Shown here: positions 1 through 64,000 of the stretch, piece by piece | Layout: every line of letters starts with the position of its first letter | How positions within the stretch are numbered: position 1 is the first letter of the stretch | NCBI RefSeq assembly: GCF_007859675.1 | Contig: NZ_CP042305.1 | Location: 1,550,001 to 1,614,000, forward strand | Direction: 5' to 3' | DNA length: 64,000 nt | Source of the DNA: Humibacter ginsenosidimutans | GTDB lineage: Bacteria; Actinomycetota; Actinomycetes; Actinomycetales; Microbacteriaceae | Notes under the pieces: generated by a model | What the model saw: only the letters and a program-made list of their open reading frames with translations | What the model was told of the DNA's origin: nothing | Databases searched by the model: none | Position numbers and translations under genes: made by a program

Positions 1-413
1 TAGAAAGCCTGCGCACGGGGGTTGGGGTCTGCGACCCACAGCGAAGCAGGCTCGGCACCGAGCACGGACTCGATCAGGGCATCCCCCGCTCCCGAACCGT
101 GCTCGTCGCGCAGCAGGTAGATCGTGAAGAGCTGAAGCGGCGGGTCGGGATACGCGGCCTCAGCGGGGCCTGCCGACGCGAAGCCGACGATCTCGCCTTC
201 GCGCTCTGCGATGGCGACGTGCGTGTCCGCGTAGCGCGGATCCGTCACCAGTGCCGTCCACATGCGCTCACGGCGGGACACGAACCCGGGGTCGTCGAGA
301 ACCTCGTCGGACATGAGTCCGCGGTACGTCTGCTGCCACGCCAGCACGTGAACGCGGGCGATGCCCGCGACGTCATCGGGAGTCGGACGGCGAACGACGA
401 AGGGCGAGGGCAT
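1..413 (-). CDS. GNAT family N-acetyltransferase, 3' part missing
   Basis: This minus-strand gene starts at the ATG at 413-411 and runs off the left edge, so only about 137 N-terminal residues are visible. The protein opens MPSPFVVRRPTPDDVAGIAR, the usual first strand and helix of a GNAT fold, followed by VHVLAWQQTYRGL, typical of acetyltransferases of the RimI/PhnO type. A second part, IVGFASAGPAEA, leads into LQLFTIYLLRDEHGSGAGDAL, which carries the degenerate acetyl-CoA pyrophosphate loop (R/Q-x-x-G-x-G/A). It would transfer an acetyl group from acetyl-CoA to an unidentified amine. It reads in the same direction as the Ddn-like gene upstream of it. Confidence 0.85.
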   Translation of the reverse strand, partial: MPSPFVVRRPTPDDVAGIARVHVLAWQQTYRGLMSDEVLDDPGFVSRRERMWTALVTDPRYADTHVAIAEREGEIVGFASAGPAEAAYPDPPLQLFTIYLLRDEHGSGAGDALIESVLGAEPASLWVADPNPRAQAF

Positions 414-490
414 TCACCGATCGTAATCGGCGGGGGTTTCGAGGCGCGCTCCTCAACCCTCGGAGGCGATGCGCTCCTTCGGCGAACTGC

Positions 491-991
491 TCAACCCGCT
501 GGACGGGGTTCGATCGGGGTGAGGCGGAAGATACGGAGCACGCGTCCGCTCGCACGCTCGTAACCGCGATAACCGGGCCACTGGCGCTGGATGTATGCCC
601 ACACCGCCTCGCGCTCGTCATCGCCGATGAGCTGCGAGCGCACCGCGACGGGTCTGCCGCGAACGAGGGCGACGGCATCCGGATGCGCCATGAGGTTCGC
701 CGTCCAGGCAGGGTGCGCGTCTCGGGCGAAGTTGCTGCCCGTCACGAGCATGACGCCGTGCGGCTCAGGGCAGTACATCAGGGCTGTCTCGCGCTCGATT
801 CCGGTCTTCGCGCCGATCGTGCGCAGCACGAGGGAGGGCACGAGCAGGCCGCTCAGCTGCACGCGCCCGCGACTGACGAAGGCCATGCCGCGCTCGAGCG
901 GAGGCATCACGGCGGGCCCGACGGCGCGGAAGAAACGTGTGCGGGAGAACCACGCGACTCCCGCGCGGGTGACGTAGAGCACCGAGGGCAT
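491..991 (-). CDS. Ddn-like deazaflavin (F420)-dependent nitroreductase family protein
   Basis: This is a 166-residue split-barrel protein of the family that includes mycobacterial Ddn, which uses reduced F420. Family landmarks are LRTIGAKTGIERETAL (the G-x-K/R-S/T-G phosphate-binding turn), a hydrophobic strand around VMLVTGSNFA, HPAWTANLMAHPDA (the H-P-x-W-x-x-N-L motif) and a C-terminal YRGYERASGR. The ATG at 991 is chosen because homologues begin close to this hydrophobic N-terminus; an in-frame GTG at 1030 would add 13 residues. It is divergent from fbiA, so an F420 user sits beside an F420 biosynthesis gene. The substrate is unknown. A plain FMN-type split barrel is the alternative. Confidence 0.8.
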   Translation of the reverse strand: MPSVLYVTRAGVAWFSRTRFFRAVGPAVMPPLERGMAFVSRGRVQLSGLLVPSLVLRTIGAKTGIERETALMYCPEPHGVMLVTGSNFARDAHPAWTANLMAHPDAVALVRGRPVAVRSQLIGDDEREAVWAYIQRQWPGYRGYERASGRVLRIFRLTPIEPRPAG

Positions 992-1133
992 GGGTCGATT
1001 GTGGCCCGATGTCACGGCCGAGGCGACCACGTCGTCTCAAAGAATGACGACATGGCGACGGCCCACCCCGAGCCTGGCGGGCACGACGAGCACAACGAGC
1101 ATGAGACCCGCGCCGGGCTGCTTGACTAGTGCG

Positions 1134-2147
1134 GTGAGCGAGCTTCAGCGTGTGACCGTGTTGGCCGGCGGCGTCGGAGGCGCGCGTTTCACGCGTGGGC
1201 TGCTCGCGCATCTGAAGGATGCCCACCCCGACGGCGCCGGCGGCTCACGGGTCGCCGTGACGGTCGTCGTCAACACCGGCGACGACATGACCCTCGACGG
1301 GTTGCGCATCTGCCCCGACCTCGACACCGTGATGTACACGCTGGGCGGGGGCATCAGCGAGGAGCAGGGCTGGGGACGCGATGACGAGAGCCGCCGTGTG
1401 TCCGCCGAGATCTCCGCCTACGGACGCGGCTGGGACTGGTTCACGCTGGGCGACCTCGACCTGGCGACGCACATCGTGCGCACCGACCTGCTGTCCGGCG
1501 GTGCGACGTTGAGCGAGGTGACGGAGTTCTTGTGCAGGCGGTGGCGGCCGGGGGCCACGCTGCTGCCGATGAGCGACTCGCCCGTGGAGACGCACGTGCG
1601 GGTGGCGGAGGCGGTGGACGAGCATCCAGCGGGCTCGCTCATCCATTTCGAGGAGTGGTGGGTGCGGTACCGTGCCGGCGTTCCCGCGACGGAGTTCGTG
1701 CAGGTCGGGCTCGAGAACGCGACGGCGGCGCCCGGCGTGATCGAGGCGATCCGCGGTGCGGACATCATCGTGCTCCCGCCGTCGAATCCGGTGGTGTCGG
1801 TCGGCACGATCCTCGCCGTGCCCGGCGTGCGCGACGCGCTGCGTCAGACCTCGGCGCGCGTGGTGGGTGTCTCGCCCATCATCGGCGGCGCGGCGGTGCG
1901 CGGCATGGCGGATGCCTGCCTCTCCACGATCGGCGTCGAGACCTCGGCGAAGGCGGTCGGAGTGCACTACGGCGCTCGAACCGCGGGCGGCGTGATCGAC
2001 GGCTGGCTCGTCGACGAGACCGATGAGGATGCCGTCGCGTCGCTCGCCGATGCCGGTCTGCGCGCCCGCGCCGTCCCGTTGTGGATGCGGGACGTCGACG
2101 CCACGTCGCGCATGGCGGAGGCCACGCTGGCGCTCGCGCTCGACTGA
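1134..2147 (+). CDS. fbiA: 2-phospho-L-lactate transferase (F420 biosynthesis)
   Basis: FbiA/CofD transfers a phospho-lactyl or phosphoenolpyruvyl unit onto Fo, making F420-0 or its dehydro form. The 337-residue length fits the family. The N-terminal nucleotide-fold motif LAGGVGGARFTRGLL sits near residues 9-23, followed by VVVNTGDDMTLDGLRICPDL, the hallmark CofD segment, and YTLGGGISEEQGWGRDDES. A later LPPSNPVVSVGTIL and VVGVSPIIGGAAVRGMAD are also characteristic. I chose the GTG at 1134 because it lies just before the conserved strand; the open frame extends further upstream without similarity to the family. Together with fbiC and the cofE-cofC gene it nearly completes an F420 pathway in this window. 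Confidence 0.92.
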   Translation: MSELQRVTVLAGGVGGARFTRGLLAHLKDAHPDGAGGSRVAVTVVVNTGDDMTLDGLRICPDLDTVMYTLGGGISEEQGWGRDDESRRVSAEISAYGRGWDWFTLGDLDLATHIVRTDLLSGGATLSEVTEFLCRRWRPGATLLPMSDSPVETHVRVAEAVDEHPAGSLIHFEEWWVRYRAGVPATEFVQVGLENATAAPGVIEAIRGADIIVLPPSNPVVSVGTILAVPGVRDALRQTSARVVGVSPIIGGAAVRGMADACLSTIGVETSAKAVGVHYGARTAGGVIDGWLVDETDEDAVASLADAGLRARAVPLWMRDVDATSRMAEATLALALD

Positions 2148-2222
2148 CATCGGGCAGGCCCGACATGTGACCTCTCGTCTTCGCATTCGCGGGTCTCGCC
2201 CCACCGCCCGGGGACCGCTGCC

Positions 2223-2228
2223 TAGGAT
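2223..2228 (+). promoter_or_regulatory. possible -10 element for the Ddn-like gene
   Basis: The hexamer TAGGAT lies 25 bp upstream of the ATG at 2254 and is followed by a good Shine-Dalgarno (CAGGGAGGAC). Its spacing suits a short leader. No convincing -35 was identified. Confidence 0.4.
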
Positions 2229-2253
2229 CGGCCTCGACTCCAGGGAGGACACC

Positions 2254-2667
2254 ATGGCGGACCACGCGGGCTACAACCAGCCGATCATCGACGAGTTCAG
2301 GGCGAACGGCGGCACCGTCGAGCACTTCGGCCGCGGCCTCGTGCTGCTGCACCACATCGGCGCCAAGAGCGGCGAGGAGCGGGTGAGCCCCGTGGCCGCG
2401 GTCAAGACCGGCGACGGTGAGTGGCTCGTCGCAGGGTCGAAGGCCGGAGCACCAGAGCACCCGGCCTGGTATCACAACCTGCTCGCCCATCCCGACGTCA
2501 CCATCGAGACGCCGGACGACGGCGACGTGTCCGTGCACGTCACCGACCTGAAGGGCGCCGACCACGACGCGGCCTGGCAGCTGTTCACCGGCCGCAACCC
2601 GGGGTTCCTCGACTATCAGAGCAAGACGAGTCGCGTCATCCCCGTGCTGCGGCTGACCCGACGCTGA
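2254..2667 (+). CDS. Ddn-like deazaflavin-dependent nitroreductase family protein
   Basis: A 137-residue small split-barrel protein of the Ddn/F420-dependent family. Visible motifs are LLHHIGAKSGEERVSPVA (phosphate-binding turn), WLVAGSKAGAPEHPAWYHNL, with the family's H-P-x-W-Y-H-N-L block, and the C-terminal FLDYQSKTSRVIPVLRL, in which a tyrosine and the R-x-I-P-V strand are conserved. The ATG at 2254 is preceded by GGGAGGAC. It lies between fbiA and fbiC on the same strand, so it probably uses the F420 they help make. Its physiological substrate is not known; family members act as quinone or enone reductases. A second paralogue is at 491-991 and a frameshifted one at 17106-17565. Confidence 0.85.
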   Translation: MADHAGYNQPIIDEFRANGGTVEHFGRGLVLLHHIGAKSGEERVSPVAAVKTGDGEWLVAGSKAGAPEHPAWYHNLLAHPDVTIETPDDGDVSVHVTDLKGADHDAAWQLFTGRNPGFLDYQSKTSRVIPVLRLTRR

Positions 2668-2672
2668 CGACA

Positions 2673-2747
2673 GGCGCCCCGGCGCCGTGACGAGTTCACG
2701 GGGCTCGACGGCACGGGCGGCGAAGCCGGCCGCGGTGCCGGGGCGCC
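2673..2747. repeat. long inverted repeat upstream of fbiC
   Basis: Perfect 11-bp arms, GGCGCCCCGGC at 2673-2683 and GCCGGGGCGCC at 2737-2747, flank about 53 bp of GC-rich sequence. The structure could end transcription from the Ddn-like gene. It sits just before the TAGGCT hexamer at 2753-2758, a candidate -10 for fbiC. Confidence 0.45.
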
Positions 2748-2847
2748 GCCGCTAGGCTGGGCGCGAATCCGCTGTATGGCCCGGGTGTGGGCCGCATTCT
2801 CGTTGTTCGGTCTCTCGACCATTTCCGCTCGATCTCCACCGCCGAGG

Positions 2848-5421
2848 ATGCCCGTGCCCGCCACCCCAGTTCCGCTCACCGCTCCTCCGCGTTCGACGTC
2901 GGCGATGCCCGAGTCCGAACGGCCATCGGGTGCCCGGCTCGCGCGGGCACTGGCGAAGGCGCGCGCGACGGCCGAGGCGGGCATCCCGCCCATGCCGGAG
3001 GATGCCGAGGCGCTGCTCTTCGCGCGCGGAGACGACCTCGACGAACTGCTCGGACTGGCCGGGCGAGTGCGCGACGCCGGACTCGAGGCCGCGGGCAGGC
3101 CGGAGGTCATCACCTACTCGCGCAAGGTCTTCATTCCGCTGACGCACCTCTGCCAGGACCGCTGCCACTACTGCATCTTCGTGCAGACGCCCGGCAAGCT
3201 CGCCAAGGCCGGCATCGCGCCGTTCCTCTCCGAGGAGGAGGTGCTGGAGATCGCGCGCCAGGGCGCCGCGATGGGCTGCAAGGAGGCGCTCTTCACGCTC
3301 GGCGACCGGCCGGAGAACCGGTGGCCCGTCGCCGGGGAATGGCTTGCCGAGCACGGGTACGACTCGACGATCGAGTACATGCGGGCCATGGCCGTCAGGG
3401 TGCTCGAGGAGACCGGACTGCTTCCCCACCTCAACCCGGGCGTGATGACCTGGGCGGAGCTGCAGCGGCTGAAGCCCGTGGCCCCGTCGATGGGCATGAT
3501 GCTCGAAACGACGTCGGTGCGTCTGTGGGCTCAGAAGGGGCAGGCCCACTACGGGTCGCCCGACAAGGATCCCGCGGTGCGTCTGCGCGTGATCGACGAC
3601 GCCGGGCGCTCGCAGATCCCCTTCACCACCGGCGTGCTGCTCGGCATCGGCGAGACCGTGCGCGACCGCGTGGATGCCATGTTCGCGCTGCGCGAGGCAT
3701 CCTCCCGCTGGGGACACGTGCAGGAGGTGATCGTGCAGAACTTCCGGGCGAAGTACGCGACCGCCATGATGAACCGCCCCGACCTGGCGGCCGACGAGTA
3801 TGCCGCGGCCGTCGCCGTGACCCGATTGGTTCTGGGCCGGGATGCCCGCGTGCAGGCCCCGCCGAACCTCACCGACCACGACGAACTGGCTCTCTTGATC
3901 CGCGCGGGCATCGACGACTGGGGCGGCGTCAGCCCGCTCACCCCCGACCACGTGAACCCCGAGCGGCCGTGGCCCCAGATCGACGAGCTCGGCAGGCTCA
4001 CCGCTCTGGCCGGCTTTCGGCTGCGCGAGCGGCTGACCGCCCACCCGCACTTCGTGCGCGCCGGCGAGCCCTGGATCGATCCGGCCGTGCTGCCGCACAC
4101 GCTCGCGCTCGCGGATGCCGACGGGCTGGCCGACGAGGCCGCGCCCGTGGCGGGCCGGCCGTGGCGGCTGGAGGCCGAGCCGGCCCGCCCCGGTGGCACA
4201 TCCGCGCCAGCTTTCGGCAATCGCGCCAGAAAGTCTGGCGCAACAGCCGAGACCTGGCGCGATTACGAAGGATCACCCCTCGGCGCGGTGCTCGACGCGG
4301 CCCGCCGCGACCCCGCGGGCCTCGATGACGCCGACTACGTCGCGCTGCTCGACGCCGACGGTGCCGAACTCGCGGCGCTCACGGCACTGGCCGACGACGT
4401 GCGCCGCGAACGTGTCGGCGACGAGATCACCTACGTCATCAACCGCAACCTCGACTCGTCGCTGTTCCGCGCGATCGGTGCCGTGAATCCGCACTCTCGG
4501 GAGGAGAAAGGCACACCCTCGCGGGGAGAGACCCGCACTCTCGGGAGCAGAGAGGCACCGCCTCGGGAGGAGGAGGGCACACCCTCGCTGACGGCGGAGA
4601 TCGTGACGACGCTGGCGGACGAGGCGTGGGAAGACGGGGCCACGGAAGTCTGCATACAGGGGCGCATCGGGGACGGGATGCCGGCATCCGCGTACCTCGA
4701 CCTGGTGCGGGCGGTGCGCGCGCACCATCCGCTGCACGTGCACGCGTATCGCCCGATCGAGCTGCGGGACGGGGCCACCCGAGCGAACATGCCGTTGGCG
4801 GAATATCTCGCACAGCTGCGCTCGGCGGGAGTAGGAAGCGTGCCCGGTACCGGGGCGCGGATTCTCGACGACCGGATTCGGGGCATCCTCTCCGGCGGCA
4901 CCGAACTGCCCGTGGCGACCTGGCTGGAGACCATCGAGGCGGCGCACCTGGCCGGCCTGCGTTCGACCGCCACCATGGTTTACGGCCACCTCGAGACGCC
5001 GGCCGATCAGGTTGCGCACCTGAGGATGCTCGCCGCCCTGCAGCAGCGCACCGGCGGCTTCACCGAGTTCATCGCCATGCCGTTCGTTCCGAACGACTCC
5101 CCCGTCGAGGTGCCGGGCGCGCGTCCCGGACCGAGCCTGCGCGAGACGAGGGCTGTGCACGCCGTGGCCCGCCTCATGCTCGCCGGCACGATCGACCACC
5201 TGCAGGCCGCATGGACGAAGCTCGGCCTGCGTGGAACCCGTCTGGTGCTGACCGGCGGGGTCGACGACCTGGGCGGCGTGCTCCTCGACGGTGAGCTCGC
5301 CCCCTGGGCGGGACCGGAGCAGGGACGCGTGCTGACCGTCGCCGACATGCAACGCATCGCCGATGAGGTCGCGCGGCCTCTGGCACAGCGCACGACGACG
5401 TACGAACGGGTCGTGCCGTGA
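2848..5421 (+). CDS. fbiC: FbiC: CofG-CofH Fo synthase, CofH half lacking its Fe-S motif
   Basis: FbiC joins two radical-SAM halves that build Fo from tyrosine and a ribityl-uracil. From the ATG at 2848 the protein has 857 residues, the usual length; the frame also allows a start at 2776. The CofG half is normal: KVFIPLTHLCQDRCHYC carries the C-x3-C-x2-C cluster motif near residues 102-109. The CofH half starts as expected with ITYVINRNLDSS near residue 526. The cysteine motif that should follow is absent: the frame reads FRAIGAVNPHSREEKGTPS across four 22-bp tandem repeats (4497-4584). Later CofH landmarks remain (TEVCIQGR, HVHAYRPIE, STATMVYGHLE, RTGGFTEF, ARPGPSLRETRAVHA, QRTTTYERVV). The linker holds an intragenic hairpin at 4203-4261. 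As read, CofH chemistry should fail unless another CofH exists. Confidence 0.88.
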   Translation: MPVPATPVPLTAPPRSTSAMPESERPSGARLARALAKARATAEAGIPPMPEDAEALLFARGDDLDELLGLAGRVRDAGLEAAGRPEVITYSRKVFIPLTHLCQDRCHYCIFVQTPGKLAKAGIAPFLSEEEVLEIARQGAAMGCKEALFTLGDRPENRWPVAGEWLAEHGYDSTIEYMRAMAVRVLEETGLLPHLNPGVMTWAELQRLKPVAPSMGMMLETTSVRLWAQKGQAHYGSPDKDPAVRLRVIDDAGRSQIPFTTGVLLGIGETVRDRVDAMFALREASSRWGHVQEVIVQNFRAKYATAMMNRPDLAADEYAAAVAVTRLVLGRDARVQAPPNLTDHDELALLIRAGIDDWGGVSPLTPDHVNPERPWPQIDELGRLTALAGFRLRERLTAHPHFVRAGEPWIDPAVLPHTLALADADGLADEAAPVAGRPWRLEAEPARPGGTSAPAFGNRARKSGATAETWRDYEGSPLGAVLDAARRDPAGLDDADYVALLDADGAELAALTALADDVRRERVGDEITYVINRNLDSSLFRAIGAVNPHSREEKGTPSRGETRTLGSREAPPREEEGTPSLTAEIVTTLADEAWEDGATEVCIQGRIGDGMPASAYLDLVRAVRAHHPLHVHAYRPIELRDGATRANMPLAEYLAQLRSAGVGSVPGTGARILDDRIRGILSGGTELPVATWLETIEAAHLAGLRSTATMVYGHLETPADQVAHLRMLAALQQRTGGFTEFIAMPFVPNDSPVEVPGARPGPSLRETRAVHAVARLMLAGTIDHLQAAWTKLGLRGTRLVLTGGVDDLGGVLLDGELAPWAGPEQGRVLTVADMQRIADEVARPLAQRTTTYERVVP
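4203..4261. repeat. intragenic imperfect palindrome in the fbiC domain linker
   Basis: Two 28-bp arms (4203-4230 and 4234-4261) separated by 3 bp form an imperfect inverted repeat. Its outer and inner ends are both copies of CGCGCCAG/CTGGCGCG. It encodes part of the linker between the CofG and CofH halves of FbiC, where an in-frame insertion would be tolerated. It looks like a REP-type palindromic element inside a coding sequence. Confidence 0.6.
4497..4584. repeat. four 22-bp tandem repeats inside fbiC
   Basis: Four units start at 4497, 4519, 4541 and 4563, each beginning TCGG or TCGC; three share the core GAGA/GAGG-AGGCACACCC or a close variant. Because 22 is not a multiple of three, each unit is read in a different frame. 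The array covers the position where the CofH C-x3-C-x2-C motif belongs. A related 22-bp array is found at 40718-40868. Confidence 0.85.
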
Positions 5422-6899
5422 GCGACGGCACCATCGAGGTCGACACGCTCATCGTGGGTGCCGGCTTCGCGGGGCTCGGGCTCGGCATCCTGCTGAAGCG
5501 CCGTGCCGCTGCGCGGGGCCGCCACGGGTCTTTCCTCATCGTGGAGCGCGCGGACGACGTGGGTGGAACGTGGCGCGACAACGTGTACCCGGGGGTGGCG
5601 TGCGACATCCCCTCTCACCTGTACTCGTTCTCGTTCCGCACCAGCGGCGACTGGACCCACGTCTACCCCAGCGGCCTGGAGCTGCAGGCCTATCTGCGCG
5701 AGTGCGCGCACGACGAGGGTCTCGCGCCGCATCTGCGCTTCGGCGAAGCGGTCGTCGACGCACGCTGGAACGAGGCCGACCGTCGCTGGGTCGTCACGAC
5801 GACCCGAGCCACGTATCGGGCCACAGCACTGGTGAGCGCCGTCGGCCGGCTGAGCGAGCCGCGGCTGCCCGCGATCGAAGGGCTGAGCGGCTTTCCGGGC
5901 CGCGTGCTGCACACCGCGGCATGGGACGATCGCCTCGAGCTGGCGGGCGAGCGCGTCGGGCTCGTCGGCACCGGGGCATCCGCCGTGCAACTGCTGCCCC
6001 ACCTGCAGCGCGCATCGAAGCAGGTGACCGTGTTTCAGCGCAGTGCGCCCTACGTGGTGCCGCGCGGCGATCGTGAGTACACCGCTCGGGAACGTGCCGA
6101 GCTCGCCGATGCCGGCGCGCGCGACCGACTGCGCGAACGGCTGTTCGCGGACGCCGAGGCGGGGTTCCCGGCACGGATGCGCGAACCCGTCGCGATCACG
6201 TCGCTGCGGGAGCGCGCTGCCGCGCACCTGCGCGATCAGGTGGCGGATGCCGGGCTGCGGGCATCCCTCGCCCCCGACTACGAGATCGGGTGCAAGCGCG
6301 TGCTGCTCAGCGACGACTTCTATCCGGCGATCGCGTCGGCGAACGTGACGCTGGAGGCGTCCGCCCTGGATCACGTGGAGGGGATGACGGCGGTCGCGGC
6401 GTCGGGAGAGCGGCACGACCTGGACGTGCTGGTCTTCGCCACCGGCTTCAACGCGACGAGACCGCCGTTCGCCGATCTCGTGTCGGGCAGAGACGGCATC
6501 GGTCTCTCCGAGCATTGGGTCGCGGGCATGCGCGCCTACGCGTCGACGTTGGTGCACGGCTTTCCGAACCTGTTCGTGCTCGACGGACCGAACGCGAGCC
6601 TCGGCCACAACTCGGCCGTGCACATGATCGAGACGCAGCTGCGCTACGTGCTCGGCGCGCTCGACCACCTGGCGGCGAAGGGCCTTCCGCTCGATGTCCC
6701 GCAGGAGGTCGAGGATGCCTACGTGGCGGCCATCGACGACGCCGCCGCGGATTCCGTGTGGCTGAGCGGCTGCCGCAACTGGTACGTCGACGAGCGCAGC
6801 GGGCGGCTCACGCTGTTGTGGCCGGGCACGGCGCAGTCGTTCCGCGACCGCGTCGGCACGTTCGATCCGAGCGTGTTCGAGGTGCCGGTGGCGGGATGA
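5418..6899 (+). CDS. flavin-containing (Baeyer-Villiger type) monooxygenase
   Basis: A 493-residue two-dinucleotide-fold monooxygenase. The FAD-binding GAGFAGLGLG is near residues 14-23, followed by ERADDVGGTWRDNVYPGVAC, the classic G-G-T-W block. The NADPH site GLVGTGASAVQLLPHL is near residue 180. The monooxygenase fingerprint appears as FPGRVLHTAAWDD, matching F-x-G-x3-H-x3-W except that D replaces the usual P or S. The GTG start overlaps the fbiC stop as GTGA (5418-5421), so it is probably translated with fbiC. It would insert oxygen into a ketone, or oxidise N or S, using NADPH and O2. Coupling to fbiC does not show that it has a role in F420 metabolism. Confidence 0.88.
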   Translation: MSDGTIEVDTLIVGAGFAGLGLGILLKRRAAARGRHGSFLIVERADDVGGTWRDNVYPGVACDIPSHLYSFSFRTSGDWTHVYPSGLELQAYLRECAHDEGLAPHLRFGEAVVDARWNEADRRWVVTTTRATYRATALVSAVGRLSEPRLPAIEGLSGFPGRVLHTAAWDDRLELAGERVGLVGTGASAVQLLPHLQRASKQVTVFQRSAPYVVPRGDREYTARERAELADAGARDRLRERLFADAEAGFPARMREPVAITSLRERAAAHLRDQVADAGLRASLAPDYEIGCKRVLLSDDFYPAIASANVTLEASALDHVEGMTAVAASGERHDLDVLVFATGFNATRPPFADLVSGRDGIGLSEHWVAGMRAYASTLVHGFPNLFVLDGPNASLGHNSAVHMIETQLRYVLGALDHLAAKGLPLDVPQEVEDAYVAAIDDAAADSVWLSGCRNWYVDERSGRLTLLWPGTAQSFRDRVGTFDPSVFEVPVAG

Positions 6900-6977
6900 G
6901 ACTCAGAAGTGCCCGGCGATGATTGCTTCGTGACGCGCCGAACGCCGCCACCCGCGTCCGCCTGCGACACTGTCGTC

Positions 6978-7613
6978 ATGACTCGTCTCGATGCGACACG
7001 GATGCCCGAGCTCATGTCGCGCGACCGCTCCGCGCTCGACGCGCTGCTGGCATCCACGATCGTGGGTCACGTCGCCTACGTCGACGAGACGGGCGCGCCC
7101 GGCCTGCTGCCCACCGCCGTCGCACGCTGGGGCGACGAGCTCGTCGTGCACGGATCCACGGGCTCGCGCTGGATGCGCCTGGTCGCCGGAGCCGCCGCAG
7201 CGGTCTCGATCACCGCAGTGGATGGCGTGATCGTGGCACGATCCGCCTTCGAGTCCTCGCTCGCATACCGCAGCGCCGTCGTGTTCGGCGCCTTCCGCCG
7301 GCTCGATGGCGACGAGAAGCTCGAGGCCCTCGACGTGTTGACCGAGCGGTTGCTCCCCGGCCGTGTCGCCGAGGTGCGACGCCCGACGAAGAAGGAGCTC
7401 GCCGCAACCCTCGTGCTCGCCATGCCGTTGGACGAATGGTCGCTGCGGGTCTCCGACGGCTGGTCGGAAGACCCTGACGACGACATCGCCTCGGATGCCT
7501 GGGCCGGCGTCGTGCGCTTCGGCGCGCGCCCCACATCCGCGGCGGTTGCACCCGACGTGCGCGGCGGCATCCCGATGCCGCCGTCGGTGACCGGGTTCCG
7601 CGCCGCGCACTGA
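6978..7613 (+). CDS. pyridoxamine 5'-phosphate oxidase-like split-barrel flavoprotein
   Basis: A 211-residue protein of the FMN/F420-binding split-barrel superfamily, in the group often annotated as pyridoxamine 5'-phosphate oxidase-related. It opens with MPELMSRDRSALDALLASTIVGHVAYVDETG, then GLLPTAVARWGDELVVHGSTGSRWMR, the usual cofactor-phosphate strand, and ends PPSVTGFRAA. The ATG at 6978 lies 7 bp after a GACACT hexamer (6966-6971), so it is probably leaderless. The cofactor is not decided by the sequence; FMN-binding NimA-like proteins are the closest theme. The surrounding F420 genes make F420 possible. Confidence 0.75.
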   Translation: MTRLDATRMPELMSRDRSALDALLASTIVGHVAYVDETGAPGLLPTAVARWGDELVVHGSTGSRWMRLVAGAAAAVSITAVDGVIVARSAFESSLAYRSAVVFGAFRRLDGDEKLEALDVLTERLLPGRVAEVRRPTKKELAATLVLAMPLDEWSLRVSDGWSEDPDDDIASDAWAGVVRFGARPTSAAVAPDVRGGIPMPPSVTGFRAAH

Positions 7614-7690
7614 TCGCGGCCGCGGACCATCGCACCGACATCGCGCGACACACGGGTTCGTTCGGGGCACAGCGGGCATAGCGTGTGGCC

Positions 7691-8560
7691 ATGCGCTTCG
7701 CCTATGTCGACGTGTTCGCTCCCCGCCCGCTCGCCGGCAACCCGGTGGTCGTCGTGACCGGTGCGGAACGGCAGCCGGATGCCGTGCTCCAGGCGCTCGC
7801 CCGCGAGTTCAACCACTCCGAGACGGCGTTCGTGTTGGGCGGCAGCGGGGCGGACTGGCGGCTGCGTTCGTTCACGCCGAGCGGGGCCGAGGTGTTCGGC
7901 GCCGGTCACAACGCCTTGGGTGCCGTCGTCTGGCTGGCGGCGTCCGGACGCCTCGACTCGACACGCTCGTCGTTCGCGCAGGCGATCGGCGACGAGACCT
8001 ACACCGTGACCGTGTCGCAGGTCGACAGGAACGGTGCCCACGTGGCGATCCGCCAGTCCCCGCCCGAACGGCGCGCCACCTTCGACGACGGATCGGCACT
8101 GGCACGTGCGCTCGGCGTCATGGACGACGCGGTGCGGGTCGACAGGATGCCGGAGGTGATCTCGACCGGGGCCGGCCACCTGCTCGTTCCGCTGCGCCGA
8201 CGCTCCGACGTCGACTCGGCGCGCCCCGATCCCGAGTCGTTGTCGCGGCTGCTGGCCTCGATCGGCGCAGAGGGCTGCGCGGTGTTCAGTCTCGACCCCG
8301 TCGAGCCCGAGGCGCACGCCGACGTGCGGTTCTTCAATCCGACGATGGGTATCGCCGAAGACCCGGCGACCGGAACTGCGGCGGGGCCGCTCGCGGTCAA
8401 GCTGCTGCGCGACGGCCTGATCGCCCCCACGGCAACCGTGGTGATCGCCCAGGGCCACGCCGTCGGCCGGCCCAGTCTCATCTCCGTCGACGTGCGCGAC
8501 GACGAGGTGACGCTGCACGGCGACGGGATCGTCGTCGCCGAGGGCGAGCTGCACATCTAG
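7691..8560 (+). CDS. PhzF family isomerase/epimerase-like protein
   Basis: A 289-residue PhzF-fold protein. It opens MRFAYVDVFAPRPLAGNPV, with the family's G-N-P-V. The catalytic-glutamate region REFNHSETAFVL is near residue 40, and the second-domain glycine-rich block is MGIAEDPATGTAAGPLAV. PhzF isomerises a dihydro-hydroxyanthranilate in phenazine synthesis, but most family members have unknown substrates and no phenazine genes are nearby. The ATG at 7691 is chosen over the GTG at 7685 because it lies 6 bp after TAGCGT (7679-7684), a good -10, giving a leaderless mRNA. Confidence 0.85.
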   Translation: MRFAYVDVFAPRPLAGNPVVVVTGAERQPDAVLQALAREFNHSETAFVLGGSGADWRLRSFTPSGAEVFGAGHNALGAVVWLAASGRLDSTRSSFAQAIGDETYTVTVSQVDRNGAHVAIRQSPPERRATFDDGSALARALGVMDDAVRVDRMPEVISTGAGHLLVPLRRRSDVDSARPDPESLSRLLASIGAEGCAVFSLDPVEPEAHADVRFFNPTMGIAEDPATGTAAGPLAVKLLRDGLIAPTATVVIAQGHAVGRPSLISVDVRDDEVTLHGDGIVVAEGELHI

Positions 8561-8606
8561 CGTGCACGCGACCCGGACCGCGGCCCTGCGAATGGCGCAC
8601 TCGCGC

Positions 8607-8612
8607 TAGCGT
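8607..8612 (+). promoter_or_regulatory. possible -10 element for the LLM gene
   Basis: TAGCGT lies 32 bp upstream of the ATG at 8645, and the gene has a strong Shine-Dalgarno (AGCGAGGAGAACC). The same hexamer precedes PhzF. Confidence 0.4.
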
Positions 8613-8644
8613 CGAAGCATCCCGACCGATCAGCGAGGAGAACC

Positions 8645-9448
8645 ATGCCCTTCAACGTCGACCAGCCGGTGAGCATCGGCGTGCAGCTCGCACCCCAGCA
8701 CGCCGAGTACTCGACCATTCGCGACACCGTGCTGCGCCTCGAAGACCTCGGTGTCGACATCGTCTTCAACTGGGACCACTTCTACCCGCTCTCCGGCGAC
8801 CGCGACGGTCTGCACTTCGAGGGCTGGACGATGCTCGGCGCCTGGGCGGAGCAGACCGAGCGCATCCAGTTCGGTCCGCTCGTCACCTGCAACAGCTATC
8901 GCAACCCGGATCTGCTCGCCGACATGGCCCGCACGGTCGACCACGTCAGCGCGAAGGGTGGCGAGGGCCGCCTGGTGTTCGGCATCGGGTCGGGCTGGGC
9001 CCGCCGCGACTACCGGGAGTACGGCTACGAGTTCGGCTCGGTCGGATCACGTCTCGACGACCTGGCGGAGGCGATGCCGCGCATCCGCCGCCGATGGGAG
9101 CTGCTCAACCCGGCGCCCACTCGGCACATCCCGGTGCTGATCGGCGGCGGCGGTGAGCGCAAGACACTGCGCATCGTCGCCGAGCACGCCGATGTCTGGC
9201 ACAGCTTCTCGGACGCCGACGAGTTGCAGCACAAGCTCGACGTGCTCGAAGGATGGTGCGAGCGCGTGGGACGCGACACCTCCCAGATCACGATCTCGGT
9301 CGAGCCCGAACGCACGCAGACCTCCGCCGAATACGAGGAGTTCCGTGCGCTCGGCGCACGCCTGTTCACCACGCAGATCAGCGCCCCCGACTACGACTGG
9401 GATCGCGTGCGGCGCCTGCTGGCGTGGCGCGACGCCGTCAACGGCTAG
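8645..9448 (+). CDS. LLM class F420-dependent oxidoreductase
   Basis: A 267-residue luciferase-like TIM-barrel protein. Signature segments are VSIGVQLAPQHAEY (first strand), DIVFNWDHFYPLSG, FGPLVTCNSYRNPDLLADMARTVDHVS (the common L-V-x-x-x-x-R-x-P block), VFGIGSGWARRDYREYGYEF and PVLIGGGGERKTLRIVAEHADVW. These match the subfamily that uses F420 rather than FMN. The gene follows PhzF at 84 bp. Its substrate is unknown. A perfect hairpin repeat (9504-9562) lies 55 bp after its stop. Confidence 0.88.
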   Translation: MPFNVDQPVSIGVQLAPQHAEYSTIRDTVLRLEDLGVDIVFNWDHFYPLSGDRDGLHFEGWTMLGAWAEQTERIQFGPLVTCNSYRNPDLLADMARTVDHVSAKGGEGRLVFGIGSGWARRDYREYGYEFGSVGSRLDDLAEAMPRIRRRWELLNPAPTRHIPVLIGGGGERKTLRIVAEHADVWHSFSDADELQHKLDVLEGWCERVGRDTSQITISVEPERTQTSAEYEEFRALGARLFTTQISAPDYDWDRVRRLLAWRDAVNG

Positions 9449-9503
9449 CCGCCGCGCGCTCGAGCCCTTCGCCGCGGCATCAGCTGCCGGCCTTCGCCCC
9501 ACG

Positions 9504-9562
9504 TTCAGGTCGCGATTTCGGCCCTTATGCGGCCGCCAGAAGGGCCGAAATCGCGACCTGAA
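9504..9562. repeat. palindromic repeat family, copy 1
   Basis: A perfect 23-bp inverted repeat: left arm 9504-9526, 13-nt loop (ATGCGGCCGCCAG), right arm 9540-9562. The core of the left arm is GGTCGCGATTTCGGCCCTT. It lies between convergent genes; the ArsR reading frame runs into it and takes its stop codon from it. Copies 2 and 3 are at 11789-11847 and 61478-61535. No T-tract follows. Confidence 0.9.
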
Positions 9563-10314
9563 GGCAAGGGCGGAGTCAACGCGCTCAGCCCGTCACGGCC
9601 CTGCGCGGTGATCCGGATGCTGCGCGGAGCGTTGCCGCGCGTGATCCAGCCCAGGTCGAAGAGGCGGGCGGTGATCGCGGTGCCGAGGGGCCCGGCGAGG
9701 TGGTGGGCCTGTTCGGTCCAGTCCACGCAATACCGCAGCGGGCGCGTGGTCGAGAGCGTGTGGGGTGGGATCGCCCACGCGGAGAGCGCGGCAGCACCCT
9801 CTGGCGTCAGCGTGTAGTCGATTTCACTCCCGGGGGCGGAGAGTCGGTCCCGGCTTGTGCCCGGGTGGTGGAGGCCATCGCCCCCTGTGACCCATCCCGC
9901 ATCGAGAAACTGCCGGAAGAGGGCGACACCGGCCTGCCCCGCGAGATGGTGATAGCAGGTGCGTGCCGCGCGCAGGGCCGCGACGCGGGTGTGCTCGCGC
10001 AGCGACGTGATCGGGGTGCGCGGCGCAAGCCTCGCGAGCGCCTCCAACACACCCTCGACCTCCGCATCGGCCAGGCGATAGTAGCGATGACGGCCCTGCT
10101 GCTCGACGGCGACGAGGCCGCGCTCGAGCAGAACCGACAGATGGTTGCTGACCGTGGATGCCGCAACGCCGGCCTCTTCGGCGAGTCGCCCGGCGGGCAG
10201 CGCTCGTTCGTCGGCCAGGGCCATGAGCACGCGAACCCGTCGCGGATCGGCGAAGGCGGATGCCAGGCCTGCGATGTCCGGCTCGCCCTGAGATTCCTGA
10301 CGCACAGAGAACAT
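9505..10314 (-). CDS. ArsR-family transcriptional regulator
   Basis: A 269-residue repressor with a winged-helix domain near residues 15-90. The sequence IAGLASAFADPRRVRVLMAL starts the fold and AEEAGVAASTVSNHLSVLLE is the recognition helix, followed by the wing GRHRYYRLAD. The roughly 150-residue C-terminal part, with CYHHLAGQAGVALF, matches long ArsR-type regulators rather than metal sensors; no cysteine-pair metal site is seen. I chose the ATG at 10314 (FSVRQESQGE) because earlier residues lie in the divergent promoter. It is divergent from the MFS exporter at 10379 and probably controls it. The last residues and the stop are read from palindromic repeat copy 1, so the gene's end has been altered by that element. 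Confidence 0.85.
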   Translation of the reverse strand: MFSVRQESQGEPDIAGLASAFADPRRVRVLMALADERALPAGRLAEEAGVAASTVSNHLSVLLERGLVAVEQQGRHRYYRLADAEVEGVLEALARLAPRTPITSLREHTRVAALRAARTCYHHLAGQAGVALFRQFLDAGWVTGGDGLHHPGTSRDRLSAPGSEIDYTLTPEGAAALSAWAIPPHTLSTTRPLRYCVDWTEQAHHLAGPLGTAITARLFDLGWITRGNAPRSIRITAQGRDGLSALTPPLPSGRDFGPSGGRIRAEIAT

Positions 10315-10334
10315 GCCTCGATGGTACGTGCGAA

Positions 10335-10379
10335 ATGCTTCGACGAACGATGAAGTGTTTGCGCCCCACGATGTGGGCA
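10335..10379. promoter_or_regulatory. divergent promoter with weak dyads between arsR-type and MFS genes
   Basis: The 64-bp gap holds an imperfect dyad around 10335-10362 (AAATGCTTCGACGA against ACGATGAAGTGTTT) and a small CCCAC-GAT-GTGGG palindrome next to the MFS start. Either could be the ArsR operator. Neither is perfect. Confidence 0.4.
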
Positions 10380-11731
10380 TGACACCCGCTTCCGCCAGGT
10401 GGCCGTTGAGGCTCGCGCTCTGCGTCGGCTACTTCCTCGTGCTCCTCGACGTGACGATAGTGAACGTCGCGCTTCCGCAGATCGGTTCCGACCTGAACGC
10501 CGGCGCATCCGGACTGGCGTGGGTAGTGGATGCCTACTCGGTGCCCCTTGCCGCACTGCTGCTGGCGGCCGGCGGGATCGGAGATCGGCTCGGGCATCGG
10601 CGGGTGGTGCTGCTCGGCCTGGTCGGGTTCGGCACTTCCTCGGTGCTGTGTGCGCTGGCCCCGGCCGTCGGCATGCTGATCGCCGCACGGGCCGTTCAGG
10701 GCGTGGGAGCTGCGCTGATGCTCCCCGGCACACTCGCCCTGCTCGTGGAGAACGCCGCGGACGAGAACGCGAGGAGCAGACTCGTGGGCGTCTGGGCCGC
10801 GATCGGCGGCGCCGCCCTGCCCGCCGGTCCGCTGATCGGTGGCCTGCTGGTGCAGACGGCGGGCTGGCGGGCGGTCTTCTGGCTCAGCGTGCCGGTGATC
10901 GCACTGGCTCTTGTCCCCGTGCTCCGGCTCCCCGGCTCGGGTGCCGGGCGGAGACGGGACGACCCCGTCGACTGGGGTGGCGCAGGTCTCCTGGTGGCGG
11001 GGCTCGCCTGCCTGGTGACCGCGATCATCCAGGGGCCCGACCTGCCGTGGCTGGGGGTGCCGCTCGGTGTGATCGCCGTGGGTCTCGCCGCGTGGTTCGT
11101 GTCCGTGGAACGGAGGACGGCGCATCCGCTTCTGAGCATCCCCCACCGCACACGAGGCGCCCTGGCCGCCGCGTGTGCGGTGGCGGGACTGATGAACCTC
11201 TGCGTGCTCGGAGCGCTGTTTCTGCTCACCCAGCTCTTCCAAGACGTGCACAGCTTCGACCCGTTGACGGCGGGCCTGTCCACACTGCCCGCGATGCTGC
11301 CCCTGCCCCTTCTCGGCGCGCCAAGCGGCAGGCTCACGGCCCGCATCGGCGTGTGGCACACCAGCGCGCTCGGCCTTCTCGTTTCCGCGATCGGGTTCGC
11401 GGGCATCGCCTGCACCGCCGGCGGCAGCAACATGGCGCTGCTGTTCTGTCTGGCGGTCTGGGGCGCGGGCCTCGGCATCCTGACCCCTGCGATCGTCACG
11501 GCCGCGCTGCGAGCCGCGCCCGGTTCGCCCGGCGCGGCATCCGGTGTGAGCAATACCAGCAGGCAGACCGGCGGCGCACTCGGTGTGGCGATCTTCGCTG
11601 CGATCGCCGGGCCCGCCGACGGCCTCGGCTTCGTGTCGCATTCCCTCGCGCTCTTCCTCGCGGGCTCCGCGGCCTTCGCCGTCGCCGGCATGCTCTGCTT
11701 CGCGGCCGCCCGCCGCCGATCGTGGCGGTGA
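10379..11731 (+). CDS. MFS drug exporter, DHA2 (14-TM) family
   Basis: A 450-residue transporter. The first membrane segment ends in FLVLLDVTIVNVALPQIGSDL, the DHA2 hallmark L-D-x-T-I-V-N-V-A-L-P. GDRLGHRRVVLLGL is the loop 2-3 motif A, and further motifs are ARAVQGVGAALMLPGTLALL and GPLIGGLL. Proton-driven export of a hydrophobic or cationic toxic compound is the known role of the family. The ATG at 10379 fits the start of helix 1. It is divergent from an ArsR regulator, and the gene ends 57 bp before palindromic repeat copy 2. Confidence 0.9.
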   Translation: MTPASARWPLRLALCVGYFLVLLDVTIVNVALPQIGSDLNAGASGLAWVVDAYSVPLAALLLAAGGIGDRLGHRRVVLLGLVGFGTSSVLCALAPAVGMLIAARAVQGVGAALMLPGTLALLVENAADENARSRLVGVWAAIGGAALPAGPLIGGLLVQTAGWRAVFWLSVPVIALALVPVLRLPGSGAGRRRDDPVDWGGAGLLVAGLACLVTAIIQGPDLPWLGVPLGVIAVGLAAWFVSVERRTAHPLLSIPHRTRGALAAACAVAGLMNLCVLGALFLLTQLFQDVHSFDPLTAGLSTLPAMLPLPLLGAPSGRLTARIGVWHTSALGLLVSAIGFAGIACTAGGSNMALLFCLAVWGAGLGILTPAIVTAALRAAPGSPGAASGVSNTSRQTGGALGVAIFAAIAGPADGLGFVSHSLALFLAGSAAFAVAGMLCFAAARRRSWR

Positions 11732-11788
11732 CCCCCGTGGGCCGCCCTCACCAGACCGGCCAGCCCCTCACCACCGGTCATCCCCGCC

Positions 11789-11847
11789 TTCAGATCGCGA
11801 TTTCGGCCCTTATGCGGCCGCCAGAAGGGCCGAAATCGCGACCTGAG
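11789..11847. repeat. palindromic repeat family, copy 2
   Basis: Arms 11789-11811 and 11825-11847 around the same 13-nt loop as copy 1. The inner 16 bp pair perfectly, with two outer mismatches. It lies between the convergent MFS and cofE-cofC genes, so a role in ending transcription in both directions is possible. Confidence 0.85.
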
Positions 11848-11923
11848 TCAGGGGAATGGAACGGGATCGCGACCCGAACACGGCAGATCCCCAGGCCGAT
11901 GGCTCGGCCGGCGTCGCGACGGG

Positions 11924-13516
11924 TCAGCGTGCAAACGACGGGCGGGCGGCGAGCAGGTCCTCCGTCGCCGAGCCGAAGCTGCCGCGGAAAGCCTCGAGGG
12001 TTCGGGGATCGTCGACGTCCTGACGCAGGCTCGATCCCGTTGCGACGACGAGCTCGACGAACCCGGCGTCGCGGTGCAGCGCCGCCGAGCCACGGCCGAA
12101 CCTCGACGAGATCGTGGCACCCGGCGCGGCCGTGATCGCCGTCGTCCCCGTGCCGTCGGCATCGGGGACGAAGGAGTACGGATGCCCGTGCCGCGCCGCA
12201 TCCACCGCCGACCGCAGCGCCGCGTCGAGGTCTTCGCCGCGGAGCGCAGGCAAGTCGCCGACCAGCACCGCCACGAACGACCCCGGGTGCAACCGATGCG
12301 CCGCGAGCACACCGGCGGCGACCGCCGCGTTCAGCCCGGCACTCGGGTCGGGGACGATCGCATCGGCGCGTGAATGCACAGTCTCGGCGAGGGACGGCTC
12401 GCTCGAGACGACGATGACGGCGTCGACCGCCACGGCCGTCCGAATCGCATCGAGCGTGTCCAGCAGGAACGCCGACGACAGCCGGCGTCGATCCAGCCCC
12501 GCCTCCCCCGCGAACCGCGACTTCGCGCCGTCGCCGCCCTTGAACGGCACGACGACCGTCCACCGGGGCCGGGCGCCGGTCGCGAGCGCGAGGCCGGCGG
12601 CCAGTCCGCTGCGGTACCCCTCGGCGAGCGCCTCGTCGGTTCCGAGCCGGAACATGTCGCCCTGGCCGGTGCGGGTCAGGGAGCGCCCGGCGGTGAACGG
12701 CGCCGAGCGCTGCGGCTCCAGCAGCCGGGCGGTTCCACGCACGACGGCCACGGGGCATCCGCTCGCCTTGCCCTTCACGAGGTCGCCGAGCGCGGCGAGT
12801 TCGTCGCCGACGGCGGGCTGCGTGACCGCGAGGGCCCTTCCGGCCGCGTCGGTCTGGCCGCGCAGATCGTCGACGACGCGCACCCCTGCCGCACCGATGG
12901 CGAGGTCGGTCTGGCCGATGCGCCACGTACGACCCAGCGTGTCGCTGATGATCACGCCGAGCTCGATGCCGAAGCGCGCGTTCCACGCGGCCAGCAGCGC
13001 GCGAGCCGACGCGTCGGGATCCCGCGGCAGCAGCAGCACCGAGCCATCGGCGACATTGCTGGCGTCCACGCCGGCGGCCGCACCGACGACGCCCTGCCGG
13101 TTCTCCACGATGCGGGTCACCCCGCCGTCGTAGGCGCGCGTCGCGACCACGCGCACGGTCTCATCCGTGATGGCCTGCTCGCGGTCGTCGGCGGCGACCA
13201 CCCTGCCCTCGGCCTTGGAGACGATCTTGCTGGTGACGATCAGGATGTCGCCGGAACGCAACGCCCGCTCGGGGTGCGCGGCGGCATCCGCCTCGAGCGC
13301 GCCGGCGACGATCGCGGCGAGGTCATCGCCCGGCGCGATCTCCGGGATGCCGGGCACAGGCCACGCGGTGATCGCGCCGGTCGTGGGCGCTTCGGCACTC
13401 GGCGGCGCTTCGGGACTCGTCGATGCGTCGGCGCTTCCTGAGCGAGCGAAGCGAGTCGAAGGACTCTCGGCGTGCTCAGAGTGCTCGGGCTCCCTCATCG
13501 ATGGGGCCCCGCTCAT
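11924..13516 (-). CDS. CofE-CofC fusion: F420-0 gamma-glutamyl ligase and phospholactate guanylyltransferase
   Basis: A 530-residue fusion of two F420 enzymes. The N-terminal half (about residues 45-270) is Cof[59 protein letters not shown] and [14 protein letters not shown] are its landmarks. A segment [20 protein letters not shown] recalls the linker of mycobacterial FbiB. The C-terminal half (about 312-520) is CofC/Fbi[31 protein letters not shown] and [17 protein letters not shown] form the nucleotidyltransferase site. Mycobacterial FbiB instead carries a nitroreductase half. The ATG at 13516 overlaps the stop of the upstream LLM gene (ATGA), so the two are coupled. The first 40 residues are low complexity and partly encoded by a palindrome-like sequence at 13437-13463. 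Confidence 0.9.
13437..13463. repeat. candidate dispersed element in the N-terminus of cofE-cofC
   Basis: The sequence CCTGAGCGAGCGAAGCGAGT and the following TCGAAGGA encode [10 protein letters not shown] in the disordered N-terminus. Its self-complementary GCGAGCGAAGCGAG character resembles short dispersed repeats often seen in actinobacterial intergenic regions. There is no second exact copy in this window that I could find. Confidence 0.35.
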
Positions 13517-14520
13517 CGATGGAGCGCAGGCAGCACGTCGCGCCCGAAGACCTCGATCCACTCCCGCTGGTTGCGGCCGACGTTGTGCAGGTACACCCGG
13601 TCGAAGCCGAGGTCGACGTACTTCTGGATCGCGGCGCGATGCACGTCCGGGTCGCTGGAGATGACCATGCGGCCCTCGAAGTCCTCCGGCCGCACGATCT
13701 TGGCGATCTGCTCGAACTCGAAGGGCGAGCGGATGTCCGCCTTCGGAAACTTCATGCCCCCGTTCGGCCACTCGCGCACGGCGTTGGTCAGGGCCTCCTC
13801 GTCGGTCGGCGCCCAACTCAGATGCAGCTGCAGCACGCGAGGGGCGTCATCGGGGTTCTTGCCGGCATCCCGCTGCCCCTCGTCGAACTTCGCGAACAGG
13901 CCGCTGATCTTCTCCAGCGGCGCGCCGACGGTGATGAGGCCGTCGACGCTCTGACCGGCGCGCTTGGCCGTCACCGGGCCCGCCGTGGCGATGAGGATCT
14001 CGGGTGCCTGCTCCGGCATGGTCCACAGCCGGGTGGACTCGAGCTTGAAGAACTGCCCCGAGTGCTTCGTGTCACGGCCGGCCAGCGACGCGGAGAAAAG
14101 CTTCTTGATGATGTCGATGGCCTCGAACATGCGGTTGATGCGCTCGGGCGCCTCAGGCCAGTACCCGCCGACGATGTGCTCGTTGAGCGCCTCTCCCGAC
14201 CCGAGTCCGAGCCAGTGGCGGCCCGGGTACATGGCGGCGAGGGTCGCGGATGCCTGCGCGACGATCGCGGGATGGAACCGGAAGCTGGGGGTGGTCACCC
14301 CCGGCCCGAGGTCGCCGTTCGTGCGCTCGCCGATGGCCGTCAGCACGTTCCAGACGAAGGATGCCTGGCCCTGTGTCGGCACCCACGGCTGGAAGTGATC
14401 GGCGGCCATCACCCCCGAGAATCCGTGCTGTTCTGCATGCGCGCTCAGCTCGACGACCTCCATGGGGGCGAACTGCTCGAGCATCGCGGCGTATCCGACC
14501 TGGAGTTCACGCGTAGCCAT
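13513..14520 (-). CDS. LLM class F420-dependent oxidoreductase, Fgd-like
   Basis: A 335-residue TIM-barrel protein of the F420-dependent glucose-6-phosphate dehydrogenase (Fgd) group. Landmarks are [36 protein letters not shown] with the D-H-F-Q-P-W core, [36 protein letters not shown] and [16 protein letters not shown]. Mycobacterial Fgd supplies reduced F420, and a similar job fits here, though the sugar-phosphate specificity cannot be assigned from these motifs. The ATG at 14520 is well placed for the first strand. Its stop overlaps the start of cofE-cofC, which ties F420 use to F420 synthesis. Confidence 0.9.
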
Positions 14521-14649
14521 GCCACCATTCTGCCGATCCCGCCCCGTCCGCACGTGGCCCTGATCGCCGCTCGGCTCGTGACGACCCGACTCGACATTTC
14601 TGGATTGCCAGGTGCCTGCCGGTTTCGGAATGCCGTACCGGGTAGTCTG

Positions 14650-15840
14650 ATGGGAGCGATCGGCGTTTTGCCTTTGGCGCACACTCAGCCGCAGGCTGCC
14701 AACGAACGGCACATTCTCATCGCCTCTTCTTCCGCAGCGACGACGCTTTCGGAGGGCCGGCTGGGTCGCCTCAGAACCACAGGCCGTACGAGTCCCGTCG
14801 GTCCCGATGTCGCCGCGTCGTACACGCAAGCCTCTCGCGCAGTGAAAGCGAACGGCCTTCTCGTTCGTGCCAAGGGCTTCTACCTACTCGTCGCGACAGC
14901 CCTTGTGCTCGCAACGGCCGCCGACGTCGCCGGCATGGTCCTGCTCGGTCACAGCTGGTTCCAGCTCATCCTCGCCGGCGTTCTTGGACTGATCCTGACG
15001 CAGTTCGCCTTCCTCGCCCACGAAGCCGCTCACCGTCAGATCCTGACGTCGGGCCCGGCGAACGATCGGCTGGGCAGGTTCCTCGCCACCTTCGTGATCG
15101 GCATGAGCTATGCGTGGTGGATGAACAAGCACTCCCGGCATCACGCCAATCCGAACCAGGTGGGCAAGGACCCCGACATCGCCGTCGACACCATCTCGTT
15201 CCTCGAAGAAGACGCCGCGAAACGCACCGGCGTCATGGCCTGGATCACCCGGCGCCAGGGCTACCTGTTCTTTCCCCTGCTCTCGCTCGAGGGCGTCAAC
15301 CTGCACGTGACCTCGACACGCATCCTGTTCGGCAGAGACGCCGTCAAGCGCCGCAAGACCGAGATCGCGCTCATCGCCACCCGGTTCGCGCTCTATCTCG
15401 GTGTGTTGTTCGTCTTCTTGCCCCCGGGAATGGCTGCGGCGTTCATCGGCGTGCAGTTCGCGGTGTTCGGCATCTACATGGGCGCGTCGTTCGCCCCCAA
15501 CCACAAGGGCATGCCGATCATCCCCAGAGACCTCAAGCTCGACTTCTTCTCGAAGCAGGTGCTCACCTCCCGCAACATCACAGGCGGCTGGTGGGCGACC
15601 ACGCTCTTCGGCGGCCTCAACTACCAGGTCGAGCACCACCTCTTCCCGAGCATGGCCCGGCCGCACCTCTCCAAGGCGAGGCTGCTCGTGCGCGAGCACT
15701 GCCTGGCCAATGGCATCGACTACACCGAGACGACCATGATGGAGTCGTACTCCATCGTCATCGCCTACCTGAACAGGGTCGGCCTCCATGCACGGGATCC
15801 GTTCGCGTGCCCTATGGTCGCGCAATATCGGGGCGCATGA
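14650..15840 (+). CDS. membrane fatty acid desaturase
   Basis: An acyl desaturase of the membrane di-iron family, 396 residues from the ATG at 14650. All three histidine boxes are present: HEAAH near residue 129, HSRHHAN near 161 and QVEHHLFPSM near 328. Hydrophobic segments flank them (LVATALVLATAADVAGMVLL, FALYLGVLFVFLPPGMAAAF). It introduces a double bond into a fatty acyl chain and so raises membrane fluidity. The first 60 residues are poorly conserved-looking, so the true start may lie later. A cold-shock protein gene follows by 102 bp, which suggests cold adaptation. The upstream open frame is antisense to the LLM gene and is not part of the protein. Confidence 0.88.
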   Translation: MGAIGVLPLAHTQPQAANERHILIASSSAATTLSEGRLGRLRTTGRTSPVGPDVAASYTQASRAVKANGLLVRAKGFYLLVATALVLATAADVAGMVLLGHSWFQLILAGVLGLILTQFAFLAHEAAHRQILTSGPANDRLGRFLATFVIGMSYAWWMNKHSRHHANPNQVGKDPDIAVDTISFLEEDAAKRTGVMAWITRRQGYLFFPLLSLEGVNLHVTSTRILFGRDAVKRRKTEIALIATRFALYLGVLFVFLPPGMAAAFIGVQFAVFGIYMGASFAPNHKGMPIIPRDLKLDFFSKQVLTSRNITGGWWATTLFGGLNYQVEHHLFPSMARPHLSKARLLVREHCLANGIDYTETTMMESYSIVIAYLNRVGLHARDPFACPMVAQYRGA

Positions 15841-15870
15841 CAGGCTCGTACATCGGACACACAAGACGTC

Positions 15871-15888
15871 GGCAGCGATCTCGCTGCC
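15871..15888 (+). promoter_or_regulatory. hairpin in the leader of the cold-shock gene
   Basis: GGCAGCGA-TC-TCGCTGCC is a perfect 8-bp stem with a 2-nt loop, 54 bp upstream of the cold-shock ATG. It could terminate desaturase transcription or be part of a structured cold-shock 5' leader. No T-run follows, so the second reading is at least as likely. Confidence 0.45.
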
Positions 15889-15942
15889 GTACGGGGGACT
15901 GCAGTTCGCGGTCTTCGAACACGAATAAAAGGAAAACGACGC

Positions 15943-16149
15943 ATGGCCACCGGCACCGTCAAATGGTTCAACTCTGACAAGGGCTACGGCTTCATCGCCC
16001 CGGACGACGGCTCTGCCGACGTCTTCGCCCATCACTCCGCCATCGTGGGAAGCGGCTACCGCAACCTCGAAGAGAACCAGAAGGTGGAGTACGACGTGGA
16101 GCAGGGCGCTAAGGGCCCGCAGGCCACCAACATCCGCAGCGCTCAGTAG
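15943..16149 (+). CDS. cold-shock protein (CspA family)
   Basis: A 68-residue single cold-shock domain. The RNP1-type motif [10 protein letters not shown] is at residues 13-22 and the RNP2-type motif DVFAHHSAI at 25-33; the N-terminus [12 protein letters not shown] is textbook. It binds single-stranded RNA or DNA and prevents secondary structure. The Shine-Dalgarno AAAGGAAA is strong. It sits behind a desaturase and before a good hairpin terminator (16163-16200). Confidence 0.97.
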
Positions 16150-16162
16150 CGCGCTCACACGG

Positions 16163-16200
16163 AAGCGGACCGGAGGGGATGGTCACCCTCCGGTCCGCTT
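16163..16200 (+). terminator. hairpin terminator of the cold-shock gene
   Basis: A perfect 15-bp stem (16163-16177 with 16186-16200, core GCGGACCGGAGGG) with an 8-nt loop, 13 bp after the cold-shock stop. It is followed by CGTCTTCC rather than a clean T-tract. Confidence 0.8.
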
Positions 16201-16251
16201 CGTCTTCCACGCCTCCCCACGTGACGGGGAAGGCCAGCTAACGTGCGGTGC

Positions 16252-17106
16252 ATGGACATCGGCTTCCACATCGCGAACTTCACCTGGAACGTCTCTCCCG
16301 ATCAGCTGGCCCCCACCTTCGCCCGCGCCGCGAGCGAGGCGGATGCATCCGGCATCAAGCGCATCACCGTGATGGACCACTTCTGGCAGATCGGCACCAT
16401 CGGCACGCCGGAACAGCCCATGCTGGAGGGCTACACGGCGCTCGGCTTTCTCGCCGCGCACACCTCGAGCGTGCTGCTGCACACGCTCGTGACGGGCGTG
16501 ATCTACCGCGAGCCGGGCATCCTCGCCAAGCAGATCTCCACGCTCGACGTGCTCTCCGGCGGGCGCGCGGGGCTCGGCATCGGCGCGGGCTGGAACGAGG
16601 AGGAGTCGAAGGGTCTCGGCATTCCGTTCCCGCCGACGAAGGAGCGCTTCGAACGGCTCGAGGAAGCCCTGCAGATCTGCCTGCAGATGTGGAGCGGCGA
16701 CGAGGGTCCGTACGACGGCGAGCATTACCACCTGGGTCGCACGCTCAACTCGCCGCAGCCGCTGTCGAAGCCGCGGCCCTACCTCATGATCGGCGGCGTC
16801 GGCGAGCAGAAGACCCTGCGCTATGTCGCCAGGTACGCGGATGCCTGCAACATCTTCGGCTCCCCCGAGGCCGCCCACAAGCTCGACGTTCTGCGTCACT
16901 GGTGCGACGTGGAGGGCCGCGACTACGACACCGTGGAGAAGACCACGACCACGGCGATCCACGCCGACACCGACCTCGAGGCGTTCGTGGGCCAGCTGGA
17001 TGCCCTGCGCGAGCTGGGCTTCACCGCCGCGTACGTGTCGGCGCGCACGCCCGATCCGCTGAAGGCTGTGGAATTCTTGGGACGAGTCGCAGAGAGGGTG
17101 AGCTGA
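16252..17106 (+). CDS. LLM class F420-dependent oxidoreductase
   Basis: A 284-residue luciferase-like protein of the group commonly annotated as F420-dependent. The barrel starts MDIGFHIANFTWNVSPDQLA; MDHFWQIGTIG holds the D-H-F block, VLLHTLVTGVIYREPGILAK the L-V-T-x2-x-Y-R-x-P block, GRAGLGIGAGWNEEESKGLG the glycine loop, and LMIGGVGEQKTLRYVARYAD the phosphate-binding strand. The ATG at 16252 lies 7 bp beyond TAACGT (16239-16244) and is probably leaderless; an in-frame GTG at 16243 is less likely. Its stop overlaps the ATG of the Ddn-like gene that follows (TGATG), so the two were built as a coupled pair. Confidence 0.9.
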   Translation: MDIGFHIANFTWNVSPDQLAPTFARAASEADASGIKRITVMDHFWQIGTIGTPEQPMLEGYTALGFLAAHTSSVLLHTLVTGVIYREPGILAKQISTLDVLSGGRAGLGIGAGWNEEESKGLGIPFPPTKERFERLEEALQICLQMWSGDEGPYDGEHYHLGRTLNSPQPLSKPRPYLMIGGVGEQKTLRYVARYADACNIFGSPEAAHKLDVLRHWCDVEGRDYDTVEKTTTTAIHADTDLEAFVGQLDALRELGFTAAYVSARTPDPLKAVEFLGRVAERVS

Positions 17107-17565
17107 TGGCACCGCTGACAGGGGGAATGGGAACCGGGCACGGCCGACTGGGCGCGCACGCAGGTCGAGCAGTTCGAGTCGTCGGAGGGCCGTGAGGCGA
17201 ACACCCTGCGAGGGGTGCCGATCGTGGTCGTCACGATGGTGGGCGCGAAGAGCGGCAAGCTGCGCAAGAACCCGGTGATGCGGGTCGAGCACGGCGGCGA
17301 GTATGCGGTCGTGGCCTCCAAGGGCGGTGCCGACCAGCACCCCACCTGGTACCACAACATGGTGAAGAACCCGAACGTCGAGCTGCAGGACGGCGCGGTG
17401 CGCCGCGACTACGTCGCGCACCTGGCGGCGGGCGGCGAGCGCGACATCTGGTGGGATCGTGCCGTGGCGGTGTGGCCCGACTACGCCGAGTACCAGAAGA
17501 AGACGGAGCGCGTCATCCCGGTCTTCGTGCTCGTGCCCGTGGAGGACGTCCCCACCGAAGGTTGA
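17106..17565 (+). pseudogene. Ddn-like deazaflavin-dependent protein, frameshifted near its start
   Basis: The main part (from 17119 on) reads [20 protein letters not shown], then [58 protein letters not shown], all hallmarks of the Ddn/F420-dependent family at about 150 residues. The natural start is the ATG at 17106, which overlaps the upstream LLM stop and reads MAPLTG. From there the frame is wrong: the family-like frame hits a TGA at 17116 just upstream. Removing one G from the GGGGG run at 17121-17125 joins MAPLTG to EWEPG perfectly. The gene is therefore either a recent frameshift mutant or a homopolymer sequencing error. A shortened protein from the GTG at 17215 would lack the first strand. 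Confidence 0.8.
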
Positions 17566-17610
17566 GGAGCACGCGTAGCACGCACGGCTGGCGCCGTGCG
17601 CTCCTCAACC
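17560..17610. terminator. two-stem hairpin shared by converging genes
   Basis: Outer arms GGTTGAGGAGC (17560-17570) and GCTCCTCAACC (17600-17610) enclose an inner stem GCACGGC (17582-17588) with GCCGTGC (17593-17599). Both flanking stop codons, at 17563-17565 on the plus strand and 17607-17605 on the minus strand, lie inside it. It probably ends transcription in both directions. Confidence 0.65.
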
Positions 17611-20337
17611 CGCGGATGCAGTGACGTGGAACGTGCCCGTCGCGCCCTTCTCGGCGTCGGACATGATGTGTGTGACGAACGAGTAGTCGCCCGCAGCGGG
17701 GAACGTGAGCTCCACGAAGCCGCCCTGCGCGGGTTGCAGATCGAGCGCCTGCGAGCCGCCGACCCCGGTGGATCCGCCGTTCTTCAACAGGTAGTCGCCC
17801 TCTTTGAACACGGTGTCGAACTGCCCGCCGACCACGTGGAACGAGCTCGCCTTGTTCGGTCCGGCGTCGAGCACCCAGATGCGCACTCGCTGCCCCGCCT
17901 TCACCTCGATCGGCCGGTAGACGTACTGGTTCGCGTAGCCGTTGAAGACGACGAGGTCGGGGTTCTCCGCGGCGAGCTTGGCCGTGTCGACCACGCCCTT
18001 CTGCGGTCCGAGGTAGTACTCGCTCTGCACGAAGACGAACTGCTCGGCCACGGGGTCGAGGCCCGGCGGGTCGATGACGACCGCGCCGAACATGCCGTTG
18101 GCGATGTGCGCGGCCATCGGCATCGTCGAGCAGTGATAGAGCCAGATGCCCGCCCTCGTCGCCGTGAACGTGTAGGTGAGACGCTGTCCCGGCTCGATCG
18201 TGCGCATCGGCTGATTCGGCGAGAGCGAGCCGGCGTGGAAATCGATCGAGTGCCCCATGTCGCCGGCGTTGACGAGCGTGACCCGGAAGGTGTCGCCGAC
18301 CTCGCCGTGCAGCGTCGGCCCGGGAGCGGTGCCGTTGTACGTCCACAGCGTCTGCTCTACGCCGGGCGCGACCTCGGTCACGGTGTCGCGCACCGTGAGC
18401 GTGACATCGTGCACGGTGCCGGAGGCCGCGGGCTTCAGGAGCGGGTCGCGGGCGGTGAAGCCGGCTGCCGGCATCCTCGCCCAGTCGATGTCGGCTGCTG
18501 CGGAGGTCGCGCCGGCCTGCGGCGTCTGCGTCATGTCCGGCATGCCCTGCATACCATCGGATGCCTCGTGCGAAGCCGTCGCGCCCGTTGCCACCACCGT
18601 GAACACCATGCCGAGTTGCCGGTGGCCGACGATCGAGCACCAGCCGTCGACCGTGCGCGTGATCACGCCGGCGTCGACGGTCGCGGATTCCCCTTCGACG
18701 AGCCGGCCGGAAGTGATGCCGTCGGCCAGCGTGAGGTCGTGCACCATGTCGTCCTCGTTGGTCACGTGGATCACGAGCCGGTTTCCGGCGGGGACATCGA
18801 TCGTCGACGGCGAGAACCGCATGTTCTTCATCACCATGTGCACGCTCGTGGTGCGCCCGGTCGCCGCGGACGATGAGGATGCCGCGCCTCCGCTCCCCGA
18901 GACGTTCGCCACCGCGACGCCGACGGAGGCCGCCAGCACGAGCACGCCGATCGCGGCCATCGCCGCGCCGCTGTTCACATGCAGCATGCCGGCCATGGTC
19001 GGCCGTGCGGCGCCCTCGCGGCGCACGTGCCGATCGCCTCCCGTCGGTTCCTGCAGCGACCGTGCGACGATCAGCGCCCGCACCGACTGCACCACCGTCG
19101 ACAGCAGCACGACCACCGCGACGCCCAGAAAAACTCCGGCGTTCGGCACGCCGGGGATCACGGCCAGCAGCACGGCTCCGTTGACGACGACCACGCGGAA
19201 CAGCCCGAATCTGTCGAGCTCCACGTTCGTGGCCCGCACCTTCACCGGGCCGCCGCCGAACACCACGGGCAACAGGTAGCTCAGCGCCGCCATGACCAGC
19301 TGCGCGGCGAAGCCGATGCCGAACGGCACCAGCAGTGCCACGAACCCGGATGCCACGCCCTGCCACGATCCGGCCGTCGCCACCCGAACGCCGAACGCGA
19401 CGATCGTGGCGGCGAACCAGGCGAGAGCCGCGCCCATGCTCCAGCCCGCATAGTTCACGGGCGGGGTGCGCACGGCCTGGCCGACCAGGTCGATGCCGAT
19501 GACCGCGAGCCCTGCGAGGTAGACGACGGTCCCGAGCAGGATCGCGACCCACACGCCGGTGAGGCACGCCATGCCCACGACGAGCAGCCCGACGCACAGT
19601 GCGACGAGCGCGATTCGCGCGCGACGCCTGGTCTGCTCGCCGATGCGCGCGTGCAGCACGGTCGGCCACAGCAGCACCACCGTGCCCACCACGGTGAGTC
19701 CGATCCAACCGAGCACGTTCATCGTCACGTGCGCCACGAACATGCGGTCGTGCTCCGTGCCGGTGAGGTCTGCGCGCGCCATGATCACGCCGAGCGTGAC
19801 GCCGATGATCAGGGTGAGGCTCGCGGCCACGTAGTACAGAACGAGCCCACCGAAGCGGGAGGGCAGCGCCCTGCGCAGCCGCACGCCGAGCGTGGTGCCG
19901 TGCCAGGCCGCCGTCGCCGCGACGAGAGTGCCTCCGGCGAGCACGAGCATCCACAGCCCCGTCGTCACGCCGACCACCACGGCGAGCGCGCCGATCGTGT
20001 GCAGCGCGAGCCGCACGCCGAGCCGAGTGCGCGATCCGGCCTTGCGCAGGATGGTGTCGGCGAAGTGCTGGCTCCAGATGAGGATGGCGCTGGTCGCGCC
20101 GCCGAGCAGCAGCAGGTGCACGGCGAGCCACGATGGCGACTGCTCGAGCGTCTGCGCCAGCAGGGCGATGCCGGCGGCGAGCATCCAGGCCACGACCACG
20201 CCGTTGATGACGGCGTACCAGGCGCGCCGCGACAGGGCCTTTCGCGGCCTGCGGGAGCGCGAGTCGGGAGACGGCTGCTCGCGCGGGCCCGGAGACGGCT
20301 GCTCGCGCCGGTCAGGCGGAGGCGGGGCTACGGTCAC
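17605..20337 (-). CDS. nirK: membrane-anchored copper nitrite reductase with extra cupredoxin domain
   Basis: A 910-residue protein in three parts. Residues about 45-470 are a polytopic membrane domain (for example LVLYYVAASLTLIIGVTLGV). Residues about 500-595 are a blue-copper domain with ligands in DMVHDLTL and GWCSIVGHRQLGM. The C-terminal 280 residues are a two-domain NirK: MGHSIDFHAG supplies the Asp and His of the active site, WLYHCSTMPMAAHIANGMFG the His-Cys-His-Met set, SFHVVGGQFD the second active-site His and SFVTHIMSD the last type 2 copper His. NirK reduces nitrite to nitric oxide. The GTG start overlaps the upstream gene's stop (GTGA). The attached cupredoxin could pass electrons internally from the membrane side. 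Confidence 0.88.
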   Translation of the reverse strand: MTVAPPPPDRREQPSPGPREQPSPDSRSRRPRKALSRRAWYAVINGVVVAWMLAAGIALLAQTLEQSPSWLAVHLLLLGGATSAILIWSQHFADTILRKAGSRTRLGVRLALHTIGALAVVVGVTTGLWMLVLAGGTLVAATAAWHGTTLGVRLRRALPSRFGGLVLYYVAASLTLIIGVTLGVIMARADLTGTEHDRMFVAHVTMNVLGWIGLTVVGTVVLLWPTVLHARIGEQTRRRARIALVALCVGLLVVGMACLTGVWVAILLGTVVYLAGLAVIGIDLVGQAVRTPPVNYAGWSMGAALAWFAATIVAFGVRVATAGSWQGVASGFVALLVPFGIGFAAQLVMAALSYLLPVVFGGGPVKVRATNVELDRFGLFRVVVVNGAVLLAVIPGVPNAGVFLGVAVVVLLSTVVQSVRALIVARSLQEPTGGDRHVRREGAARPTMAGMLHVNSGAAMAAIGVLVLAASVGVAVANVSGSGGAASSSSAATGRTTSVHMVMKNMRFSPSTIDVPAGNRLVIHVTNEDDMVHDLTLADGITSGRLVEGESATVDAGVITRTVDGWCSIVGHRQLGMVFTVVATGATASHEASDGMQGMPDMTQTPQAGATSAAADIDWARMPAAGFTARDPLLKPAASGTVHDVTLTVRDTVTEVAPGVEQTLWTYNGTAPGPTLHGEVGDTFRVTLVNAGDMGHSIDFHAGSLSPNQPMRTIEPGQRLTYTFTATRAGIWLYHCSTMPMAAHIANGMFGAVVIDPPGLDPVAEQFVFVQSEYYLGPQKGVVDTAKLAAENPDLVVFNGYANQYVYRPIEVKAGQRVRIWVLDAGPNKASSFHVVGGQFDTVFKEGDYLLKNGGSTGVGGSQALDLQPAQGGFVELTFPAAGDYSFVTHIMSDAEKGATGTFHVTASAG

Positions 20338-21509
20338 GCGGCCTCTTCTCTCTCTCGTCGTCGTTGTCTCGTGGTTCGCCGACTCGGCGGGCCGAGCAGG
20401 GTCGAGACCACGGCGAGCACCACGAACAACAGCAGCGCGAACACGCCGAGCACGCCGCCTGCCTGCACCCACACGGGCAGGTTCTGCGTGTCGCCGACGA
20501 GCACCCGCACGACGAGCGACAGGTTCATCAGCAGCACCGGCCAGATCAGCATGGGCCGGTACGGCAGCGGACGGCGCAGCACGGAGGGCAGGATGACCGG
20601 CGCATGCGCCATGATCATGCCCATCGTGAATCCGAGGAACACCGCGTGCACCGCGCCGTCGTACCAGGGTCCTTGCGTGGTCTCGCCCACGAACAACCAG
20701 ATCAGTCCCGCCACGATCAGCCAGAAGTAGCCGGCGAGCAGGCAGATGGCGATGTAGCGCGGGAGGCCGCGAGAGCCGGTCGCGAGGCGCGTGGCCACGT
20801 CGAAGCGCAGCAGCCAGCCGACGAAGAGCAGCAGGCAGGCGCCGAAGACGCGCGAGCCCGCCTGCGGCCAGATCATCGCGGCGAGCACGGAGCCGGCGAG
20901 CGCCACACTCACCCCGATGGCGACGAGTTCGCTGCGTCGGCTCATCGCCACCAGTCGAGCGAGCTCGATGCGCTCCCCCGCGATGGTGAGCACGATGAAG
21001 CCGGTCATGCCCGGCACCAGCGCGGAGGCGTCGAGGCCGCCCATCCAGAGCGCTGCGGAGGCGAGCGCGAGCCACGCACCGAGCGCCTGCACGGCGGAGG
21101 CGAACATCGCCTGCCGTCGCCAGATCACCGCGTAGATCAACAGCAGCACGATCGATCCGCCTGCGAACATCGCCTGGCCGACGACCAACGACAGCGGGGT
21201 GAGGAGCAGGATGCCGCCCACCCCCAGCAGCGCGGGCGACGCGAACGCCCACGGCCGGCGCACGGCGACGGCGCGCTCGAGCGCGATGACCGTGCCGACG
21301 AAGCCGAAGACGAGCAACGGGCCGTGCACGACGGGGAGGCGCGAGCCATCCACCGGGGCGGGCAGCCCGAGCAGCAGAAGCGCTGAGTCGAGGCCGGCGA
21401 AGAGGCAGAACGCCCCGGGAATGAGGAACAGCAGACGCACCCCTCCGCGCGACATCATCGGCCGGGCCGTGGGGTGCGTCGTACTGCGCGTTCCGGTCAT
21501 TAAAAGCAT
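20334..21509 (-). CDS. polytopic membrane protein co-transcribed with nirK
   Basis: About 391 residues and roughly 12 hydrophobic segments (FLIPGAFCLFAGLDSALLLL, VVHGPLLVFGFVGTVIALER, ICLLAGYFWLIVAGLIWLFV and others). Histidines fall inside or at the edge of segments (VVHGPLL, DGAVHAVFLGFTMGMIMAHA), which recalls haem- or metal-binding NnrS-like proteins of nitric oxide metabolism; this is a resemblance by pattern only. Start is ATG at 21509 or 21500, beside a palindrome. It overlaps nirK by four bases and should be made with it. The basic C-terminus (RRTTRQRRREREEAA) is cytoplasmic. Confidence 0.75.
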   Translation of the reverse strand: MLLMTGTRSTTHPTARPMMSRGGVRLLFLIPGAFCLFAGLDSALLLLGLPAPVDGSRLPVVHGPLLVFGFVGTVIALERAVAVRRPWAFASPALLGVGGILLLTPLSLVVGQAMFAGGSIVLLLIYAVIWRRQAMFASAVQALGAWLALASAALWMGGLDASALVPGMTGFIVLTIAGERIELARLVAMSRRSELVAIGVSVALAGSVLAAMIWPQAGSRVFGACLLLFVGWLLRFDVATRLATGSRGLPRYIAICLLAGYFWLIVAGLIWLFVGETTQGPWYDGAVHAVFLGFTMGMIMAHAPVILPSVLRRPLPYRPMLIWPVLLMNLSLVVRVLVGDTQNLPVWVQAGGVLGVFALLLFVVLAVVSTLLGPPSRRTTRQRRREREEAA

Positions 21510-21512
21510 GAT

Positions 21513-21532
21513 ATTCCGTTTTATGACGGAAT
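21513..21532. promoter_or_regulatory. palindromic operator between the nirK operon and DUF2249 gene
   Basis: ATTCCG-N8-CGGAAT is a perfect 6-bp inverted repeat in an A/T-rich stretch between divergent genes, overlapping the likely start of the nirK operon. A regulator of nitrite or NO response is expected here; which one cannot be told. Confidence 0.6.
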
Positions 21533-21575
21533 GAGTGCTACCGTCGCACTCGCCACCGAACGAGAGGAGCACCCC

Positions 21576-21827
21576 GTGCCCGACCAGAACGACACCCTCG
21601 GCGACGAGCTCGACGTGAGAGCCGAGGAGCCGGCGCGCAGGCACCAGCTCATCTTCGGGCGTTACGCCGCACTGCAGCCCGGCGAGGGATTCGTGCTCGT
21701 GAACGACCACGACCCGAAGCCGCTCTACTACCAGTTCGCCGCTGAGCACGACGGCGAGTTCACGTGGGCCTATCTCGAAGAGGGCCCGCAGACGTGGCGC
21801 GTCGCGATCGGACGGCCCGCGGCCTGA
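21576..21827 (+). CDS. DUF2249 domain protein
   Basis: An 83-residue protein, from the GTG at 21576 behind GAGAGGAGC, with the DUF2249 core: RRHQLIFGRYAALQPGEGFV, LVNDHDPKPLYYQF and a C-terminal GPQTWRVAIGR. The frame also allows an ATG at 21531. DUF2249 proteins commonly sit beside denitrification or NO-response genes; the divergent nirK operon fits that pattern. The molecular role is unknown. Confidence 0.82.
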   Translation: MPDQNDTLGDELDVRAEEPARRHQLIFGRYAALQPGEGFVLVNDHDPKPLYYQFAAEHDGEFTWAYLEEGPQTWRVAIGRPAA

Positions 21828-21845
21828 CGGCGTCGCTGCGGCATC

Positions 21846-22727
21846 TCAGCCGTCGCGGAGCGATGTCGCAGCGGCCATGATCGCCTCGCGCACGCGATCG
21901 AGGGCGGCGCTGCGCAGGTTCCACTGCTGCCAGTACAACGGCACGTCGATTCCACGCTCATCGAGCACGACGACCTTCGGGCCTGCGTCGGGCAGCTGCC
22001 AGGTGGGAACCATGCCCCAGCCGTAGCCGAGCCGCACGGCGGCCACGAAGTCGGCGGATGCCGGCACCTGATGCCGCGGCGGCGTCGCGTCGGGGACCCC
22101 GCGTCGCGCCAGGTATCGCCGCTGCAACTCGTCTTTGCGGTCGAACTCCACGACCGGCGCCGCCGCCAACGCACGCCTGCTCACGCCGTTCGGGAACCAC
22201 GTGACCACGTAGGTGTCGGCCGCGCAGGGCACGTAGCGCGCGACGCACAACGGCTCGACCGCGCAGCCCTGCACCGGAGTCGATTCCGACGTGATCGCCG
22301 CCATCACCGTGCCGTCGCGCAGGTACGAGGTGGTGTGCTCCTGATCCTCCCTGTGGAACTCGAAGTCGATCCCGTCGACCGACGCGAGCGCGGGCAACAC
22401 CCACGTCGCCAGCGAGTCGGCGTTGACGGCGAGCGGGATGCTCCGGCGCGCAGGCACATCGTCGCCCGTGTCGCCTGCCACCTCGGCGGAGAGCTCGGAC
22501 GCGAGCGCGTCGATCTGGCGGGCGATGCGCAGCACGGCGGCACCGGCATCCGTCACCGTCACGGGCTTCGAGCGCACCAGCAGCACGCGGCCGAGGGATG
22601 CCTCGAGCGCGCGCAGCCGCTGACTCACCGCCGAGGGGGTGATGTGCAGGGCGCGGGCGGCGGCATCCATCGTGCCCTCCGTCACGGCGGCGTCGAGGGC
22701 GCGGAGCTGGGCGAGATCGAGATCCAT
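21846..22727 (-). CDS. LysR-family regulator, ArgP/LysG-like
   Basis: A 293-residue LysR regulator. The helix-turn-helix is AARALHITPSAVSQRLRALE near residues 20-40, preceded by LDLAQLRALDAAV. The effector domain begins about residue 90 (SIPLAVNADSLATWVLPAL), as in ArgP and LysG, which sense lysine or arginine. It is divergent from a LysE-type exporter, the classical arrangement for amino-acid export control. I chose the ATG at 22727; a GTG at 22730 directly precedes it. Confidence 0.92.
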   Translation of the reverse strand: MDLDLAQLRALDAAVTEGTMDAAARALHITPSAVSQRLRALEASLGRVLLVRSKPVTVTDAGAAVLRIARQIDALASELSAEVAGDTGDDVPARRSIPLAVNADSLATWVLPALASVDGIDFEFHREDQEHTTSYLRDGTVMAAITSESTPVQGCAVEPLCVARYVPCAADTYVVTWFPNGVSRRALAAAPVVEFDRKDELQRRYLARRGVPDATPPRHQVPASADFVAAVRLGYGWGMVPTWQLPDAGPKVVVLDERGIDVPLYWQQWNLRSAALDRVREAIMAAATSLRDG

Positions 22728-22746
22728 CACAAGCCATGCTAATGAT

Positions 22747-22774
22747 GCTGAAGGAACATTAGCTGTTCTTCAGC
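22747..22774. promoter_or_regulatory. LysR-type operator between lysG-like and lysE-like genes
   Basis: GCTGAAGGAAC (22747-22757) pairs with GTTCTTCAGC (22765-22774), a dyad with 7 perfect outer base pairs centred on ATTAGCT. It lies 13 bp upstream of TAGCCT (22787-22792), the likely -10 of the exporter gene, as expected for a LysR activation site. Confidence 0.7.
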
Positions 22775-22798
22775 GCGAGGTTCGCCTAGCCTCGTGCG

Positions 22799-23497
22799 GT
22801 GCCCCTCCTCTCCATCGTCGGCCACCCGGTCGCCGGCCACGCCGCCGCGCTGCTCGGCGCGCACGTCGCTGCGCACGCCGGTCCCGCGACCGTGCTCGCC
22901 GGCTTCGGGTTCAGCATGTCGCTCATCGTGGCGATCGGCGCCCAGAACGCGTTCGTGCTCCGCCAGGGCCTGCGCAAGGAGCACGTGCTGCCGATCGTGA
23001 TCGTGTGCGCCGGAACCGACGCCCTGCTCATCTGCGCCGGCATCGCAGGGGTGGGGGCGCTCATCCTCGCCGCTCCGTGGGTGCTCGTGGTGGTGCGCTG
23101 GGTGGGCGTCGCGTTCCTCGTGCTCTACGGCGTGCTGGCAGCGAAACGTGCGATCCGTCCCGGGGAGCTCGACCCGGCATCCGGCGTGGGACCCGTGGGG
23201 CTGTGGCCGACGCTCGCCGCCTGCCTCGCCTTCACCTGGCTCAATCCGCACGTCTACCTCGACACCGTCGTGCTGATGGGAACGGTGGGCAACGGCTACG
23301 GCGACGCCCGCTGGTGGTTCGCGCTCGGCGCCGCACTGGCCAGTGCCGTGTGGTTCACCGCACTCGGCTTCGGGGCGAGGATGCTCCGCCCCGTCTTCCG
23401 CTCCCCCGTCGCCTGGCGCGTGCTCGACGTGCTCATCGCGCTGATGATGTTCGCGATCGCCGTCACGCTCGCGGTCGAGGCGTTGGCGGAGGGGTAG
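22799..23497 (+). CDS. LysE/ArgO family amino-acid exporter
   Basis: A 232-residue, six-helix exporter. The hallmark FSMSLIVAIGAQNAFVLRQG is near residues 38-57, followed by AFTWLNPHVYLDTVVLMGT, the second LysE signature. It exports basic amino acids such as lysine or arginine. The GTG at 22799 lies 6 bp after TAGCCT, which suggests a leaderless transcript; compared with relatives the N-terminus is about 20 residues long, so the GTG at 22892 is an alternative. Control by the divergent LysR protein is likely. Confidence 0.9.
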   Translation: MPLLSIVGHPVAGHAAALLGAHVAAHAGPATVLAGFGFSMSLIVAIGAQNAFVLRQGLRKEHVLPIVIVCAGTDALLICAGIAGVGALILAAPWVLVVVRWVGVAFLVLYGVLAAKRAIRPGELDPASGVGPVGLWPTLAACLAFTWLNPHVYLDTVVLMGTVGNGYGDARWWFALGAALASAVWFTALGFGARMLRPVFRSPVAWRVLDVLIALMMFAIAVTLAVEALAEG

Positions 23498-23512
23498 GAC
23501 TAGGCGAGCGGG

Positions 23513-24031
23513 TCAGTCCGTCAGCGTGCCCACCGCCTCGCGCACGCCCTCGTGCAGGTGCTCGTGGTCGTCGGCCGAGAGCTCCTCGTCGCCGCCGAAA
23601 TCGTACGGCGTGCCGACTCCCGTCTCGATGAAGGCCTTGAGGCTGCCGCGCACGAACATGCTCCACGCGTTCGAGCAGGTGTCGTAGCACTCGACCTCGT
23701 CGGTGAGCCCCTCGTGCGTGAAGGTGACGGTCGTGCCGGCCTCGCTCTCGCCGATCTCGAAGCGCACGGTGCTGCCGTTCCACTCCTGCTTGTCGGCGAT
23801 GAAGTCGAGATAGCTTCCGGTCACCAGCCAGGCGACCGTGCGTCCGGCCTCGAGCTCCGTGACGCGGAATCCGCTGTAGTGCAGCCCGGGCACCACGTAG
23901 ACGAACTCGTCGCCGACGGCGGTGGTCGTTCCCGTGATGCGCCCCCACCAGCCTGAGACGTCGCTGATGGCGTCGAATGCGCGCTGCGGCGTGGCATCCA
24001 CGGTGATGGTCGCTGTGTAATCCGTGCTCAT
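23513..24031 (-). CDS. SRPBCC (AHSA1/START-like) domain protein
   Basis: A 172-residue ligand-binding fold protein. The N-terminus YTATITVDATPQRAFDAISD is the standard SRPBCC opening, followed by VSGWWGRITG and a series of strands, with VTFTHEGLTDEVECYD near the end. The ATG at 24031 matches this opening. These proteins bind hydrophobic ligands, but the function is unknown. It is divergent from an HxlR regulator across a strong palindrome, a very common pairing. Confidence 0.88.
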   Translation of the reverse strand: MSTDYTATITVDATPQRAFDAISDVSGWWGRITGTTTAVGDEFVYVVPGLHYSGFRVTELEAGRTVAWLVTGSYLDFIADKQEWNGSTVRFEIGESEAGTTVTFTHEGLTDEVECYDTCSNAWSMFVRGSLKAFIETGVGTPYDFGGDEELSADDHEHLHEGVREAVGTLTD

Positions 24032-24082
24032 GTCGCTGCTCCCCGTATCGAGCGATGCCCCTCCTCGAGACATCGAGACTTT

Positions 24083-24122
24083 CGTGATGCAAGCGACCGT
24101 ACGGCATCACGCTTGCATCACG
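24083..24122. promoter_or_regulatory. HxlR operator, long perfect palindrome
   Basis: CGTGATGCAAGCG (24083-24095) and CGCTTGCATCACG (24110-24122) are perfect 13-bp arms with a 14-bp spacer. A further half-site CGCAAG overlaps 24121-24126, next to TATCGT (24130-24135), the likely -10 of the HxlR gene. Binding there would block both divergent promoters. Confidence 0.8.
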
Positions 24123-24141
24123 CAAGTGCTATCGTCGACCC

Positions 24142-24630
24142 GTGCTCGGCAACACCTACGACTCCCAGGTCTGCTCGATCGCGCGAGCGCTCGAGCTCGT
24201 CGGCGAACGTTGGAGCCTGCTCATCATTCGCGACGCGCTGTTCGCGGGCGTGACCCGGTTCGGCGACTTTCAGCACAACCTCGGCATCGCCAGCAACGTG
24301 CTCGCCTCGCGCCTCGACGCTTTCGTCGAGCACGGAATCATGCGACGCGACGACACCGCCGACTACGTGCTCACGGACAAAGGACGTGCACTCGAAGTCG
24401 CACTCATCGCCCTCACGGAGTGGGGCGACCAGTGGGCGTCGCCGATCGAACCGCCCATCGTCTACCGACACGCGGGGCACGAGCACACGGGGCAGGAGCA
24501 CTCGGTGCACGCGGCGGCCATGTGCGAGCAGTGCGGTCCCATCGCCGCCGACGACATCACCGCGGCCCTCGGACCCGGGATGCCCGCTGACTACCTCGCG
24601 AATCGCCGCGGCGGCACGAGGGCGGGCTGA
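24142..24630 (+). CDS. HxlR-family transcriptional regulator
   Basis: A 162-residue winged-helix protein. The family signature runs CSIARALELVGERWSLLIIR (residues about 11-30), then TRFGDFQHNLGIASNVLASR and the wing RRDDTADYVLTDKGRAL. The C-terminus adds a His-rich stretch (HAGHEHTGQEHSVHAAAMCEQCG) with two cysteines, which could bind metal. The GTG at 24142 lies 7 bp after TATCGT, so the mRNA is probably leaderless. It should regulate itself and the divergent SRPBCC gene. Confidence 0.9.
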   Translation: MLGNTYDSQVCSIARALELVGERWSLLIIRDALFAGVTRFGDFQHNLGIASNVLASRLDAFVEHGIMRRDDTADYVLTDKGRALEVALIALTEWGDQWASPIEPPIVYRHAGHEHTGQEHSVHAAAMCEQCGPIAADDITAALGPGMPADYLANRRGGTRAG

Positions 24631-24631
24631 G

Positions 24632-24654
24632 CGCACCGGTTCGCGTCGCCGGTG
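24632..24654 (+). terminator. small hairpin after the HxlR gene
   Basis: GCACCGG-N9-CCGGTGC is a perfect 7-bp stem just after the HxlR stop. The TACGCT hexamer at 24660-24665 that follows is a candidate -10 for the EamA gene. No T-run follows the stem. Confidence 0.4.
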
Positions 24655-24708
24655 CCGACTACGCTGGGCGCAGCGGCCTCCTCCGACCACGAATCGACGT
24701 GATAACCG

Positions 24709-25611
24709 ATGCTCGCAAGCATCGTCCTCGCCCTGATCTCCGCGCTCTCCTACGGATTCTCCGACTTCTTCGCCGGACGCGCTGCAGGCCGCAATGGCGT
24801 CGTGCGGACGACGCTCGTCGTGTACCTCGCCGCGACGGCCGCCGTCGCTCTGTCCCTGCTGTTCGTCGCCGGTCGTTGGTCGCCGACAGGGATGCTCTGG
24901 GGCGGCATCGCGGGCGTGCTCGCGATCGGCGGATTCCTCGGGTTCTACGCCGCGATGGCGGCCGGACCGATGAGTCTCGTCTCCCCGCTCATCTCCGTGC
25001 TGGAGTCGGTGGTTCCCGTCGCCGTCGCGATCGCATTCGGCGAGCGGCTGCCCGTGCTCGCCTGGATCGCGATCGGCGTCGCCGTCGTCAGCACCGTCGT
25101 CATCTCGATGCACGGCTCGGAGAACCACGTGCGCATCTCCGCGCGCACCGTCGTCATCTGCGTGCTGACCGGTGTCGCGCTGGGCGGGTCCATCGTGGCC
25201 TTCGACCTCACACCCGCCGACTCCGGCACGACGCCCGCCCTCGTGGAACTGCTGGTGGGGCTGGTGCTGCTTCTCGCCGTCGTCGGCATCGCGCGGGTGA
25301 GCGGAGCCGTGCGGCGCACTCTGGCGGCCCTCGACACGGAGGAGTCGCACTCCGACGGCATCTCGGGGCATTCGGCACTGTGGATGACGGTGGGCGGCGG
25401 CATCCTGCTCGGCGCTGCGAACGCGATGCTCGCCCTCGCCATGCACTGGGGAGCCCTCGCCGTGGTGTCGGTGATCGTAGGCGTGTACCCGCTGGCGACG
25501 ATCGTGCTGGCGCGCGTCGTGCTGAAGGAGCGCATGTCGGCGGTGCAACTCGGCGGGGTCGCGCTCGCGCTGGCCGCGATCGCGGTGCTCGCGGTGACGA
25601 CCGGCGGCTGA
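24709..25611 (+). CDS. EamA/DMT family transporter
   Basis: A 300-residue protein with ten hydrophobic segments in two EamA repeats: the first starts LASIVLALISALSYGFSDFF, the second after the hydrophilic loop near residue 210 with LWMTVGGGILLGAANAMLAL. Each ends in the family's typical P-L/Y-P-x-x-x segment (SLVSPLISVLESVVPVAVAI and VVSVIVGVYPLATIVLARVV), followed by the conserved glutamate-containing GERL or KERM. It probably exports a small metabolite, but the substrate is unknown. Confidence 0.9.
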   Translation: MLASIVLALISALSYGFSDFFAGRAAGRNGVVRTTLVVYLAATAAVALSLLFVAGRWSPTGMLWGGIAGVLAIGGFLGFYAAMAAGPMSLVSPLISVLESVVPVAVAIAFGERLPVLAWIAIGVAVVSTVVISMHGSENHVRISARTVVICVLTGVALGGSIVAFDLTPADSGTTPALVELLVGLVLLLAVVGIARVSGAVRRTLAALDTEESHSDGISGHSALWMTVGGGILLGAANAMLALAMHWGALAVVSVIVGVYPLATIVLARVVLKERMSAVQLGGVALALAAIAVLAVTTGG

Positions 25612-25621
25612 GGTCGGCCGC

Positions 25622-27880
25622 TCACCCCTCGGCGATGCCGATCTTCGCGTGCAGGCGCTTCATCCAGCGCGGCGCCCACCACATGATGCGTTCCTGCCAC
25701 GTCATGAACGCCGGCACGAGCAGGCAGCGCACGATGGTGGCGTCGATGAGCACGGCGAAGGCGAGCGCGACACCGAGCTGCTTGATGATCAGCAGGTCAC
25801 CGGTGGCGAAACCGGCGAACACCACGATGATGATGAGCGCTGCAGACGTGATGATGCGGCCGGAGCGCTGCAGGCCGAGCGCGATGGACTCGCGGCCGTC
25901 GGTGCCGGCATCCACCCGCTCCTTGATGCGGCTCAGGATGAACATCTCGTAGTCCATCGCCAGCCCGAAGCCGAACGCGAGGGCGAGCACCAGCACGATC
26001 ACGTCGACCCCGTACACGTGATCGGCGTCGAAGCCGAGGATGCCGGCGAACGCCCCATCTTGAAACCCCCAGACGAGAAGGCCGAGGGAGGCCCCGAGCG
26101 ACAGCGCGCTCGCCACCAGAGCCTTCAGCGGCACGACCAGCGACCCCGTCATGAGGAAGAGCAGGGCGATGGTGCCGAGCGCGACGATGAGCACCGCCCA
26201 TGGCGCTCCGCGGGCGAGCGAGTCCGCGAGGTCGACGGTGCCTGCGTCGATGCCGGTGACCCAGTGCCGGAACGCCGGCGCGTCGCCGCGGATCTCGCGC
26301 ACCACGCTCACTCCGTCTCGCGGGTTCACCTCGACTCGCGCGCTCCAGGCGTCACCGGACTGCTGCGGCGTCTGCACCGAGTCCACGTGGTCGAGCCTCG
26401 CGACCGACGACGACCAGGTTGTCAGGTCGGCACGTGTGGTGGCGACGAGCTGCACTCTGGCGGGGGCGGCATCCGGAAACTCGTCGACCAGGGTGGTCTC
26501 GAACGTGTACTGGCTCGACGCCCTCGGCACCGCGTCGATGCTCGTGTTGGCCAGGTTGAGCGTGAGCACCGGGCTGCCGAGCAGCAACAGGATGAGCACG
26601 CAGCCGAGCGTGACGAGCGCGGGATGCCGCTGCACGCGTCTCGTGAGCCGGGAGAAGAATCCCTCGTCGGGCGCCACATCGCCGAAGCGTGTGATCCACC
26701 GGCCGACGAGCGGCAGTCTCGTCAGCGCACCCGGCTTCAGCAGCTTCTGGCCGGTCAAGGCGAAGATCGCCGGGATGAGCGTTGTCGCCGAGAGCATGGC
26801 CACCACCGTGACCGCGATGGCCGCGATGCCGACAGCGCGTACGAAGGCCGGCTCGAAGACGAGCAGGCCCAGGCTCGCGATGGCGAACGTGGTGCCGGAG
26901 AAGAGCACGGTGCGTCCTGCGCGGTCGAGCGCCGTGCCGATGGCCGCGAGCCGCACGGCGCGATCGTGCTCGCGACTCGTGCCCTGGCCCACGGCATCCT
27001 GGCCGCGCGCCACGGCGGCCCGGTACTCCTCGCGGAACCGGCTCACCACGAGCAGGCCGTAGTCGATCGAGAGCCCGAGGCCGACGGCCGTGACGACGTT
27101 GATGACCGTGTTCGCGATGTCCGTCACATAGGTGAACGCCAGCAGGATGCCCAGCGACGTCACGATGGACGCGCCCGCCCCGATGAGCGGCAGCCCGGCC
27201 GCGATGAACCCGCCGAACACGATCAGCATCACGAGCAGGGCGATCGGCAGCGCCACGGTCTCGCCGCGACGCAGGTCGTTCTCCGAGATGGACTGCAGCG
27301 AGTCGGTGAGCAGCTGCGTGCTGCCCACCTCGACCGTCGCGTGCGAGTGGGCCGCGCGCAGGTCCGTTGCGGCGGCATCCATGTCGTGCTGCGCGCGGTC
27401 GAGCGTCGCCTGCGACGCCGAGTGTCCGTTCACACCGGTCACCGTCGCGGTGACGAGGATGCCGTCTCCGTCCTTCGCCACGAGCGGCGCGACGGCGGGG
27501 TTGTGGATGCCGCCGGGCACCGCGAGCGGGTCGGCCACCGTGGTGTGCGGCAGCGCGGCGAGCTGCCGCGCGAGCGCCGTCGTGCGTGAGACCAGTTCGG
27601 GATCGGATGGATCGACGCCGTGCACGAGCAGCGTCACGCTCTTCGTCGACGCGCCGGAGGCGAGGCGGTCAGCGCCCTCCGAGCTCTCGCCGTGCACGCT
27701 CGGCACGGATCCGCTGAGCCGATCGAAAAGGTTCTGGCCGCCGATTCCGGCGAGCGCCGTCGCGGCCGCTGCGACGACGACAGCGGCCCACACCGCGATC
27801 GTCAGCCACGGATGCCTGGCGCAGGCCGTGCCGAGTCGCCCGATCGGTCCGATGCGGTGTTCGGACGGCGCGCGCGTCAT
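25622..27880 (-). CDS. MMPL-family RND transporter
   Basis: A 752-residue membrane protein with two RND halves. Each half has one N-terminal helix, a large outer loop (about residues 55-180 and 410-530) and five clustered helices. DYGLLVVSRFREEY and DYEMFILSRIKER are the paired post-helix motifs of MMPL proteins. The family moves lipids or hydrophobic compounds with proton energy. The ATG lies 7 bp after TAACGT on the minus strand, so it may be leaderless. It converges on the EamA gene with a 10-bp gap. Confidence 0.92.
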   Translation of the reverse strand: MTRAPSEHRIGPIGRLGTACARHPWLTIAVWAAVVVAAAATALAGIGGQNLFDRLSGSVPSVHGESSEGADRLASGASTKSVTLLVHGVDPSDPELVSRTTALARQLAALPHTTVADPLAVPGGIHNPAVAPLVAKDGDGILVTATVTGVNGHSASQATLDRAQHDMDAAATDLRAAHSHATVEVGSTQLLTDSLQSISENDLRRGETVALPIALLVMLIVFGGFIAAGLPLIGAGASIVTSLGILLAFTYVTDIANTVINVVTAVGLGLSIDYGLLVVSRFREEYRAAVARGQDAVGQGTSREHDRAVRLAAIGTALDRAGRTVLFSGTTFAIASLGLLVFEPAFVRAVGIAAIAVTVVAMLSATTLIPAIFALTGQKLLKPGALTRLPLVGRWITRFGDVAPDEGFFSRLTRRVQRHPALVTLGCVLILLLLGSPVLTLNLANTSIDAVPRASSQYTFETTLVDEFPDAAPARVQLVATTRADLTTWSSSVARLDHVDSVQTPQQSGDAWSARVEVNPRDGVSVVREIRGDAPAFRHWVTGIDAGTVDLADSLARGAPWAVLIVALGTIALLFLMTGSLVVPLKALVASALSLGASLGLLVWGFQDGAFAGILGFDADHVYGVDVIVLVLALAFGFGLAMDYEMFILSRIKERVDAGTDGRESIALGLQRSGRIITSAALIIIVVFAGFATGDLLIIKQLGVALAFAVLIDATIVRCLLVPAFMTWQERIMWWAPRWMKRLHAKIGIAEG

Positions 27881-27968
27881 AGTGCATACGTTATTGCGAC
27901 GGGCGGCCCGACCGCGTCATCCGAGGACCCCGGAGCACCACGAAGCGGCTCGTCAACCGACGAGGCGC

Positions 27969-28628
27969 TCAGTGACCGACTGTGAAGCGGCGGTTCTCGT
28001 GCGCGGGGGTCGCGAGCTCGTCGACGAACGCCAGCGCGAAGTCGGTGCCGGAGATCTCAGAGGAGCCGCCGTCCTTGCTGACGAGCAGGTCGCCGTCGGT
28101 GCGGTAGCCTCCGGTCGTCTCTCCGGGCGCGAAGGCGCCGTAGAGCGCTGCGGGGCTCACGTAGAACCAGCGCAGGCCGTCGGAGCCGGCCGGGTACTGC
28201 GCGCGCAACCACTCGAGCACGCCGGCGTGCGTGAGGGCTTCCGGCTTCCACTCATCGTGGAATTCCGGGGTGTCGACGAGACGCGGACCACCCTCGGCCA
28301 CGAGGGAGCTTCCGGCACCGCCGACGACGCCGAGGCGCGCGCCCGCCGCGGCCGCGGCATCCGCGATCGCCGGCAGCGCCGTGGTGAGCACGTCATTGCC
28401 GTCGGCGTCGGTGGCGTGCACGGCGAGCACCAGCGCGTCGGCACCGTCGACCAGCCGCGCCAGGTCAGCGGCGTCGGTGTACGAGCCCGTGAGGTAGTCC
28501 ACACCGTCGATCGGCTGCTTCGGCGCGTTGCGCGAGAGCGACCGCACCGCCCATCCGCGCGACAGTGCTTCGCGGGCGATGTTGCCGCCCGAGAATCCGG
28601 TACCTCCGATGATGGCGATCGTGGTCAT
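27969..28628 (-). CDS. NmrA-like NAD(P)-binding protein
   Basis: A 219-residue Rossmann protein of the atypical short-chain family. The dinucleotide motif IAIIGGTGFSGGNIAREAL starts at residue 4, SLSRN recognises the 2'-phosphate side, and GVVGGAGSSLV and FYVSPAALYGAF follow the standard order of NAD(P)H-binding flavin-reductase/NmrA relatives. The specific reaction is unknown. The upstream 118 bp to the next minus-strand gene holds no clear promoter. Confidence 0.85.
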   Translation of the reverse strand: MTTIAIIGGTGFSGGNIAREALSRGWAVRSLSRNAPKQPIDGVDYLTGSYTDAADLARLVDGADALVLAVHATDADGNDVLTTALPAIADAAAAAGARLGVVGGAGSSLVAEGGPRLVDTPEFHDEWKPEALTHAGVLEWLRAQYPAGSDGLRWFYVSPAALYGAFAPGETTGGYRTDGDLLVSKDGGSSEISGTDFALAFVDELATPAHENRRFTVGH

Positions 28629-28746
28629 GGTCTCTTGTGACTCCCTGTTCTGTCTCCGGGCACGGTGTTCACGGTGTGTTGACGGCCGTGGACGGTCCCG
28701 CCATCGAAGACGAACGCCGGAAAGCGCCCGAGGATTCCCGCCGGGC

Positions 28747-29412
28747 TCAGGCCGCCCGCGTGTCGGGTGAGACGGCGATCACGAGCACGTCGTGCATGTC
28801 GGCCCAGTCGCCCACGATGCGCAGCGGTGCAGCGGAGAACTCCTCCGACGGCGCCGCGCCGAGGTCGCGCGACACGGCGAGCGAGCCTCCGCTCCACCGC
28901 GCAACGCTGGCGAAGGGGTCGGAGTCCACGGTGATCGCAACGGCGTCGACGGGAACGGCCGGCACCGCGGCATCCTGATGCCCGTTGCCCCGCACGTGCG
29001 CGTCACCGGGCTTGATGCGCCGCTCGCCGTCCTGCTCGTAGTACTGCTCCACCTCGGCGCCGCCGGTCGCCGCGACCCGCGCTGCCTCGGCGAGATACAC
29101 CGGGTCGCCGATCGCGTCGTACGCGTAACGCGTGCCGAGCACGCTGTGCTCCATGGTGCCGATGAGGGATGCCTCGCCGCCAGGCAGAGGCGCGGCCCGG
29201 TACGTCAGCGGCACCTGCAGCGTGGTGTCGCCCGCCCGCACGATCAGTGTCTCGATGCCGACCTCGCCTGCGGGGTCGTCGAACCGGAACGAAGCGACGC
29301 GTTCGAGCGTCGCGGGGTCGGCGCCGGCCTGCCAGAACGGCTGGTCGGCGATCCAGCCTCCGACGAGTTCGAGCTTGGAGGGGGTCAGCTGAGCGCGATG
29401 AAGGAGAGCCAT
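28747..29412 (-). CDS. maltokinase N-terminal cap-like domain protein
   Basis: A 221-residue protein related to the N-terminal cap of actinobacterial maltokinases and to stand-alone proteins of that type. Its landmarks are LTPSKLELVGGWIADQPFWQ, DDPAGEVGIETLIVRAG, VPLTYRAAPLPGGEASLIGT and MEHSVLGTRYAYDAIGDPVY. No kinase domain is attached. The role of single cap domains is not established. It is divergent from the DUF2255 gene. Confidence 0.78.
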   Translation of the reverse strand: MALLHRAQLTPSKLELVGGWIADQPFWQAGADPATLERVASFRFDDPAGEVGIETLIVRAGDTTLQVPLTYRAAPLPGGEASLIGTMEHSVLGTRYAYDAIGDPVYLAEAARVAATGGAEVEQYYEQDGERRIKPGDAHVRGNGHQDAAVPAVPVDAVAITVDSDPFASVARWSGGSLAVSRDLGAAPSEEFSAAPLRIVGDWADMHDVLVIAVSPDTRAA

Positions 29413-29477
29413 GCCGGCAACGATGTCACACGGGTGCGACGCGTGCGAGGCGCAGCGCCACGACGTACTCTGCAGGC

Positions 29478-29873
29478 ATGGCCTCGACCTTCAGCGACGA
29501 CGAATTGCGCACGATCGGCGACGAAGACGAGGTCGTGCTGACCGCCCGACGAGCCGACGGGTCACTCGGTCCCTCCGCCACCATCTGGATCGTGCGCGTC
29601 GGCGACGAGGTCTTCGTGCGCTCGGCCTATGGATCGGGCAACCGCTGGTTCGCCCGCGCCCTGCGCGCCGGCGCCGGCCACGTGACGATCGGCGCCGTCT
29701 CGCGCGACACCGTGTTCGAGGATGCCTCCGCCGGCACCGCCCACCCCGCCGACGCCGCAGCCGTCGACGCCGCGTACCACGCGAAGTACGACGGCCACTA
29801 CCCGAAGCAGTACGTCGACCCCGTGGTCGACGCCGCCTCGCACTCGGCGACGCTGCGCGTGCTGCCTGCATGA
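29478..29873 (+). CDS. DUF2255 family protein
   Basis: A 131-residue protein with the DUF2255 features IWIVRVGDEVFVRSAYGSGN, WFARALRAGAGHVTIGA and a final YHAKYDGHYPKQYVDPVV. The fold resembles flavin-type split barrels. The ATG at 29478 is 6 bp after TACTCT (29466-29471), so the transcript is probably leaderless. Its stop overlaps the start of the phosphotransferase gene (ATGA, 29870-29873). Confidence 0.85.
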   Translation: MASTFSDDELRTIGDEDEVVLTARRADGSLGPSATIWIVRVGDEVFVRSAYGSGNRWFARALRAGAGHVTIGAVSRDTVFEDASAGTAHPADAAAVDAAYHAKYDGHYPKQYVDPVVDAASHSATLRVLPA

Positions 29874-30832
29874 CGGCATCCGGGGCCGCCGCACGGCCGC
29901 CTGCGATGCATGACGCGCAGGTGCACGTCGAGGTGCCGACCGTGCGCACGCTGCTCGCGGAGCAGTTTCCGCAGTGGGGCGATCTGCCGGTGACGCACGT
30001 CGAGGGGGCGGGGACCGTGAACGCCCTCTTCCGAGTGGGCGACGGACTCGCCGCCCGCTTTCCGCTCGTCGTCAACGATCCGGATGCCTCCCTCGCCGCC
30101 CAGCGGCTCGAGGCGGATCGCGCGCACGAGTTCGCCGGGGCCTCCGATGTGCCCTGCCCGCTGCCCGTGGCCATCGGCCGTGCAGGGGCCGGCTACCCGG
30201 GGCCGTGGTCGCTCACGACCTGGATCGACGGGCATCCCGCGTCGCCCCACTCGGTGGAGGGCTCGACGGTGTTCGCGAACGAGCTGGCGGAACTGATCCT
30301 GCGGCTGCGCGCCGCACCCACGAGCGAGCGAGCGTTCACGGGCACGGGACGGGGTGGCGACCTGCGCACCCACGATGAGTGGATGGCGACGTGCCTGACG
30401 AACAGCGAGGGCTTGCTCGACGTACCCGCGCTACGCTCCGCGTGGGCGAGGCTGCGCCGACTCCCTCGGCTCGACGGCGACGCGATGACGCACGGCGATC
30501 TCATTCCGGCGAACCTGCTCGTGCGCGACGGACACCTCGCGGGCGTCGTCGACGTCGGCGGGTTCGCGCCGGCCGATCCGGCGCTCGATCTCGTCGCGGC
30601 GTGGCACCTGTTCGAGGAGCCGGCGCGCGGTGAGCTGCGCGCTGCGCTGCGGCGGGGCATCCACGAGTCCGAAGCCGTGGAGGAGCTCCGCTGGGCGCGC
30701 GGTGCGGCGTGGGCCTTCGAACAGGCGCTCGGGCTGGTCTGGTACTACCGGGTGAGCAACCCGGCCATGAGCGAACTCGGAATCAGCTCGCTGCAGAGGA
30801 TCATGGAAGCAGACGTGCTCGCGCGCCCGTGA
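29870..30832 (+). CDS. aminoglycoside phosphotransferase-type kinase
   Basis: A 320-residue APH-family kinase. The N-lobe includes THVEGAGTVNALFRVGDGLA; the catalytic HGDLIPANLL is near residue 205 and the metal-binding GVVDVGGFAPADPALDL near 225, where D-V-G replaces the usual D-W/F-G/E. It phosphorylates a hydroxyl group on an unknown small molecule; resistance to antibiotics cannot be assumed. Translationally coupled to DUF2255. Confidence 0.88.
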   Translation: MTASGAAARPPAMHDAQVHVEVPTVRTLLAEQFPQWGDLPVTHVEGAGTVNALFRVGDGLAARFPLVVNDPDASLAAQRLEADRAHEFAGASDVPCPLPVAIGRAGAGYPGPWSLTTWIDGHPASPHSVEGSTVFANELAELILRLRAAPTSERAFTGTGRGGDLRTHDEWMATCLTNSEGLLDVPALRSAWARLRRLPRLDGDAMTHGDLIPANLLVRDGHLAGVVDVGGFAPADPALDLVAAWHLFEEPARGELRAALRRGIHESEAVEELRWARGAAWAFEQALGLVWYYRVSNPAMSELGISSLQRIMEADVLARP

Positions 30833-30868
30833 CGCGCAGAGAGCCGTCCCATCCGAACGGAGGGCCAG

Positions 30869-31297
30869 ATGGAGCTCGACGAGAAGTATCGGGAATTCCT
30901 GCACCAGCACCACGCGGCGGCCATGATCACCATCGCACGAGACGGCACGCCTAAGGCGGTGCGTGTCGGTGTCGCCCTCGTGGACGGGCGGCTGTGGAGC
31001 AGCGGCACCGTCGGCCGCGTGCGCACCAAGCGGCTTCGCCGCGACCCGCGCTGCACACTGTTCGTCTTCGACCAGGGGTACTCGTTTCTCACGATCGAGT
31101 CGACCGTCACCGTTCTCGACGGCCCGGACGCCGCGCACCAGAACCTCGAGCTGTTCCGCGTGATGCAGCACCGGCCGGCGGGGCGCCTCAACTGGTACGG
31201 CGAGGAGCTCGACGAAGACGCCTTCCTCGCACGCATGGCCGACGAACAGCGGCTGATCTACGAGTTCGCTCCGACGAACGCCTACGGTTCGTTCTGA
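30869..31297 (+). CDS. F420-dependent PPOX-type split-barrel protein
   Basis: A 142-residue member of the flavin/deazaflavin split-barrel family. The sequence MITIARDGTPKAVRVGVALV, LWSSGTVGRVRTKRLRRDPR, with the K-x-x-x-x-R-D-P-R block, and CTLFVFDQGYSFLTIES follow the order seen in F420-dependent PPOX proteins. Its ATG has GGAGGGCCAG upstream. Its 3' end overlaps the converging hydrolase gene by 16 bp. Cofactor assignment is by family pattern. Confidence 0.82.
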   Translation: MELDEKYREFLHQHHAAAMITIARDGTPKAVRVGVALVDGRLWSSGTVGRVRTKRLRRDPRCTLFVFDQGYSFLTIESTVTVLDGPDAAHQNLELFRVMQHRPAGRLNWYGEELDEDAFLARMADEQRLIYEFAPTNAYGSF

Positions 31298-32217
31298 GCG
31301 CGGCGGTCGTCGGTCAGGCCGAGGAACTCGGCGATGTGGTCCGCCGCCTCGAACCCGTGAGCCGTGCGTCCCATCAACACGGGCGCCCTGGTGCGCCCGG
31401 GCACCGTATGCCCGCCCTCGTGCACGGTGATCAGTCGGACCGGCAGTCGGTCTGGCTGAGACCAGTCGGTGACGGTCGCACTCGTCTTGTCGTCGGAGCC
31501 TTCGGGGAGGTCGCGCGACTGCGGGGCATCCACGATTCCGTTCTGCGCGGCCGAGTGCTCGGCGCTCTGCACGGCTGAGAGTCCGAGTCCCCTCGGTCTC
31601 ATGCCCCAGAGGCTGGCTACGCCGCCCTCGTAGGGAACGAGCGGGTCGGCGGTGCCGTGCAGGTACAGCATCCGCACGGGCACCGGTTCGGTGTCGGCGA
31701 GCAGAAAGTTCTCCGGCGCAGGCACGGTCGCCGCGATGGCGGCCAGACCAGCGAACCGTTCGGGAGCCTGGTGCGAGAGACGGATGACCATGGCGCCGCC
31801 GTTGGAGAAGCCCACCGCCCGCGCCCACGCGGCATCGGCCCCCGTGTTCGCCGCTGCCCAGTCGATGGCCGTCAGCGCGAACTCCACGTCGTCGTAGTCC
31901 TCGAGTCGAGCGGCGAAGTCGATCGACACCCTGGCGTCGTTCCAGTGCTTCTTGTGACCGTCGAGGTAGAGCACGACCGCGCCATCGCGGGAGGCGAACC
32001 GATCGAACTGCCCACCGGTGAAACGGCGCAGCCCCCCGCCCGTCTGATTGGAACCGTGCAACGCGAGCACCACGGGGGCACCCGGTTGCGGGCGTTCGGG
32101 CCGCACCACGAGCATCCGCCTGTCCTTGTCGCCCACTCGCAGGTCGACGTGCTGCTCGACCAGACCGTGCTCGTTCGACCCGTGCGCCACGCGCTCTCCC
32201 GTCTTCGCCAGAGACAA
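31282..32217 (-). CDS. PHB depolymerase/LpqC-type alpha/beta hydrolase
   Basis: A 311-residue esterase-like hydrolase. VVLALHGSNQTGG is the oxyanion strand, GFSNGGAM the nucleophile elbow (serine near residue 152), GTADPLVPYEG carries the acid and HEGGHTVPG the histidine. This is the order of polyhydroxybutyrate depolymerase-like and feruloyl-esterase-like proteins. The frame opens with TTG at 32217; the GTG at 32190 behind GGGAGAGC is equally possible. No signal peptide is evident, so an intracellular role is likely. Confidence 0.82.
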   Translation of the reverse strand: MSLAKTGERVAHGSNEHGLVEQHVDLRVGDKDRRMLVVRPERPQPGAPVVLALHGSNQTGGGLRRFTGGQFDRFASRDGAVVLYLDGHKKHWNDARVSIDFAARLEDYDDVEFALTAIDWAAANTGADAAWARAVGFSNGGAMVIRLSHQAPERFAGLAAIAATVPAPENFLLADTEPVPVRMLYLHGTADPLVPYEGGVASLWGMRPRGLGLSAVQSAEHSAAQNGIVDAPQSRDLPEGSDDKTSATVTDWSQPDRLPVRLITVHEGGHTVPGRTRAPVLMGRTAHGFEAADHIAEFLGLTDDRRAQNEP

Positions 32218-32242
32218 CCTAGAGGGAATGCCCGCAGCGTGC

Positions 32243-32248
32243 TAACCT
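32243..32248 (+). promoter_or_regulatory. possible -10 for the leader peptide and hydrolase transcript
   Basis: TAACCT lies about 45 bp upstream of the small leader ORF and 150 bp upstream of the hydrolase start, leaving room for an attenuator-type leader. Confidence 0.4.
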
Positions 32249-32290
32249 GCCCGACGGTCGTGAACCGATTCCTGAAGGGGGTGAGACCCA

Positions 32291-32350
32291 TGAGCGCACT
32301 ATCCGCACAGGGTGCTCCCCTGCGTTCCACGACCCGGCGGCCGAGTTAGG
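32291..32350 (+). CDS. 19-residue putative leader peptide
   Basis: ATG at 32291 behind CTGAAGGGGGTGAG encodes MSALSAQGAPLRSTTRRPS and stops at 32350, 46 bp before the hydrolase start. The good ribosome site and the position in a long 5' leader make a regulatory upstream ORF possible. It contains arginine and serine/threonine clusters (RSTTRRPS). No matching terminator/antiterminator pair was clearly found. Confidence 0.45.
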
Positions 32351-32396
32351 TGTCGCGGGGAGCGCTGTCGACAGCGAACTCTCCAAGGACGACACC

Positions 32397-33191
32397 ATGA
32401 ACATCACTTCTTCTTCACCTTCTTCCTCTTCGGCTTCTTCGGCTTCTTCCTCCTCGCTTCAGTTCGATCCGCCGACCACCGCCGACGGCATCCTCGAGCG
32501 TCCGTTCCGGCTCGGCGGCGTCGCCGGCGTGCTGTGGGCGGCAGAAGCGGCGACGGATGCCGCGCCGCTTCTGCTCATGGGCCATGGCGGCGGCCTGCAC
32601 GCACGGCATCCCGGCCTCGTCGGCCGCGCCAGGGCAGCCGTGATGCGAGACGGCTTCACGGTCGTCGCGATCGACTCGCCGGGACACGGCGAACGCCCCC
32701 GTTCCGACGAGGATCAGCGATGGGTCGACGCCATGGTGCTGGCCCGCGACGCCGGCCGGCCCATCGCGGGCATCGTGTCGGAGTTCAACGGGTCGCTCGC
32801 CGAACGCGCGGTACCGGAGTGGCGCGCGACCCTCGACGCTCTGCAGGCATTGCCGGAGGTCGAGCCCGACGTGTCGGTCGGGTTCCAGGGCATGACGCTG
32901 GCCAGCGAGATCGGCATCCGACTCGCGGCGCAGGACGCGCGCATCACGGCGGCGATCTTCGGGGGCGTGTTCGCCTCGGACGAGCTGCTGGATGCCGCGA
33001 GTCGGGTCACGATCCCCGTCGAGATCCTGCTGCCGTGGGACGACGCCGAACTCGGCCGCGAGTCGGGACTCGCGTTGTTCGACGCATTCGGCTCGTCGGA
33101 CAAGACGCTGCACGTGTTTCCCGGCAGCCACTTCCGCGTGCCGGAGGCGCAGGTCGACACGAGGTTCTTCGCCAGGCACCTGCGGCGATAA
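32397..33191 (+). CDS. alpha/beta hydrolase with poly-serine N-terminus
   Basis: A 264-residue hydrolase. Residues 4-20 are almost only serine and alanine (SSSPSSSSASSASSSS), encoded by CTTCTT-type trinucleotide repeats; the start is supported by CAAGGACGACACC. The catalytic domain begins FRLGGVAGVLWAAEAATDAA, then PLLLMGHGGGLHARHPGLVG (oxyanion region) and VAIDSPGHGERP. The expected nucleophile elbow appears as VGFQGMTLAS, where glutamine stands in the usual serine position; the final HFRVPEAQVD gives a possible histidine. Loss of the serine means the enzyme may be inactive or use other chemistry. Confidence 0.75.
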   Translation: MNITSSSPSSSSASSASSSSLQFDPPTTADGILERPFRLGGVAGVLWAAEAATDAAPLLLMGHGGGLHARHPGLVGRARAAVMRDGFTVVAIDSPGHGERPRSDEDQRWVDAMVLARDAGRPIAGIVSEFNGSLAERAVPEWRATLDALQALPEVEPDVSVGFQGMTLASEIGIRLAAQDARITAAIFGGVFASDELLDAASRVTIPVEILLPWDDAELGRESGLALFDAFGSSDKTLHVFPGSHFRVPEAQVDTRFFARHLRR

Positions 33192-33227
33192 GACCCGGAC
33201 ATACCCCTGGTCGGCGCGAGGCGCGGC

Positions 33228-33233
33228 TACGCT
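33228..33233 (+). promoter_or_regulatory. possible -10 element for the NYN gene
   Basis: TACGCT sits 45 bp upstream of the ATG at 33278, which has a GCGGAAGG ribosome site. Confidence 0.4.
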
Positions 33234-33277
33234 CGAAGCGTGCCCGCGCCTCGCGCGACGGGCGGCGGAAGGATGCC

Positions 33278-34447
33278 ATGGCCGAGACCTCAGACAGCCG
33301 CGTGGCCGTCTACATCGACTTCGACAACATCGTCATCTCGCGCTACGACCAAGTGAACGGTCGCGGCGCGTTCATGCGAGACAGGGTGCGGCAGTCCGAC
33401 GCCGACAGCACCGATTCCGCGGTCGCCGCCCGGCTCGCGGCGGCGCAGGTCGACGTCGGCGCGATCATCGACTTCGCGGCATCGTTCGGCACGCTCGTGC
33501 TCACCAGGGCATACGCCGACTGGTCGGCGAGCGTGAACGCCGACTACCGCCACCAGCTCGTCGGTCGCGCTGTGGACCTGGTGCAGCTGTTCCCAGCGGC
33601 GGCGTATGCGAAGAACGGGGCGGACATCCGGCTCGCGGTCGATGCCGTCGAGGACATGTTCCGCCTGCCCGACCTCACCCATGTGGTGATCGTGGGGGGC
33701 GACAGCGACTACGTTCCGCTCGCACAGCGTTGCAAGCGGCTCGGGCGATATGTGGTGGGCATCGGCGTGGCCGGTTCGACGGCGCGCTCGCTCGCCGCAG
33801 CCTGCGACGAGTTCTACTCGTACGACGCCCTGCCGGGCATCGAGCATCCGGAGCCGCCGGCCGAGGCGCCGAAGGCGACCAGGAAGCGCGCTTCCTCGTC
33901 GAAGTCGGCCACGGCAGGCGCCGCCACGGCGAGCGAGGAGCCCGTGCCGAGCTCTGATTCTGAATCGGGCGACGCCGAGACGTCCGAGCCGAACGGTGCC
34001 AAGGCCTCGACGAAGTCGTCGAGCCGCGGCAAGCGAGCCGGCTCGGGCGTGACGATGAGCGGCGCGACGACGAGCTCCAAGGCATCCGCCGGCGCCGCTG
34101 CCGCTGGCGCGTCGAGCACGGACGCCGCGCAGGACGACGATGACGAGGATGCCTCGCGCGACCGCCAGCAGGAGGCCACCAGCCTGCTCGAACGCGCCCT
34201 GCGCATCGGCCACGAGAAGGACGACGCGGAGTGGCTGCACAGCTCGGCGGTGAAATCGCAGATCAAGCGCATGGATCCGTCGTTCAGCGAGAAGCAGCTC
34301 GGCTACCGGTCGTTCTCCGACTTCATCAAGTCGAGGTCGGAGATCGCCGACCTCGACGACAGCAGCACCACGCAGCTCGTGCGGCTGAAGCCCGCGCCGG
34401 AGCCTGCGCCGGTCGCGAAGCGCGTGCCGCGGCGGGCGAAGGGCTGA
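33278..34447 (+). CDS. NYN-domain ribonuclease-like protein with C-terminal LOTUS/OST-HTH domain
   Basis: A 389-residue protein. Residues 8-175 form a NYN (PIN-like) nuclease domain: VAVYIDFDNIVISRYDQ, KNGADIRLAVDAVEDMF and VVIVGGDSDYVPLAQRCKRL supply the acidic cluster that binds metal. Residues about 180-300 are a Ser/Ala/Glu-rich disordered linker. The end (residues about 300-375: TSLLERALRIGHEKDDAEWL, SEKQLGYRSFSDFIKSR) fits the LOTUS/OST-HTH RNA-binding domain. The family is thought to act on RNA. I use the ATG at 33278, with a nearby ATG out of frame at 33273. Confidence 0.88.
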   Translation: MAETSDSRVAVYIDFDNIVISRYDQVNGRGAFMRDRVRQSDADSTDSAVAARLAAAQVDVGAIIDFAASFGTLVLTRAYADWSASVNADYRHQLVGRAVDLVQLFPAAAYAKNGADIRLAVDAVEDMFRLPDLTHVVIVGGDSDYVPLAQRCKRLGRYVVGIGVAGSTARSLAAACDEFYSYDALPGIEHPEPPAEAPKATRKRASSSKSATAGAATASEEPVPSSDSESGDAETSEPNGAKASTKSSSRGKRAGSGVTMSGATTSSKASAGAAAAGASSTDAAQDDDDEDASRDRQQEATSLLERALRIGHEKDDAEWLHSSAVKSQIKRMDPSFSEKQLGYRSFSDFIKSRSEIADLDDSSTTQLVRLKPAPEPAPVAKRVPRRAKG

Positions 34448-34491
34448 CACGGGCCGCTGCCGATCACTGCCGGACGAATGCTTCCCAGCAT

Positions 34492-34680
34492 CACCGCCGG
34501 CCAACCACTCACCAGACCCGCCGCCGACCGACCACTCACCAGACCCACCGCCGACCAACCACTCGCCAGACTCACCGCCGACCGACCACTCGCCAGACTC
34601 ACCGCCGACCAACCACTCACCAGACTCACCGCCGACCAACCACTCACCAGACCCACCGCCGACCAACCACTCACCAGACT
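34492..34680. repeat. seven 27-bp tandem repeats (minisatellite)
   Basis: Exactly seven 27-bp units with core CAACCACTCACCAGAC and the preceding ACCGCCGAC. Units differ by one to four bases, mostly C/T and A/G changes. A truncated eighth copy starts at 34681. It lies after the NYN gene and is likely to vary in copy number. Confidence 0.95.
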
Positions 34681-34713
34681 CACCGTCGACATGACGATTC
34701 GAACGTTCGCCCC

Positions 34714-34740
34714 GAAAACATGCCCATCTGGCATGTTTTC
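34714..34740. promoter_or_regulatory. 27-bp palindrome upstream of the amidase
   Basis: GAAAACATGCC-CATCT-GGCATGTTTTC is a perfect 11-bp inverted repeat, 51 bp before the amidase ATG. It may be an operator for a TetR- or GntR-type regulator, or a bidirectional terminator, because the arms end in A4 and T4. Confidence 0.6.
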
Positions 34741-34791
34741 ACCCCGATGTCCTGTCGGGGCCGGGCGAGGATCCGACCGAACGGAGCACGA

Positions 34792-36519
34792 ATGACCCGG
34801 ATAGACGTCGTGGAGGCGCCGATCGCACGCCTCAGAGCTGCGCTCGAATCGGGCGAGACCACCGCGGTCGAGCTGCTCGAGGCGTACCTCGCCCGCATCG
34901 ATGCCTACGATGCGCCCGGCACGGACACCGCGTTGAACTCCGTGGTCGTGCGCAACCCGGAGGCGGAGGCGGATGCTCGTGCCAGCGACGCGCGCCGCGC
35001 CGCCGGCCGCACGCTCGGGCCGCTCGACGGCATCCCGTATACCGCCAAGGACAGCTACCTTGCGCGCGGGCTCACCGCGGCGGCCGGGTCACCGGCGTTC
35101 GCCGACCTCGTCGCCCAGCACGACGCGTTCACGATCGAGCGGCTGCGCTCGGGCGGGGCCGTGCTCATCGGCCTCACGAACATGCCGCCGATGGCCAACG
35201 GCGGCATGCAGCGCGGACTCTACGGGCGCGCGGAGAGCCCCTACAACGCCGAATGGCTGACAAGCGCGTTCGGGTCGGGCTCGTCCAACGGCTCGGGCAC
35301 GGCCACCGCGGCGAGCTTCGCGGCGTTCGGACTCGGCGAGGAGACGTGGTCGTCGGGGCGGGCCCCGGCATCCAACAACGCGCTGTGCGCGTACACGCCC
35401 TCCCGCGGCGTGATCTCGGTGCGCGGCAACTGGCCGCTCGTGCCCACGATGGATGTCGTCGTGCCGCACGCCCGCACCATGGCGGACCTCCTCGAGGTGC
35501 TCGACGTGGTGGTGGCCGACGACGAGTTCGCACGAGGCGACTTCTGGCGGGCGCAGCCGTGGGTCCGCATCCCGCAGGCCTCGGAGCTGCGGCCCGCGTC
35601 GTACCCGGCGCTCGCACCGGCGTCGCCGCACGAGGCTCGCGAGCGGCTGCGCGGCAAGCGCTTCGGGGTACCCCGCATGTATGTCAATGCCGACCAGGAT
35701 GCCGGCACCGCCGTCGACGGCGGCATCGGCGGATCGACGGGGCAGCGCATCGAGACGAGGGCGTCGGTGCTGGCGCTGTGGGATGCCGCCCGTGCCGACC
35801 TCGAGGCCGCGGGCGCCGAGGTGGTCGAGGTCGACTTCCCCGTCGTGACGAACTACGAGGGTGACCGGCCCGGCGCGCCGACGATCGCCACGCGCGGGCT
35901 GGTGTCGCCGGAGTTCCTGCGGCGCGAGATCGTCGACCTGTCTGCATGGGCGTGGCAGGACTTTCTGGCCGCGAACGGCGACCCGCGGCTCGATGGCCTC
36001 GCCACGGTCGACGGAGCAGCCATCTTCCCGCCGCCGCCCGGCGCTCTTCCGGACCGGTACACGGGGTTCGAGGATGACATCGCGGAGTACCCGGGGGTCG
36101 TGCGCGAGCATCCTTATGCCTCGTTCACCGACATTCCGCACCTCGAGAGCGGCGTACGCGGGCTGGAGGAGACCCGACGCATCGACCTCGAGCGGTGGAT
36201 GGACCGGCTCGAGCTCGACGCCGTGGTGTTTCCCGCTGTGGCCGACGTCGGGCCGGCGGATATGGACGTCAACCCCGCCTCCGCAGACCTCGGCTGGCGC
36301 AACGGCGTGTGGGTCGCGAACGGCAACCTCGTGCCGCGGCACCTGGGAATTCCGACGGTGACCGTTCCCATGGGAATGATGGCCGACATCGGGATGCCCG
36401 TTGGCCTCACGTTCGCGTCTCGCGCGTACGACGACACGGCACTGCTCACCCTCGCCGCGGCGTTCGAGGCGACGGGCGCGCGGCGCTCGGAGCCGGGGCG
36501 GACGCCGCGGATTCGGTGA
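34792..36519 (+). CDS. amidase-signature family protein
   Basis: A 575-residue protein. GIPYTAKDSYLA carries the catalytic lysine (near residue 85), GSGSSNGSGTATAASF the cis-serine loop, and GEETWSSGRAPASNNALCAY the segment that usually holds the nucleophile (G-x-D/E-T-x-x-S-x-R-x-P-A), with the serine at SSGR. The Ser-Ser-Lys triad is therefore present. The C-terminal IPTVTVPMGMMADIGMPVGL is family-like. It hydrolyses a carboxamide of unknown identity. The ATG at 34792 has GAACGGAGCACGA upstream. Confidence 0.9.
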   Translation: MTRIDVVEAPIARLRAALESGETTAVELLEAYLARIDAYDAPGTDTALNSVVVRNPEAEADARASDARRAAGRTLGPLDGIPYTAKDSYLARGLTAAAGSPAFADLVAQHDAFTIERLRSGGAVLIGLTNMPPMANGGMQRGLYGRAESPYNAEWLTSAFGSGSSNGSGTATAASFAAFGLGEETWSSGRAPASNNALCAYTPSRGVISVRGNWPLVPTMDVVVPHARTMADLLEVLDVVVADDEFARGDFWRAQPWVRIPQASELRPASYPALAPASPHEARERLRGKRFGVPRMYVNADQDAGTAVDGGIGGSTGQRIETRASVLALWDAARADLEAAGAEVVEVDFPVVTNYEGDRPGAPTIATRGLVSPEFLRREIVDLSAWAWQDFLAANGDPRLDGLATVDGAAIFPPPPGALPDRYTGFEDDIAEYPGVVREHPYASFTDIPHLESGVRGLEETRRIDLERWMDRLELDAVVFPAVADVGPADMDVNPASADLGWRNGVWVANGNLVPRHLGIPTVTVPMGMMADIGMPVGLTFASRAYDDTALLTLAAAFEATGARRSEPGRTPRIR

Positions 36520-36529
36520 GCGCGGGCGC

Positions 36530-36760
36530 GGCAGCTCGCTTGCGCGCTTCGCGCTCGAACGCGCGGCCGCGGAGGGCGCGACCAGAGCGTGGCTGTTCAG
36601 CCGCCGCTCCGGTCCTTTCTGGCAGTGCCTGGGGTCCGAGTCCGCCGACCGTGACGAGCTCGCCGATGCGTTGCGCGACACACATCAGGTGCGCCTCTTC
36701 CAGCAGACCCGCCAGCTGGGGCGCGAGGTCGCTTGGTCTCGAGCGTTGATCTCTGTCTGA
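36530..36760 (+). pseudogene. remnant of an acetyltransferase (GNAT) gene
   Basis: The frame after the amidase stop reads LARFALERAAAEGATRAWLF, then SRRSGPFWQCLG and DALRDTHQVRLFQQTRQLGR, ending in EVAWSRAL. This looks like the C-terminal third of a GNAT acetyltransferase (helix, strand, F-W-x-x-x-G-F-x turn, final strand). No start codon, ribosome site or acetyl-CoA-binding half precedes it. It appears to be a leftover of a deleted gene. Confidence 0.6.
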
Positions 36761-36958
36761 AGCCTCAGAGCATGCATCTTTGGTCGCGCGAATCCATCGC
36801 TCTTCATATCATTCTCCCTCTTTCGAATCTCTATTCGAAACTTTACCAGACTGCGTCGCTCTCGTGTACCAGACGATGTCTCTCCGTCCCCAACACTCAC
36901 CCTGATCAGCTTCCCCACATTCGTATCTATCTACGATTCTGACTGTTAGAATCCAAAC
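36761..36958. other. AT-rich intergenic region before the DUF222 gene
   Basis: A 198-bp stretch much richer in A/T than its surroundings. It contains TTCGAA repeated twice 6 bp apart (36823-36840) and T-rich runs. The base composition suggests a boundary or imported segment; no coding sequence is seen. Confidence 0.5.
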
Positions 36959-38707
36959 ATGGTTCCGCACACTCTCCGGCTCGAGCAATCGGTGACTCGT
37001 CTCATCGAGACCCTCCAGCCTGCGTGCGTTCCTGATGCCTCCCTTTCCGCCGCCATGAGTGCACTCGATGACGCACAGCTCGAGAGGCTGCTCACCGATG
37101 CGGCCCGCATCCGCTCAGAGGCGGAGCGGCTTTCGGCAATGGCAGCGGGCGAGATCGCGAAGAGGTCGGAGCGCGCCCTGGGACACTCGGGCCTTGCACA
37201 GCGCAAAGGCCACCGCGGTGCGGCGGAATTCGTGCGTTCGTTGACGGGGATGGGGCGGGGCGAAGCGGCGCGGCAGGTCAAGCTGGGCGCGTTTCTCGGC
37301 GAAGCGGAGGCGGCATCCTCCGAGCTCTCCGTCGCAGCGAGTGGCGAACCCGGGATCGCTGACGGTGGCAAGATGGTCGCTGCAGGCGAGATGGTCGGTG
37401 CAGGCGAGACGGGCGACGCACAGCATTGCCCTCCGCCAGCGGTGACCTGGGAATCAGCTCTTTCGGCGGCCACCTCGGAGGGCGCGGTCTCCCCCGCTCA
37501 CGCGCTCGTCGTGATGCGGATCGTTGGCGAACTCTCCGACCGGTGCGGATCCGCGGAGAGGCTGTCGGCGACCCGCGAGCTCATCGCGCTCGCCCAGCGC
37601 GCGGATGTCGACGAATTCACGAGGCTCGCGCGCATCATCCGTGATCGCGTCGATCCCTCCGGGGTCGAGGCACGCTATCTGCGGCGCTACGAGAATCGCT
37701 CCTTCCACACCTGGACCAGCCGCGATGACGGCGCCGTCAAGTTCGCCGGCACCTGTGACGACGTGTCAGGAGTGTTCCTGTCCCAGCTTCTCGACCTGGC
37801 GCTGAGCCCTCGCCGCAGCGGGCCGAGGTTCGTGTCGCAGCAAGACAGGGACTGGGCTCAGAAACTCACCGATGACCCGCGCACCAACGAACAGCTCGCG
37901 TTCGACACCCTCATCGACGTGCTCCGCGCAGGCGCCGCCTGCGACGAGTCGACCGTGTTCTGCACCGAACGGCCGGGAGTCAGACTCATCACGACGGTGG
38001 ATCCGAAGGGCATGCCCGCTGCCACCGGTCAGCTCGAAGGCTCCGATGCCGCGGTGCCTTCCGTCGTGATCGAAGCGACGCTCTGTGAAGCCGGTTCTGT
38101 ACCCATCTCCTGCGACGCCTTCGGCAGAGCTCTCAACCTCGGGCGCACGCAGCGCACCTTCACGCCGGCGCAACGCGTCGTGCTTCGCACCCGCGACGGT
38201 GGATGCCTCTGGCTCGGCTGCGACAAGCCTGCGTGGCAGGCCGAGGCGCACCATATCGAGCCCTGGTCCGAAGGTGGCAAGACAGACGTCGCCGACGGCG
38301 TGCTGCTGTGCCGTTTCCACCACCTGAGCCTGCACAACAACCGCGGGCGGATCATGCGAACCGGATGCGAGTATTACCTGATTCCCCCTCCCGGCTCGGA
38401 CCACGACGGCATGCCGATCCGACTCGAGAGCAAGTCCCCGGGGTGGCCGACGCGAAGGCCAGTGCCGACGACTGCACTTGCGCCTGACCCGGCACCCGTG
38501 TCAGCGTCCGCGCCCACACGCGTGTCGGTGTCCGCACCTGCACCTGTGCTCGTGTCCGTGTCAACGCCCAAGCCCGAGTGTTCTCGCGTCGCCGACGGTG
38601 CGGGGCGCAGTTCGCACTGCCGAAGCCGGTACACCACAGTTCGTGAGCCTTCGATCCGGACACGACAGCGCGGACGGACGTTGCCGGCCCCGAGACTGCG
38701 AACGTAA
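36959..38707 (+). CDS. DUF222 and HNH endonuclease protein (13E12 repeat family)
   Basis: A 582-residue protein. Residues about 30-330 are DUF222 (LDDAQLERLLTDAARIRSEA, RKGHRGAAEFVRSLTGMGRG, ARYLRRYENRSFHTWTSRDD). Residues about 405-460 are an HNH nuclease: GGCLWLGCDKPAWQAEAHHI, then EPWSEGGKTDVADGVLLC and FHHLSLHNN. The last 120 residues are Pro/Ala/Val/Ser-rich, with a P-x-S-V-S-A-P type repeat, and are longer than usual. Such genes occur in many copies in actinobacteria and may be selfish. The GTG or ATG start at 36959 follows an AT-rich promoter region. Confidence 0.9.
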   Translation: MVPHTLRLEQSVTRLIETLQPACVPDASLSAAMSALDDAQLERLLTDAARIRSEAERLSAMAAGEIAKRSERALGHSGLAQRKGHRGAAEFVRSLTGMGRGEAARQVKLGAFLGEAEAASSELSVAASGEPGIADGGKMVAAGEMVGAGETGDAQHCPPPAVTWESALSAATSEGAVSPAHALVVMRIVGELSDRCGSAERLSATRELIALAQRADVDEFTRLARIIRDRVDPSGVEARYLRRYENRSFHTWTSRDDGAVKFAGTCDDVSGVFLSQLLDLALSPRRSGPRFVSQQDRDWAQKLTDDPRTNEQLAFDTLIDVLRAGAACDESTVFCTERPGVRLITTVDPKGMPAATGQLEGSDAAVPSVVIEATLCEAGSVPISCDAFGRALNLGRTQRTFTPAQRVVLRTRDGGCLWLGCDKPAWQAEAHHIEPWSEGGKTDVADGVLLCRFHHLSLHNNRGRIMRTGCEYYLIPPPGSDHDGMPIRLESKSPGWPTRRPVPTTALAPDPAPVSASAPTRVSVSAPAPVLVSVSTPKPECSRVADGAGRSSHCRSRYTTVREPSIRTRQRGRTLPAPRLRT

Positions 38708-38971
38708 GGCGGAGGCCCGCACACCAGGGAGGCGCAGCGTCCCGGTACTCGTGCGACCCTGAAACGCAGCGCTGGCGGCGATGCCGGGTGAAGACTGCCG
38801 GGGTACCGGGCGAAGATGCCGGACGGCATTGTGCCGCGACGCCTGTCGCGCACCGACGGACAGCACTGCCCAGCGAAGCCAGGACCCCCACCCACGGCAT
38901 GTGGCACACGACAGCACTCTCGCGATGTGCGGAACGTACCTGCGCCGCGACCGCTGCTTCGGGAACAACCA
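38708..38971. other. intergenic region between converging genes
   Basis: 264 bp with short direct repeats of the GATGCCGG/GAAGACTGCCGG type near 38790-38830. No supported ORF, terminator or promoter is seen. Confidence 0.5.
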
Positions 38972-40621
38972 CTACTCCATCGAGTCGAGGATGCCCACCA
39001 GCGACTCGAAGGTCGTGCGCGGGTTGAGCAACGCGAAACGTGCAGCCGGGCGACCGGCATGCGAGCTCGGCGTGACGAACGCGCGTTGGGCATCCAACAG
39101 ACGTGTCGACCACGCTGCGTAGTCTTCCTTCGACCAGCCGTCGCGTTCGAAGACCACGACCGACAGCTGAGGGTGGCGCACCAGGTGCAGCGTCGGACGG
39201 GACTCGATCTCGTCCGCGACACGGCGAGCGAGCCGGATGGAGGAGGTGATGGCATCCCGATAGGCACCAGCGCCGTGCGATGCGAGCGAGAACCACAGGG
39301 GCAGGCCACGAGCGCGACGCGTGAGCTGCACCGCGTAGTCCGACGGGCTCCACTCGACCGCCTCGGTGAGTGTGTCGAGGTATTCCGCGTGCTGCGTGTG
39401 CGCACGACGTCCCGCCTCGGGATCGCGATAGATGAGCGCACACGCGTCGAAGGGAGCGAACAGCCACTTGTGCGGATCGACGATGAGCGAGTCGGCACGC
39501 TCCACACCGGAGAAGTACGGCCGCGCGAGCGGCGAGAGCATTCCGGCGAGCCCGTAGGCGCCGTCGATGTGGAGCCAGAACTCGAACTCGTCTTTGAGCG
39601 CGGCGATCGAAGCGAGGTCGTCGACGATGCCGAAGTTCGTCGAGCCGGCCGTGGCGACCACGGCGAACACCCGCTCGCCGTACTGCTCGAGCACGGGTCG
39701 CACGGCCGCCCCGGTGAGCACACCCGACTCGCCGGGGTCGACGGTGACGATGTCGACGTCCATCACGCGCGCCGCCGACGCGATCGAGGAGTGCGCCTCC
39801 GCGTTGCAGACCACGACCCACCGGCCCGGGGAGGCGGTCGGGTGGTCGGGGAGCGCTGTGGACTCGGCGGTAGGCCCCGTGGAGCCATCCGGCGCGGCGG
39901 TGAAGCCGCCGGACCGATCGATGGACTCGCCGGCCGGTCTGATGGAGCCATCCGCTGCCGTGGGTGAGTCGTCCGGCCGAGCGGCAGGCTCGACCGATGT
40001 CCCGGTACGGCCGTCCGAGGGTGCAGCGGAATCGTCCGACGGTGCGAACGTGCCGCTTGACGGCTCGGCGGACGCTGCCGAACCCGATCGGCCCGCTCGG
40101 CCGGCACGGCCCCCACGATCGCGACGTCGCGCGACCGCAGACTCTCGCGCGGCCACGAGCGCGGAGAGATTACCGAGCGTGCCGCCCTGCACGAACACAC
40201 CGCCCGCGCCATCGGGCAGTCCGAACTCGGCCGCCAAGAACGTGAGCACCTCGTTCTCCGCGTGCACAGCCCCTGAACCCTCCAACCACGACCCGCCGTA
40301 GACCGCGGTGGCCGACACCACGAGGTCGAACGCTGTCGCGGCCTTCGTCGGCGCGGTCGGGATGAAGGCCAGATAGTCCGGATGATCCGTAGTGATGCAC
40401 GCGGGCGCCAGCACCTCGCCGAACACCTCGAGCGCACGCTCGGCGCCGATGCCCTCTTCGGTGACCGTGCGCCCGGCACGCCGCGCGAGGTCGGCGGCGG
40501 TCGCGGGGTGATCGAGCGGAGTGTCGGTGGAGAGCATTCGCTCGCGGGCGTAGCCGAGCACGGCATCCACCAGCACCGCCGTCTCGTCGGTGACCGCGTG
40601 CATCCGGTCGTCACGGCTCAT
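38972..40621 (-). CDS. PLP-dependent group II decarboxylase with repeat-encoded insert
   Basis: A 549-residue pyridoxal-phosphate amino-acid decarboxylase of the aromatic/glutamate type. FVQGGTLGNLSALVAARE binds the cofactor phosphate, VCNAEAHSSIASAARVMDVD stacks on the ring, FWLHIDGAYGLAGML carries the conserved Asp, and SLIVDPHKWLFAPFDAC the PLP lysine. It should turn an amino acid into an amine and CO2. An insert of about 85 residues lies between the first two motifs, made of degenerate 7-residue units of the PSDGS / DGSTGPT type that come from 21-bp DNA repeats (39837-40088). The ATG at 40621 has GAGGGAGAGTGCGAG upstream. An amine oxidase lies 3 kb away. Confidence 0.88.
   Translation of the reverse strand: MSRDDRMHAVTDETAVLVDAVLGYARERMLSTDTPLDHPATAADLARRAGRTVTEEGIGAERALEVFGEVLAPACITTDHPDYLAFIPTAPTKAATAFDLVVSATAVYGGSWLEGSGAVHAENEVLTFLAAEFGLPDGAGGVFVQGGTLGNLSALVAARESAVARRRDRGGRAGRAGRSGSAASAEPSSGTFAPSDDSAAPSDGRTGTSVEPAARPDDSPTAADGSIRPAGESIDRSGGFTAAPDGSTGPTAESTALPDHPTASPGRWVVVCNAEAHSSIASAARVMDVDIVTVDPGESGVLTGAAVRPVLEQYGERVFAVVATAGSTNFGIVDDLASIAALKDEFEFWLHIDGAYGLAGMLSPLARPYFSGVERADSLIVDPHKWLFAPFDACALIYRDPEAGRRAHTQHAEYLDTLTEAVEWSPSDYAVQLTRRARGLPLWFSLASHGAGAYRDAITSSIRLARRVADEIESRPTLHLVRHPQLSVVVFERDGWSKEDYAAWSTRLLDAQRAFVTPSSHAGRPAARFALLNPRTTFESLVGILDSME
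39837..40088. repeat. about twelve degenerate 21-bp tandem repeats in the decarboxylase gene
   Basis: A 21-bp period is visible throughout, with units such as GTGGAGCCATCCGGCGCGGC and ATGGAGCCATCCGCTGCCGT (each followed by one base). The period keeps the reading frame and adds 7 residues per unit. Units are 50-75% alike, so the array is old or tolerates change. Confidence 0.75.
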
Positions 40622-40717
40622 CTCGCACTCTCCCTCGACTGCCGGGCACAGCGGGATGCCGTGAGCCGGTCCCTCCATGATCACCCGGGACAGCGCGGTG
40701 GCAGAACCACTGGCCGG

Positions 40718-40868
40718 TGGTGCGAAGAGAGGAACACCGGGGCGCCACGAGAGGAACACCGTGGCGCGACGGGACGAACACGGTGGTGCGACGAGACGAG
40801 CACCTTGCTGCAACGAGGCGAGCACCGTGGCGCCACGAGAGGAGCACGGGAGTGCGGCGAGACGAGCG
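40718..40868. repeat. seven 22-bp tandem repeats upstream of the esterase operon
   Basis: Units start at 40718, 40740, 40762, 40784, 40806 and 40828, with a partial seventh from 40850. The consensus core is GACGAGAGGAACACCG. Compared position by position, it matches the first fbiC unit (4497) at 15 of 22 bases, so both arrays may belong to one repeat family. Confidence 0.85.
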
Positions 40869-40873
40869 TTTCG

Positions 40874-40887
40874 TCTACATTAGTAGA
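40874..40887. promoter_or_regulatory. regulon operator site A
   Basis: TCTACATTAGTAGA: TCTAC and GTAGA are perfect inverted half-sites with a 4-bp spacer, 44 bp before the esterase start. It is one of five sites with the same layout in the catabolic island. Confidence 0.7.
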
Positions 40888-40930
40888 ATAACGCGTACAC
40901 CGAAGTGCGCCCGTCCAAGGAGGGACACCC

Positions 40931-41914
40931 ATGAGCACCCCCATCGCCGTCGGCCACCCGCAGCACACGCCCGTTCCGTTCGACCCGCAGGTGCAGGCGG
41001 TGCTCGACGCCATGCCGCAGATGCCTCCGATGACCCGCGAGACGCTGCGCGGCGGCCCCGAGTTCGCCTTCCCCGGCCACGACGCCATCATCGGCGCCCG
41101 CGCGATCGACTGGGAAGACCGTGTCATCCCCGGCCCGGCCGGCGCACCCGATCTCGAGGTGACGATCTACCGTCCGCGCGGCCACGAGGGCGAAGTGCTG
41201 CCGGCGGTGTACAACATCCACGGCGGCGGCATGATCGTCGGCCACCGCAACTGGGAGGCCGGCCGCGTCATCGACATCGTCGACGAGCTCGGCGTGGTGG
41301 GCGTGAACGTGGAGTACCGCCTCGCCCCCGAGAACCCCTACCCTGCAGGCGTCGAGGACTGCTACGCCGGATTCGTGTGGCTGGCCGAGAACGCCGCAGA
41401 GCTCGGAGTCGACCCCGAGCGCATCGTCGTGATGGGCGGCAGCGCGGGCGGCGGCTTCTCCGCGGCGGTCGCGCTCATCGCCCGGGACCGCAAGGGCCCG
41501 TCGATGGCCGGACAGCTGCTGCTGTGCCCCATGCTCGACAACACCAACAGCACCGTCGCCAGCCTGCAGTACGACGGCATCGGCACCTGGCAGCGCGACG
41601 CGAACCTGCTCGCCTGGTCGTGCGTGCTCGGCGAGGCCGCGTACAGCGAGGATGCCCCCGCCTACGCCGCACCGTCGCGCGCGACCGACCTGGCGAACCT
41701 TCCGCCCGCGTTCATCGAGGTGGGCGCATCGGAGATGTTCCGCGACGAAGACGTGGACTACGCCACCCGCATCTGGGCGACCGGCGGCCAGGCGGAGCTG
41801 CACGTGTGGGCCGGCGGATCGCACGGCTTCGACATGTACGTGCCCGAGAGCGAGCTCACCAAAGCAGCGCTGGCCGCGCGCTTCTCGTGGCTGCGCCGCG
41901 TGCTGGGAGTATGA
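40931..41914 (+). CDS. HSL-type alpha/beta hydrolase (esterase) 1
   Basis: A 327-residue hormone-sensitive-lipase-family esterase. YNIHGGGMIVGHRNWEAG gives the H-G-G-G oxyanion loop near residue 97, VNVEYRLAPENPYPAGVEDC is the family segment, VMGGSAGGGFSAAVAL the nucleophile elbow, EVGASEMFRDEDVDYA the acid and GGSHGFDMYVPE the histidine. It cleaves an ester of a small acid or alcohol. It overlaps the next gene by four bases (ATGA) and is closely related to the esterase at 46069-47058, so a duplication is likely. The promoter carries operator A. Confidence 0.92.
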   Translation: MSTPIAVGHPQHTPVPFDPQVQAVLDAMPQMPPMTRETLRGGPEFAFPGHDAIIGARAIDWEDRVIPGPAGAPDLEVTIYRPRGHEGEVLPAVYNIHGGGMIVGHRNWEAGRVIDIVDELGVVGVNVEYRLAPENPYPAGVEDCYAGFVWLAENAAELGVDPERIVVMGGSAGGGFSAAVALIARDRKGPSMAGQLLLCPMLDNTNSTVASLQYDGIGTWQRDANLLAWSCVLGEAAYSEDAPAYAAPSRATDLANLPPAFIEVGASEMFRDEDVDYATRIWATGGQAELHVWAGGSHGFDMYVPESELTKAALAARFSWLRRVLGV

Positions 41915-43188
41915 GGGCGGCATCCGCACGCATGAGCCCCCTGCGGGCCATGTTCGTGCTCGGACTTCTCGAGGCGTTCGGTCCGCTCTCGATGGACCTC
42001 TACTCGCCGCAGCTGCCGCACCTCGCGGCGAGCCTCGGAACGTCCGATGCACTGGCGCAGGCCACGATGTCTGCGTGCATGATCGGTCTCGGCGTCGGCC
42101 AGCTCATCGCCGGCCCGCTGAGCGACCGGTTCGGCAGGCGACGTCCGCTCATCGTGGGCGTCGCCTGCTTCGCGGTGCTCTCCCTGGCCTCCGCGCTGGC
42201 GCCGACGGTGCTCCTGCTGCTCGTCGCGCGAGCACTGCAGGGCGTCGCGGGTTCGGCGGGCATCGTCATCTCGCTCGCCGTGGCCCGCGACATGTTCAGC
42301 GGGGTCGAGCTCTCCCGCATGCTGTCGCTGCTGGGACTCGTCTCCGGCGCAGCCCCCATCGTCGCTCCCCTGATCGGCGGCCAGCTCGCCCTCTTCATGG
42401 ACTGGCGCGGCGTGTTCGGCGTGCTCGCCGGGCTCGGTGTGCTGCTCGTCGCGCTGGCGTTCTTCGCGCTGCCGGAGACGCTGGGAGCGGATGCCCGCCA
42501 CGTCGGCGGCCTGCGCGAGCTCGGCACCAACATCGGTTCGGTCGTGCGCGACCGGCTCTTCGTCTCCGTTCTGCTCGGGGGCGCGCTCGGCGGCATCGCC
42601 TTCTTCGCGTACCTGTCGATGTCGAGCTTCGTGTTCGAGGACCAGTTCGGCTTCACCGCGCAGCTTTACAGCGTGGTGTTCGCGCTCAACTCCATCGCGA
42701 ACATCGGCGGCGGACAGCTCAGCAGGCTCATCGTGCGCCGGGCCGGACCACTGCGCATGTATCTGACGGGCGTCACCGCCACGCTGCTCGCCGCGTCGGC
42801 GTTCCTCGTCGGAACTCTCGCCGGCATGGGCGTCGCCGGGGTGATCGCGGCACTGGCGGTGTTCCTCTTCGCCACCGGCCTCGGCGGGCCCAACGGCTCC
42901 ACCCTCGCACTCACCAGGCACGGCGCCCGCGCCGGAACGGCGGCCGCGTTCCTCGGCTCCGGCATGTTCCTGCTCGGGCCCGTCGTCACCCCGCTCGTGG
43001 CGATGCTGGGCACGAGCGCTGCCACCATGGCGATCACCATGACGGTGACGAGCGCGCTCGGCGCACTGATCGGCTGGCTCGGAGTGCGTCCTGCAGCCAG
43101 GGCCTTGCTCCAGCGTGCACGCCCTCTGCCACAGAATGAACGGCCTGCCGCCGGCACGGCCGACATGCATGAACTCTTGGGAGACTGA
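41911..43188 (+). CDS. MFS transporter, Bcr/CflA family
   Basis: A 425-residue, 12-helix transporter. The N-terminus FVLGLLEAFGPLSMDLYSPQ is the Bcr/CflA signature with the acidic residue, followed by GQLIAGPLSDRFGRRRPLIV (motif A) and ARALQGVAGSAGIVISLAVA. The family exports drugs or metabolites with protons. Its start overlaps the esterase stop, so it is in the same operon and may export a product of the pathway. Confidence 0.92.
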   Translation: MRAASARMSPLRAMFVLGLLEAFGPLSMDLYSPQLPHLAASLGTSDALAQATMSACMIGLGVGQLIAGPLSDRFGRRRPLIVGVACFAVLSLASALAPTVLLLLVARALQGVAGSAGIVISLAVARDMFSGVELSRMLSLLGLVSGAAPIVAPLIGGQLALFMDWRGVFGVLAGLGVLLVALAFFALPETLGADARHVGGLRELGTNIGSVVRDRLFVSVLLGGALGGIAFFAYLSMSSFVFEDQFGFTAQLYSVVFALNSIANIGGGQLSRLIVRRAGPLRMYLTGVTATLLAASAFLVGTLAGMGVAGVIAALAVFLFATGLGGPNGSTLALTRHGARAGTAAAFLGSGMFLLGPVVTPLVAMLGTSAATMAITMTVTSALGALIGWLGVRPAARALLQRARPLPQNERPAAGTADMHELLGD

Positions 43189-43192
43189 TTCG

Positions 43193-45301
43193 ATGGCGAC
43201 CAATGACGAGCTGACCGATGACGCGACTGCCGGCGAGCCGCAGCGGGGTGGCCATGACGGCCACGGCCATCACGAGCACGGTCACGGTGGCCACGATCAC
43301 GGCGACAACAGACACCGCGGCGACCGCGACGCGAGCGCGCAGGGGCAGACGGATGACGGTGCCACCGTGGCGGAGCATCCTCTCGACCCGCTGACGGGCG
43401 ACGAGATCGAAGCCGCACGAGGCATCCTCGTCGATGCCGGCCTCATCACCGATGCGACCAGGGTGCCGATGCTGCTGCCCGACGAGCCGACGAAGGCCGA
43501 GCTCGCCGCGTGGAACCCCGGCGACCCGATCGACCGTCGCGTCGACGTGACGCTGCTCGACTCGGCGACCGGAACCGTGACCGAGGCCGTCGTCTCGGTG
43601 ACGCGAGGCGAGGTCGTCTCCTCGCGCGAGTACGACGCGGCGCACGAACCCTTCGGTCAGCCGCAGTACCTCTTCGAGGAGTACGAGCGCGCCGAGGGGA
43701 TCGTGAAGGCGTCGCCGCTGTGGCAGGCCGCCATGCGCCGTCGCGGCCTCGAAGACCGCATGGAGCTCGCGTTCTGCTCGCCGCTGGCGCCCGGGTTCAC
43801 CGGCCGCGCCGACGAGGTGGGGCGACGCGTGATCCGCTCGCTCACGTTCCTGCGCGACTTCCCGGGCGATTCGCCGTGGGCGCATCCGGTCGAGGGCCTC
43901 ATCGTGCACGTCGACCTGGTGACGAATGAGGTCATCCGCATCGAAGACGAGGGCGACATCCCGGTGCCCGCCGGCAGCGGCAACTACGACGAGGATGCCG
44001 TGGGCCCGGCCCGCGACTCCCTCAAGCCCATCGAGATCACCCAGCCGGAAGGCCCGAGCTTCACGGTCGACGGCTCGCACGTCGAATGGGAGGGCTGGTC
44101 GCTGCGCGTGGGCTTCAACGCCCGCGAGGGACTCGTGCTGAACGACGTGTCGTTCAACGGCCGGTCCGTGCTGGCCAGGGCGAGCGTGCCCGAGATGGTG
44201 GTGCCCTACGGCGACACCGCGCCGACCCGGTTCTGGATCAGCTACTTCGACGCCGGAGAGTATCTGCTGGGCAAGAACGCGAACCCGCTCGAGCTCGGCT
44301 GCGACTGCCTCGGCGTGATCCGCTACTTCGACGGGTACGTCGCCGACGACCACGGACACGCGGTGAAGATCCCGAACGTGGTGTGCATGCACGAAGAGGA
44401 CTACGGCATCTTCATGAAGCACACCGACCTGGAGGGCAACGCGCACGTGCGCCGCTCCCGCCGGCTCGTGGTGTCGTACTTCGCCACGATCGGCAACTAC
44501 GACTACGGCTTCTACTGGTACCTCTACCTCGACGGCTCGATCCAGGTGGAGGCGAAGGCGACGGGCATCGTGTTCGTCGGGGCGGGGCATCCCGGATCGA
44601 CCAACCCGCACGCGCCAGAGATCGCGCCCGGCGTGTTCGCCCCGGTGCACCAGCACCTGTTCTGCGCGCGCCTCGACGTGGCGATCGACGGCGAGCGCAA
44701 CCGCCTGCTCGAGGTCGACGCCGCACGCGTGCCGATGGGCGAGGCGAACCCGTTCGGCAACGCGTTCACCTGGACCGAGACCCCGCTGACCAGCGAGCTG
44801 CAGGCGCAGCGGGAGGCGGATGCCTCGGTCGCCCGCGTCTGGGAGGTGCAGTCCACGACGCGCACCAATCACGTCGGCAAGCCGACCGCCTACCACCTGA
44901 TTCCGCAGCCGACGGCGCTGCTGATGGCGGATCCCGCGTCGTCGGTCGCGGCCAGGGCCGCGTTCGCGACGAAGCACCTGTGGGGCACCGCGTACGACAG
45001 GGACGAGCGCTGGCCCGCCGGTCGCTACCCGAACGCGCACGCAGGCGGCGCTGGTCTTCCGGCGTACACGGCAGACGACCGCGGCCTCGACGGCGAAGAC
45101 ATCGTGGTGTGGCACACGTTCGGGCTCACGCACATTCCGCGTCCGGAGGACTGGCCGATCATGCCCGTCGACTACGCGGGATTCTGGTTCAAGCCGTACG
45201 GCTTCAGCGACGTGAACCCCGCCATGGACATCCCGGAATCGTCGCAGGCGCACTCCCAGTGCTCGTGCGACGACGGCGGAGGGGCGTGCCACTGCGGGTG
45301 A
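43193..45301 (+). CDS. copper-containing primary amine oxidase
   Basis: A 702-residue amine oxidase. The topaquinone motif N-Y-D appears in TIGNYDYGFYWYLYLDGSIQ (the tyrosine becomes TPQ). Copper ligands fit HQHLF and the later FGLTHIPRPEDWPIMPVDYA. DAGEYLLGKNANPLELGCDC supplies the catalytic-base region. It oxidises a primary amine to an aldehyde, with ammonia and peroxide as by-products. Two additions are unusual: an N-terminal His-rich stretch (residues about 18-42, GHDGHGHHEHGHGGHDHGD) and a Cys-rich end (SQCSCDDGGGACHCG). Both could hold copper for cofactor formation. No signal peptide is seen. It follows the MFS gene at 4 bp. Confidence 0.93.
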   Translation: MATNDELTDDATAGEPQRGGHDGHGHHEHGHGGHDHGDNRHRGDRDASAQGQTDDGATVAEHPLDPLTGDEIEAARGILVDAGLITDATRVPMLLPDEPTKAELAAWNPGDPIDRRVDVTLLDSATGTVTEAVVSVTRGEVVSSREYDAAHEPFGQPQYLFEEYERAEGIVKASPLWQAAMRRRGLEDRMELAFCSPLAPGFTGRADEVGRRVIRSLTFLRDFPGDSPWAHPVEGLIVHVDLVTNEVIRIEDEGDIPVPAGSGNYDEDAVGPARDSLKPIEITQPEGPSFTVDGSHVEWEGWSLRVGFNAREGLVLNDVSFNGRSVLARASVPEMVVPYGDTAPTRFWISYFDAGEYLLGKNANPLELGCDCLGVIRYFDGYVADDHGHAVKIPNVVCMHEEDYGIFMKHTDLEGNAHVRRSRRLVVSYFATIGNYDYGFYWYLYLDGSIQVEAKATGIVFVGAGHPGSTNPHAPEIAPGVFAPVHQHLFCARLDVAIDGERNRLLEVDAARVPMGEANPFGNAFTWTETPLTSELQAQREADASVARVWEVQSTTRTNHVGKPTAYHLIPQPTALLMADPASSVAARAAFATKHLWGTAYDRDERWPAGRYPNAHAGGAGLPAYTADDRGLDGEDIVVWHTFGLTHIPRPEDWPIMPVDYAGFWFKPYGFSDVNPAMDIPESSQAHSQCSCDDGGGACHCG

Positions 45302-45334
45302 CCGCGACACCCCCGGCGCGGGTTGCGTCGATTA

Positions 45335-45348
45335 TCTCCAGTCGTCGG
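45335..45348. promoter_or_regulatory. weak operator-like site upstream of tetR
   Basis: TCTCCAGTCGTCGG has the spacing of the regulon operator but two or three mismatches to TCNAC-N4-GTNGA. It lies 109 bp before the TetR start and could serve autoregulation. TACACT at 45412-45417 is a candidate -10. Confidence 0.3.
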
Positions 45349-45456
45349 AAATAGAATGGATGGGAGCGCTCACCGCGCCCCCGTCCTGCAGAGACCCTGC
45401 GGGATCGGCCGTACACTGAATGCCCGCGCGCACGCGCGTGGGAATGGAGGCCCGCA

Positions 45457-46089
45457 ATGCCCAAGGCGATCGACCACGATCAGCGGCGCCGGGAGATCAT
45501 CGACGTCACGTGGCGGCTGATCGTCAAGGGCGGTCTCGAGGCCGCGACGATGCGTGAGATCGCCGCCGAGGCCGGTTTCGCCAACGGCGCGCTGAAGCAC
45601 TACTTCCCCGGCAAAGACGACATCATCACCGGGGCCTACCAGCTGTCGATGGACCGCGTGATCTCCCGCCTCACGTCGGCAGCCCAAGGACTCGAGGGCA
45701 TCGACGCGCTGCGCGCCATCGTGCGCGGAACGCTGCCGCTCGACCAGGAGTCGCGCGAGTCGGCGCGCGTGCTGCTCGCGTTCTGGGAGCGCGGTCTGTC
45801 GTCGCAGGCCATCAAGGATTCCTACGAAGAGCACCTCGCGAGCTGGCGTCGCGACCTGACGGCGCTGATCGGCGTCTGCCGCCGTCAGGGCGCGATCACC
45901 TCGGAGACTCCCGACGAGACGATCGCCGACGAGCTCATCCTCTTCAACATCGGCGCCACGGTGCTGAGCGCCATCGGCCCGTCGTACGCGCGGCCGGAGA
46001 TGCTCGAACGGATGATCGACGACCAGTTCGCCAAGATGGGCGTGCCGGCCGAGCTCGCGGCCGTCGGATCAGCCCAGCACGCGTCGTAG
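45457..46089 (+). CDS. TetR/AcrR-family regulator
   Basis: A 210-residue regulator. The helix-turn-helix runs GLEAATMREIAAEAGFANGA, then LKHYFPGKDDIITGAYQ, near residues 25-60, as in BetI-like TetR proteins. The C-terminal ligand-binding domain is helical. The ATG has GGAATGGAGGCCC upstream. It lies directly after the amine oxidase and is the best candidate for the protein that binds the TCNAC-N4-GTNGA sites. Its 3' end overlaps the converging esterase by 21 bp. Confidence 0.92.
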   Translation: MPKAIDHDQRRREIIDVTWRLIVKGGLEAATMREIAAEAGFANGALKHYFPGKDDIITGAYQLSMDRVISRLTSAAQGLEGIDALRAIVRGTLPLDQESRESARVLLAFWERGLSSQAIKDSYEEHLASWRRDLTALIGVCRRQGAITSETPDETIADELILFNIGATVLSAIGPSYARPEMLERMIDDQFAKMGVPAELAAVGSAQHAS

Positions 46090-47058
46090 CCAGCTCATCC
46101 TGGCATCGTTGGCCGCGGCGCCGACGATGGAGCTCGGCGAGAAACCGCTGAATCCGTGGTGGCCGCCGTCCCACACGTGCAGCTCGGCCTGTCCGCCCGC
46201 CGCCCAGATGCGCGACGCGTAGTCGGTCGCCTCGTCGCGGAAGATCTCCGCCGAGCCGACCTCGATGTAGGCGGGCGGAAGGTTCGACAGGTCTTCCATG
46301 CGGTTCGGCGCTGCCGACCAGTGCACGGCATCCGTTCCCGCCTTCTCGCCGAGCAGAGCGGTCCAGGCGGTGTCGTTGTTGTTGCGATCCCAGAGACCGC
46401 GCAGATCGTATTGGCGGGTCGAGGGCGACTCGTTGCGGTCGTCGATCATCGGGGCATCCAGCAGCTGGCCGATCAGCTTCGGACCCTTGCGCTCGCGCGC
46501 CAGCAGCGCCATCGCCGCAGACAGCCCGCCGCCCGCCGAGGAGCCCATCACGAGCAGACGCTCGGGGTCTGCTCCCCAGTCGGCCGCGTGCCGCGCGAAC
46601 CACTCGAGCGCGGCGTAGCAATCCTCGACACCGGCCGGCCAGGGGTTCTCCGGTGCGAGCCGGTATTCGACGGAGACGGCGACCGCGTCGAACGCGACGA
46701 CGAGTGGAACCACGGCACCGACGGCCATGTAGCGGTTGCCGAGCACCATGCCGCCGCCGTGAATGCCGAAGATGGCCGGTCCGTTCGTGGATCCGCCTTT
46801 CGGGCTCACCACGGTGATCGCGACCTCCGGTGATCCCGCCGGTCCCGGAACGGTGAGCTCCGTGAGCTCGACGGGGGCATCGCCGACGAGCATGTCCGGG
46901 TCGCCGAGAGTGACCCTGTCGACGTGCTCGCGGCTCGGAACGATGGTGTCCGCGCGCAGCGGGACCGGCTCGAAGGTCTGGCGCATCATCTCCATTCCGT
47001 CGAGCAGTTCGGGGTCGTACGGAACGGGTGGGAGCTTCTGGTAGTCGGAAACGGTCAT
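46069..47058 (-). CDS. HSL-type alpha/beta hydrolase (esterase) 2
   Basis: A 329-residue paralogue of the esterase at 40931. AIFGIHGGGMVLGNRYMAVG, SVEYRLAPENPWPAGVEDCY, VMGSSAGGGLSAAMALLARE, EVGSAEIFRDEATDYASRIW and DGGHHGFSGFSPS match it segment by segment and provide the complete Ser-Asp-His triad. Two copies in one island suggest two related ester substrates or a dosage effect. The ATG at 47058 is chosen, as the upstream frame has no similarity. Confidence 0.9.
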   Translation of the reverse strand: MTVSDYQKLPPVPYDPELLDGMEMMRQTFEPVPLRADTIVPSREHVDRVTLGDPDMLVGDAPVELTELTVPGPAGSPEVAITVVSPKGGSTNGPAIFGIHGGGMVLGNRYMAVGAVVPLVVAFDAVAVSVEYRLAPENPWPAGVEDCYAALEWFARHAADWGADPERLLVMGSSAGGGLSAAMALLARERKGPKLIGQLLDAPMIDDRNESPSTRQYDLRGLWDRNNNDTAWTALLGEKAGTDAVHWSAAPNRMEDLSNLPPAYIEVGSAEIFRDEATDYASRIWAAGGQAELHVWDGGHHGFSGFSPSSIVGAAANDARMSWLRRVLG

Positions 47059-47211
47059 GTCGTTCGCCTCTCGCGTCGTTGCGGTGCGGTCGTTGTGGTG
47101 GAAGTCGGTGATGGTATGGCTGAGGGATGGTGGAGCCGGGTGTTGGAAGCAGGGAGTGCGGATGCCCGCCCGACCGACGGCAGGCATCCGCACCCTGTCG
47201 TGGTGCTCGGC

Positions 47212-48171
47212 CTACGGCCCAGCGGGGTCGACGACGTCTCTGTCCGCCCAGAACGGCTCGACGGCGGAGCGGATGCGCTCGGCTCCGAGCCTCTCGACGA
47301 GTTCGAACGCGGCAAGGTTGTCGTCGAGCTGCTCGAGGCGGGTGGCACCGAACAGCGTCGTGACGTTCGCGGGGTGGGTGAGCGTGAACGCGATCGCCAG
47401 GCGCGCGGGTGTGGTGTCGAGGCTCTCCGCCAGCGCCACGTACGCCGGCAGCGTCTTCAGCAGGGTGGCGCGCACCTCGCCGGGGTCGCGGCCGACCTCG
47501 CGCGTGAGCTCAGTCCTGCCCGCGAGGTATCCGCCCTCGAGACAGTCGGAGGCCTCGAACACGAAGCCGTCGGCGAACAGCTCGCCGAACGGTTCGCCGT
47601 CGGGGATGGAGCGCCTGGCCACCGAGTACTTCAGCTGGGCGAACACCGGCGCGACGAGCCCCTCGTCGGCGGCGATGCGACGCAGCTCGGCGATGTTCGC
47701 GGCCGACCAGTTGTTGACGCCCCACGCCTTCACCAGGCCGGCGTCGACGAGCTCGTGCATGGCTGTGGCGATGTCGTGCATCGTGATGTCGTCGCGGTGG
47801 ATGTCGCCGAGCACGGCCAGGTCGGCGTGATCGGTTCCCACCCGGAACAGCGCATGCTCCAGCTGGGGGCGGAAGCCGCCGTCGTAGGCATCCGTCCACA
47901 CCTTCTCGGAGAGCAGGTACTGGTTGCGCGCGACGCCTGCACCCCTGATGATGGCCGAGAACAGCACATCGGTGATGGCCGGCGGGCGCATGCCCGGAAA
48001 GCCGTACACTCCGACGTCGAACAGGTTGACGCCGTGCTCGATCGCGGCGTTCACGAGCGCGACGGCGTCTTCGAAGTCCATGCGGTCGTAGGTGTGCCAC
48101 GAGCCGAGGGCGAGAGCGGGCACCTGGATGTCGGTGCCCGGCAGCGCCCTGCGGGGGACGGTCTGAGTCAT
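47212..48171 (-). CDS. aldo/keto reductase 1
   Basis: A 319-residue AKR. GTDIQVPALALGSWHTYDRM opens the barrel, NLFDVGVYGFPG holds the tetrad Asp and Tyr, LLSEKVWTDAYDGG the Lys, LAVLGDIHRDDITM the His region, and AWGVNNWSAANIAELRR and TLFGATRLEQLDDNLAAFEL bind NADPH. The Asp-Tyr spacing (D-x3-Y) is one residue shorter than the common D-x4-Y, a feature shared with its paralogue at 52010. It probably reduces or oxidises an aldehyde or ketone in the pathway. Confidence 0.88.
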   Translation of the reverse strand: MTQTVPRRALPGTDIQVPALALGSWHTYDRMDFEDAVALVNAAIEHGVNLFDVGVYGFPGMRPPAITDVLFSAIIRGAGVARNQYLLSEKVWTDAYDGGFRPQLEHALFRVGTDHADLAVLGDIHRDDITMHDIATAMHELVDAGLVKAWGVNNWSAANIAELRRIAADEGLVAPVFAQLKYSVARRSIPDGEPFGELFADGFVFEASDCLEGGYLAGRTELTREVGRDPGEVRATLLKTLPAYVALAESLDTTPARLAIAFTLTHPANVTTLFGATRLEQLDDNLAAFELVERLGAERIRSAVEPFWADRDVVDPAGP

Positions 48172-48202
48172 GAATCGCTCCTTCGCGTTTCGTCCGGCCG
48201 CT

Positions 48203-48312
48203 CGCCGGAGAAGGTGGTGGGTGCCTCCGACATCTCGCCGGAGAGGGTGGTGAGGCTCTCCGGCCCCACGCCGGAGAAGGTGGGCGTCTCGGGCCTATCG
48301 CCGGAGAGCTAA
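48203..48312. repeat. 33-bp tandem repeats downstream of the alcohol dehydrogenase
   Basis: CGCCGGAGAAGGTGG-type units start at 48203, 48236, 48269 and 48299; the last spacing is 30 bp and the final copy is partial. The plus-strand frame gives an 11-residue SPEKV/SPERV repeat but no supported gene. Confidence 0.8.
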
Positions 48313-48318
48313 GTGGGA

Positions 48319-48360
48319 TTCGTGCGACCGGCCGACGTGTCCTCCGACCGGCCGCACGAA
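48319..48360 (-). terminator. hairpin downstream of the alcohol dehydrogenase
   Basis: Arms 48319-48334 and 48345-48360 pair at 14 of 16 positions (core CGTGCG-CCGG), 24 bp past the dehydrogenase stop. A minus-strand terminator is the simplest reading. Confidence 0.55.
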
Positions 48361-48383
48361 GTGGGTGCGGCCCGGATCCTGGC

Positions 48384-49493
48384 CTACGGCAGGCGCGGGT
48401 CGATGACGGCCTTGAGCTCGGACTGGTCGTGCATGTGCGTGATGCACGCCGACGCCTCGGAGAGGCCGACGGGCGCGCTGAACAGCTCGTCCCAGTCGTA
48501 GCGGTCGGCGAAGGCCTTGAAGAACTCGATGGCGTGGAAGTAGTCGGAGACGTCGCCGTTGATCGAGCCGACCACCGTGAGCTCCTTGCCCATGATGCCG
48601 GAGAGCGCGAACGGCTGGCCGACGGGTCCGGTGCTGCCGATCACGACGAAGGTGCCGCGCGCGGCCGCCATGCCGATGGCCTCGGGGCCGACGCTCGGGG
48701 CGCCCGCGAGGTCGATGACGAGGTTCGCGCCGGCACCGCCGGTGAGCTCGAGCACCTGCTGCACGATGCCGTCGCTGCCCACCGAGATGTTGACGACGTG
48801 ATCGGCACCGAACTTCTTCGCCACCTCGAGACGGGAGTCGGGGCCGCCCACGGTGATGACCTTGCCCGCGCCGGAGATCTTGGCGACGGCCGTGGCGAAG
48901 ACGCCGAGGGCGCCTGAGCCCTGGATGACGACGGTGTCGCCCGCGCGAACCCCGCCCGCGCGGTCGAAGCCGCGGAGCACGGTCTTCGCGGCGCAGCCGG
49001 CCATGGCGGCCCAGGCATCCTTGACCTCGTCGGGCAAGATGAGCTTCTGCGCGCCCGGCGTGACGTAGGCGTACTCGGCGAGGCCGGCCGTGGCATAGGG
49101 CGGCACGTCGCTGCGCTGCATGAAGCCGTAGCCGCGCTTCTGACAGAAGACCGGCTCACGAAGCACGGTGCATCCGTAGCACTCGCCGCAGACCGATTCC
49201 GACCAGCCGATGCGCTGACCCGGCTCGAGCGGGTGGCCGAGCGCGTCGTTCGCGCCTTCGCCGACCGCGATGACCTCGCCCACCATCTCGTGGCCGAGCA
49301 CCATCGGGAGCATGCCGGGGAAGCTCATCTTGCCTTCCCAGATCTCGATGTCGGTGCCGCAGAGCGTGGAGCACACCAGCCTCACGAGCGCCGCACCCGG
49401 CTCGATCTCGGTCGGGAGCGGCAGGTTCTGCAGCTCGAGTTCGGCGCCGTGGTCGACCAGAACGGCCGCCCGGGTGGACGTGGGGAGCGTCAT
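48384..49493 (-). CDS. zinc-dependent alcohol dehydrogenase (MDR family) 1
   Basis: A 369-residue medium-chain dehydrogenase. The catalytic zinc uses STLCGTDIEIWEG and GHEMVGEVIAVGEG; the structural zinc site is VCGECYGCTVLREPVFC with four cysteines. The NAD(P) fold has VVIQGSGALGVFATAVAKI. It oxidises an alcohol or reduces an aldehyde. It is divergent from the amidohydrolase, and the shared promoter holds operator B. Confidence 0.9.
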   Translation of the reverse strand: MTLPTSTRAAVLVDHGAELELQNLPLPTEIEPGAALVRLVCSTLCGTDIEIWEGKMSFPGMLPMVLGHEMVGEVIAVGEGANDALGHPLEPGQRIGWSESVCGECYGCTVLREPVFCQKRGYGFMQRSDVPPYATAGLAEYAYVTPGAQKLILPDEVKDAWAAMAGCAAKTVLRGFDRAGGVRAGDTVVIQGSGALGVFATAVAKISGAGKVITVGGPDSRLEVAKKFGADHVVNISVGSDGIVQQVLELTGGAGANLVIDLAGAPSVGPEAIGMAAARGTFVVIGSTGPVGQPFALSGIMGKELTVVGSINGDVSDYFHAIEFFKAFADRYDWDELFSAPVGLSEASACITHMHDQSELKAVIDPRLP

Positions 49494-49574
49494 CGCTGAT
49501 CCCTTTCTGTCGTGACATCTGTCGCGACGGTCTGTCGTGACGAATGAGTTGTCGCTCGTTCGAGGTGCGGTTAG

Positions 49575-49588
49575 TCTACATTCGTTGA
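49575..49588. promoter_or_regulatory. regulon operator site B
   Basis: TCTACATTCGTTGA, the same 5-4-5 layout as site A, with one mismatch between half-sites. It lies between the divergent dehydrogenase and amidohydrolase genes. Confidence 0.65.
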
Positions 49589-49620
49589 CACAAACACGAC
49601 AGACGTGAAATGAGGAATTC

Positions 49621-51009
49621 GTGAGCGAAGACGACAAGGGCGTCGACCTGGTTCTCCGCGGCGGAAGCATCCACGTGCTCGACGAGCACGACACCCGCGC
49701 GGAGGCCATCGCCGTACGCTCCGGCCGCATCGTCGCCACCGGATCGAACGCCGACATGTCCGAGCTGATCGGTGCGCGCACCAGGGTGATCGAGCTCGAA
49801 GGACGCACCGTGCTGCCCGGCATCAACGACTCGCACCTGCACGCATCCTGGCTCGGCGGCATGTGGCCGGCCACCGTGTTCGGCGGCGGTCCGCAGCAGC
49901 CGGGTCCGCTCGTGACCAACCGCGAGGAGCGCCGTGCCGCCCTGCTCAAGGCCGGCGACCTGCTGGCGTCGCTGGGCATCACGAGCTACACCGAGCCCGG
50001 CATCGGACCGGGCGAGGATGCCGGCCCCACCGGCAGCTTCGGCCGCGAGGTTCTCGACGTGTACCGCGAGCTCGCCGCGGAGGGTCTGCTGAGGTCGAGG
50101 GTGACCCTGCTGCTGCTGTTCGGTCTCATCGACGGCCCCAGCACGGTGGACGACATCGTGCGCGGCATCCGCGAGGCAGACACCTCGTCACCGAACGACG
50201 ACCTGCTGCACATTCCGGGCATCAAGATCTTCGGCGACGGCATCCCCCCGATGCGCAACGCGTACATCCACGGCACCTACATCGACGGAACCCATGGCGC
50301 GCTGCTCATCGACGGTGACGACGACGGCGAGCGGGAGGCGAACCTGAGGCTGGCCATCCGCACCGCGCACGAGGCCGGGCTGCAGGTCGCCGTGCACGCC
50401 ACGGGCGATCACACGATCGACGTGGTGTGCGATGCCGTGCGCGAGGCACAGGGCGACGGTTCCTCCGATCTGCGGCACTACCTCGTACACGCCGACATGG
50501 TGAGCGAGTCCGCCGCCGCCGCGCTCGCCGCGCACGACATGGGTGCGACGGTGCAGGCCGGCATCGCCTCGTTCGCGGGCGAGTGGGCGGACAGTGCCTT
50601 CGAGCCCAGCCTCGAGCCGGGCGAACCCGAGCCGTGGACCGGCCGACGACTGCTCGACGCCGGCGTGAACATCACGCTGAGCTCGGACTCGCCCATCCTC
50701 TCCCCCGACTGGCGCACCGAGGTGGCTGCCGCCGACCGGCTGCTCGGAGAGTCAGACGACCCCCGCGCGCGCATGCACGAGCTGCTGCGCCGCTACACCG
50801 CTGTGCCCGCATGGCAGGACCACGCCGAGTCGTGGAAGGGAACGCTCGAGGCCGGCAAGATCGCCGACCTCGTCGTGCTCTCCTCGGACCCCGACGACGT
50901 GGGTGCAGCAGGTCTTCCCGACGTGGCGATCGAACTCACCTTTCTGGGCGGCGAGGTCGTGTTCGACGCTTCGAGCGAGTCTGTCGAGTCGGCGGTTCCG
51001 TCGGCCTGA
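49621..51009 (+). CDS. amidohydrolase (YtcJ-like)
   Basis: A 462-residue metal-dependent hydrolase. LVLRGGSIHVLDEHD and VLPGINDSHLHASWLGGM carry the first H-x-H; IKIFGDGIPPMRNAY is where the carbamylated-lysine strand sits, AVHATGDHTIDVV and RHYLVHADM supply two more histidines, and ITLSSDSPILSPDW the catalytic Asp. The GTG start at 49621 has GAAATGAGGAATTC upstream. It would hydrolyse an amide or related C-N bond. A strong hairpin terminator follows. Confidence 0.9.
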   Translation: MSEDDKGVDLVLRGGSIHVLDEHDTRAEAIAVRSGRIVATGSNADMSELIGARTRVIELEGRTVLPGINDSHLHASWLGGMWPATVFGGGPQQPGPLVTNREERRAALLKAGDLLASLGITSYTEPGIGPGEDAGPTGSFGREVLDVYRELAAEGLLRSRVTLLLLFGLIDGPSTVDDIVRGIREADTSSPNDDLLHIPGIKIFGDGIPPMRNAYIHGTYIDGTHGALLIDGDDDGEREANLRLAIRTAHEAGLQVAVHATGDHTIDVVCDAVREAQGDGSSDLRHYLVHADMVSESAAAALAAHDMGATVQAGIASFAGEWADSAFEPSLEPGEPEPWTGRRLLDAGVNITLSSDSPILSPDWRTEVAAADRLLGESDDPRARMHELLRRYTAVPAWQDHAESWKGTLEAGKIADLVVLSSDPDDVGAAGLPDVAIELTFLGGEVVFDASSESVESAVPSA

Positions 51010-51024
51010 TCGCTCTCGCACGAA

Positions 51025-51052
51025 AAGGGGGCCGGCAGCCGCCGGCCCCCTT
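51025..51052 (+). terminator. rho-independent terminator of the amidohydrolase
   Basis: AAGGGGGCCGGC (51025-51036) pairs perfectly with GCCGGCCCCCTT (51041-51052), with a 4-nt loop and TCTTCG after the stem. Confidence 0.85.
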
Positions 51053-51141
51053 CTTCGCGTGCGCGCTGCGTGTTCGGCGCGTGCATCGCGCTCGTCGCGC
51101 GAGCCGCCTCGGGTGCGGGCCGCGCACCCGAGGCGACGTGC

Positions 51142-51882
51142 TCAGGCCAGCAGCTGTCCGCCGTCCACCGGCAGGCTCACCCCGGTGATGTCCGCCGCGC
51201 CGTCAGAGGCGAGGAACACCGCCGCCGAGGCCACTTGGGCCGGGTCGGCCATCTGCTTCAGCGGGATGCGCGAGAGCCACGCCTCGCGCATGGGCGAGCC
51301 CTCGGGCATCCCCATCTTCATCATCGGCGTGTCCACCGGGCCGGGTGCCACGGCGTTCACGCGGATCCCGTGCGCGGCCAGCTCGATCGCAGCCCAGCGC
51401 GTCTGCGCGTCCACGGCGGCCTTGCTCGTCTCGTAGGCGCCCATGCCGGGCGTGGGCTGCCTGCCGCCGATCGAGGAGATGTTCACGACGGCGCCACGCG
51501 TGCCGGAGGCGATCATGGCCTTCGCCACAGCCTGCGTGACGGTGAAGGTGCCGAGGATGTTCACCCGGATGGTCGTCTCGTAGTCGGCGACGGGCAACGA
51601 CAGCACGTCACCGTGCAGGTGCAGGATGCCCGCATTGTTCACCAGCGCACCGATCGGCCCGTGCTCGGCCTGAACGGCCTCCACGGCAGCGGCGACCGCC
51701 TGCTGATCGGTGATGTCGAGCGGCACCGTCGCCACTCCGAGCTCCTCGCCGACCTCCGTGAGGCGGCTGGACGGCAGATCCGCCAACACCACCGTGTCGC
51801 CCGCCGAGCGGAACGCTTCGGCGAGGAAGCGGCCGATGCCGCCCGCCCCGCCCGTGATCAGAACCGTACGTGTGCCCACCAT
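51142..51882 (-). CDS. short-chain dehydrogenase/reductase
   Basis: A 246-residue classical SDR: LITGGAGGIGRFLAEAF (T-G-x3-G-x-G), VLADLPSSR, NNAGILHLHG, the Ser in NISSIGG, the YETSK catalytic pair (near residue 150) and VNAVAPGPVDTPM. Asp in the second strand suggests NAD rather than NADP. It is divergent from aldo/keto reductase 2, with operator C between them. Confidence 0.93.
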   Translation of the reverse strand: MVGTRTVLITGGAGGIGRFLAEAFRSAGDTVVLADLPSSRLTEVGEELGVATVPLDITDQQAVAAAVEAVQAEHGPIGALVNNAGILHLHGDVLSLPVADYETTIRVNILGTFTVTQAVAKAMIASGTRGAVVNISSIGGRQPTPGMGAYETSKAAVDAQTRWAAIELAAHGIRVNAVAPGPVDTPMMKMGMPEGSPMREAWLSRIPLKQMADPAQVASAAVFLASDGAADITGVSLPVDGGQLLA

Positions 51883-51976
51883 TCACTCCTTCGACAACGG
51901 TGTTCGCTGATGCCCGCACGACGCGTGACGCGTCTCGTGCGGAACGTCCTCCGGGTCGGGTCGACCCACGGTTTAT

Positions 51977-51990
51977 TATACGTCTGTAGA
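51977..51990. promoter_or_regulatory. regulon operator site C
   Basis: TATACGTCTGTAGA fits the TCNAC-N4-GTAGA pattern with one change (A at position 2). It is 19 bp before the ATG of aldo/keto reductase 2 and could overlap its transcription start. Confidence 0.6.
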
Positions 51991-52009
51991 AAAACGAAGG
52001 AGCAGCTCT

Positions 52010-53032
52010 ATGGCCCAGATCACCGTGCCGACCCGTTCACTCGATCCCGCCGGCGCCGTCGCGCCGGGCTCCGCCGAAGCGCCGGTCTTCGCGCTCGGCT
52101 CCTGGAACACGTGGGACCGCATGAGCCGCGACGAGGCGATCGCCCTCGTGCACCGCGCCGCAGAGACCGGCTCGGCGTTCTTCGACGTGGGCAACTACAA
52201 CATGGGACCGCACGCGGAGGGGGCGCGCACCGACATCCTCTTCGGCGAGACCGTGCGCGAGGCCGGCCTGGCGCGCGAGGACTACCTGGTGTGCGGCAAG
52301 CTCTGGCTCTGGGACTACCCGAACACGTCGTTCGCCGACTGGATGCGGCAGAGCCTCGACCGCATCGGCATCGAGGCCGCCGACTGCATCGTGGTGGGCG
52401 ATCACATGGCGCCCGTCGACATCCGCCAGGTCGTCACCGACGTGCACGCCGAGATCGAGGCGGGCCGCTTCCGCTACTGGGGCATCAACAACTGGCCGTA
52501 CGACGAGGCGCTGCTCGCGCTCGACGTCGCGACCGAGGAGGGCCTCACTCCCCCGTCGTTCGCCCAACTGAAGTACGGGCTGGCCAGGCGCTCGATGGCC
52601 GAGGGTCCGTTCTACGGCGGGCTCTTCACCGAGGGGCGACTGGCGCTGCAGGCCTCCGACATCTTCGAGGGCGGCATCCTGGTGGGCAAGACCGACCCGC
52701 AGCGCAAGATCGGGGCGGATGTCGGCGGCATCCGCGAGCAGATCGTCGCGACTTGGCCCGCGGTGCGCGACCTCGCGCAGTCGTTGGATGCCACGCCCGC
52801 CCAGCTCGGCATCGCGTTCTGTCTGGCGAACCCCGCGACCGCCAACGTGCTGTTCGGGGTGAGCCGGGTGGCGCAGTTCGACGATGCCCTCGGCGCCCTC
52901 GACCTGCTCGCCCGCGTCGGCGCGCCCCGGCTTCGTGCTCTCACGGCCGACCTCTGGATCGATCGCAAGGTCAATCCCGACGGCACGTGGTTCCCGCCCG
53001 GTTTCCCGCCGCCCGCGGCGGCGACCGCCTGA
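52010..53032 (+). CDS. aldo/keto reductase 2
   Basis: A 340-residue paralogue of the reductase at 47212. APVFALGSWNTWDRMSRDEA, FFDVGNYNMGPHAEG, LVCGKLWLWDYPN, IVVGDHMAPVD, YWGINNWPYDEA and VLFGVSRVAQFDDALGALDL align with it in order. It shares the short D-x3-Y spacing. The pair defines an unusual AKR group inside this island. Start ATG with AAAACGAAGGAGC. Confidence 0.88.
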   Translation: MAQITVPTRSLDPAGAVAPGSAEAPVFALGSWNTWDRMSRDEAIALVHRAAETGSAFFDVGNYNMGPHAEGARTDILFGETVREAGLAREDYLVCGKLWLWDYPNTSFADWMRQSLDRIGIEAADCIVVGDHMAPVDIRQVVTDVHAEIEAGRFRYWGINNWPYDEALLALDVATEEGLTPPSFAQLKYGLARRSMAEGPFYGGLFTEGRLALQASDIFEGGILVGKTDPQRKIGADVGGIREQIVATWPAVRDLAQSLDATPAQLGIAFCLANPATANVLFGVSRVAQFDDALGALDLLARVGAPRLRALTADLWIDRKVNPDGTWFPPGFPPPAAATA

Positions 53033-53065
53033 CGTTCGCGCGCGGCAACGGCCTGAGCGTCAGGC

Positions 53066-53151
53066 GTGCCGGAAATCGGCGTTCTGCGCGCCGCGCCGGG
53101 CCATTGCGGTCCGGCGTCGGCGTGTCACGCAGAAACTCCGATTTTCAGCAC
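53066..53151. repeat. large imperfect inverted repeat between converging genes
   Basis: The left arm GTGCCGGAAATCGGCGTTCT (53066-53085) continues to 53088 and pairs with 53128-53151, with three mismatches and a one-base bulge, around a GC-rich 39-nt middle that can also fold. It looks like a mobile palindromic element or a composite terminator. Confidence 0.6.
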
Positions 53152-53191
53152 ACAGGTCGCAGGTGAAGCGGCGCACATCACGAGTGAAACG

Positions 53192-53908
53192 TCACGATTC
53201 GGTGACGAAGCCGATCGCCGCCGCACGGAACTCGGGCGACGCCAGCGCACCGAAGTGGTCGCCCGGCACGCGCACGAGTGTCGCGCCCGGCACGCCGGCG
53301 ACCATCTGCTCGACGCCCTGCGCCATCTGGTCGCCCTCGCCGCTGACGAACAGCGTCGGCACCTGGGGCACGTCCTTCGTGGCGTCGAACGGCTCGGCGG
53401 CAAGTGCACCGATCAGTGCGATGACGCTCGTCGGATCGAGGCCGGGTGCACCGAGCATGCCGGCGAACATCCCGGTGATCTGGTCGGCGGGGGCGCCCTT
53501 GCCCGCCGCGGCGTCGGCCAGCGCGTCGAGGTTCACCAGCGCGAAGGGCTCCATCGGGCTGAGCCCGCCGAGCACGAGCCGGTTCACGCGTCCGGTCGCG
53601 GCGAGCGCCCACGCCAGTCGTGCCCCGAGCGAGTAGCCGATCACGTCGACGCGGCCGCCTGCATGCTCGTCGACGGCCGCGGCGAGCGCAGCGGCGATGC
53701 CGCCCGTGGTCACCTCGCCGCGCGCCAGAGCCGGGCCGTCGCCGTGACCCGGCAGGTCGACGAGGATCGCGCCCCGACCGGCGGAGGTGAGGGCATCCAC
53801 GAAGCCGGAGGCCTCCCAGTCGCTCCGGGAGTTCGAGCCGAGGCCGTGGATGAGAAGAACGGGGTTCTCGCCCGCAACGGTGCGGACGGTGAGCAGGGAG
53901 TCAGTCAT
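53192..53908 (-). CDS. alpha/beta hydrolase
   Basis: A 238-residue hydrolase. VLLIHGLGSNSRSDWEASGF is the oxyanion strand, DLPGHGDGP follows, VDVIGYSLGARLAWAL holds the serine near residue 95, FVSGEGDQMAQG the acid and RVPGDHFGALASPEF the histidine. It is a standard-length, probably active hydrolase of unknown substrate. It is divergent from the methyltransferase gene, with operator D between. Confidence 0.88.
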   Translation of the reverse strand: MTDSLLTVRTVAGENPVLLIHGLGSNSRSDWEASGFVDALTSAGRGAILVDLPGHGDGPALARGEVTTGGIAAALAAAVDEHAGGRVDVIGYSLGARLAWALAATGRVNRLVLGGLSPMEPFALVNLDALADAAAGKGAPADQITGMFAGMLGAPGLDPTSVIALIGALAAEPFDATKDVPQVPTLFVSGEGDQMAQGVEQMVAGVPGATLVRVPGDHFGALASPEFRAAAIGFVTES

Positions 53909-53939
53909 GAATCCATCATGGTGGGTTGCCGTTTTATTT

Positions 53940-53953
53940 TCCACACTTGTAGA
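53940..53953. promoter_or_regulatory. regulon operator site D
   Basis: TCCACACTTGTAGA, matching TCNAC-N4-GTAGA, in the 90-bp divergent gap. The TTTTATTTT just upstream adds an A/T-rich region. Confidence 0.6.
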
Positions 53954-53998
53954 GTCATGACACCTTGTCCCACACTCCACCCGACAGAAGGAGCAGAA

Positions 53999-54970
53999 AT
54001 GCCCGCAGATCCGTCCCGGATCCTGGATGTCGCCACCGGTTACATGGCATCCAAGCAACTCTTCAACGCCGCCAGGATCGGCCTGTTCCGTGCGGTCGCC
54101 GACGGTGCGCACACGGCGACGGAGGTCGCAGCGGCCACCGAGCACCCCGAGCGCCAGGTGCGCATCCTGCTCGACGGCAGTGCTGCCGCCGGGCTGCTCA
54201 CGCGCAGCGAAGGCCGCTACGAGCTGGCCGACGACGCCGCCGAATACCTCACGGGAGGCGAGCGCGACCTGAGCGCGTTTCTGAACTTCCTCGAACTCGG
54301 CAGCTTCGAGGCGTTCGGTCACTACCGTCACACCGTCGACGCCGACGAGGGCGGAACGCTCGAGTTCGACGAGGCCGGCTGGGGCATGTTCATGGCAGGC
54401 GTCATGCAGTACAACGGCCTGCACGCCTTCTGGTTCGGCGAGCGCTTCGACACGACGGGCAAGACCTCCATCCTCGACTTCGGCGGCTTCACGGCCGGCT
54501 GGTCGATCGAGCTGCTGAAGCGCAACCCGCAGCTGAGCGCGCGCATGGTGTACCCGGCCGAGTCGGGTCCGATGCTCACGCCGGCAATCGAGGCGGCCGG
54601 GCTCGCCGACCGCATCACGGTCGAGGCGGGCGACACGCTCACCGCCGTGCCGGGCGGCGACCACGACCTGGTGCTGGCCCTGCACGTCATCCACCGATTC
54701 ACCGACGCCGAGAACCGTCAGATCTTCGCGAACCTGCGCGCGTCCGCGCGGAAGGGCGCGACGCTCGCGGTGTTCGACTTCTTCCTCGACAGCCTTCCCG
54801 AGCAGCGTGTTCTCGACGCTCGCCACGCTGCCGAGTACTTCAACTTCGACGGCACGCAGGTGTGGCCGGAGGAGACCGTGCGGTCGTGGTTGACCGACGC
54901 GGGCTGGGAATTCACCGGGTACGTGGACGTTCCCGGCAGCCCGCGCGCGCTCGTCGCCACAGCGGTCTGA
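53999..54970 (+). CDS. O-methyltransferase-type SAM enzyme
   Basis: A 323-residue protein. The N-terminal helical dimerisation domain (GYMASKQLFNAARIGLFRAV, AATEHPERQVRILLDGSAAA) is typical of plant- and bacterial-type O-methyltransferases. The SAM fold follows (SILDFGGFTAGWSIELLKRN, VEAGDTLTAVPGGDHDLVLA, HVIHRFTDAENRQIFANLR). DFGGFTAG departs from the usual D-x-G-G-G-x-G by a phenylalanine. Its place in the island could mean methyl transfer to or from a phenolic substrate. Start with CAGAAGGAGCAGAA. Confidence 0.85.
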   Translation: MPADPSRILDVATGYMASKQLFNAARIGLFRAVADGAHTATEVAAATEHPERQVRILLDGSAAAGLLTRSEGRYELADDAAEYLTGGERDLSAFLNFLELGSFEAFGHYRHTVDADEGGTLEFDEAGWGMFMAGVMQYNGLHAFWFGERFDTTGKTSILDFGGFTAGWSIELLKRNPQLSARMVYPAESGPMLTPAIEAAGLADRITVEAGDTLTAVPGGDHDLVLALHVIHRFTDAENRQIFANLRASARKGATLAVFDFFLDSLPEQRVLDARHAAEYFNFDGTQVWPEETVRSWLTDAGWEFTGYVDVPGSPRALVATAV

Positions 54971-55023
54971 GTGCCCGAGGTCACGGCTTGGAAACAGGCT
55001 GAGCGACCGATTTGCCAAGTTAG

Positions 55024-55037
55024 TCAACAACTGTAGA
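55024..55037. promoter_or_regulatory. regulon operator site E
   Basis: TCAACAACTGTAGA, 74 bp before the binding-protein ATG. The layout is the same as sites A-D, and it matches the reverse complement of site B (TCAACGAATGTAGA) at 11 of 14 positions. Confidence 0.65.
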
Positions 55038-55111
55038 ATCACCGAAGCGGGTCACGGCCGACGCGTCAGACGGTCATCCGCTCACGATCTACCCCAAGTG
55101 AAAGAAGTGAG

Positions 55112-56656
55112 ATGAAAAAGACTCGTCTGGGCATCGCAGCGGTGATCACCGCTCTTGCCCTCGCGCTCACGGGATGCTCCGGCGGTGGCGGCAATGCGGC
55201 CTCCACCGACGGCGGCAAGACCAAGGCGCCCGACACGCTCAGCATCGGCACCGTGATCGACAAGACCGGATGGGAGATCGGCCAGGGCGGCACCGCCTTC
55301 AACGCGATCTTCTTCTCGGCCGCCTACGACTCGCTGGTTCTCGTCGATGAGAACGGCAAGCCGTACGGCCAGCTGGCGAAGTCGATCGACACGTCGAGCG
55401 ACGGCCTGACCTACACCTTCCACCTGGTCTCCGGCGTCAAGTTCGACGACGGAACGACGTTCGACGCCGACACCGCCGTCGCGAACCTCGAGTACCTGAA
55501 GAAGGCGCCGATGACGTCGACGGTCTACGCGAACGTCGCCGGCATCAGCAAGGTCGACGACTCCACTGTCGCCATCAAGATGACCAGGCCGGACCCGGCG
55601 TTCCTCTACAGCCTCGGCCTCGGCGGCAGCTACATGGTCTCGGCCAAGGCGCTGTCCAACCCGAAGTACGCGCAGGAGACCACCCCGGTCGGCGGCTCCG
55701 GTCCTTACACGTTCGACGCATCCAAGTCGACGGCGGGCCAGGACTACTACTTCACGCGCAACGACAGCGCGTGGAACGCCAAGCGGTACCCGTGGAAGAA
55801 CCTGCAGATCCACGTGATCGCCGACGCGACCGCCATGTCGAACGCCATGTCGACCGGAGCGATCAACTTCGAGATGGCCAACTACAGCGATGAGCTGAAG
55901 GCGACCGTCGCGCAGAACGGCTGGACCATCAACCACGTCATGAACGGATGGTCGGGCCTCATGCTCGCCGACCGCACCGGCGCGAAGTTCAAGCCGCTCG
56001 GCAGCCTGAAGGTGCGCCAGGCCATCAACATGGCATTCGACCGCGCCTCGATCGCCAAGGCGAGCAAGGATCCGGCGACCGTCGTCACCAACCAGGTGTT
56101 CGCCGACGTCGACTCCTCGCTCAACAAGGTCGACTCGTTCAACGTGAAGAAGGCCAAGCAGCTGCTGTCGGAGGCCGGCTACCCGAACGGCTTCACCCTC
56201 GACCTGCCGAGCATGTCGCTGTTCTCCGCCACCGCGGCGACCGTCAAGCAGTCACTCGGCGACATCGGCATCAAGGTGAACGTGGTCAACCTCGACCCCG
56301 CCACCTACAACCAGCAGGTGTTCGCGGGCAACTACCCGGTCTACATGGCCTTCCTGCAGCTCTACGCTTCGCCGGCCATGACGATCGGGCAGTACTTCCA
56401 GCCCGGCATGTCCAACCCGTTCAACTCGACGCAGGGCGTGCCCGAACTGCAGAGCCTCGACACGCAGCTGCACTCGGCGAACGCCGACGTCGACAAGATC
56501 GCCGGGGAGTACAACTCCTACGCGGTCGACAACGCCTGGTTCGCCGTCTGGAACCACGGGGCGACGTACTACGTCTCCGTTCCGGGCATCAGCGTTCGTC
56601 CTGTTCAGGGTCTGTACATTCCCAACCTGGAGCAGTTCCTGCCCAAGGACAAGTAG
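55112..56656 (+). CDS. ABC transporter substrate-binding lipoprotein, family 5
   Basis: A 514-residue oligopeptide-type binding protein. The signal peptide LGIAAVITALALALTGCSGG has a lipobox cleaved before the cysteine at residue 22. The domain contains DGLTYTFHLVSGVKFDDGT, the signature of this family, VRQAINMAFDRASIAKAS and AKQLLSEAGYPNGF. It captures a peptide-like or amphipathic solute for the importer encoded downstream. Its start has AAGTGAAAGAAGTGAG. The promoter carries operator E. Confidence 0.93.
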   Translation: MKKTRLGIAAVITALALALTGCSGGGGNAASTDGGKTKAPDTLSIGTVIDKTGWEIGQGGTAFNAIFFSAAYDSLVLVDENGKPYGQLAKSIDTSSDGLTYTFHLVSGVKFDDGTTFDADTAVANLEYLKKAPMTSTVYANVAGISKVDDSTVAIKMTRPDPAFLYSLGLGGSYMVSAKALSNPKYAQETTPVGGSGPYTFDASKSTAGQDYYFTRNDSAWNAKRYPWKNLQIHVIADATAMSNAMSTGAINFEMANYSDELKATVAQNGWTINHVMNGWSGLMLADRTGAKFKPLGSLKVRQAINMAFDRASIAKASKDPATVVTNQVFADVDSSLNKVDSFNVKKAKQLLSEAGYPNGFTLDLPSMSLFSATAATVKQSLGDIGIKVNVVNLDPATYNQQVFAGNYPVYMAFLQLYASPAMTIGQYFQPGMSNPFNSTQGVPELQSLDTQLHSANADVDKIAGEYNSYAVDNAWFAVWNHGATYYVSVPGISVRPVQGLYIPNLEQFLPKDK

Positions 56657-56668
56657 CTCGCCTTTCCT

Positions 56669-56709
56669 CGACCGGTGGTGAGGGGTACCCGACCCCTCAC
56701 CACCGGTCG
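56669..56709 (+). promoter_or_regulatory. intercistronic hairpin after the binding-protein gene
   Basis: A perfect 17-bp stem (56669-56685 with 56693-56709, core ACCGGTGGTGAGGGG) with a 7-nt loop, and no T-run. In ABC importer operons such hairpins raise the amount of binding protein over the permeases by partial termination or mRNA protection. Confidence 0.75.
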
Positions 56710-56738
56710 GACCGATAGCAAGAACCGAACGGAACGAC

Positions 56739-57680
56739 ATGGCCGTCTACATCCTTCGCCGAGTGCTCAGCGGCCTCGTGCTCATCGTCGTGGTGGGCAG
56801 CGCGGCATTCTTCCTGGCCCATCTGGCCATCCCCGACCCCAGCGCGACGCTCATCGGCAAGACCGCCACCCCCGAGCAGATCCACGCCGAGCGCGAGCTG
56901 CTCGGACTCAACCAGCCGCTCATGACCCAGTACTGGAACTGGCTCAGCGGACTGCTGCGCGGTGACTTCGGCATCTCGTGGCGCACCAACACCCCGCTCA
57001 ACGCCGACCTGGGCATGCGCATCCCCGTGACACTCTCCGTCGTCACCTTCGGCATGCTGCTCACCGCCGTCTTCGGCGGCATCATCGGCACCGTGGCGGG
57101 CCTGCGGCCCGGCGGTGTCGTCGACAAGATCACGCAGGCGGCATCCGTCGTTCTCTTCGCCATCCCCGGCTACTGGATCAGCATCGTGCTCGTCATCGTG
57201 TTCGCGGTGAACCTGAGATGGTTCCCCGCCCTCGGCTACGTGCGGCCGGATGCCTCGGTCAGCGGCTGGATGCTCTCCATCACCCTGCCGGCGATCTCGC
57301 TCGCACTCGGCGGCATCGTGATGATCGCCGCCCAGCTGCGCAACAGCATCGTCGGGGCCGGATCGTCCGACTTCGTGCGCACCCTGCGCAGCCGCGGCCT
57401 CAGCACCTACCGCGTGGCCCTGCACCTCGTGCGCAACGCCGCGCCCGCCGCCGTCACCGTGCTCGCCCTCATGTTCGTGAGCCTGCTCGGCGGCGTCATC
57501 ATCCTCGAGAAGATCTTCAACCTGCCCGGTCTCGGCATCGCGACCCAGCAGGCCTCCCAGGTGGGCGACATCCCCGAACTCCTGGCCATCACCGTGACCA
57601 CCGTGATCTTCGTGGTCGTCGTCAACCTCCTGCTCGACCTCGTGCTGGGCTGGATCAACCCGAAGGCGAGAATCCGTTGA
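56739..57680 (+). CDS. ABC transporter permease, DppB type
   Basis: A 313-residue permease, six helices. FHISWRT-like segments include GDFGISWRTNTPLNADLG, and the ATPase-contact loop is DFVRTLRSRGLSTYRVALHL with the E-A-A-like G. LSLLGGVIILEKIFNLPGLG is the C-terminal family mark. It forms the channel with the fused permease that follows, into which it overlaps by four bases (TTGA). Confidence 0.93.
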   Translation: MAVYILRRVLSGLVLIVVVGSAAFFLAHLAIPDPSATLIGKTATPEQIHAERELLGLNQPLMTQYWNWLSGLLRGDFGISWRTNTPLNADLGMRIPVTLSVVTFGMLLTAVFGGIIGTVAGLRPGGVVDKITQAASVVLFAIPGYWISIVLVIVFAVNLRWFPALGYVRPDASVSGWMLSITLPAISLALGGIVMIAAQLRNSIVGAGSSDFVRTLRSRGLSTYRVALHLVRNAAPAAVTVLALMFVSLLGGVIILEKIFNLPGLGIATQQASQVGDIPELLAITVTTVIFVVVVNLLLDLVLGWINPKARIR

Positions 57681-59491
57681 GCACCGGGGTCATCTACAGC
57701 AAGTCCACCTCGAAGCCGAGCAGGTCGGCGACGCGCAAGGTCAACCGCAGCATCGCCCGCCGGTTCTTCACCCACCCCGGCGGCTACATCCCCGCCGCGA
57801 TCATCCTGATCATCCTGATAGGCACCTACATGGCGCCGCTCATCCAGATGCACGACCCGAACCGCATCGACTACAACATCGTCAACGCGATGCCCAGCGC
57901 CCAGCACATCCTCGGCGGCGACAGCATAGGCCGCGACGTGTGGTCCCGCCTGGTCTGGGGCGGGCAGGATGCCTTCCTCGGCGCCCTCATCGTCATGGTC
58001 GTCGGCATCGGGATCGGCGTTCCCGCCGGCATCTTCGGCGGCTTCTTCGGCGGCATGCGCGACCTGTCGTTCAGCTGGATCAGCGACGCGCTGATGTCGG
58101 TGCCCGGCATGATCGTGCTGCTCATCGTGGCCGGCGGAACCAACGGCAACATGATGATCCTGATGGCCGTGATGGGTGTCTTCATGGCACCCGGCTACTA
58201 CCGGCTCACGAGAGCCGCGACGATAGCCGTGCGCAACGAGCCCTACGTCGACGCCGCGAAGGTGTCGGGCGTGAGCAACGGACGCATCATGATGGGCCAC
58301 ATCCTGCGCGTGGTCGCGGCGCCCATCATCATCCAGACCTCGCTCACCGCGGGCGTCGCCCTCGGCATGCAGGCCGGTCTGCAGTTCCTCGGCATCGGAG
58401 ACCCGCTCGCGCCGAGCTGGGGCGCGATGATGAGCGACGCGATGAACAGCATCCTCACGAACCAATGGCTGATGGTGCCGCCCGCCGTGGTGCTGGGCGT
58501 TCTGATCGCGTCGTTCGCGATCATGGGCTCCACGCTCGGCCAGATCACCGGCACCCGCAGCGAGAAGACCCGCCGGGTCACCAGGGCCGACCGCAAGCGT
58601 CTGACCGCGCTCACCAGGGCGCACGCGACCGACGCGGCTCCCGCCTCCGACATCGCGGTGAGAGTGAGCGGCCTCAAGGTCACCTACGCCATGTCGAAGC
58701 GCGAGATCGAGGTGCTGCACGGCGTCGACTTCGAGGTGCGCACCGGCGAGGTGCTCGGCATCGTCGGCGAATCGGGCAGCGGCAAGTCGCAGTCGGTGTT
58801 CGCCATCCTCGATCTGCTGCCGGGCAACGCCATCTCCCGTGCCGACGGCATCTGGATCAACGGCACCAACGTGCTCACCATCGACAAGTCTCAGCGCCGC
58901 GCACTGCTCGGCCGCGAGATCGCCTACATTCCGCAGGAGCCGATCAGCAACCTCGACCCGATGTTCACGATCGGGCACCAGCTCACAGAGCCGATGCGCG
59001 CTGTGCTCGGAATGAAGCGTCGCGCGGCGCGCGACTACGCGATCCAGCTGCTCCTGCGGGTGGGCATCGCCGACCCGGAGCGCGTGATGAAGCTGCACCC
59101 GCACGAGGTCTCCGGCGGCATGGCGCAGCGCGTGCTCATCGCCGGCGCCCTTGCCGGACGCCCCAAGGTGCTGATCGCCGACGAGCCCACGACGGCACTC
59201 GACGTGACGGTGCAGGCCGAGGTGCTGGAGCTGCTGCGCGAGCTGCAGGCCGAGGAGAACATGGCGCTCATCCTGGTGACCCACAACTTCGGGGTCGTCG
59301 CCGACATCTGCGATCGCGTCACCGTCATGAAGGACGGCCGCGTGGTCGAGGCCGGAGAGGTGCGCGACATCTTCCGCTCTCCCGCCAACCCGTACACCCG
59401 CGAGCTCATCGACGCGTCGCTCGACGACGCGGAGAGCCGCACCGAGCTGGATGCCCGTGAGGCGCAGCGTCTCGAAGGAGTGTCAGCATGA
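57677..59491 (+). CDS. fused ABC permease and ATP-binding protein (DppC-DppD)
   Basis: A 604-residue fusion. Residues 1-300 are a DppC-type permease (GGYIPAAIILIILIGTYMAP, GGDSIGRDVWSRLVWGGQDA, EPYVDAAKVSGVSNGRIMMG). Residues about 325-604 are a DppD-type ATPase: VGESGSGKSQSVFAIL (Walker A), HEVSGGMAQRVLIAGALAG (signature, with M for Q), VLIADEPTTALDVTVQAEV (Walker B) and ILVTHNFG (switch). The start is the TTG at 57677, overlapping the upstream stop. Such a permease-ATPase fusion is uncommon but known in peptide importers. Confidence 0.92.
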   Translation: MSTGVIYSKSTSKPSRSATRKVNRSIARRFFTHPGGYIPAAIILIILIGTYMAPLIQMHDPNRIDYNIVNAMPSAQHILGGDSIGRDVWSRLVWGGQDAFLGALIVMVVGIGIGVPAGIFGGFFGGMRDLSFSWISDALMSVPGMIVLLIVAGGTNGNMMILMAVMGVFMAPGYYRLTRAATIAVRNEPYVDAAKVSGVSNGRIMMGHILRVVAAPIIIQTSLTAGVALGMQAGLQFLGIGDPLAPSWGAMMSDAMNSILTNQWLMVPPAVVLGVLIASFAIMGSTLGQITGTRSEKTRRVTRADRKRLTALTRAHATDAAPASDIAVRVSGLKVTYAMSKREIEVLHGVDFEVRTGEVLGIVGESGSGKSQSVFAILDLLPGNAISRADGIWINGTNVLTIDKSQRRALLGREIAYIPQEPISNLDPMFTIGHQLTEPMRAVLGMKRRAARDYAIQLLLRVGIADPERVMKLHPHEVSGGMAQRVLIAGALAGRPKVLIADEPTTALDVTVQAEVLELLRELQAEENMALILVTHNFGVVADICDRVTVMKDGRVVEAGEVRDIFRSPANPYTRELIDASLDDAESRTELDAREAQRLEGVSA

Positions 59492-60303
59492 CCACCTCAG
59501 CAGCCCCGCTCCTGTCGGTGCGCGACGTGAGCGTGCACTACGGCAAGTTCCACGCGCTCAAGGGCGTGAGCCTCGACATCCATCCCGGCGAGTGCGTGGG
59601 CCTGGTGGGCGAGTCCGGCTCGGGCAAGTCCACGCTCGGCAAGGCCGTGCTGGGGCTCACCCCCACCACCGGCGGAACGATCAGCTTCAACGGTCACGAC
59701 ATCACCAAGGCGTCGAAGCGGCAGCGCAGGCAGCTGGCCAACGACATCCAGGTGGTGTTCCAAGACCCGTACGGCTCCCTCGATCCCGCGATGACGGTCG
59801 GCCAGATCCTCGCGGAGCCGCTGCGCGTGGCCGGCACCTCAGCGGCCACGGCCAAGCAGATCATCGTGGAGATGCTCGGCAAGGTGCGCCTGCCCGCCGA
59901 CAGCGTCGACCGCTACCCGAGCGAGTTCTCGGGCGGCCAGCGTCAGCGCATCGCGATCGCCAGGGCGCTCGTGCGGCGCCCGCAGCTCGTCATCTGCGAC
60001 GAGCCGGTCTCGGCGCTCGACCTCACGACGCAGGCGGCGATCATCGACCTGTTCATCGACCTGCAGCGCGAGACCGGCGTCTCGTACCTCTTCGTGTCGC
60101 ACGACCTCGGCGTCGTGCGCCGCATCTGCCACGAGGTGTCGGTGATGTACAAGGGCGAGATCGTGGAGCACGGGCCGGCGGACGTGGTGACCACGACACC
60201 GTCACAGGCCTACAGCCAGCGCCTGCTGATGGCATCCCCGGTCGCAGACCCGGATGCCCAGGCCAAGCGTCGCGAGGCCTGGCTCGCGATCCGCGCCGCC
60301 TGA
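59488..60303 (+). CDS. ABC transporter ATP-binding protein, DppF type
   Basis: A 271-residue ATPase. GESGSGKSTLGKAVLGLTPT is Walker A, VFQDPYGSLDPAMTVGQILA the Q-loop region, YPSEFSGGQRQRIAIARALV the signature, LVICDEPVSALD Walker B and LFVSHDLGVV the switch. It pairs with the fused ATPase to drive import. The start overlaps the upstream stop (ATGA). A hairpin terminator follows. Confidence 0.95.
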   Translation: MTTSAAPLLSVRDVSVHYGKFHALKGVSLDIHPGECVGLVGESGSGKSTLGKAVLGLTPTTGGTISFNGHDITKASKRQRRQLANDIQVVFQDPYGSLDPAMTVGQILAEPLRVAGTSAATAKQIIVEMLGKVRLPADSVDRYPSEFSGGQRQRIAIARALVRRPQLVICDEPVSALDLTTQAAIIDLFIDLQRETGVSYLFVSHDLGVVRRICHEVSVMYKGEIVEHGPADVVTTTPSQAYSQRLLMASPVADPDAQAKRREAWLAIRAA

Positions 60304-60319
60304 GCCGCGGCTTCATCCG

Positions 60320-60360
60320 CTTCGTCTGCGCGGGGGTGCATGTCTCCCGCGCAGACGAAG
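60320..60360 (+). terminator. terminator of the ABC transporter operon
   Basis: CTTCGTCTGCGCGGG (60320-60334) pairs perfectly with CCCGCGCAGACGAAG (60346-60360) over an 11-nt loop, 17 bp past the ATPase stop. Confidence 0.8.
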
Positions 60361-60416
60361 GCGATCGCCGATCGAGCAGACGGAGGCCGTCAGCAGCACG
60401 AGCAGAATCGCCGATG

Positions 60417-60428
60417 ATCGTATACGAT
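60417..60428. promoter_or_regulatory. palindrome upstream of the araC gene
   Basis: ATCGTATACGAT is a perfect 12-bp palindrome, 27 bp before the AraC start, and may be an operator or overlap the -10 (TATACG). Confidence 0.55.
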
Positions 60429-60454
60429 GTTCGCACGTCCATGAGTGCGAGGTG

Positions 60455-61420
60455 ATGATGCCTGTGTCTGCCACGACGAGGCCCGAAACCGTCGCGACGA
60501 CCGTCGCGCGGAGCATCAACGATTTCCGTGTCGCCGTGAGCGACGCGTTCGTGCCGCTGCAGGTGACGTCTGGGCCGCGACAGAGAGACGGCTTCCGCAG
60601 CGTGATGCGCGGCGCCGCCGTCGACGAGGTGCACGTGACCGATCTGCGCGCCACGCCGCACGCCGTCGAGCGCACGCCGGAGCTCCTGGCAAGGGGCGGC
60701 CGCAACTACTTCAAGCTGAGCCTCATGCTCTCCGGCACCGGCCTGCTCATCCAGGACGGCCGCGAGGCGGTGCTCGAACCGGGCAGCCTCGCCGTCTACG
60801 ACACGAGCCGCCCCTATTCGCTCGTCTTCGACGACGACTTCCGCAGCATGGTCGTGATGTTCCCGCACCACCTGATCAGCCTGCCGCCCGACCTCGTCGG
60901 CGAGCTCACCGCCGTGCGCATCGCCGGCGACGAGGGCGTCGGCGCCGTCGTCGCCCCCTATCTCACCCAGCTCGCCGTGAACCTCGACCAGCTGGCGGGC
61001 AACGTCGGGGCGAGGCTCGCGCACAGCGCTCTCGACCTGGTGACCACCGTCTTCACGCGCGAGCTCGGACTCGACGAGGCGGGCGGCGACCCGCACAGGG
61101 CGCTCATGCAGCGCATCAGGGCGCACGTCGACCGCAACCTCGCCTCGACGGAGCTGTCACCGGCATCCATCGCCGCCGCGCACTTCATTTCCACCCGGCA
61201 CCTGCACGCGCTGTTCCAGGAGCAGGGCACCACGGTCTCGACCTGGATTCGCGAGCGCCGCCTCGAGCAGTGCCGCCGCGACCTCGCGGATCCGCTCTAC
61301 GCGGACCGCGCGGTGGCCGCCATCGCGGCCCGCTGGGGCTTCGTGGATGCCGCGCACTTCAGCCGCGCCTTCAAGGCCGCGTACGGAACGTCGCCCAGCG
61401 ACTACCGCGCCGCGCGCTGA
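60455..61420 (+). CDS. AraC-family transcriptional regulator
   Basis: A 321-residue activator-type regulator. The N-terminal cupin-like domain has LARGGRNYFKLSLMLSGTGL and EPGSLAVYDTSRPYSLVFDD. The DNA-binding end has two helix-turn-helix motifs: SIAAAHFISTRHLHALFQEQ and VAAIAARWGFVDAAHFSRAF, closed by GTSPSDYR. ATG codons at 60455 and 60458 are both possible, behind GCGAGG. The dehydrogenase-MoaF operon downstream is a likely target. Confidence 0.93.
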   Translation: MMPVSATTRPETVATTVARSINDFRVAVSDAFVPLQVTSGPRQRDGFRSVMRGAAVDEVHVTDLRATPHAVERTPELLARGGRNYFKLSLMLSGTGLLIQDGREAVLEPGSLAVYDTSRPYSLVFDDDFRSMVVMFPHHLISLPPDLVGELTAVRIAGDEGVGAVVAPYLTQLAVNLDQLAGNVGARLAHSALDLVTTVFTRELGLDEAGGDPHRALMQRIRAHVDRNLASTELSPASIAAAHFISTRHLHALFQEQGTTVSTWIRERRLEQCRRDLADPLYADRAVAAIAARWGFVDAAHFSRAFKAAYGTSPSDYRAAR

Positions 61421-61772
61421 CGCGCGCGGCTCCGGTCGACCCCGTCGGACTCCCGTCGGCCCGGCCCGGCTCACCCGTTCGGGTCGCACTTTCGGCCCTT
61501 ATGAGCCGCCATAAGGGCCGAAAGTGCGACCCGAAGCGTAGGTGGGTCGGGCGGCGGGCGGCGGGCCCGACGGCGGGCCCGACGGCGGACGGCCGAGTGG
61601 GACAGGCGTCTGGGCTGCGAACGCACCGGGGCCCGCTCCTTGCCGTGCGCGGCACGTCGGTTGACTGACGGTGCGCGATCGACCATGCCGCCTTGAGAGC
61701 CTCCGCGGCCGGTCGAACGATGGGATCCGAGGCACAGCACAGTGGCTGCGCCGATGAAGGAGCCACATCGTC
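61421..61772. other. 352-bp intergenic region with palindromic repeat copy 3
   Basis: It contains the hairpin repeat (61478-61535) and two adjacent 12-bp repeats, CGGCGGGCCCGA, at 61559-61570 and 61571-61582. The rest is GC-rich without a supported gene. The promoter of the next operon must lie near its end. Confidence 0.75.
61478..61535. repeat. palindromic repeat family, copy 3
   Basis: A perfect 23-bp stem (61478-61500 with 61513-61535; left core GGTCGCACTTTCGGCCCTT) and a 12-nt loop; the stem can be extended by three more pairs into the loop. Relative to copy 1, changes in one arm are matched by changes in the other, so the paired structure is kept. Confidence 0.9.
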
Positions 61773-62906
61773 GTGTCATCCCCCCTTGTCAGCCGCCAGG
61801 TCGTGTTCGCCGACCGTGACGTGATCGAGCTCGCGCAGGCATCCGTGCCCGAACCCGGCCGGGACGACGTGCTCGTGCGCGTCGCTCTGGTGGGGATCTG
61901 CGCGACCGACCTGCACCTGCTCGCCGGGCACATCGGCGATCCGTTCCCGCTCGTGCCGGGTCACGAGTTCGTCGGCGAGGTGGCCGCCATCGGCGAGAAC
62001 GCCGCCGCCGTGCGCGGGCTCTCCGTGGGAGACCACGTGGCCGTGGAGATGCTGCTGCCGTGCCGCTCGTGCGCACGCTGCCGCGAGGGCAGGTACAACC
62101 TGTGCGAACGCGACGACATGGCCGCCGGCCTGCCGTTCGGCAGGCAGTACGGGGTGAACATCCCGCGCACCGTCTCCCCCGGCCTGTGGGGCGGCTACGC
62201 GGAGTACCTGCACGCCCCCGCTGACGCGATCGTGCACCGCCTGCCCGCCGATCTGCCATGGGAGCGCGCCGTGCTCGTCGAGCCGCTCGCCGTGGCGAGC
62301 AGGGCCGTGGCGCGCGGTCGTGTGCGACCCGGCGAGAACGTCGCCGTGATCGGCCCGGGGCCGGTCGGGCTGCTGATCGCCGCCGCCGCCCGGGCGGCGG
62401 GGGCCGGCCGCGTCGTGATGATCGGAACCCGGGCGCAGCGCCTCGGGCTTGCTGGCCGGTTCGGCGCCGACGCCGTCGTGAACTCCCGCGAGACCGACGA
62501 TCTCGCCGGTGCCGTGCGCGAGGCGTTCGGCGACACGCTGCCCGACGTCGTGATCGAGATCGCCGGCGTCGCAGCAGCGCAGCAGGATGCCGTGCGCCTG
62601 GTGCGCCGTGGAGGTCGCGTCGTGCTCGCCGGCGCCTGCGGCGCCGCCGTTCCTGTCACCTTTCACGCCGACGAAGACCTGCTCACGAGGGAGCCTGACA
62701 TCGTGCCGAGCTTCCTCTCGGCGGGCGGCTTCGAGCCGGCGATCGCCCTGCTGAGCCGCGGCGAGTTCCCGTTCGAGACGCTCGTCACCCACCGCTTCGG
62801 CCTCGATGAGGTCGCCGACGCGTTCGCCCTCATCCGCGACCGCTCCGACGGCGTGATCAAGGCCGTGCTCGATCCCCGCACCACGCAGAAGGAGACCCGT
62901 CGATGA
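61773..62906 (+). CDS. zinc-dependent alcohol dehydrogenase (MDR family) 2
   Basis: A 377-residue dehydrogenase. VGICATDLHLLAGHIG and VPGHEFVGEVAAIGENA hold catalytic zinc ligands; LLPCRSCARCREGRYNLCER is the four-cysteine structural zinc site; VAVIGPGPVGLLIAAAARAA binds NAD(P). It resembles the sorbitol/threonine dehydrogenase side of the family. The GTG start lies after GAAGGAGCCACATC. It overlaps the MoaF gene by four bases. Confidence 0.92.
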   Translation: MSSPLVSRQVVFADRDVIELAQASVPEPGRDDVLVRVALVGICATDLHLLAGHIGDPFPLVPGHEFVGEVAAIGENAAAVRGLSVGDHVAVEMLLPCRSCARCREGRYNLCERDDMAAGLPFGRQYGVNIPRTVSPGLWGGYAEYLHAPADAIVHRLPADLPWERAVLVEPLAVASRAVARGRVRPGENVAVIGPGPVGLLIAAAARAAGAGRVVMIGTRAQRLGLAGRFGADAVVNSRETDDLAGAVREAFGDTLPDVVIEIAGVAAAQQDAVRLVRRGGRVVLAGACGAAVPVTFHADEDLLTREPDIVPSFLSAGGFEPAIALLSRGEFPFETLVTHRFGLDEVADAFALIRDRSDGVIKAVLDPRTTQKETRR

Positions 62907-63727
62907 CCGATCAGACCACGCATCTCGATCCAGCAGCAGCCGATCCGGCCCAGGACGAGTGGCGGACCTACGACGACTTCGCAGCGGGAATCGACACGTA
63001 CCGCCTGCCGAACACGTCGCTGGCCGGCACGACCGTGACGGTGACGCTCGACGACGGCACGAGCATCCGGCTCGCCTTCGACGCCGAGAAGGCCACCTGG
63101 TCGGCGACCGGATCGCTGACGGCGGCCGAGGGCACGACCGACCCCTACGACGCCGTCGCGGTGCGCGACGACGTGGTCTTCGTGCACCTTCCGCTCACCA
63201 GCCGAGACAACGAGGCCGTGACGCTCGTGTACTCCACGACGACGCACCGCGCCACCGTGGTGCACTCGCACATCGGCTCCGAACAGGTCGACGGCGTGCC
63301 GCGCGTCTCGCAGACGTTCTGGGCCGGCGTGACCGACGGCGGAGCGGCGACCGGCGAGGTGCCGGGGCCCAGCCGCGACCTCATCGGCAAGCGCAACGTC
63401 TACCGCTACAGCCCGCACCATCTCTACGAGCACGTGTACCTGTCGAGCCAGCGCTACGCGTGGCAGTGCCTCGAGGGCGTGCAGCGCGGACACGGCGACA
63501 CCGACCTCTCGACGGTGTGGAAGTTCGCCGACGGGCTCTACCTGTTCTGCTTCCGCGAGTTCCGCATCGCCGTCGCCAGCGTGTGGCTGCACGATCTCGG
63601 CTACCAGCTGATGACCACGGGCGTCTTCCTCGGCCTCGACGGCGACGGCAGCCCGGAGCACTCGCGCGCAGGCGGACACATCTACCCGCTCGGCTCGGTG
63701 TCGTACCCCGACGCCCAGCCGGTCTGA
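62903..63727 (+). CDS. MoaF-related protein
   Basis: A 274-residue protein with two lipocalin-like halves, as in the MoaF family: the first contains TYRLPNTSLAGTTVTVTLDD and AFDAEKATWSATG, the second SRDLIGKRNVYRYSPHHLYE, HVYLSSQRYAWQCLEGVQRG and DGLYLFCFREFRIAVASVWL. MoaF was named from the monoamine regulon of Klebsiella, which also includes a copper amine oxidase; both proteins occur in this island. Its biochemical activity is not established. Coupled to the dehydrogenase by an ATGA overlap. Confidence 0.82.
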   Translation: MTDQTTHLDPAAADPAQDEWRTYDDFAAGIDTYRLPNTSLAGTTVTVTLDDGTSIRLAFDAEKATWSATGSLTAAEGTTDPYDAVAVRDDVVFVHLPLTSRDNEAVTLVYSTTTHRATVVHSHIGSEQVDGVPRVSQTFWAGVTDGGAATGEVPGPSRDLIGKRNVYRYSPHHLYEHVYLSSQRYAWQCLEGVQRGHGDTDLSTVWKFADGLYLFCFREFRIAVASVWLHDLGYQLMTTGVFLGLDGDGSPEHSRAGGHIYPLGSVSYPDAQPV

Positions 63728-63787
63728 GTCGCCGACCGGCGGCCACTGGCGACGAACACCCACGACATCCACGACCAGGAGATCTTC

Positions 63788-64000
63788 ATGACGGCATACG
63801 ACGTGGTCAAGGCCCACTACGACGCGAACGACCGGGGCGACCTCGCAGGGATGCTCGCCCCGCTCGCCGACGACGTGCGCTGGACCGAGATGGCCGGCTT
63901 CCCGTGCGCGGGAACGTACATCGGCCCCGACGCCGTGCGCGAGAACGTGTTCGAACGGCTCGGCCGCGAATGGGACGGCTACACCGCCTCGATCACCGAG
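63788..64000 (+). CDS. SnoaL/NTF2-like protein, 3' end beyond the window
   Basis: The first 71 residues are visible: TAYDVVKAHYDANDRGDLAG, MLAPLADDVRWTEMAG and PCAGTYIGPDAVRENVFERL. This is the typical opening of a SnoaL-like (nuclear transport factor 2 fold) protein. The ATG has CAGGAG 7 bp upstream. Members can be isomerases, hydrolases or ligand-binding proteins. It follows MoaF by 60 bp and probably belongs to the same operon. Confidence 0.85.
   Translation, partial: MTAYDVVKAHYDANDRGDLAGMLAPLADDVRWTEMAGFPCAGTYIGPDAVRENVFERLGREWDGYTASITE

Follow-up and report, generated by a model that had tools for sequence, protein, structure and literature searches.

A cluster-less CofH half of FbiC and its partner Baeyer-Villiger monooxygenase gene suggest a second way of making F420

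The fbiC locus of Humibacter ginsenosidimutans

The window, a stretch of 64,000 nucleotides from H. ginsenosidimutans (contig NZ_CP042305.1), carries an fbiC-like gene for a CofG-CofH fusion, followed on the same strand by a gene for a predicted type I Baeyer-Villiger monooxygenase (BVMO) and flanked by further genes of F420 biology:

1152..2126, + strand: cofD (fbiA) homology within ORF 990-2147; TIGR01819 over its cut-off
2023..2667, + strand: deazaflavin-dependent nitroreductase family gene; TIGR00026 over its cut-off; start probably further downstream
2776..5421, + strand: fbiC-like gene, CofG-CofH fusion of 881 aa (ORF, NCBIfam, structure model)
3151..3174, + strand: intact CofG motif C-x3-C-x2-C (C126, C130, C133)
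4441..4449, + strand: NRN segment, residues 556-558
4492..4587, + strand: 22-bp tandem array (TRF), residues 573-604, within the free loop standing in place of the cluster loop
4588..5418, + strand: conserved part of the cluster-less CofH barrel
5418..6899, + strand: type I BVMO gene (predicted), 493 aa, with a 4-bp overlap (gtga) with the fbiC stop
5562..5606, + strand: GGTWRDNVYPGVACD, BVMO residues 49-63, aligned to PAMO GGVWYWNRYPGARCD
5892..5927, + strand: BVMO fingerprint F-x-G-x3-H-x3-W-D, FPGRVLHTAAWD
6297..6299, + strand: BVMO Arg294, paired with PAMO Arg337
8645..9448, + strand: LLM-class F420-dependent oxidoreductase; TIGR03856 over its cut-off
11924..13816, - strand: fused cofE-cofC frame (CofE 12647-13369, CofC 11987-12559)
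13513..14829, - strand: F420-dependent LLM oxidoreductase; TIGR03557; the FGD model proper stays under its cut-off

The 881-residue frame scores 1056.7 bits with the whole-protein NCBIfam model PRK09234 (cut-off 1018), with a family match from residue 44 onward, and translation may in fact begin downstream of 2776. Its CofG half reaches 485.5 bits with TIGR03550 (cut-off 213.35), and the presence of C126, C130 and C133 agrees with the original prediction that this half is intact. The C-terminal half has the CofH/MqnE/MqnC barrel fold; the CofH equivalog TIGR03551 stops short of its cut-off (362 versus 374.1 bits), with its best stretch confined to residues 601-879. There are five cysteines in the frame (C126, C130, C133, C168 and C626), the last being the only one in the CofH half, which has no radical-SAM C-x3-C-x2-C motif of its own, as had been predicted; comparison with canonical FbiC places the expected cluster motif after the NRN segment. 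A six-frame scan of 65 cluster-less loci, including the entire window, found no C-x3-C-x-F-C-x-F, which also confirms the earlier statement that the alternative frames hold no cysteine motif.

The tandem repeat reported earlier at the site of the missing motif does exist (TRF: 4492-4587, period 22, score 94; 4489-4572, period 44, score 126), but it did not bring about the loss, since most cluster-less relatives, for example NRNIDSSLLGRPLQHGELTL, have no such array. The loop in which it lies has pLDDT values below 50 at model residues 508-535 (ORF residues 573-600) and a dN/dS of 0.74 within the genus Humibacter, and the array in this disordered free loop is incidental.

Judged from the sequence, the BVMO gene is translationally coupled to fbiC. 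The type I BVMO fingerprint is F-x-G-x3-H-x3-W-[P/D], and its F-x-G-x3-H-x3-W core is found in 63 of 65 copies of the module; a second fingerprint stretch is visible in the alignment with PAMO. Arg337 and Asp66 are active-site residues of PAMO, and both are named as mutants in PDB titles, while a literature search for R337 together with D66 returned nothing. In the alignment they pair with Arg294 and D63 of the window protein, each invariant in 36 orthologues. The two-domain FAD/NADP fold is recovered by Foldseek against CHMO, PAMO and steroid monooxygenases (E from about 1e-42 to 1e-37; TM 0.78-0.84 by query length), and the Pfam label is FMO-like only. By fingerprint, fold and paired residues the gene is assigned as a type I BVMO, with a predicted activity.

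Extent of the motif loss and pairing with the monooxygenase gene

Among 398 genomes of the Microbacteriaceae, 93 contain FbiC, and the CofH motif is kept in 26 of these, lost in 66 and unclassifiable in one; the comparison with relatives called for by the original prediction thus finds the motif lacking in all five genomes sampled from the genus Humibacter as well as in 66 of the family's 93 sampled genomes with FbiC. Because the loss recurs across these genomes, neither chance nor an assembly error accounts for it: the loss is real, but it is not a local defect. Dozens of genomes with cluster-less FbiC carry the annotation CofG or CofGH. On the tree (computed without Arthrobacter sp. MYb23), approximately one change separates the two FbiC types; the genomes therefore do not count as independent cases, and Fisher values overstate the co-occurrence described below; within single genera, the two types replace each other.

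A second CofH elsewhere, one of the three options originally offered, is ruled out in the complete genome, where a CofH profile search at E<=10 matches the fbiC-like gene only, and at E<=1e-12 none turns up in any of the 93 sampled genomes with FbiC. A radical-SAM profile search of the genome gives 12 matches, which we take, by eye, to include MoaA, MiaB, LipA and an Rv2578c-like protein.

In the family sample, a BVMO orthologue is present in 66 of 66 cluster-less genomes, in none of the 26 canonical genomes and in none of 52 genomes with cofD but without fbiC (52 of 82 such genomes were tested, with matches of 1e-60 or stronger considered). The 66 orthologues form one clade (support 100/100), and in 65 of the 66 genomes the BVMO gene adjoins fbiC on the same strand; in genome G166 it is found on the next contig, preceded by the first 302 bases of that contig. 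The 4-bp stop-start coupling is seen in 23 of the 62 loci measured, and the gap value of -776 in G404 is spurious, a product of the start chosen, the BVMO match there starting 866 bp after the FbiC match. In one genus of another family, the BVMO lies within 30 bp of fbiC in all four cluster-less genomes and is absent from two canonical ones (this sample excludes the below-cut-off genomes G464, G499, G515, G575 and G728, whose frames of about 390-510 aa are presumed to be MqnC/MqnE). Of 80 named loci, ten are cluster-less and all ten have the BVMO, compared with none of 69 canonical loci; six of the ten were already in the family sample, leaving four further loci. The strict pairing in the family sample, the named loci and the other family rejects a chance neighbour, and in every intact case examined one orthologous BVMO, type I by its sequence features, is coupled to the cluster-less CofH half.

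An extra hydrolase-like gene occurs in 26 loci. This alpha/beta hydrolase accompanies every one of the 26 loci whose gap exceeds 250 bp and none of the other loci measured, several of its matches are weak and 12 of the 26 genes have no G-x-S-x-G, and it was rejected as a required partner on account of this confinement and of the missing motif. Long forms of the BVMO resemble fusions with a hydrolase: in P0089 and P0103 the N-terminal part matches hydrolase-like ORFs among the matches listed, while no Pfam hydrolase domain is named in P0089, P0109 or P0117.

The cluster-less half retains the CofH fold with 65 invariant positions, most conserved positions being kept, and has acquired invariant residues of its own (R659, E740, D838, G839, P843). 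Its dN/dS in four genera (0.13-0.28) indicates evolution about twice as fast as that of canonical CofH (0.05-0.14), and in two of the four genera it evolves no slower than the linker; the CofG half gives 0.02-0.15, and no class-specific change was seen in the CofG core motifs. By these ratios purifying selection acts on the cluster-less half, more weakly than on a working CofH. The lost constraint and broken frames of a pseudogene or relic are not seen, the frames being open in nearly all loci, with the exceptions of G246 (FbiC only as fragments with a stop) and G364 (FbiC split over two frames), both in the family sample.

CofC, CofD and CofE are kept alongside cluster-less FbiC (in locus L238, cofC follows the BVMO and cofD is near). 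As cofD is present in 174 genomes of the family sample and 82 of these have no fbiC, such tail genes alone are no proof of local FO synthesis.

A candidate oxygen-dependent route to FO and its rivals

Broken F420 synthesis, another of the options originally offered, fits badly with a strongly conserved CofG half, purifying selection on the cluster-less half and the retention of CofC, CofD and CofE, and of the three it is other chemistry in the CofH half that survives. The pairing of the BVMO with cluster-less FbiC suggests that F420 can be made by an additional route, not reported until now. Our main reading, to which we assign a probability of roughly 0.65 from the comparative evidence, takes the locus as a modified module for FO synthesis: the BVMO and the cluster-less CofH barrel together would stand in for the radical-SAM CofH step. 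Against it weigh the faster evolution of the cluster-less half, the non-independence of the genomes, the many cofD-bearing genomes that lack fbiC and the additional hydrolase-like gene of 26 loci. A more specific version of this reading is put forward tentatively, at somewhat less than even odds: an O2-dependent FO synthase in which a BVMO-made quinone methide would substitute two-electron flavin oxygenation for radical-SAM cleavage, the pair moving between actinobacterial families as a module.

CofH itself uses a SAM radical, and its task would here be taken by the BVMO with O2 and NAD(P)H. The bond cut would be that between C-alpha and C-beta of a tyrosine-derived compound, yielding a 4-hydroxybenzyl group: 4-hydroxyphenylpyruvate (or 4-hydroxyphenylacetaldehyde) would be oxidised to a 4-hydroxybenzyl ester, elimination would give p-quinone methide, and this would alkylate C5 of 5-amino-6-ribitylaminouracil held in the cluster-less barrel. 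By our own calculation the formulae balance: C9H16N4O6 + C7H6O add up to C16H22N4O7, the same formula as the CofH product. The intact CofG half would then perform ring closure to FO, to be followed by CofD, CofC and CofE on the way to F420. PAMO converts a benzyl ketone to a benzyl ester, the type of reaction proposed for the window BVMO.

The invariable presence of the BVMO and the new invariant residues of the cluster-less half would also suit a different deazaflavin, the two proteins using another building block or modifying FO to give an F420 analogue; a chemical variant, 3PG-F420, is known in other bacteria according to a 2021 review (PMC8498797). We regard this as rather improbable, with CofG core motifs showing no class-specific change, the same CofD, CofC and CofE being kept, and the interchange of FbiC types within single genera fitting one shared product. 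Uptake of FO from neighbours, with FbiC and the BVMO repurposed for a role still connected with deazaflavins, would accord with the 82 of 174 cofD-bearing genomes that have no fbiC and with the crossing of membranes by FO, described in the same review (PMC8498797). It would, however, leave the strong constraint on CofG and the strict coupling to one BVMO unexplained, the BVMO orthologue being absent from the 52 tested genomes of just this kind, and it appears improbable.

A mirror-tree test over 60 loci, in which the BVMO follows CofG more closely than it follows the cluster-less half (partial r 0.55 versus 0.28), counts against the main reading and lends some support to a further possibility: CofG would carry out the two radical reactions alone, the cluster-less half would serve as a scaffold that holds the substrate, and the BVMO would use or protect the product rather than make a precursor. 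CofG and CofH are related barrels and the cluster-less half retains many binding-type residues; an enzyme gaining a second reaction would nevertheless not be expected to lack any class-specific change in its core motifs, nor would the absence of the BVMO from every canonical genome tested be explained, and we consider this quite unlikely. Decay or an assembly artefact at the repeat array could draw on the array in the window and on the broken frames of G246 and G364, yet by far most of the 66 genomes and 118 of the best 120 protein matches have lost the motif in an open frame, purifying selection persists, and the FbiC-BVMO pair occurs together in other families; as a general explanation the artefact is already refuted, and scarcely any weight attaches to it.

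Relation to known systems and implications

The variant module shares with FbiC or separate CofG and CofH the order of the fusion, the CofG cluster motif, the CofH-type barrel and the company of cofD, cofC and cofE, and differs from them in a cluster loop that is missing or gives way to a free loop, in its new invariant residues and in the obligatory BVMO. Compared with aminodeoxyfutalosine synthase MqnE (PDB 6xi9, 6xig), a radical-SAM enzyme of menaquinone synthesis, the cluster-less half is without the cluster motif. The window BVMO has the fold, the fingerprint and the Arg337/Asp66 pairing in common with phenylacetone, steroid and cyclohexanone monooxygenases, from which it differs in its identity of about 24-30%, its shorter length (493 aa) and its being encoded with fbiC. 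In the open-licence PMC literature (subscription papers and preprints being outside the search), we found neither a description of the module nor a type I BVMO that serves cofactor synthesis.

The 2021 review states that every F420 producer studied makes FO in one universal way, by means of two SAM-radical domain enzymes (PMC8498797). This seems not to hold for dozens of sequenced genomes, an exception hidden by their CofG or CofGH annotation. If the proposed reading is true, a radical-SAM step has been replaced by a flavin oxygenase, FO and F420 could become easier to produce in ordinary hosts, and the origin of the cofactor would be turned into a two-gene question.

The CofH half of FbiC in the window and across genomes

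The discussion concerns two adjacent open reading frames:

2776-5421 (+): fbiC-like ORF of 881 aa, with a CofG half and a CofH-like half
5418-6899 (+): ORF of a type I Baeyer-Villiger monooxygenase (BVMO), its start lying within the fbiC stop (gtga)

The radical-SAM motif C-x3-C-x2-C, which the original prediction described as lost from the CofH half where a 22-bp tandem array sits, is indeed missing there, and the tandem array itself is confirmed at 4492-4587 with a period of 22. The whole ORF encodes five cysteines, namely C126, C130 and C133 of the CofG motif, as well as C168 and C626. The CofG half is normal (TIGR03550, 485.5 bits), and the CofH half gives its best match from residue 601 onward, at 362 bits versus a family cut-off of 374.1. 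Judged by its sequence, the protein is not a canonical FbiC, for want of one feature of the FbiC definition, the CofH cluster; it could still act like FbiC together with its BVMO partner. The window spans positions 1,550,001-1,614,000 of the host genome, which is a single contig of 4.18 Mb, 99.92% complete.

The CofG-CofH linker contains a 28-nt inverted repeat (4203-4261, 82% complementary, 3-nt spacer) and a perfect one of 11 nt (4219-4229 with 4254-4264), which look like a second small insertion in fbiC. Other tandem arrays in the window lie at 40715-40867 (periods 22/44/66) and at 34491-34690 (7.4 copies of 27-bp units).

Loss of the CofH motif is lineage-wide. Of 398 family genomes drawn as an even sample, 93 have CofG and 93 a CofH match. 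Twenty-five of these exceed the CofH cut-off (508-527 bits), genome G346, with FbiC interrupted by a contig end, is a 26th canonical case, and genome G246 has a fragmentary FbiC of no assignable class. The remaining 66 score 147-338 bits and lack the motif in every case, each sequence having been read (64 plus loci L108 and L070), with no gradation between the canonical and cluster-less classes. Where canonical CofH reads NRNINFTNVCYTGCRFCAFAQR, the cluster-less proteins have NRN, then a loop of variable length, then the next helix. Among the 120 matches listed for the last ~340 residues in a search of 5.8 billion proteins, 118 are without the motif, none carries it and two could not be anchored; the names listed include Humibacter, Gryllotalpicola, Promicromonospora, Isoptericola, Nocardioides and Agreia. 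FbiC is divided between two frames in G364 (locus L106) and consists of fragments plus a stop in G246 (locus L079), which reflects either sequencing error or decay.

Search for a second CofH and F420 gene context

A second CofH elsewhere in the genome, one of the explanations originally offered, was not found: a protein search and a CofH profile at E<=10 over the whole genome returned only the window gene. Nor was a separate second CofH seen in any genome of the family sample (CofH profile, E<=1e-12), the additional rows being pieces of one gene or, in G046, the CofG half.

In the window, cofD lies upstream of fbiC and a cofE-cofC frame downstream, and F420-dependent enzyme families (TIGR03856, TIGR03557, TIGR00026) surround fbiC. 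CofE and CofC share one open frame (11924-13816, minus strand), a different fusion order from that of FbiB, which one review describes as CofE plus a nitroreductase domain (PMC8498797). Of the 67 non-canonical genomes (the 66 cluster-less and G246), 66 have a match to each of CofC, CofD and CofE; the exception for all three is G308, and in G246 and G364 CofE scores under the cut-off. Non-canonical fbiC is found in 66 of 174 cofD-positive versus 1 of 224 cofD-negative family genomes (Fisher test), although Fisher values for these associations overstate independence because the genomes have a shared history. A further 82 of the 174 are without CofG and CofH altogether; these may take up FO or draw on another source.

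Co-occurrence of the BVMO with cluster-less FbiC

Clustering of neighbourhood ORFs assigned the BVMO family to 52 loci of the non-canonical class and to none of the canonical class. By tblastn, it is found in 65 of the 67 non-canonical loci, on the same strand every time and 0-1277 bp past the FbiC match, versus 0 of 26 canonical loci (at G346 the sequence ends 3 bases downstream). Neither G166, where a contig ends, nor the fragmentary G246 gave a match; a profile search at E<=1e-60 over 80 genomes (26 canonical, 52 cofD-positive without fbiC, G166 and G000) recovered the G166 copy on another contig (bases 302-1750). It also returned other BVMO relatives in five of the 26 canonical genomes (G043, G219, G253, G309, G321) and in six of the 52. 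In the BVMO tree all 66 module copies (those paired with fbiC) form one clade at 100/100 that excludes these relatives, so the orthologue is present in 66/66 classifiable cluster-less genomes, 0/26 canonical genomes and 0/52 of those tested among the 82 with cofD and no fbiC. The pattern shown is one of replacement, a BVMO orthologue accompanying cluster-less FbiC.

The same pattern extends to further sets. Among 80 named loci, the BVMO lies downstream in 10/10 cluster-less cases and matches in 0/69 canonical ones, some of which are short downstream; one locus has no intact ORF by the pattern used. Six of the ten come from genomes that the family sample also contains (G002, G049, G151, G188, G273, G419), and so do at least four canonical loci (G046, G143, G174, G239); the other four of the ten add Promicromonospora soli, Arthrobacter sp. 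MYb23, a Cryobacterium MAG and a contig in an Acidobacteriaceae MAG. A class-wide sample of 394 genomes gave a CofH match in 273, over the cut-off in 253. Of the 20 below it, six belong to the window's family and 14 lie outside. Genome G804 of the window's family has both cluster-less FbiC and BVMO. Four of the 14, which share a genus of another family, have frames the size of FbiC in which the motif is missing, each with a BVMO (49% identity) within 30 bp of fbiC; no BVMO match was found at the loci of two genomes of that genus over the cut-off. Five of the other ten were read: G517 and G736 have a cut or broken FbiC in which the canonical motif is preserved, G458 and G786 read as MqnC-like, and G678 is distantly related and has no FbiC context. 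At locus L238, cofC (101.4 bits versus a cut-off of 105) follows the BVMO, with cofD nearby.

FbiC-BVMO spacing at 62 measurable loci is <=10 bp in 31 (exactly -4 in 23; one of the 31, G404, is a start artefact), 11-250 bp in 5 and >250 bp in 26. All 26 of the last contain an alpha/beta-hydrolase-like ORF between the two genes (for example L052, L071, L048 and L053), confirmed by Pfam in both cases tested; G-x-S-x-G is absent in 12, among them all seven of genus g107. The N-terminal part of two long BVMO forms, P0089 and P0103, is similar to this ORF. An esterase next to a BVMO is a familiar pairing, and the hydrolase-like gene is optional in the module.

Both FbiC types occur inside single genera (g12, g17, g106, Nocardioides, g145), indicating that fbiC and BVMO have moved together as a module by horizontal exchange. 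A quick tree built from 93 CofG-half rows requires two changes between types, one of them attributable to L022, a very long outlier.

A possible route to the CofH product

By sequence, the closest solved relatives of the window BVMO are the steroid and phenylacetone (PAMO) monooxygenases, and its model (pLDDT 89.4) matches cyclohexanone monooxygenase, PAMO and steroid monooxygenase structures (Foldseek E ~1e-42 to 1e-37). The type I fingerprint is present in 63 of 65 copies, and R294 and D63, which align with PAMO Arg337 and Asp66, are invariant among 36 aligned orthologues.

According to the same review, CofH converts tyrosine to a p-hydroxybenzyl radical that is added to ribityldiaminouracil, CofG performs ring closure, and the FbiC domains are apparently independent, linked by a diffusing intermediate (PMC8498797). 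We consider it probable (roughly 65%) that the BVMO and the cluster-less barrel together carry out the CofH step. How they might do so is a more tentative matter, and ester and quinone-methide chemistry is one possible route. The substrate would be 4-hydroxyphenylpyruvate or 4-hydroxyphenylacetaldehyde, and the BVMO would cut the same C-C bond as CofH because it is the benzyl group that would migrate onto oxygen. The resulting 4-hydroxybenzyl ester would lose acid to give a quinone methide, a putative electrophile for C5 of the diaminouracil. As the adduct would match the CofH product in composition, no change in CofG would be required, and none is seen in its core motifs.

Put conservatively, the components are known families and the novelty, as far as the searchable literature shows, lies in the combination of this FbiC variant with a BVMO, of which no description was found there. 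Among the FbiC-like proteins P0121-P0240, the cluster-less ones are annotated at source as CofG or as bifunctional FO biosynthesis protein CofGH, and with such names pathway predictions would score them as complete.
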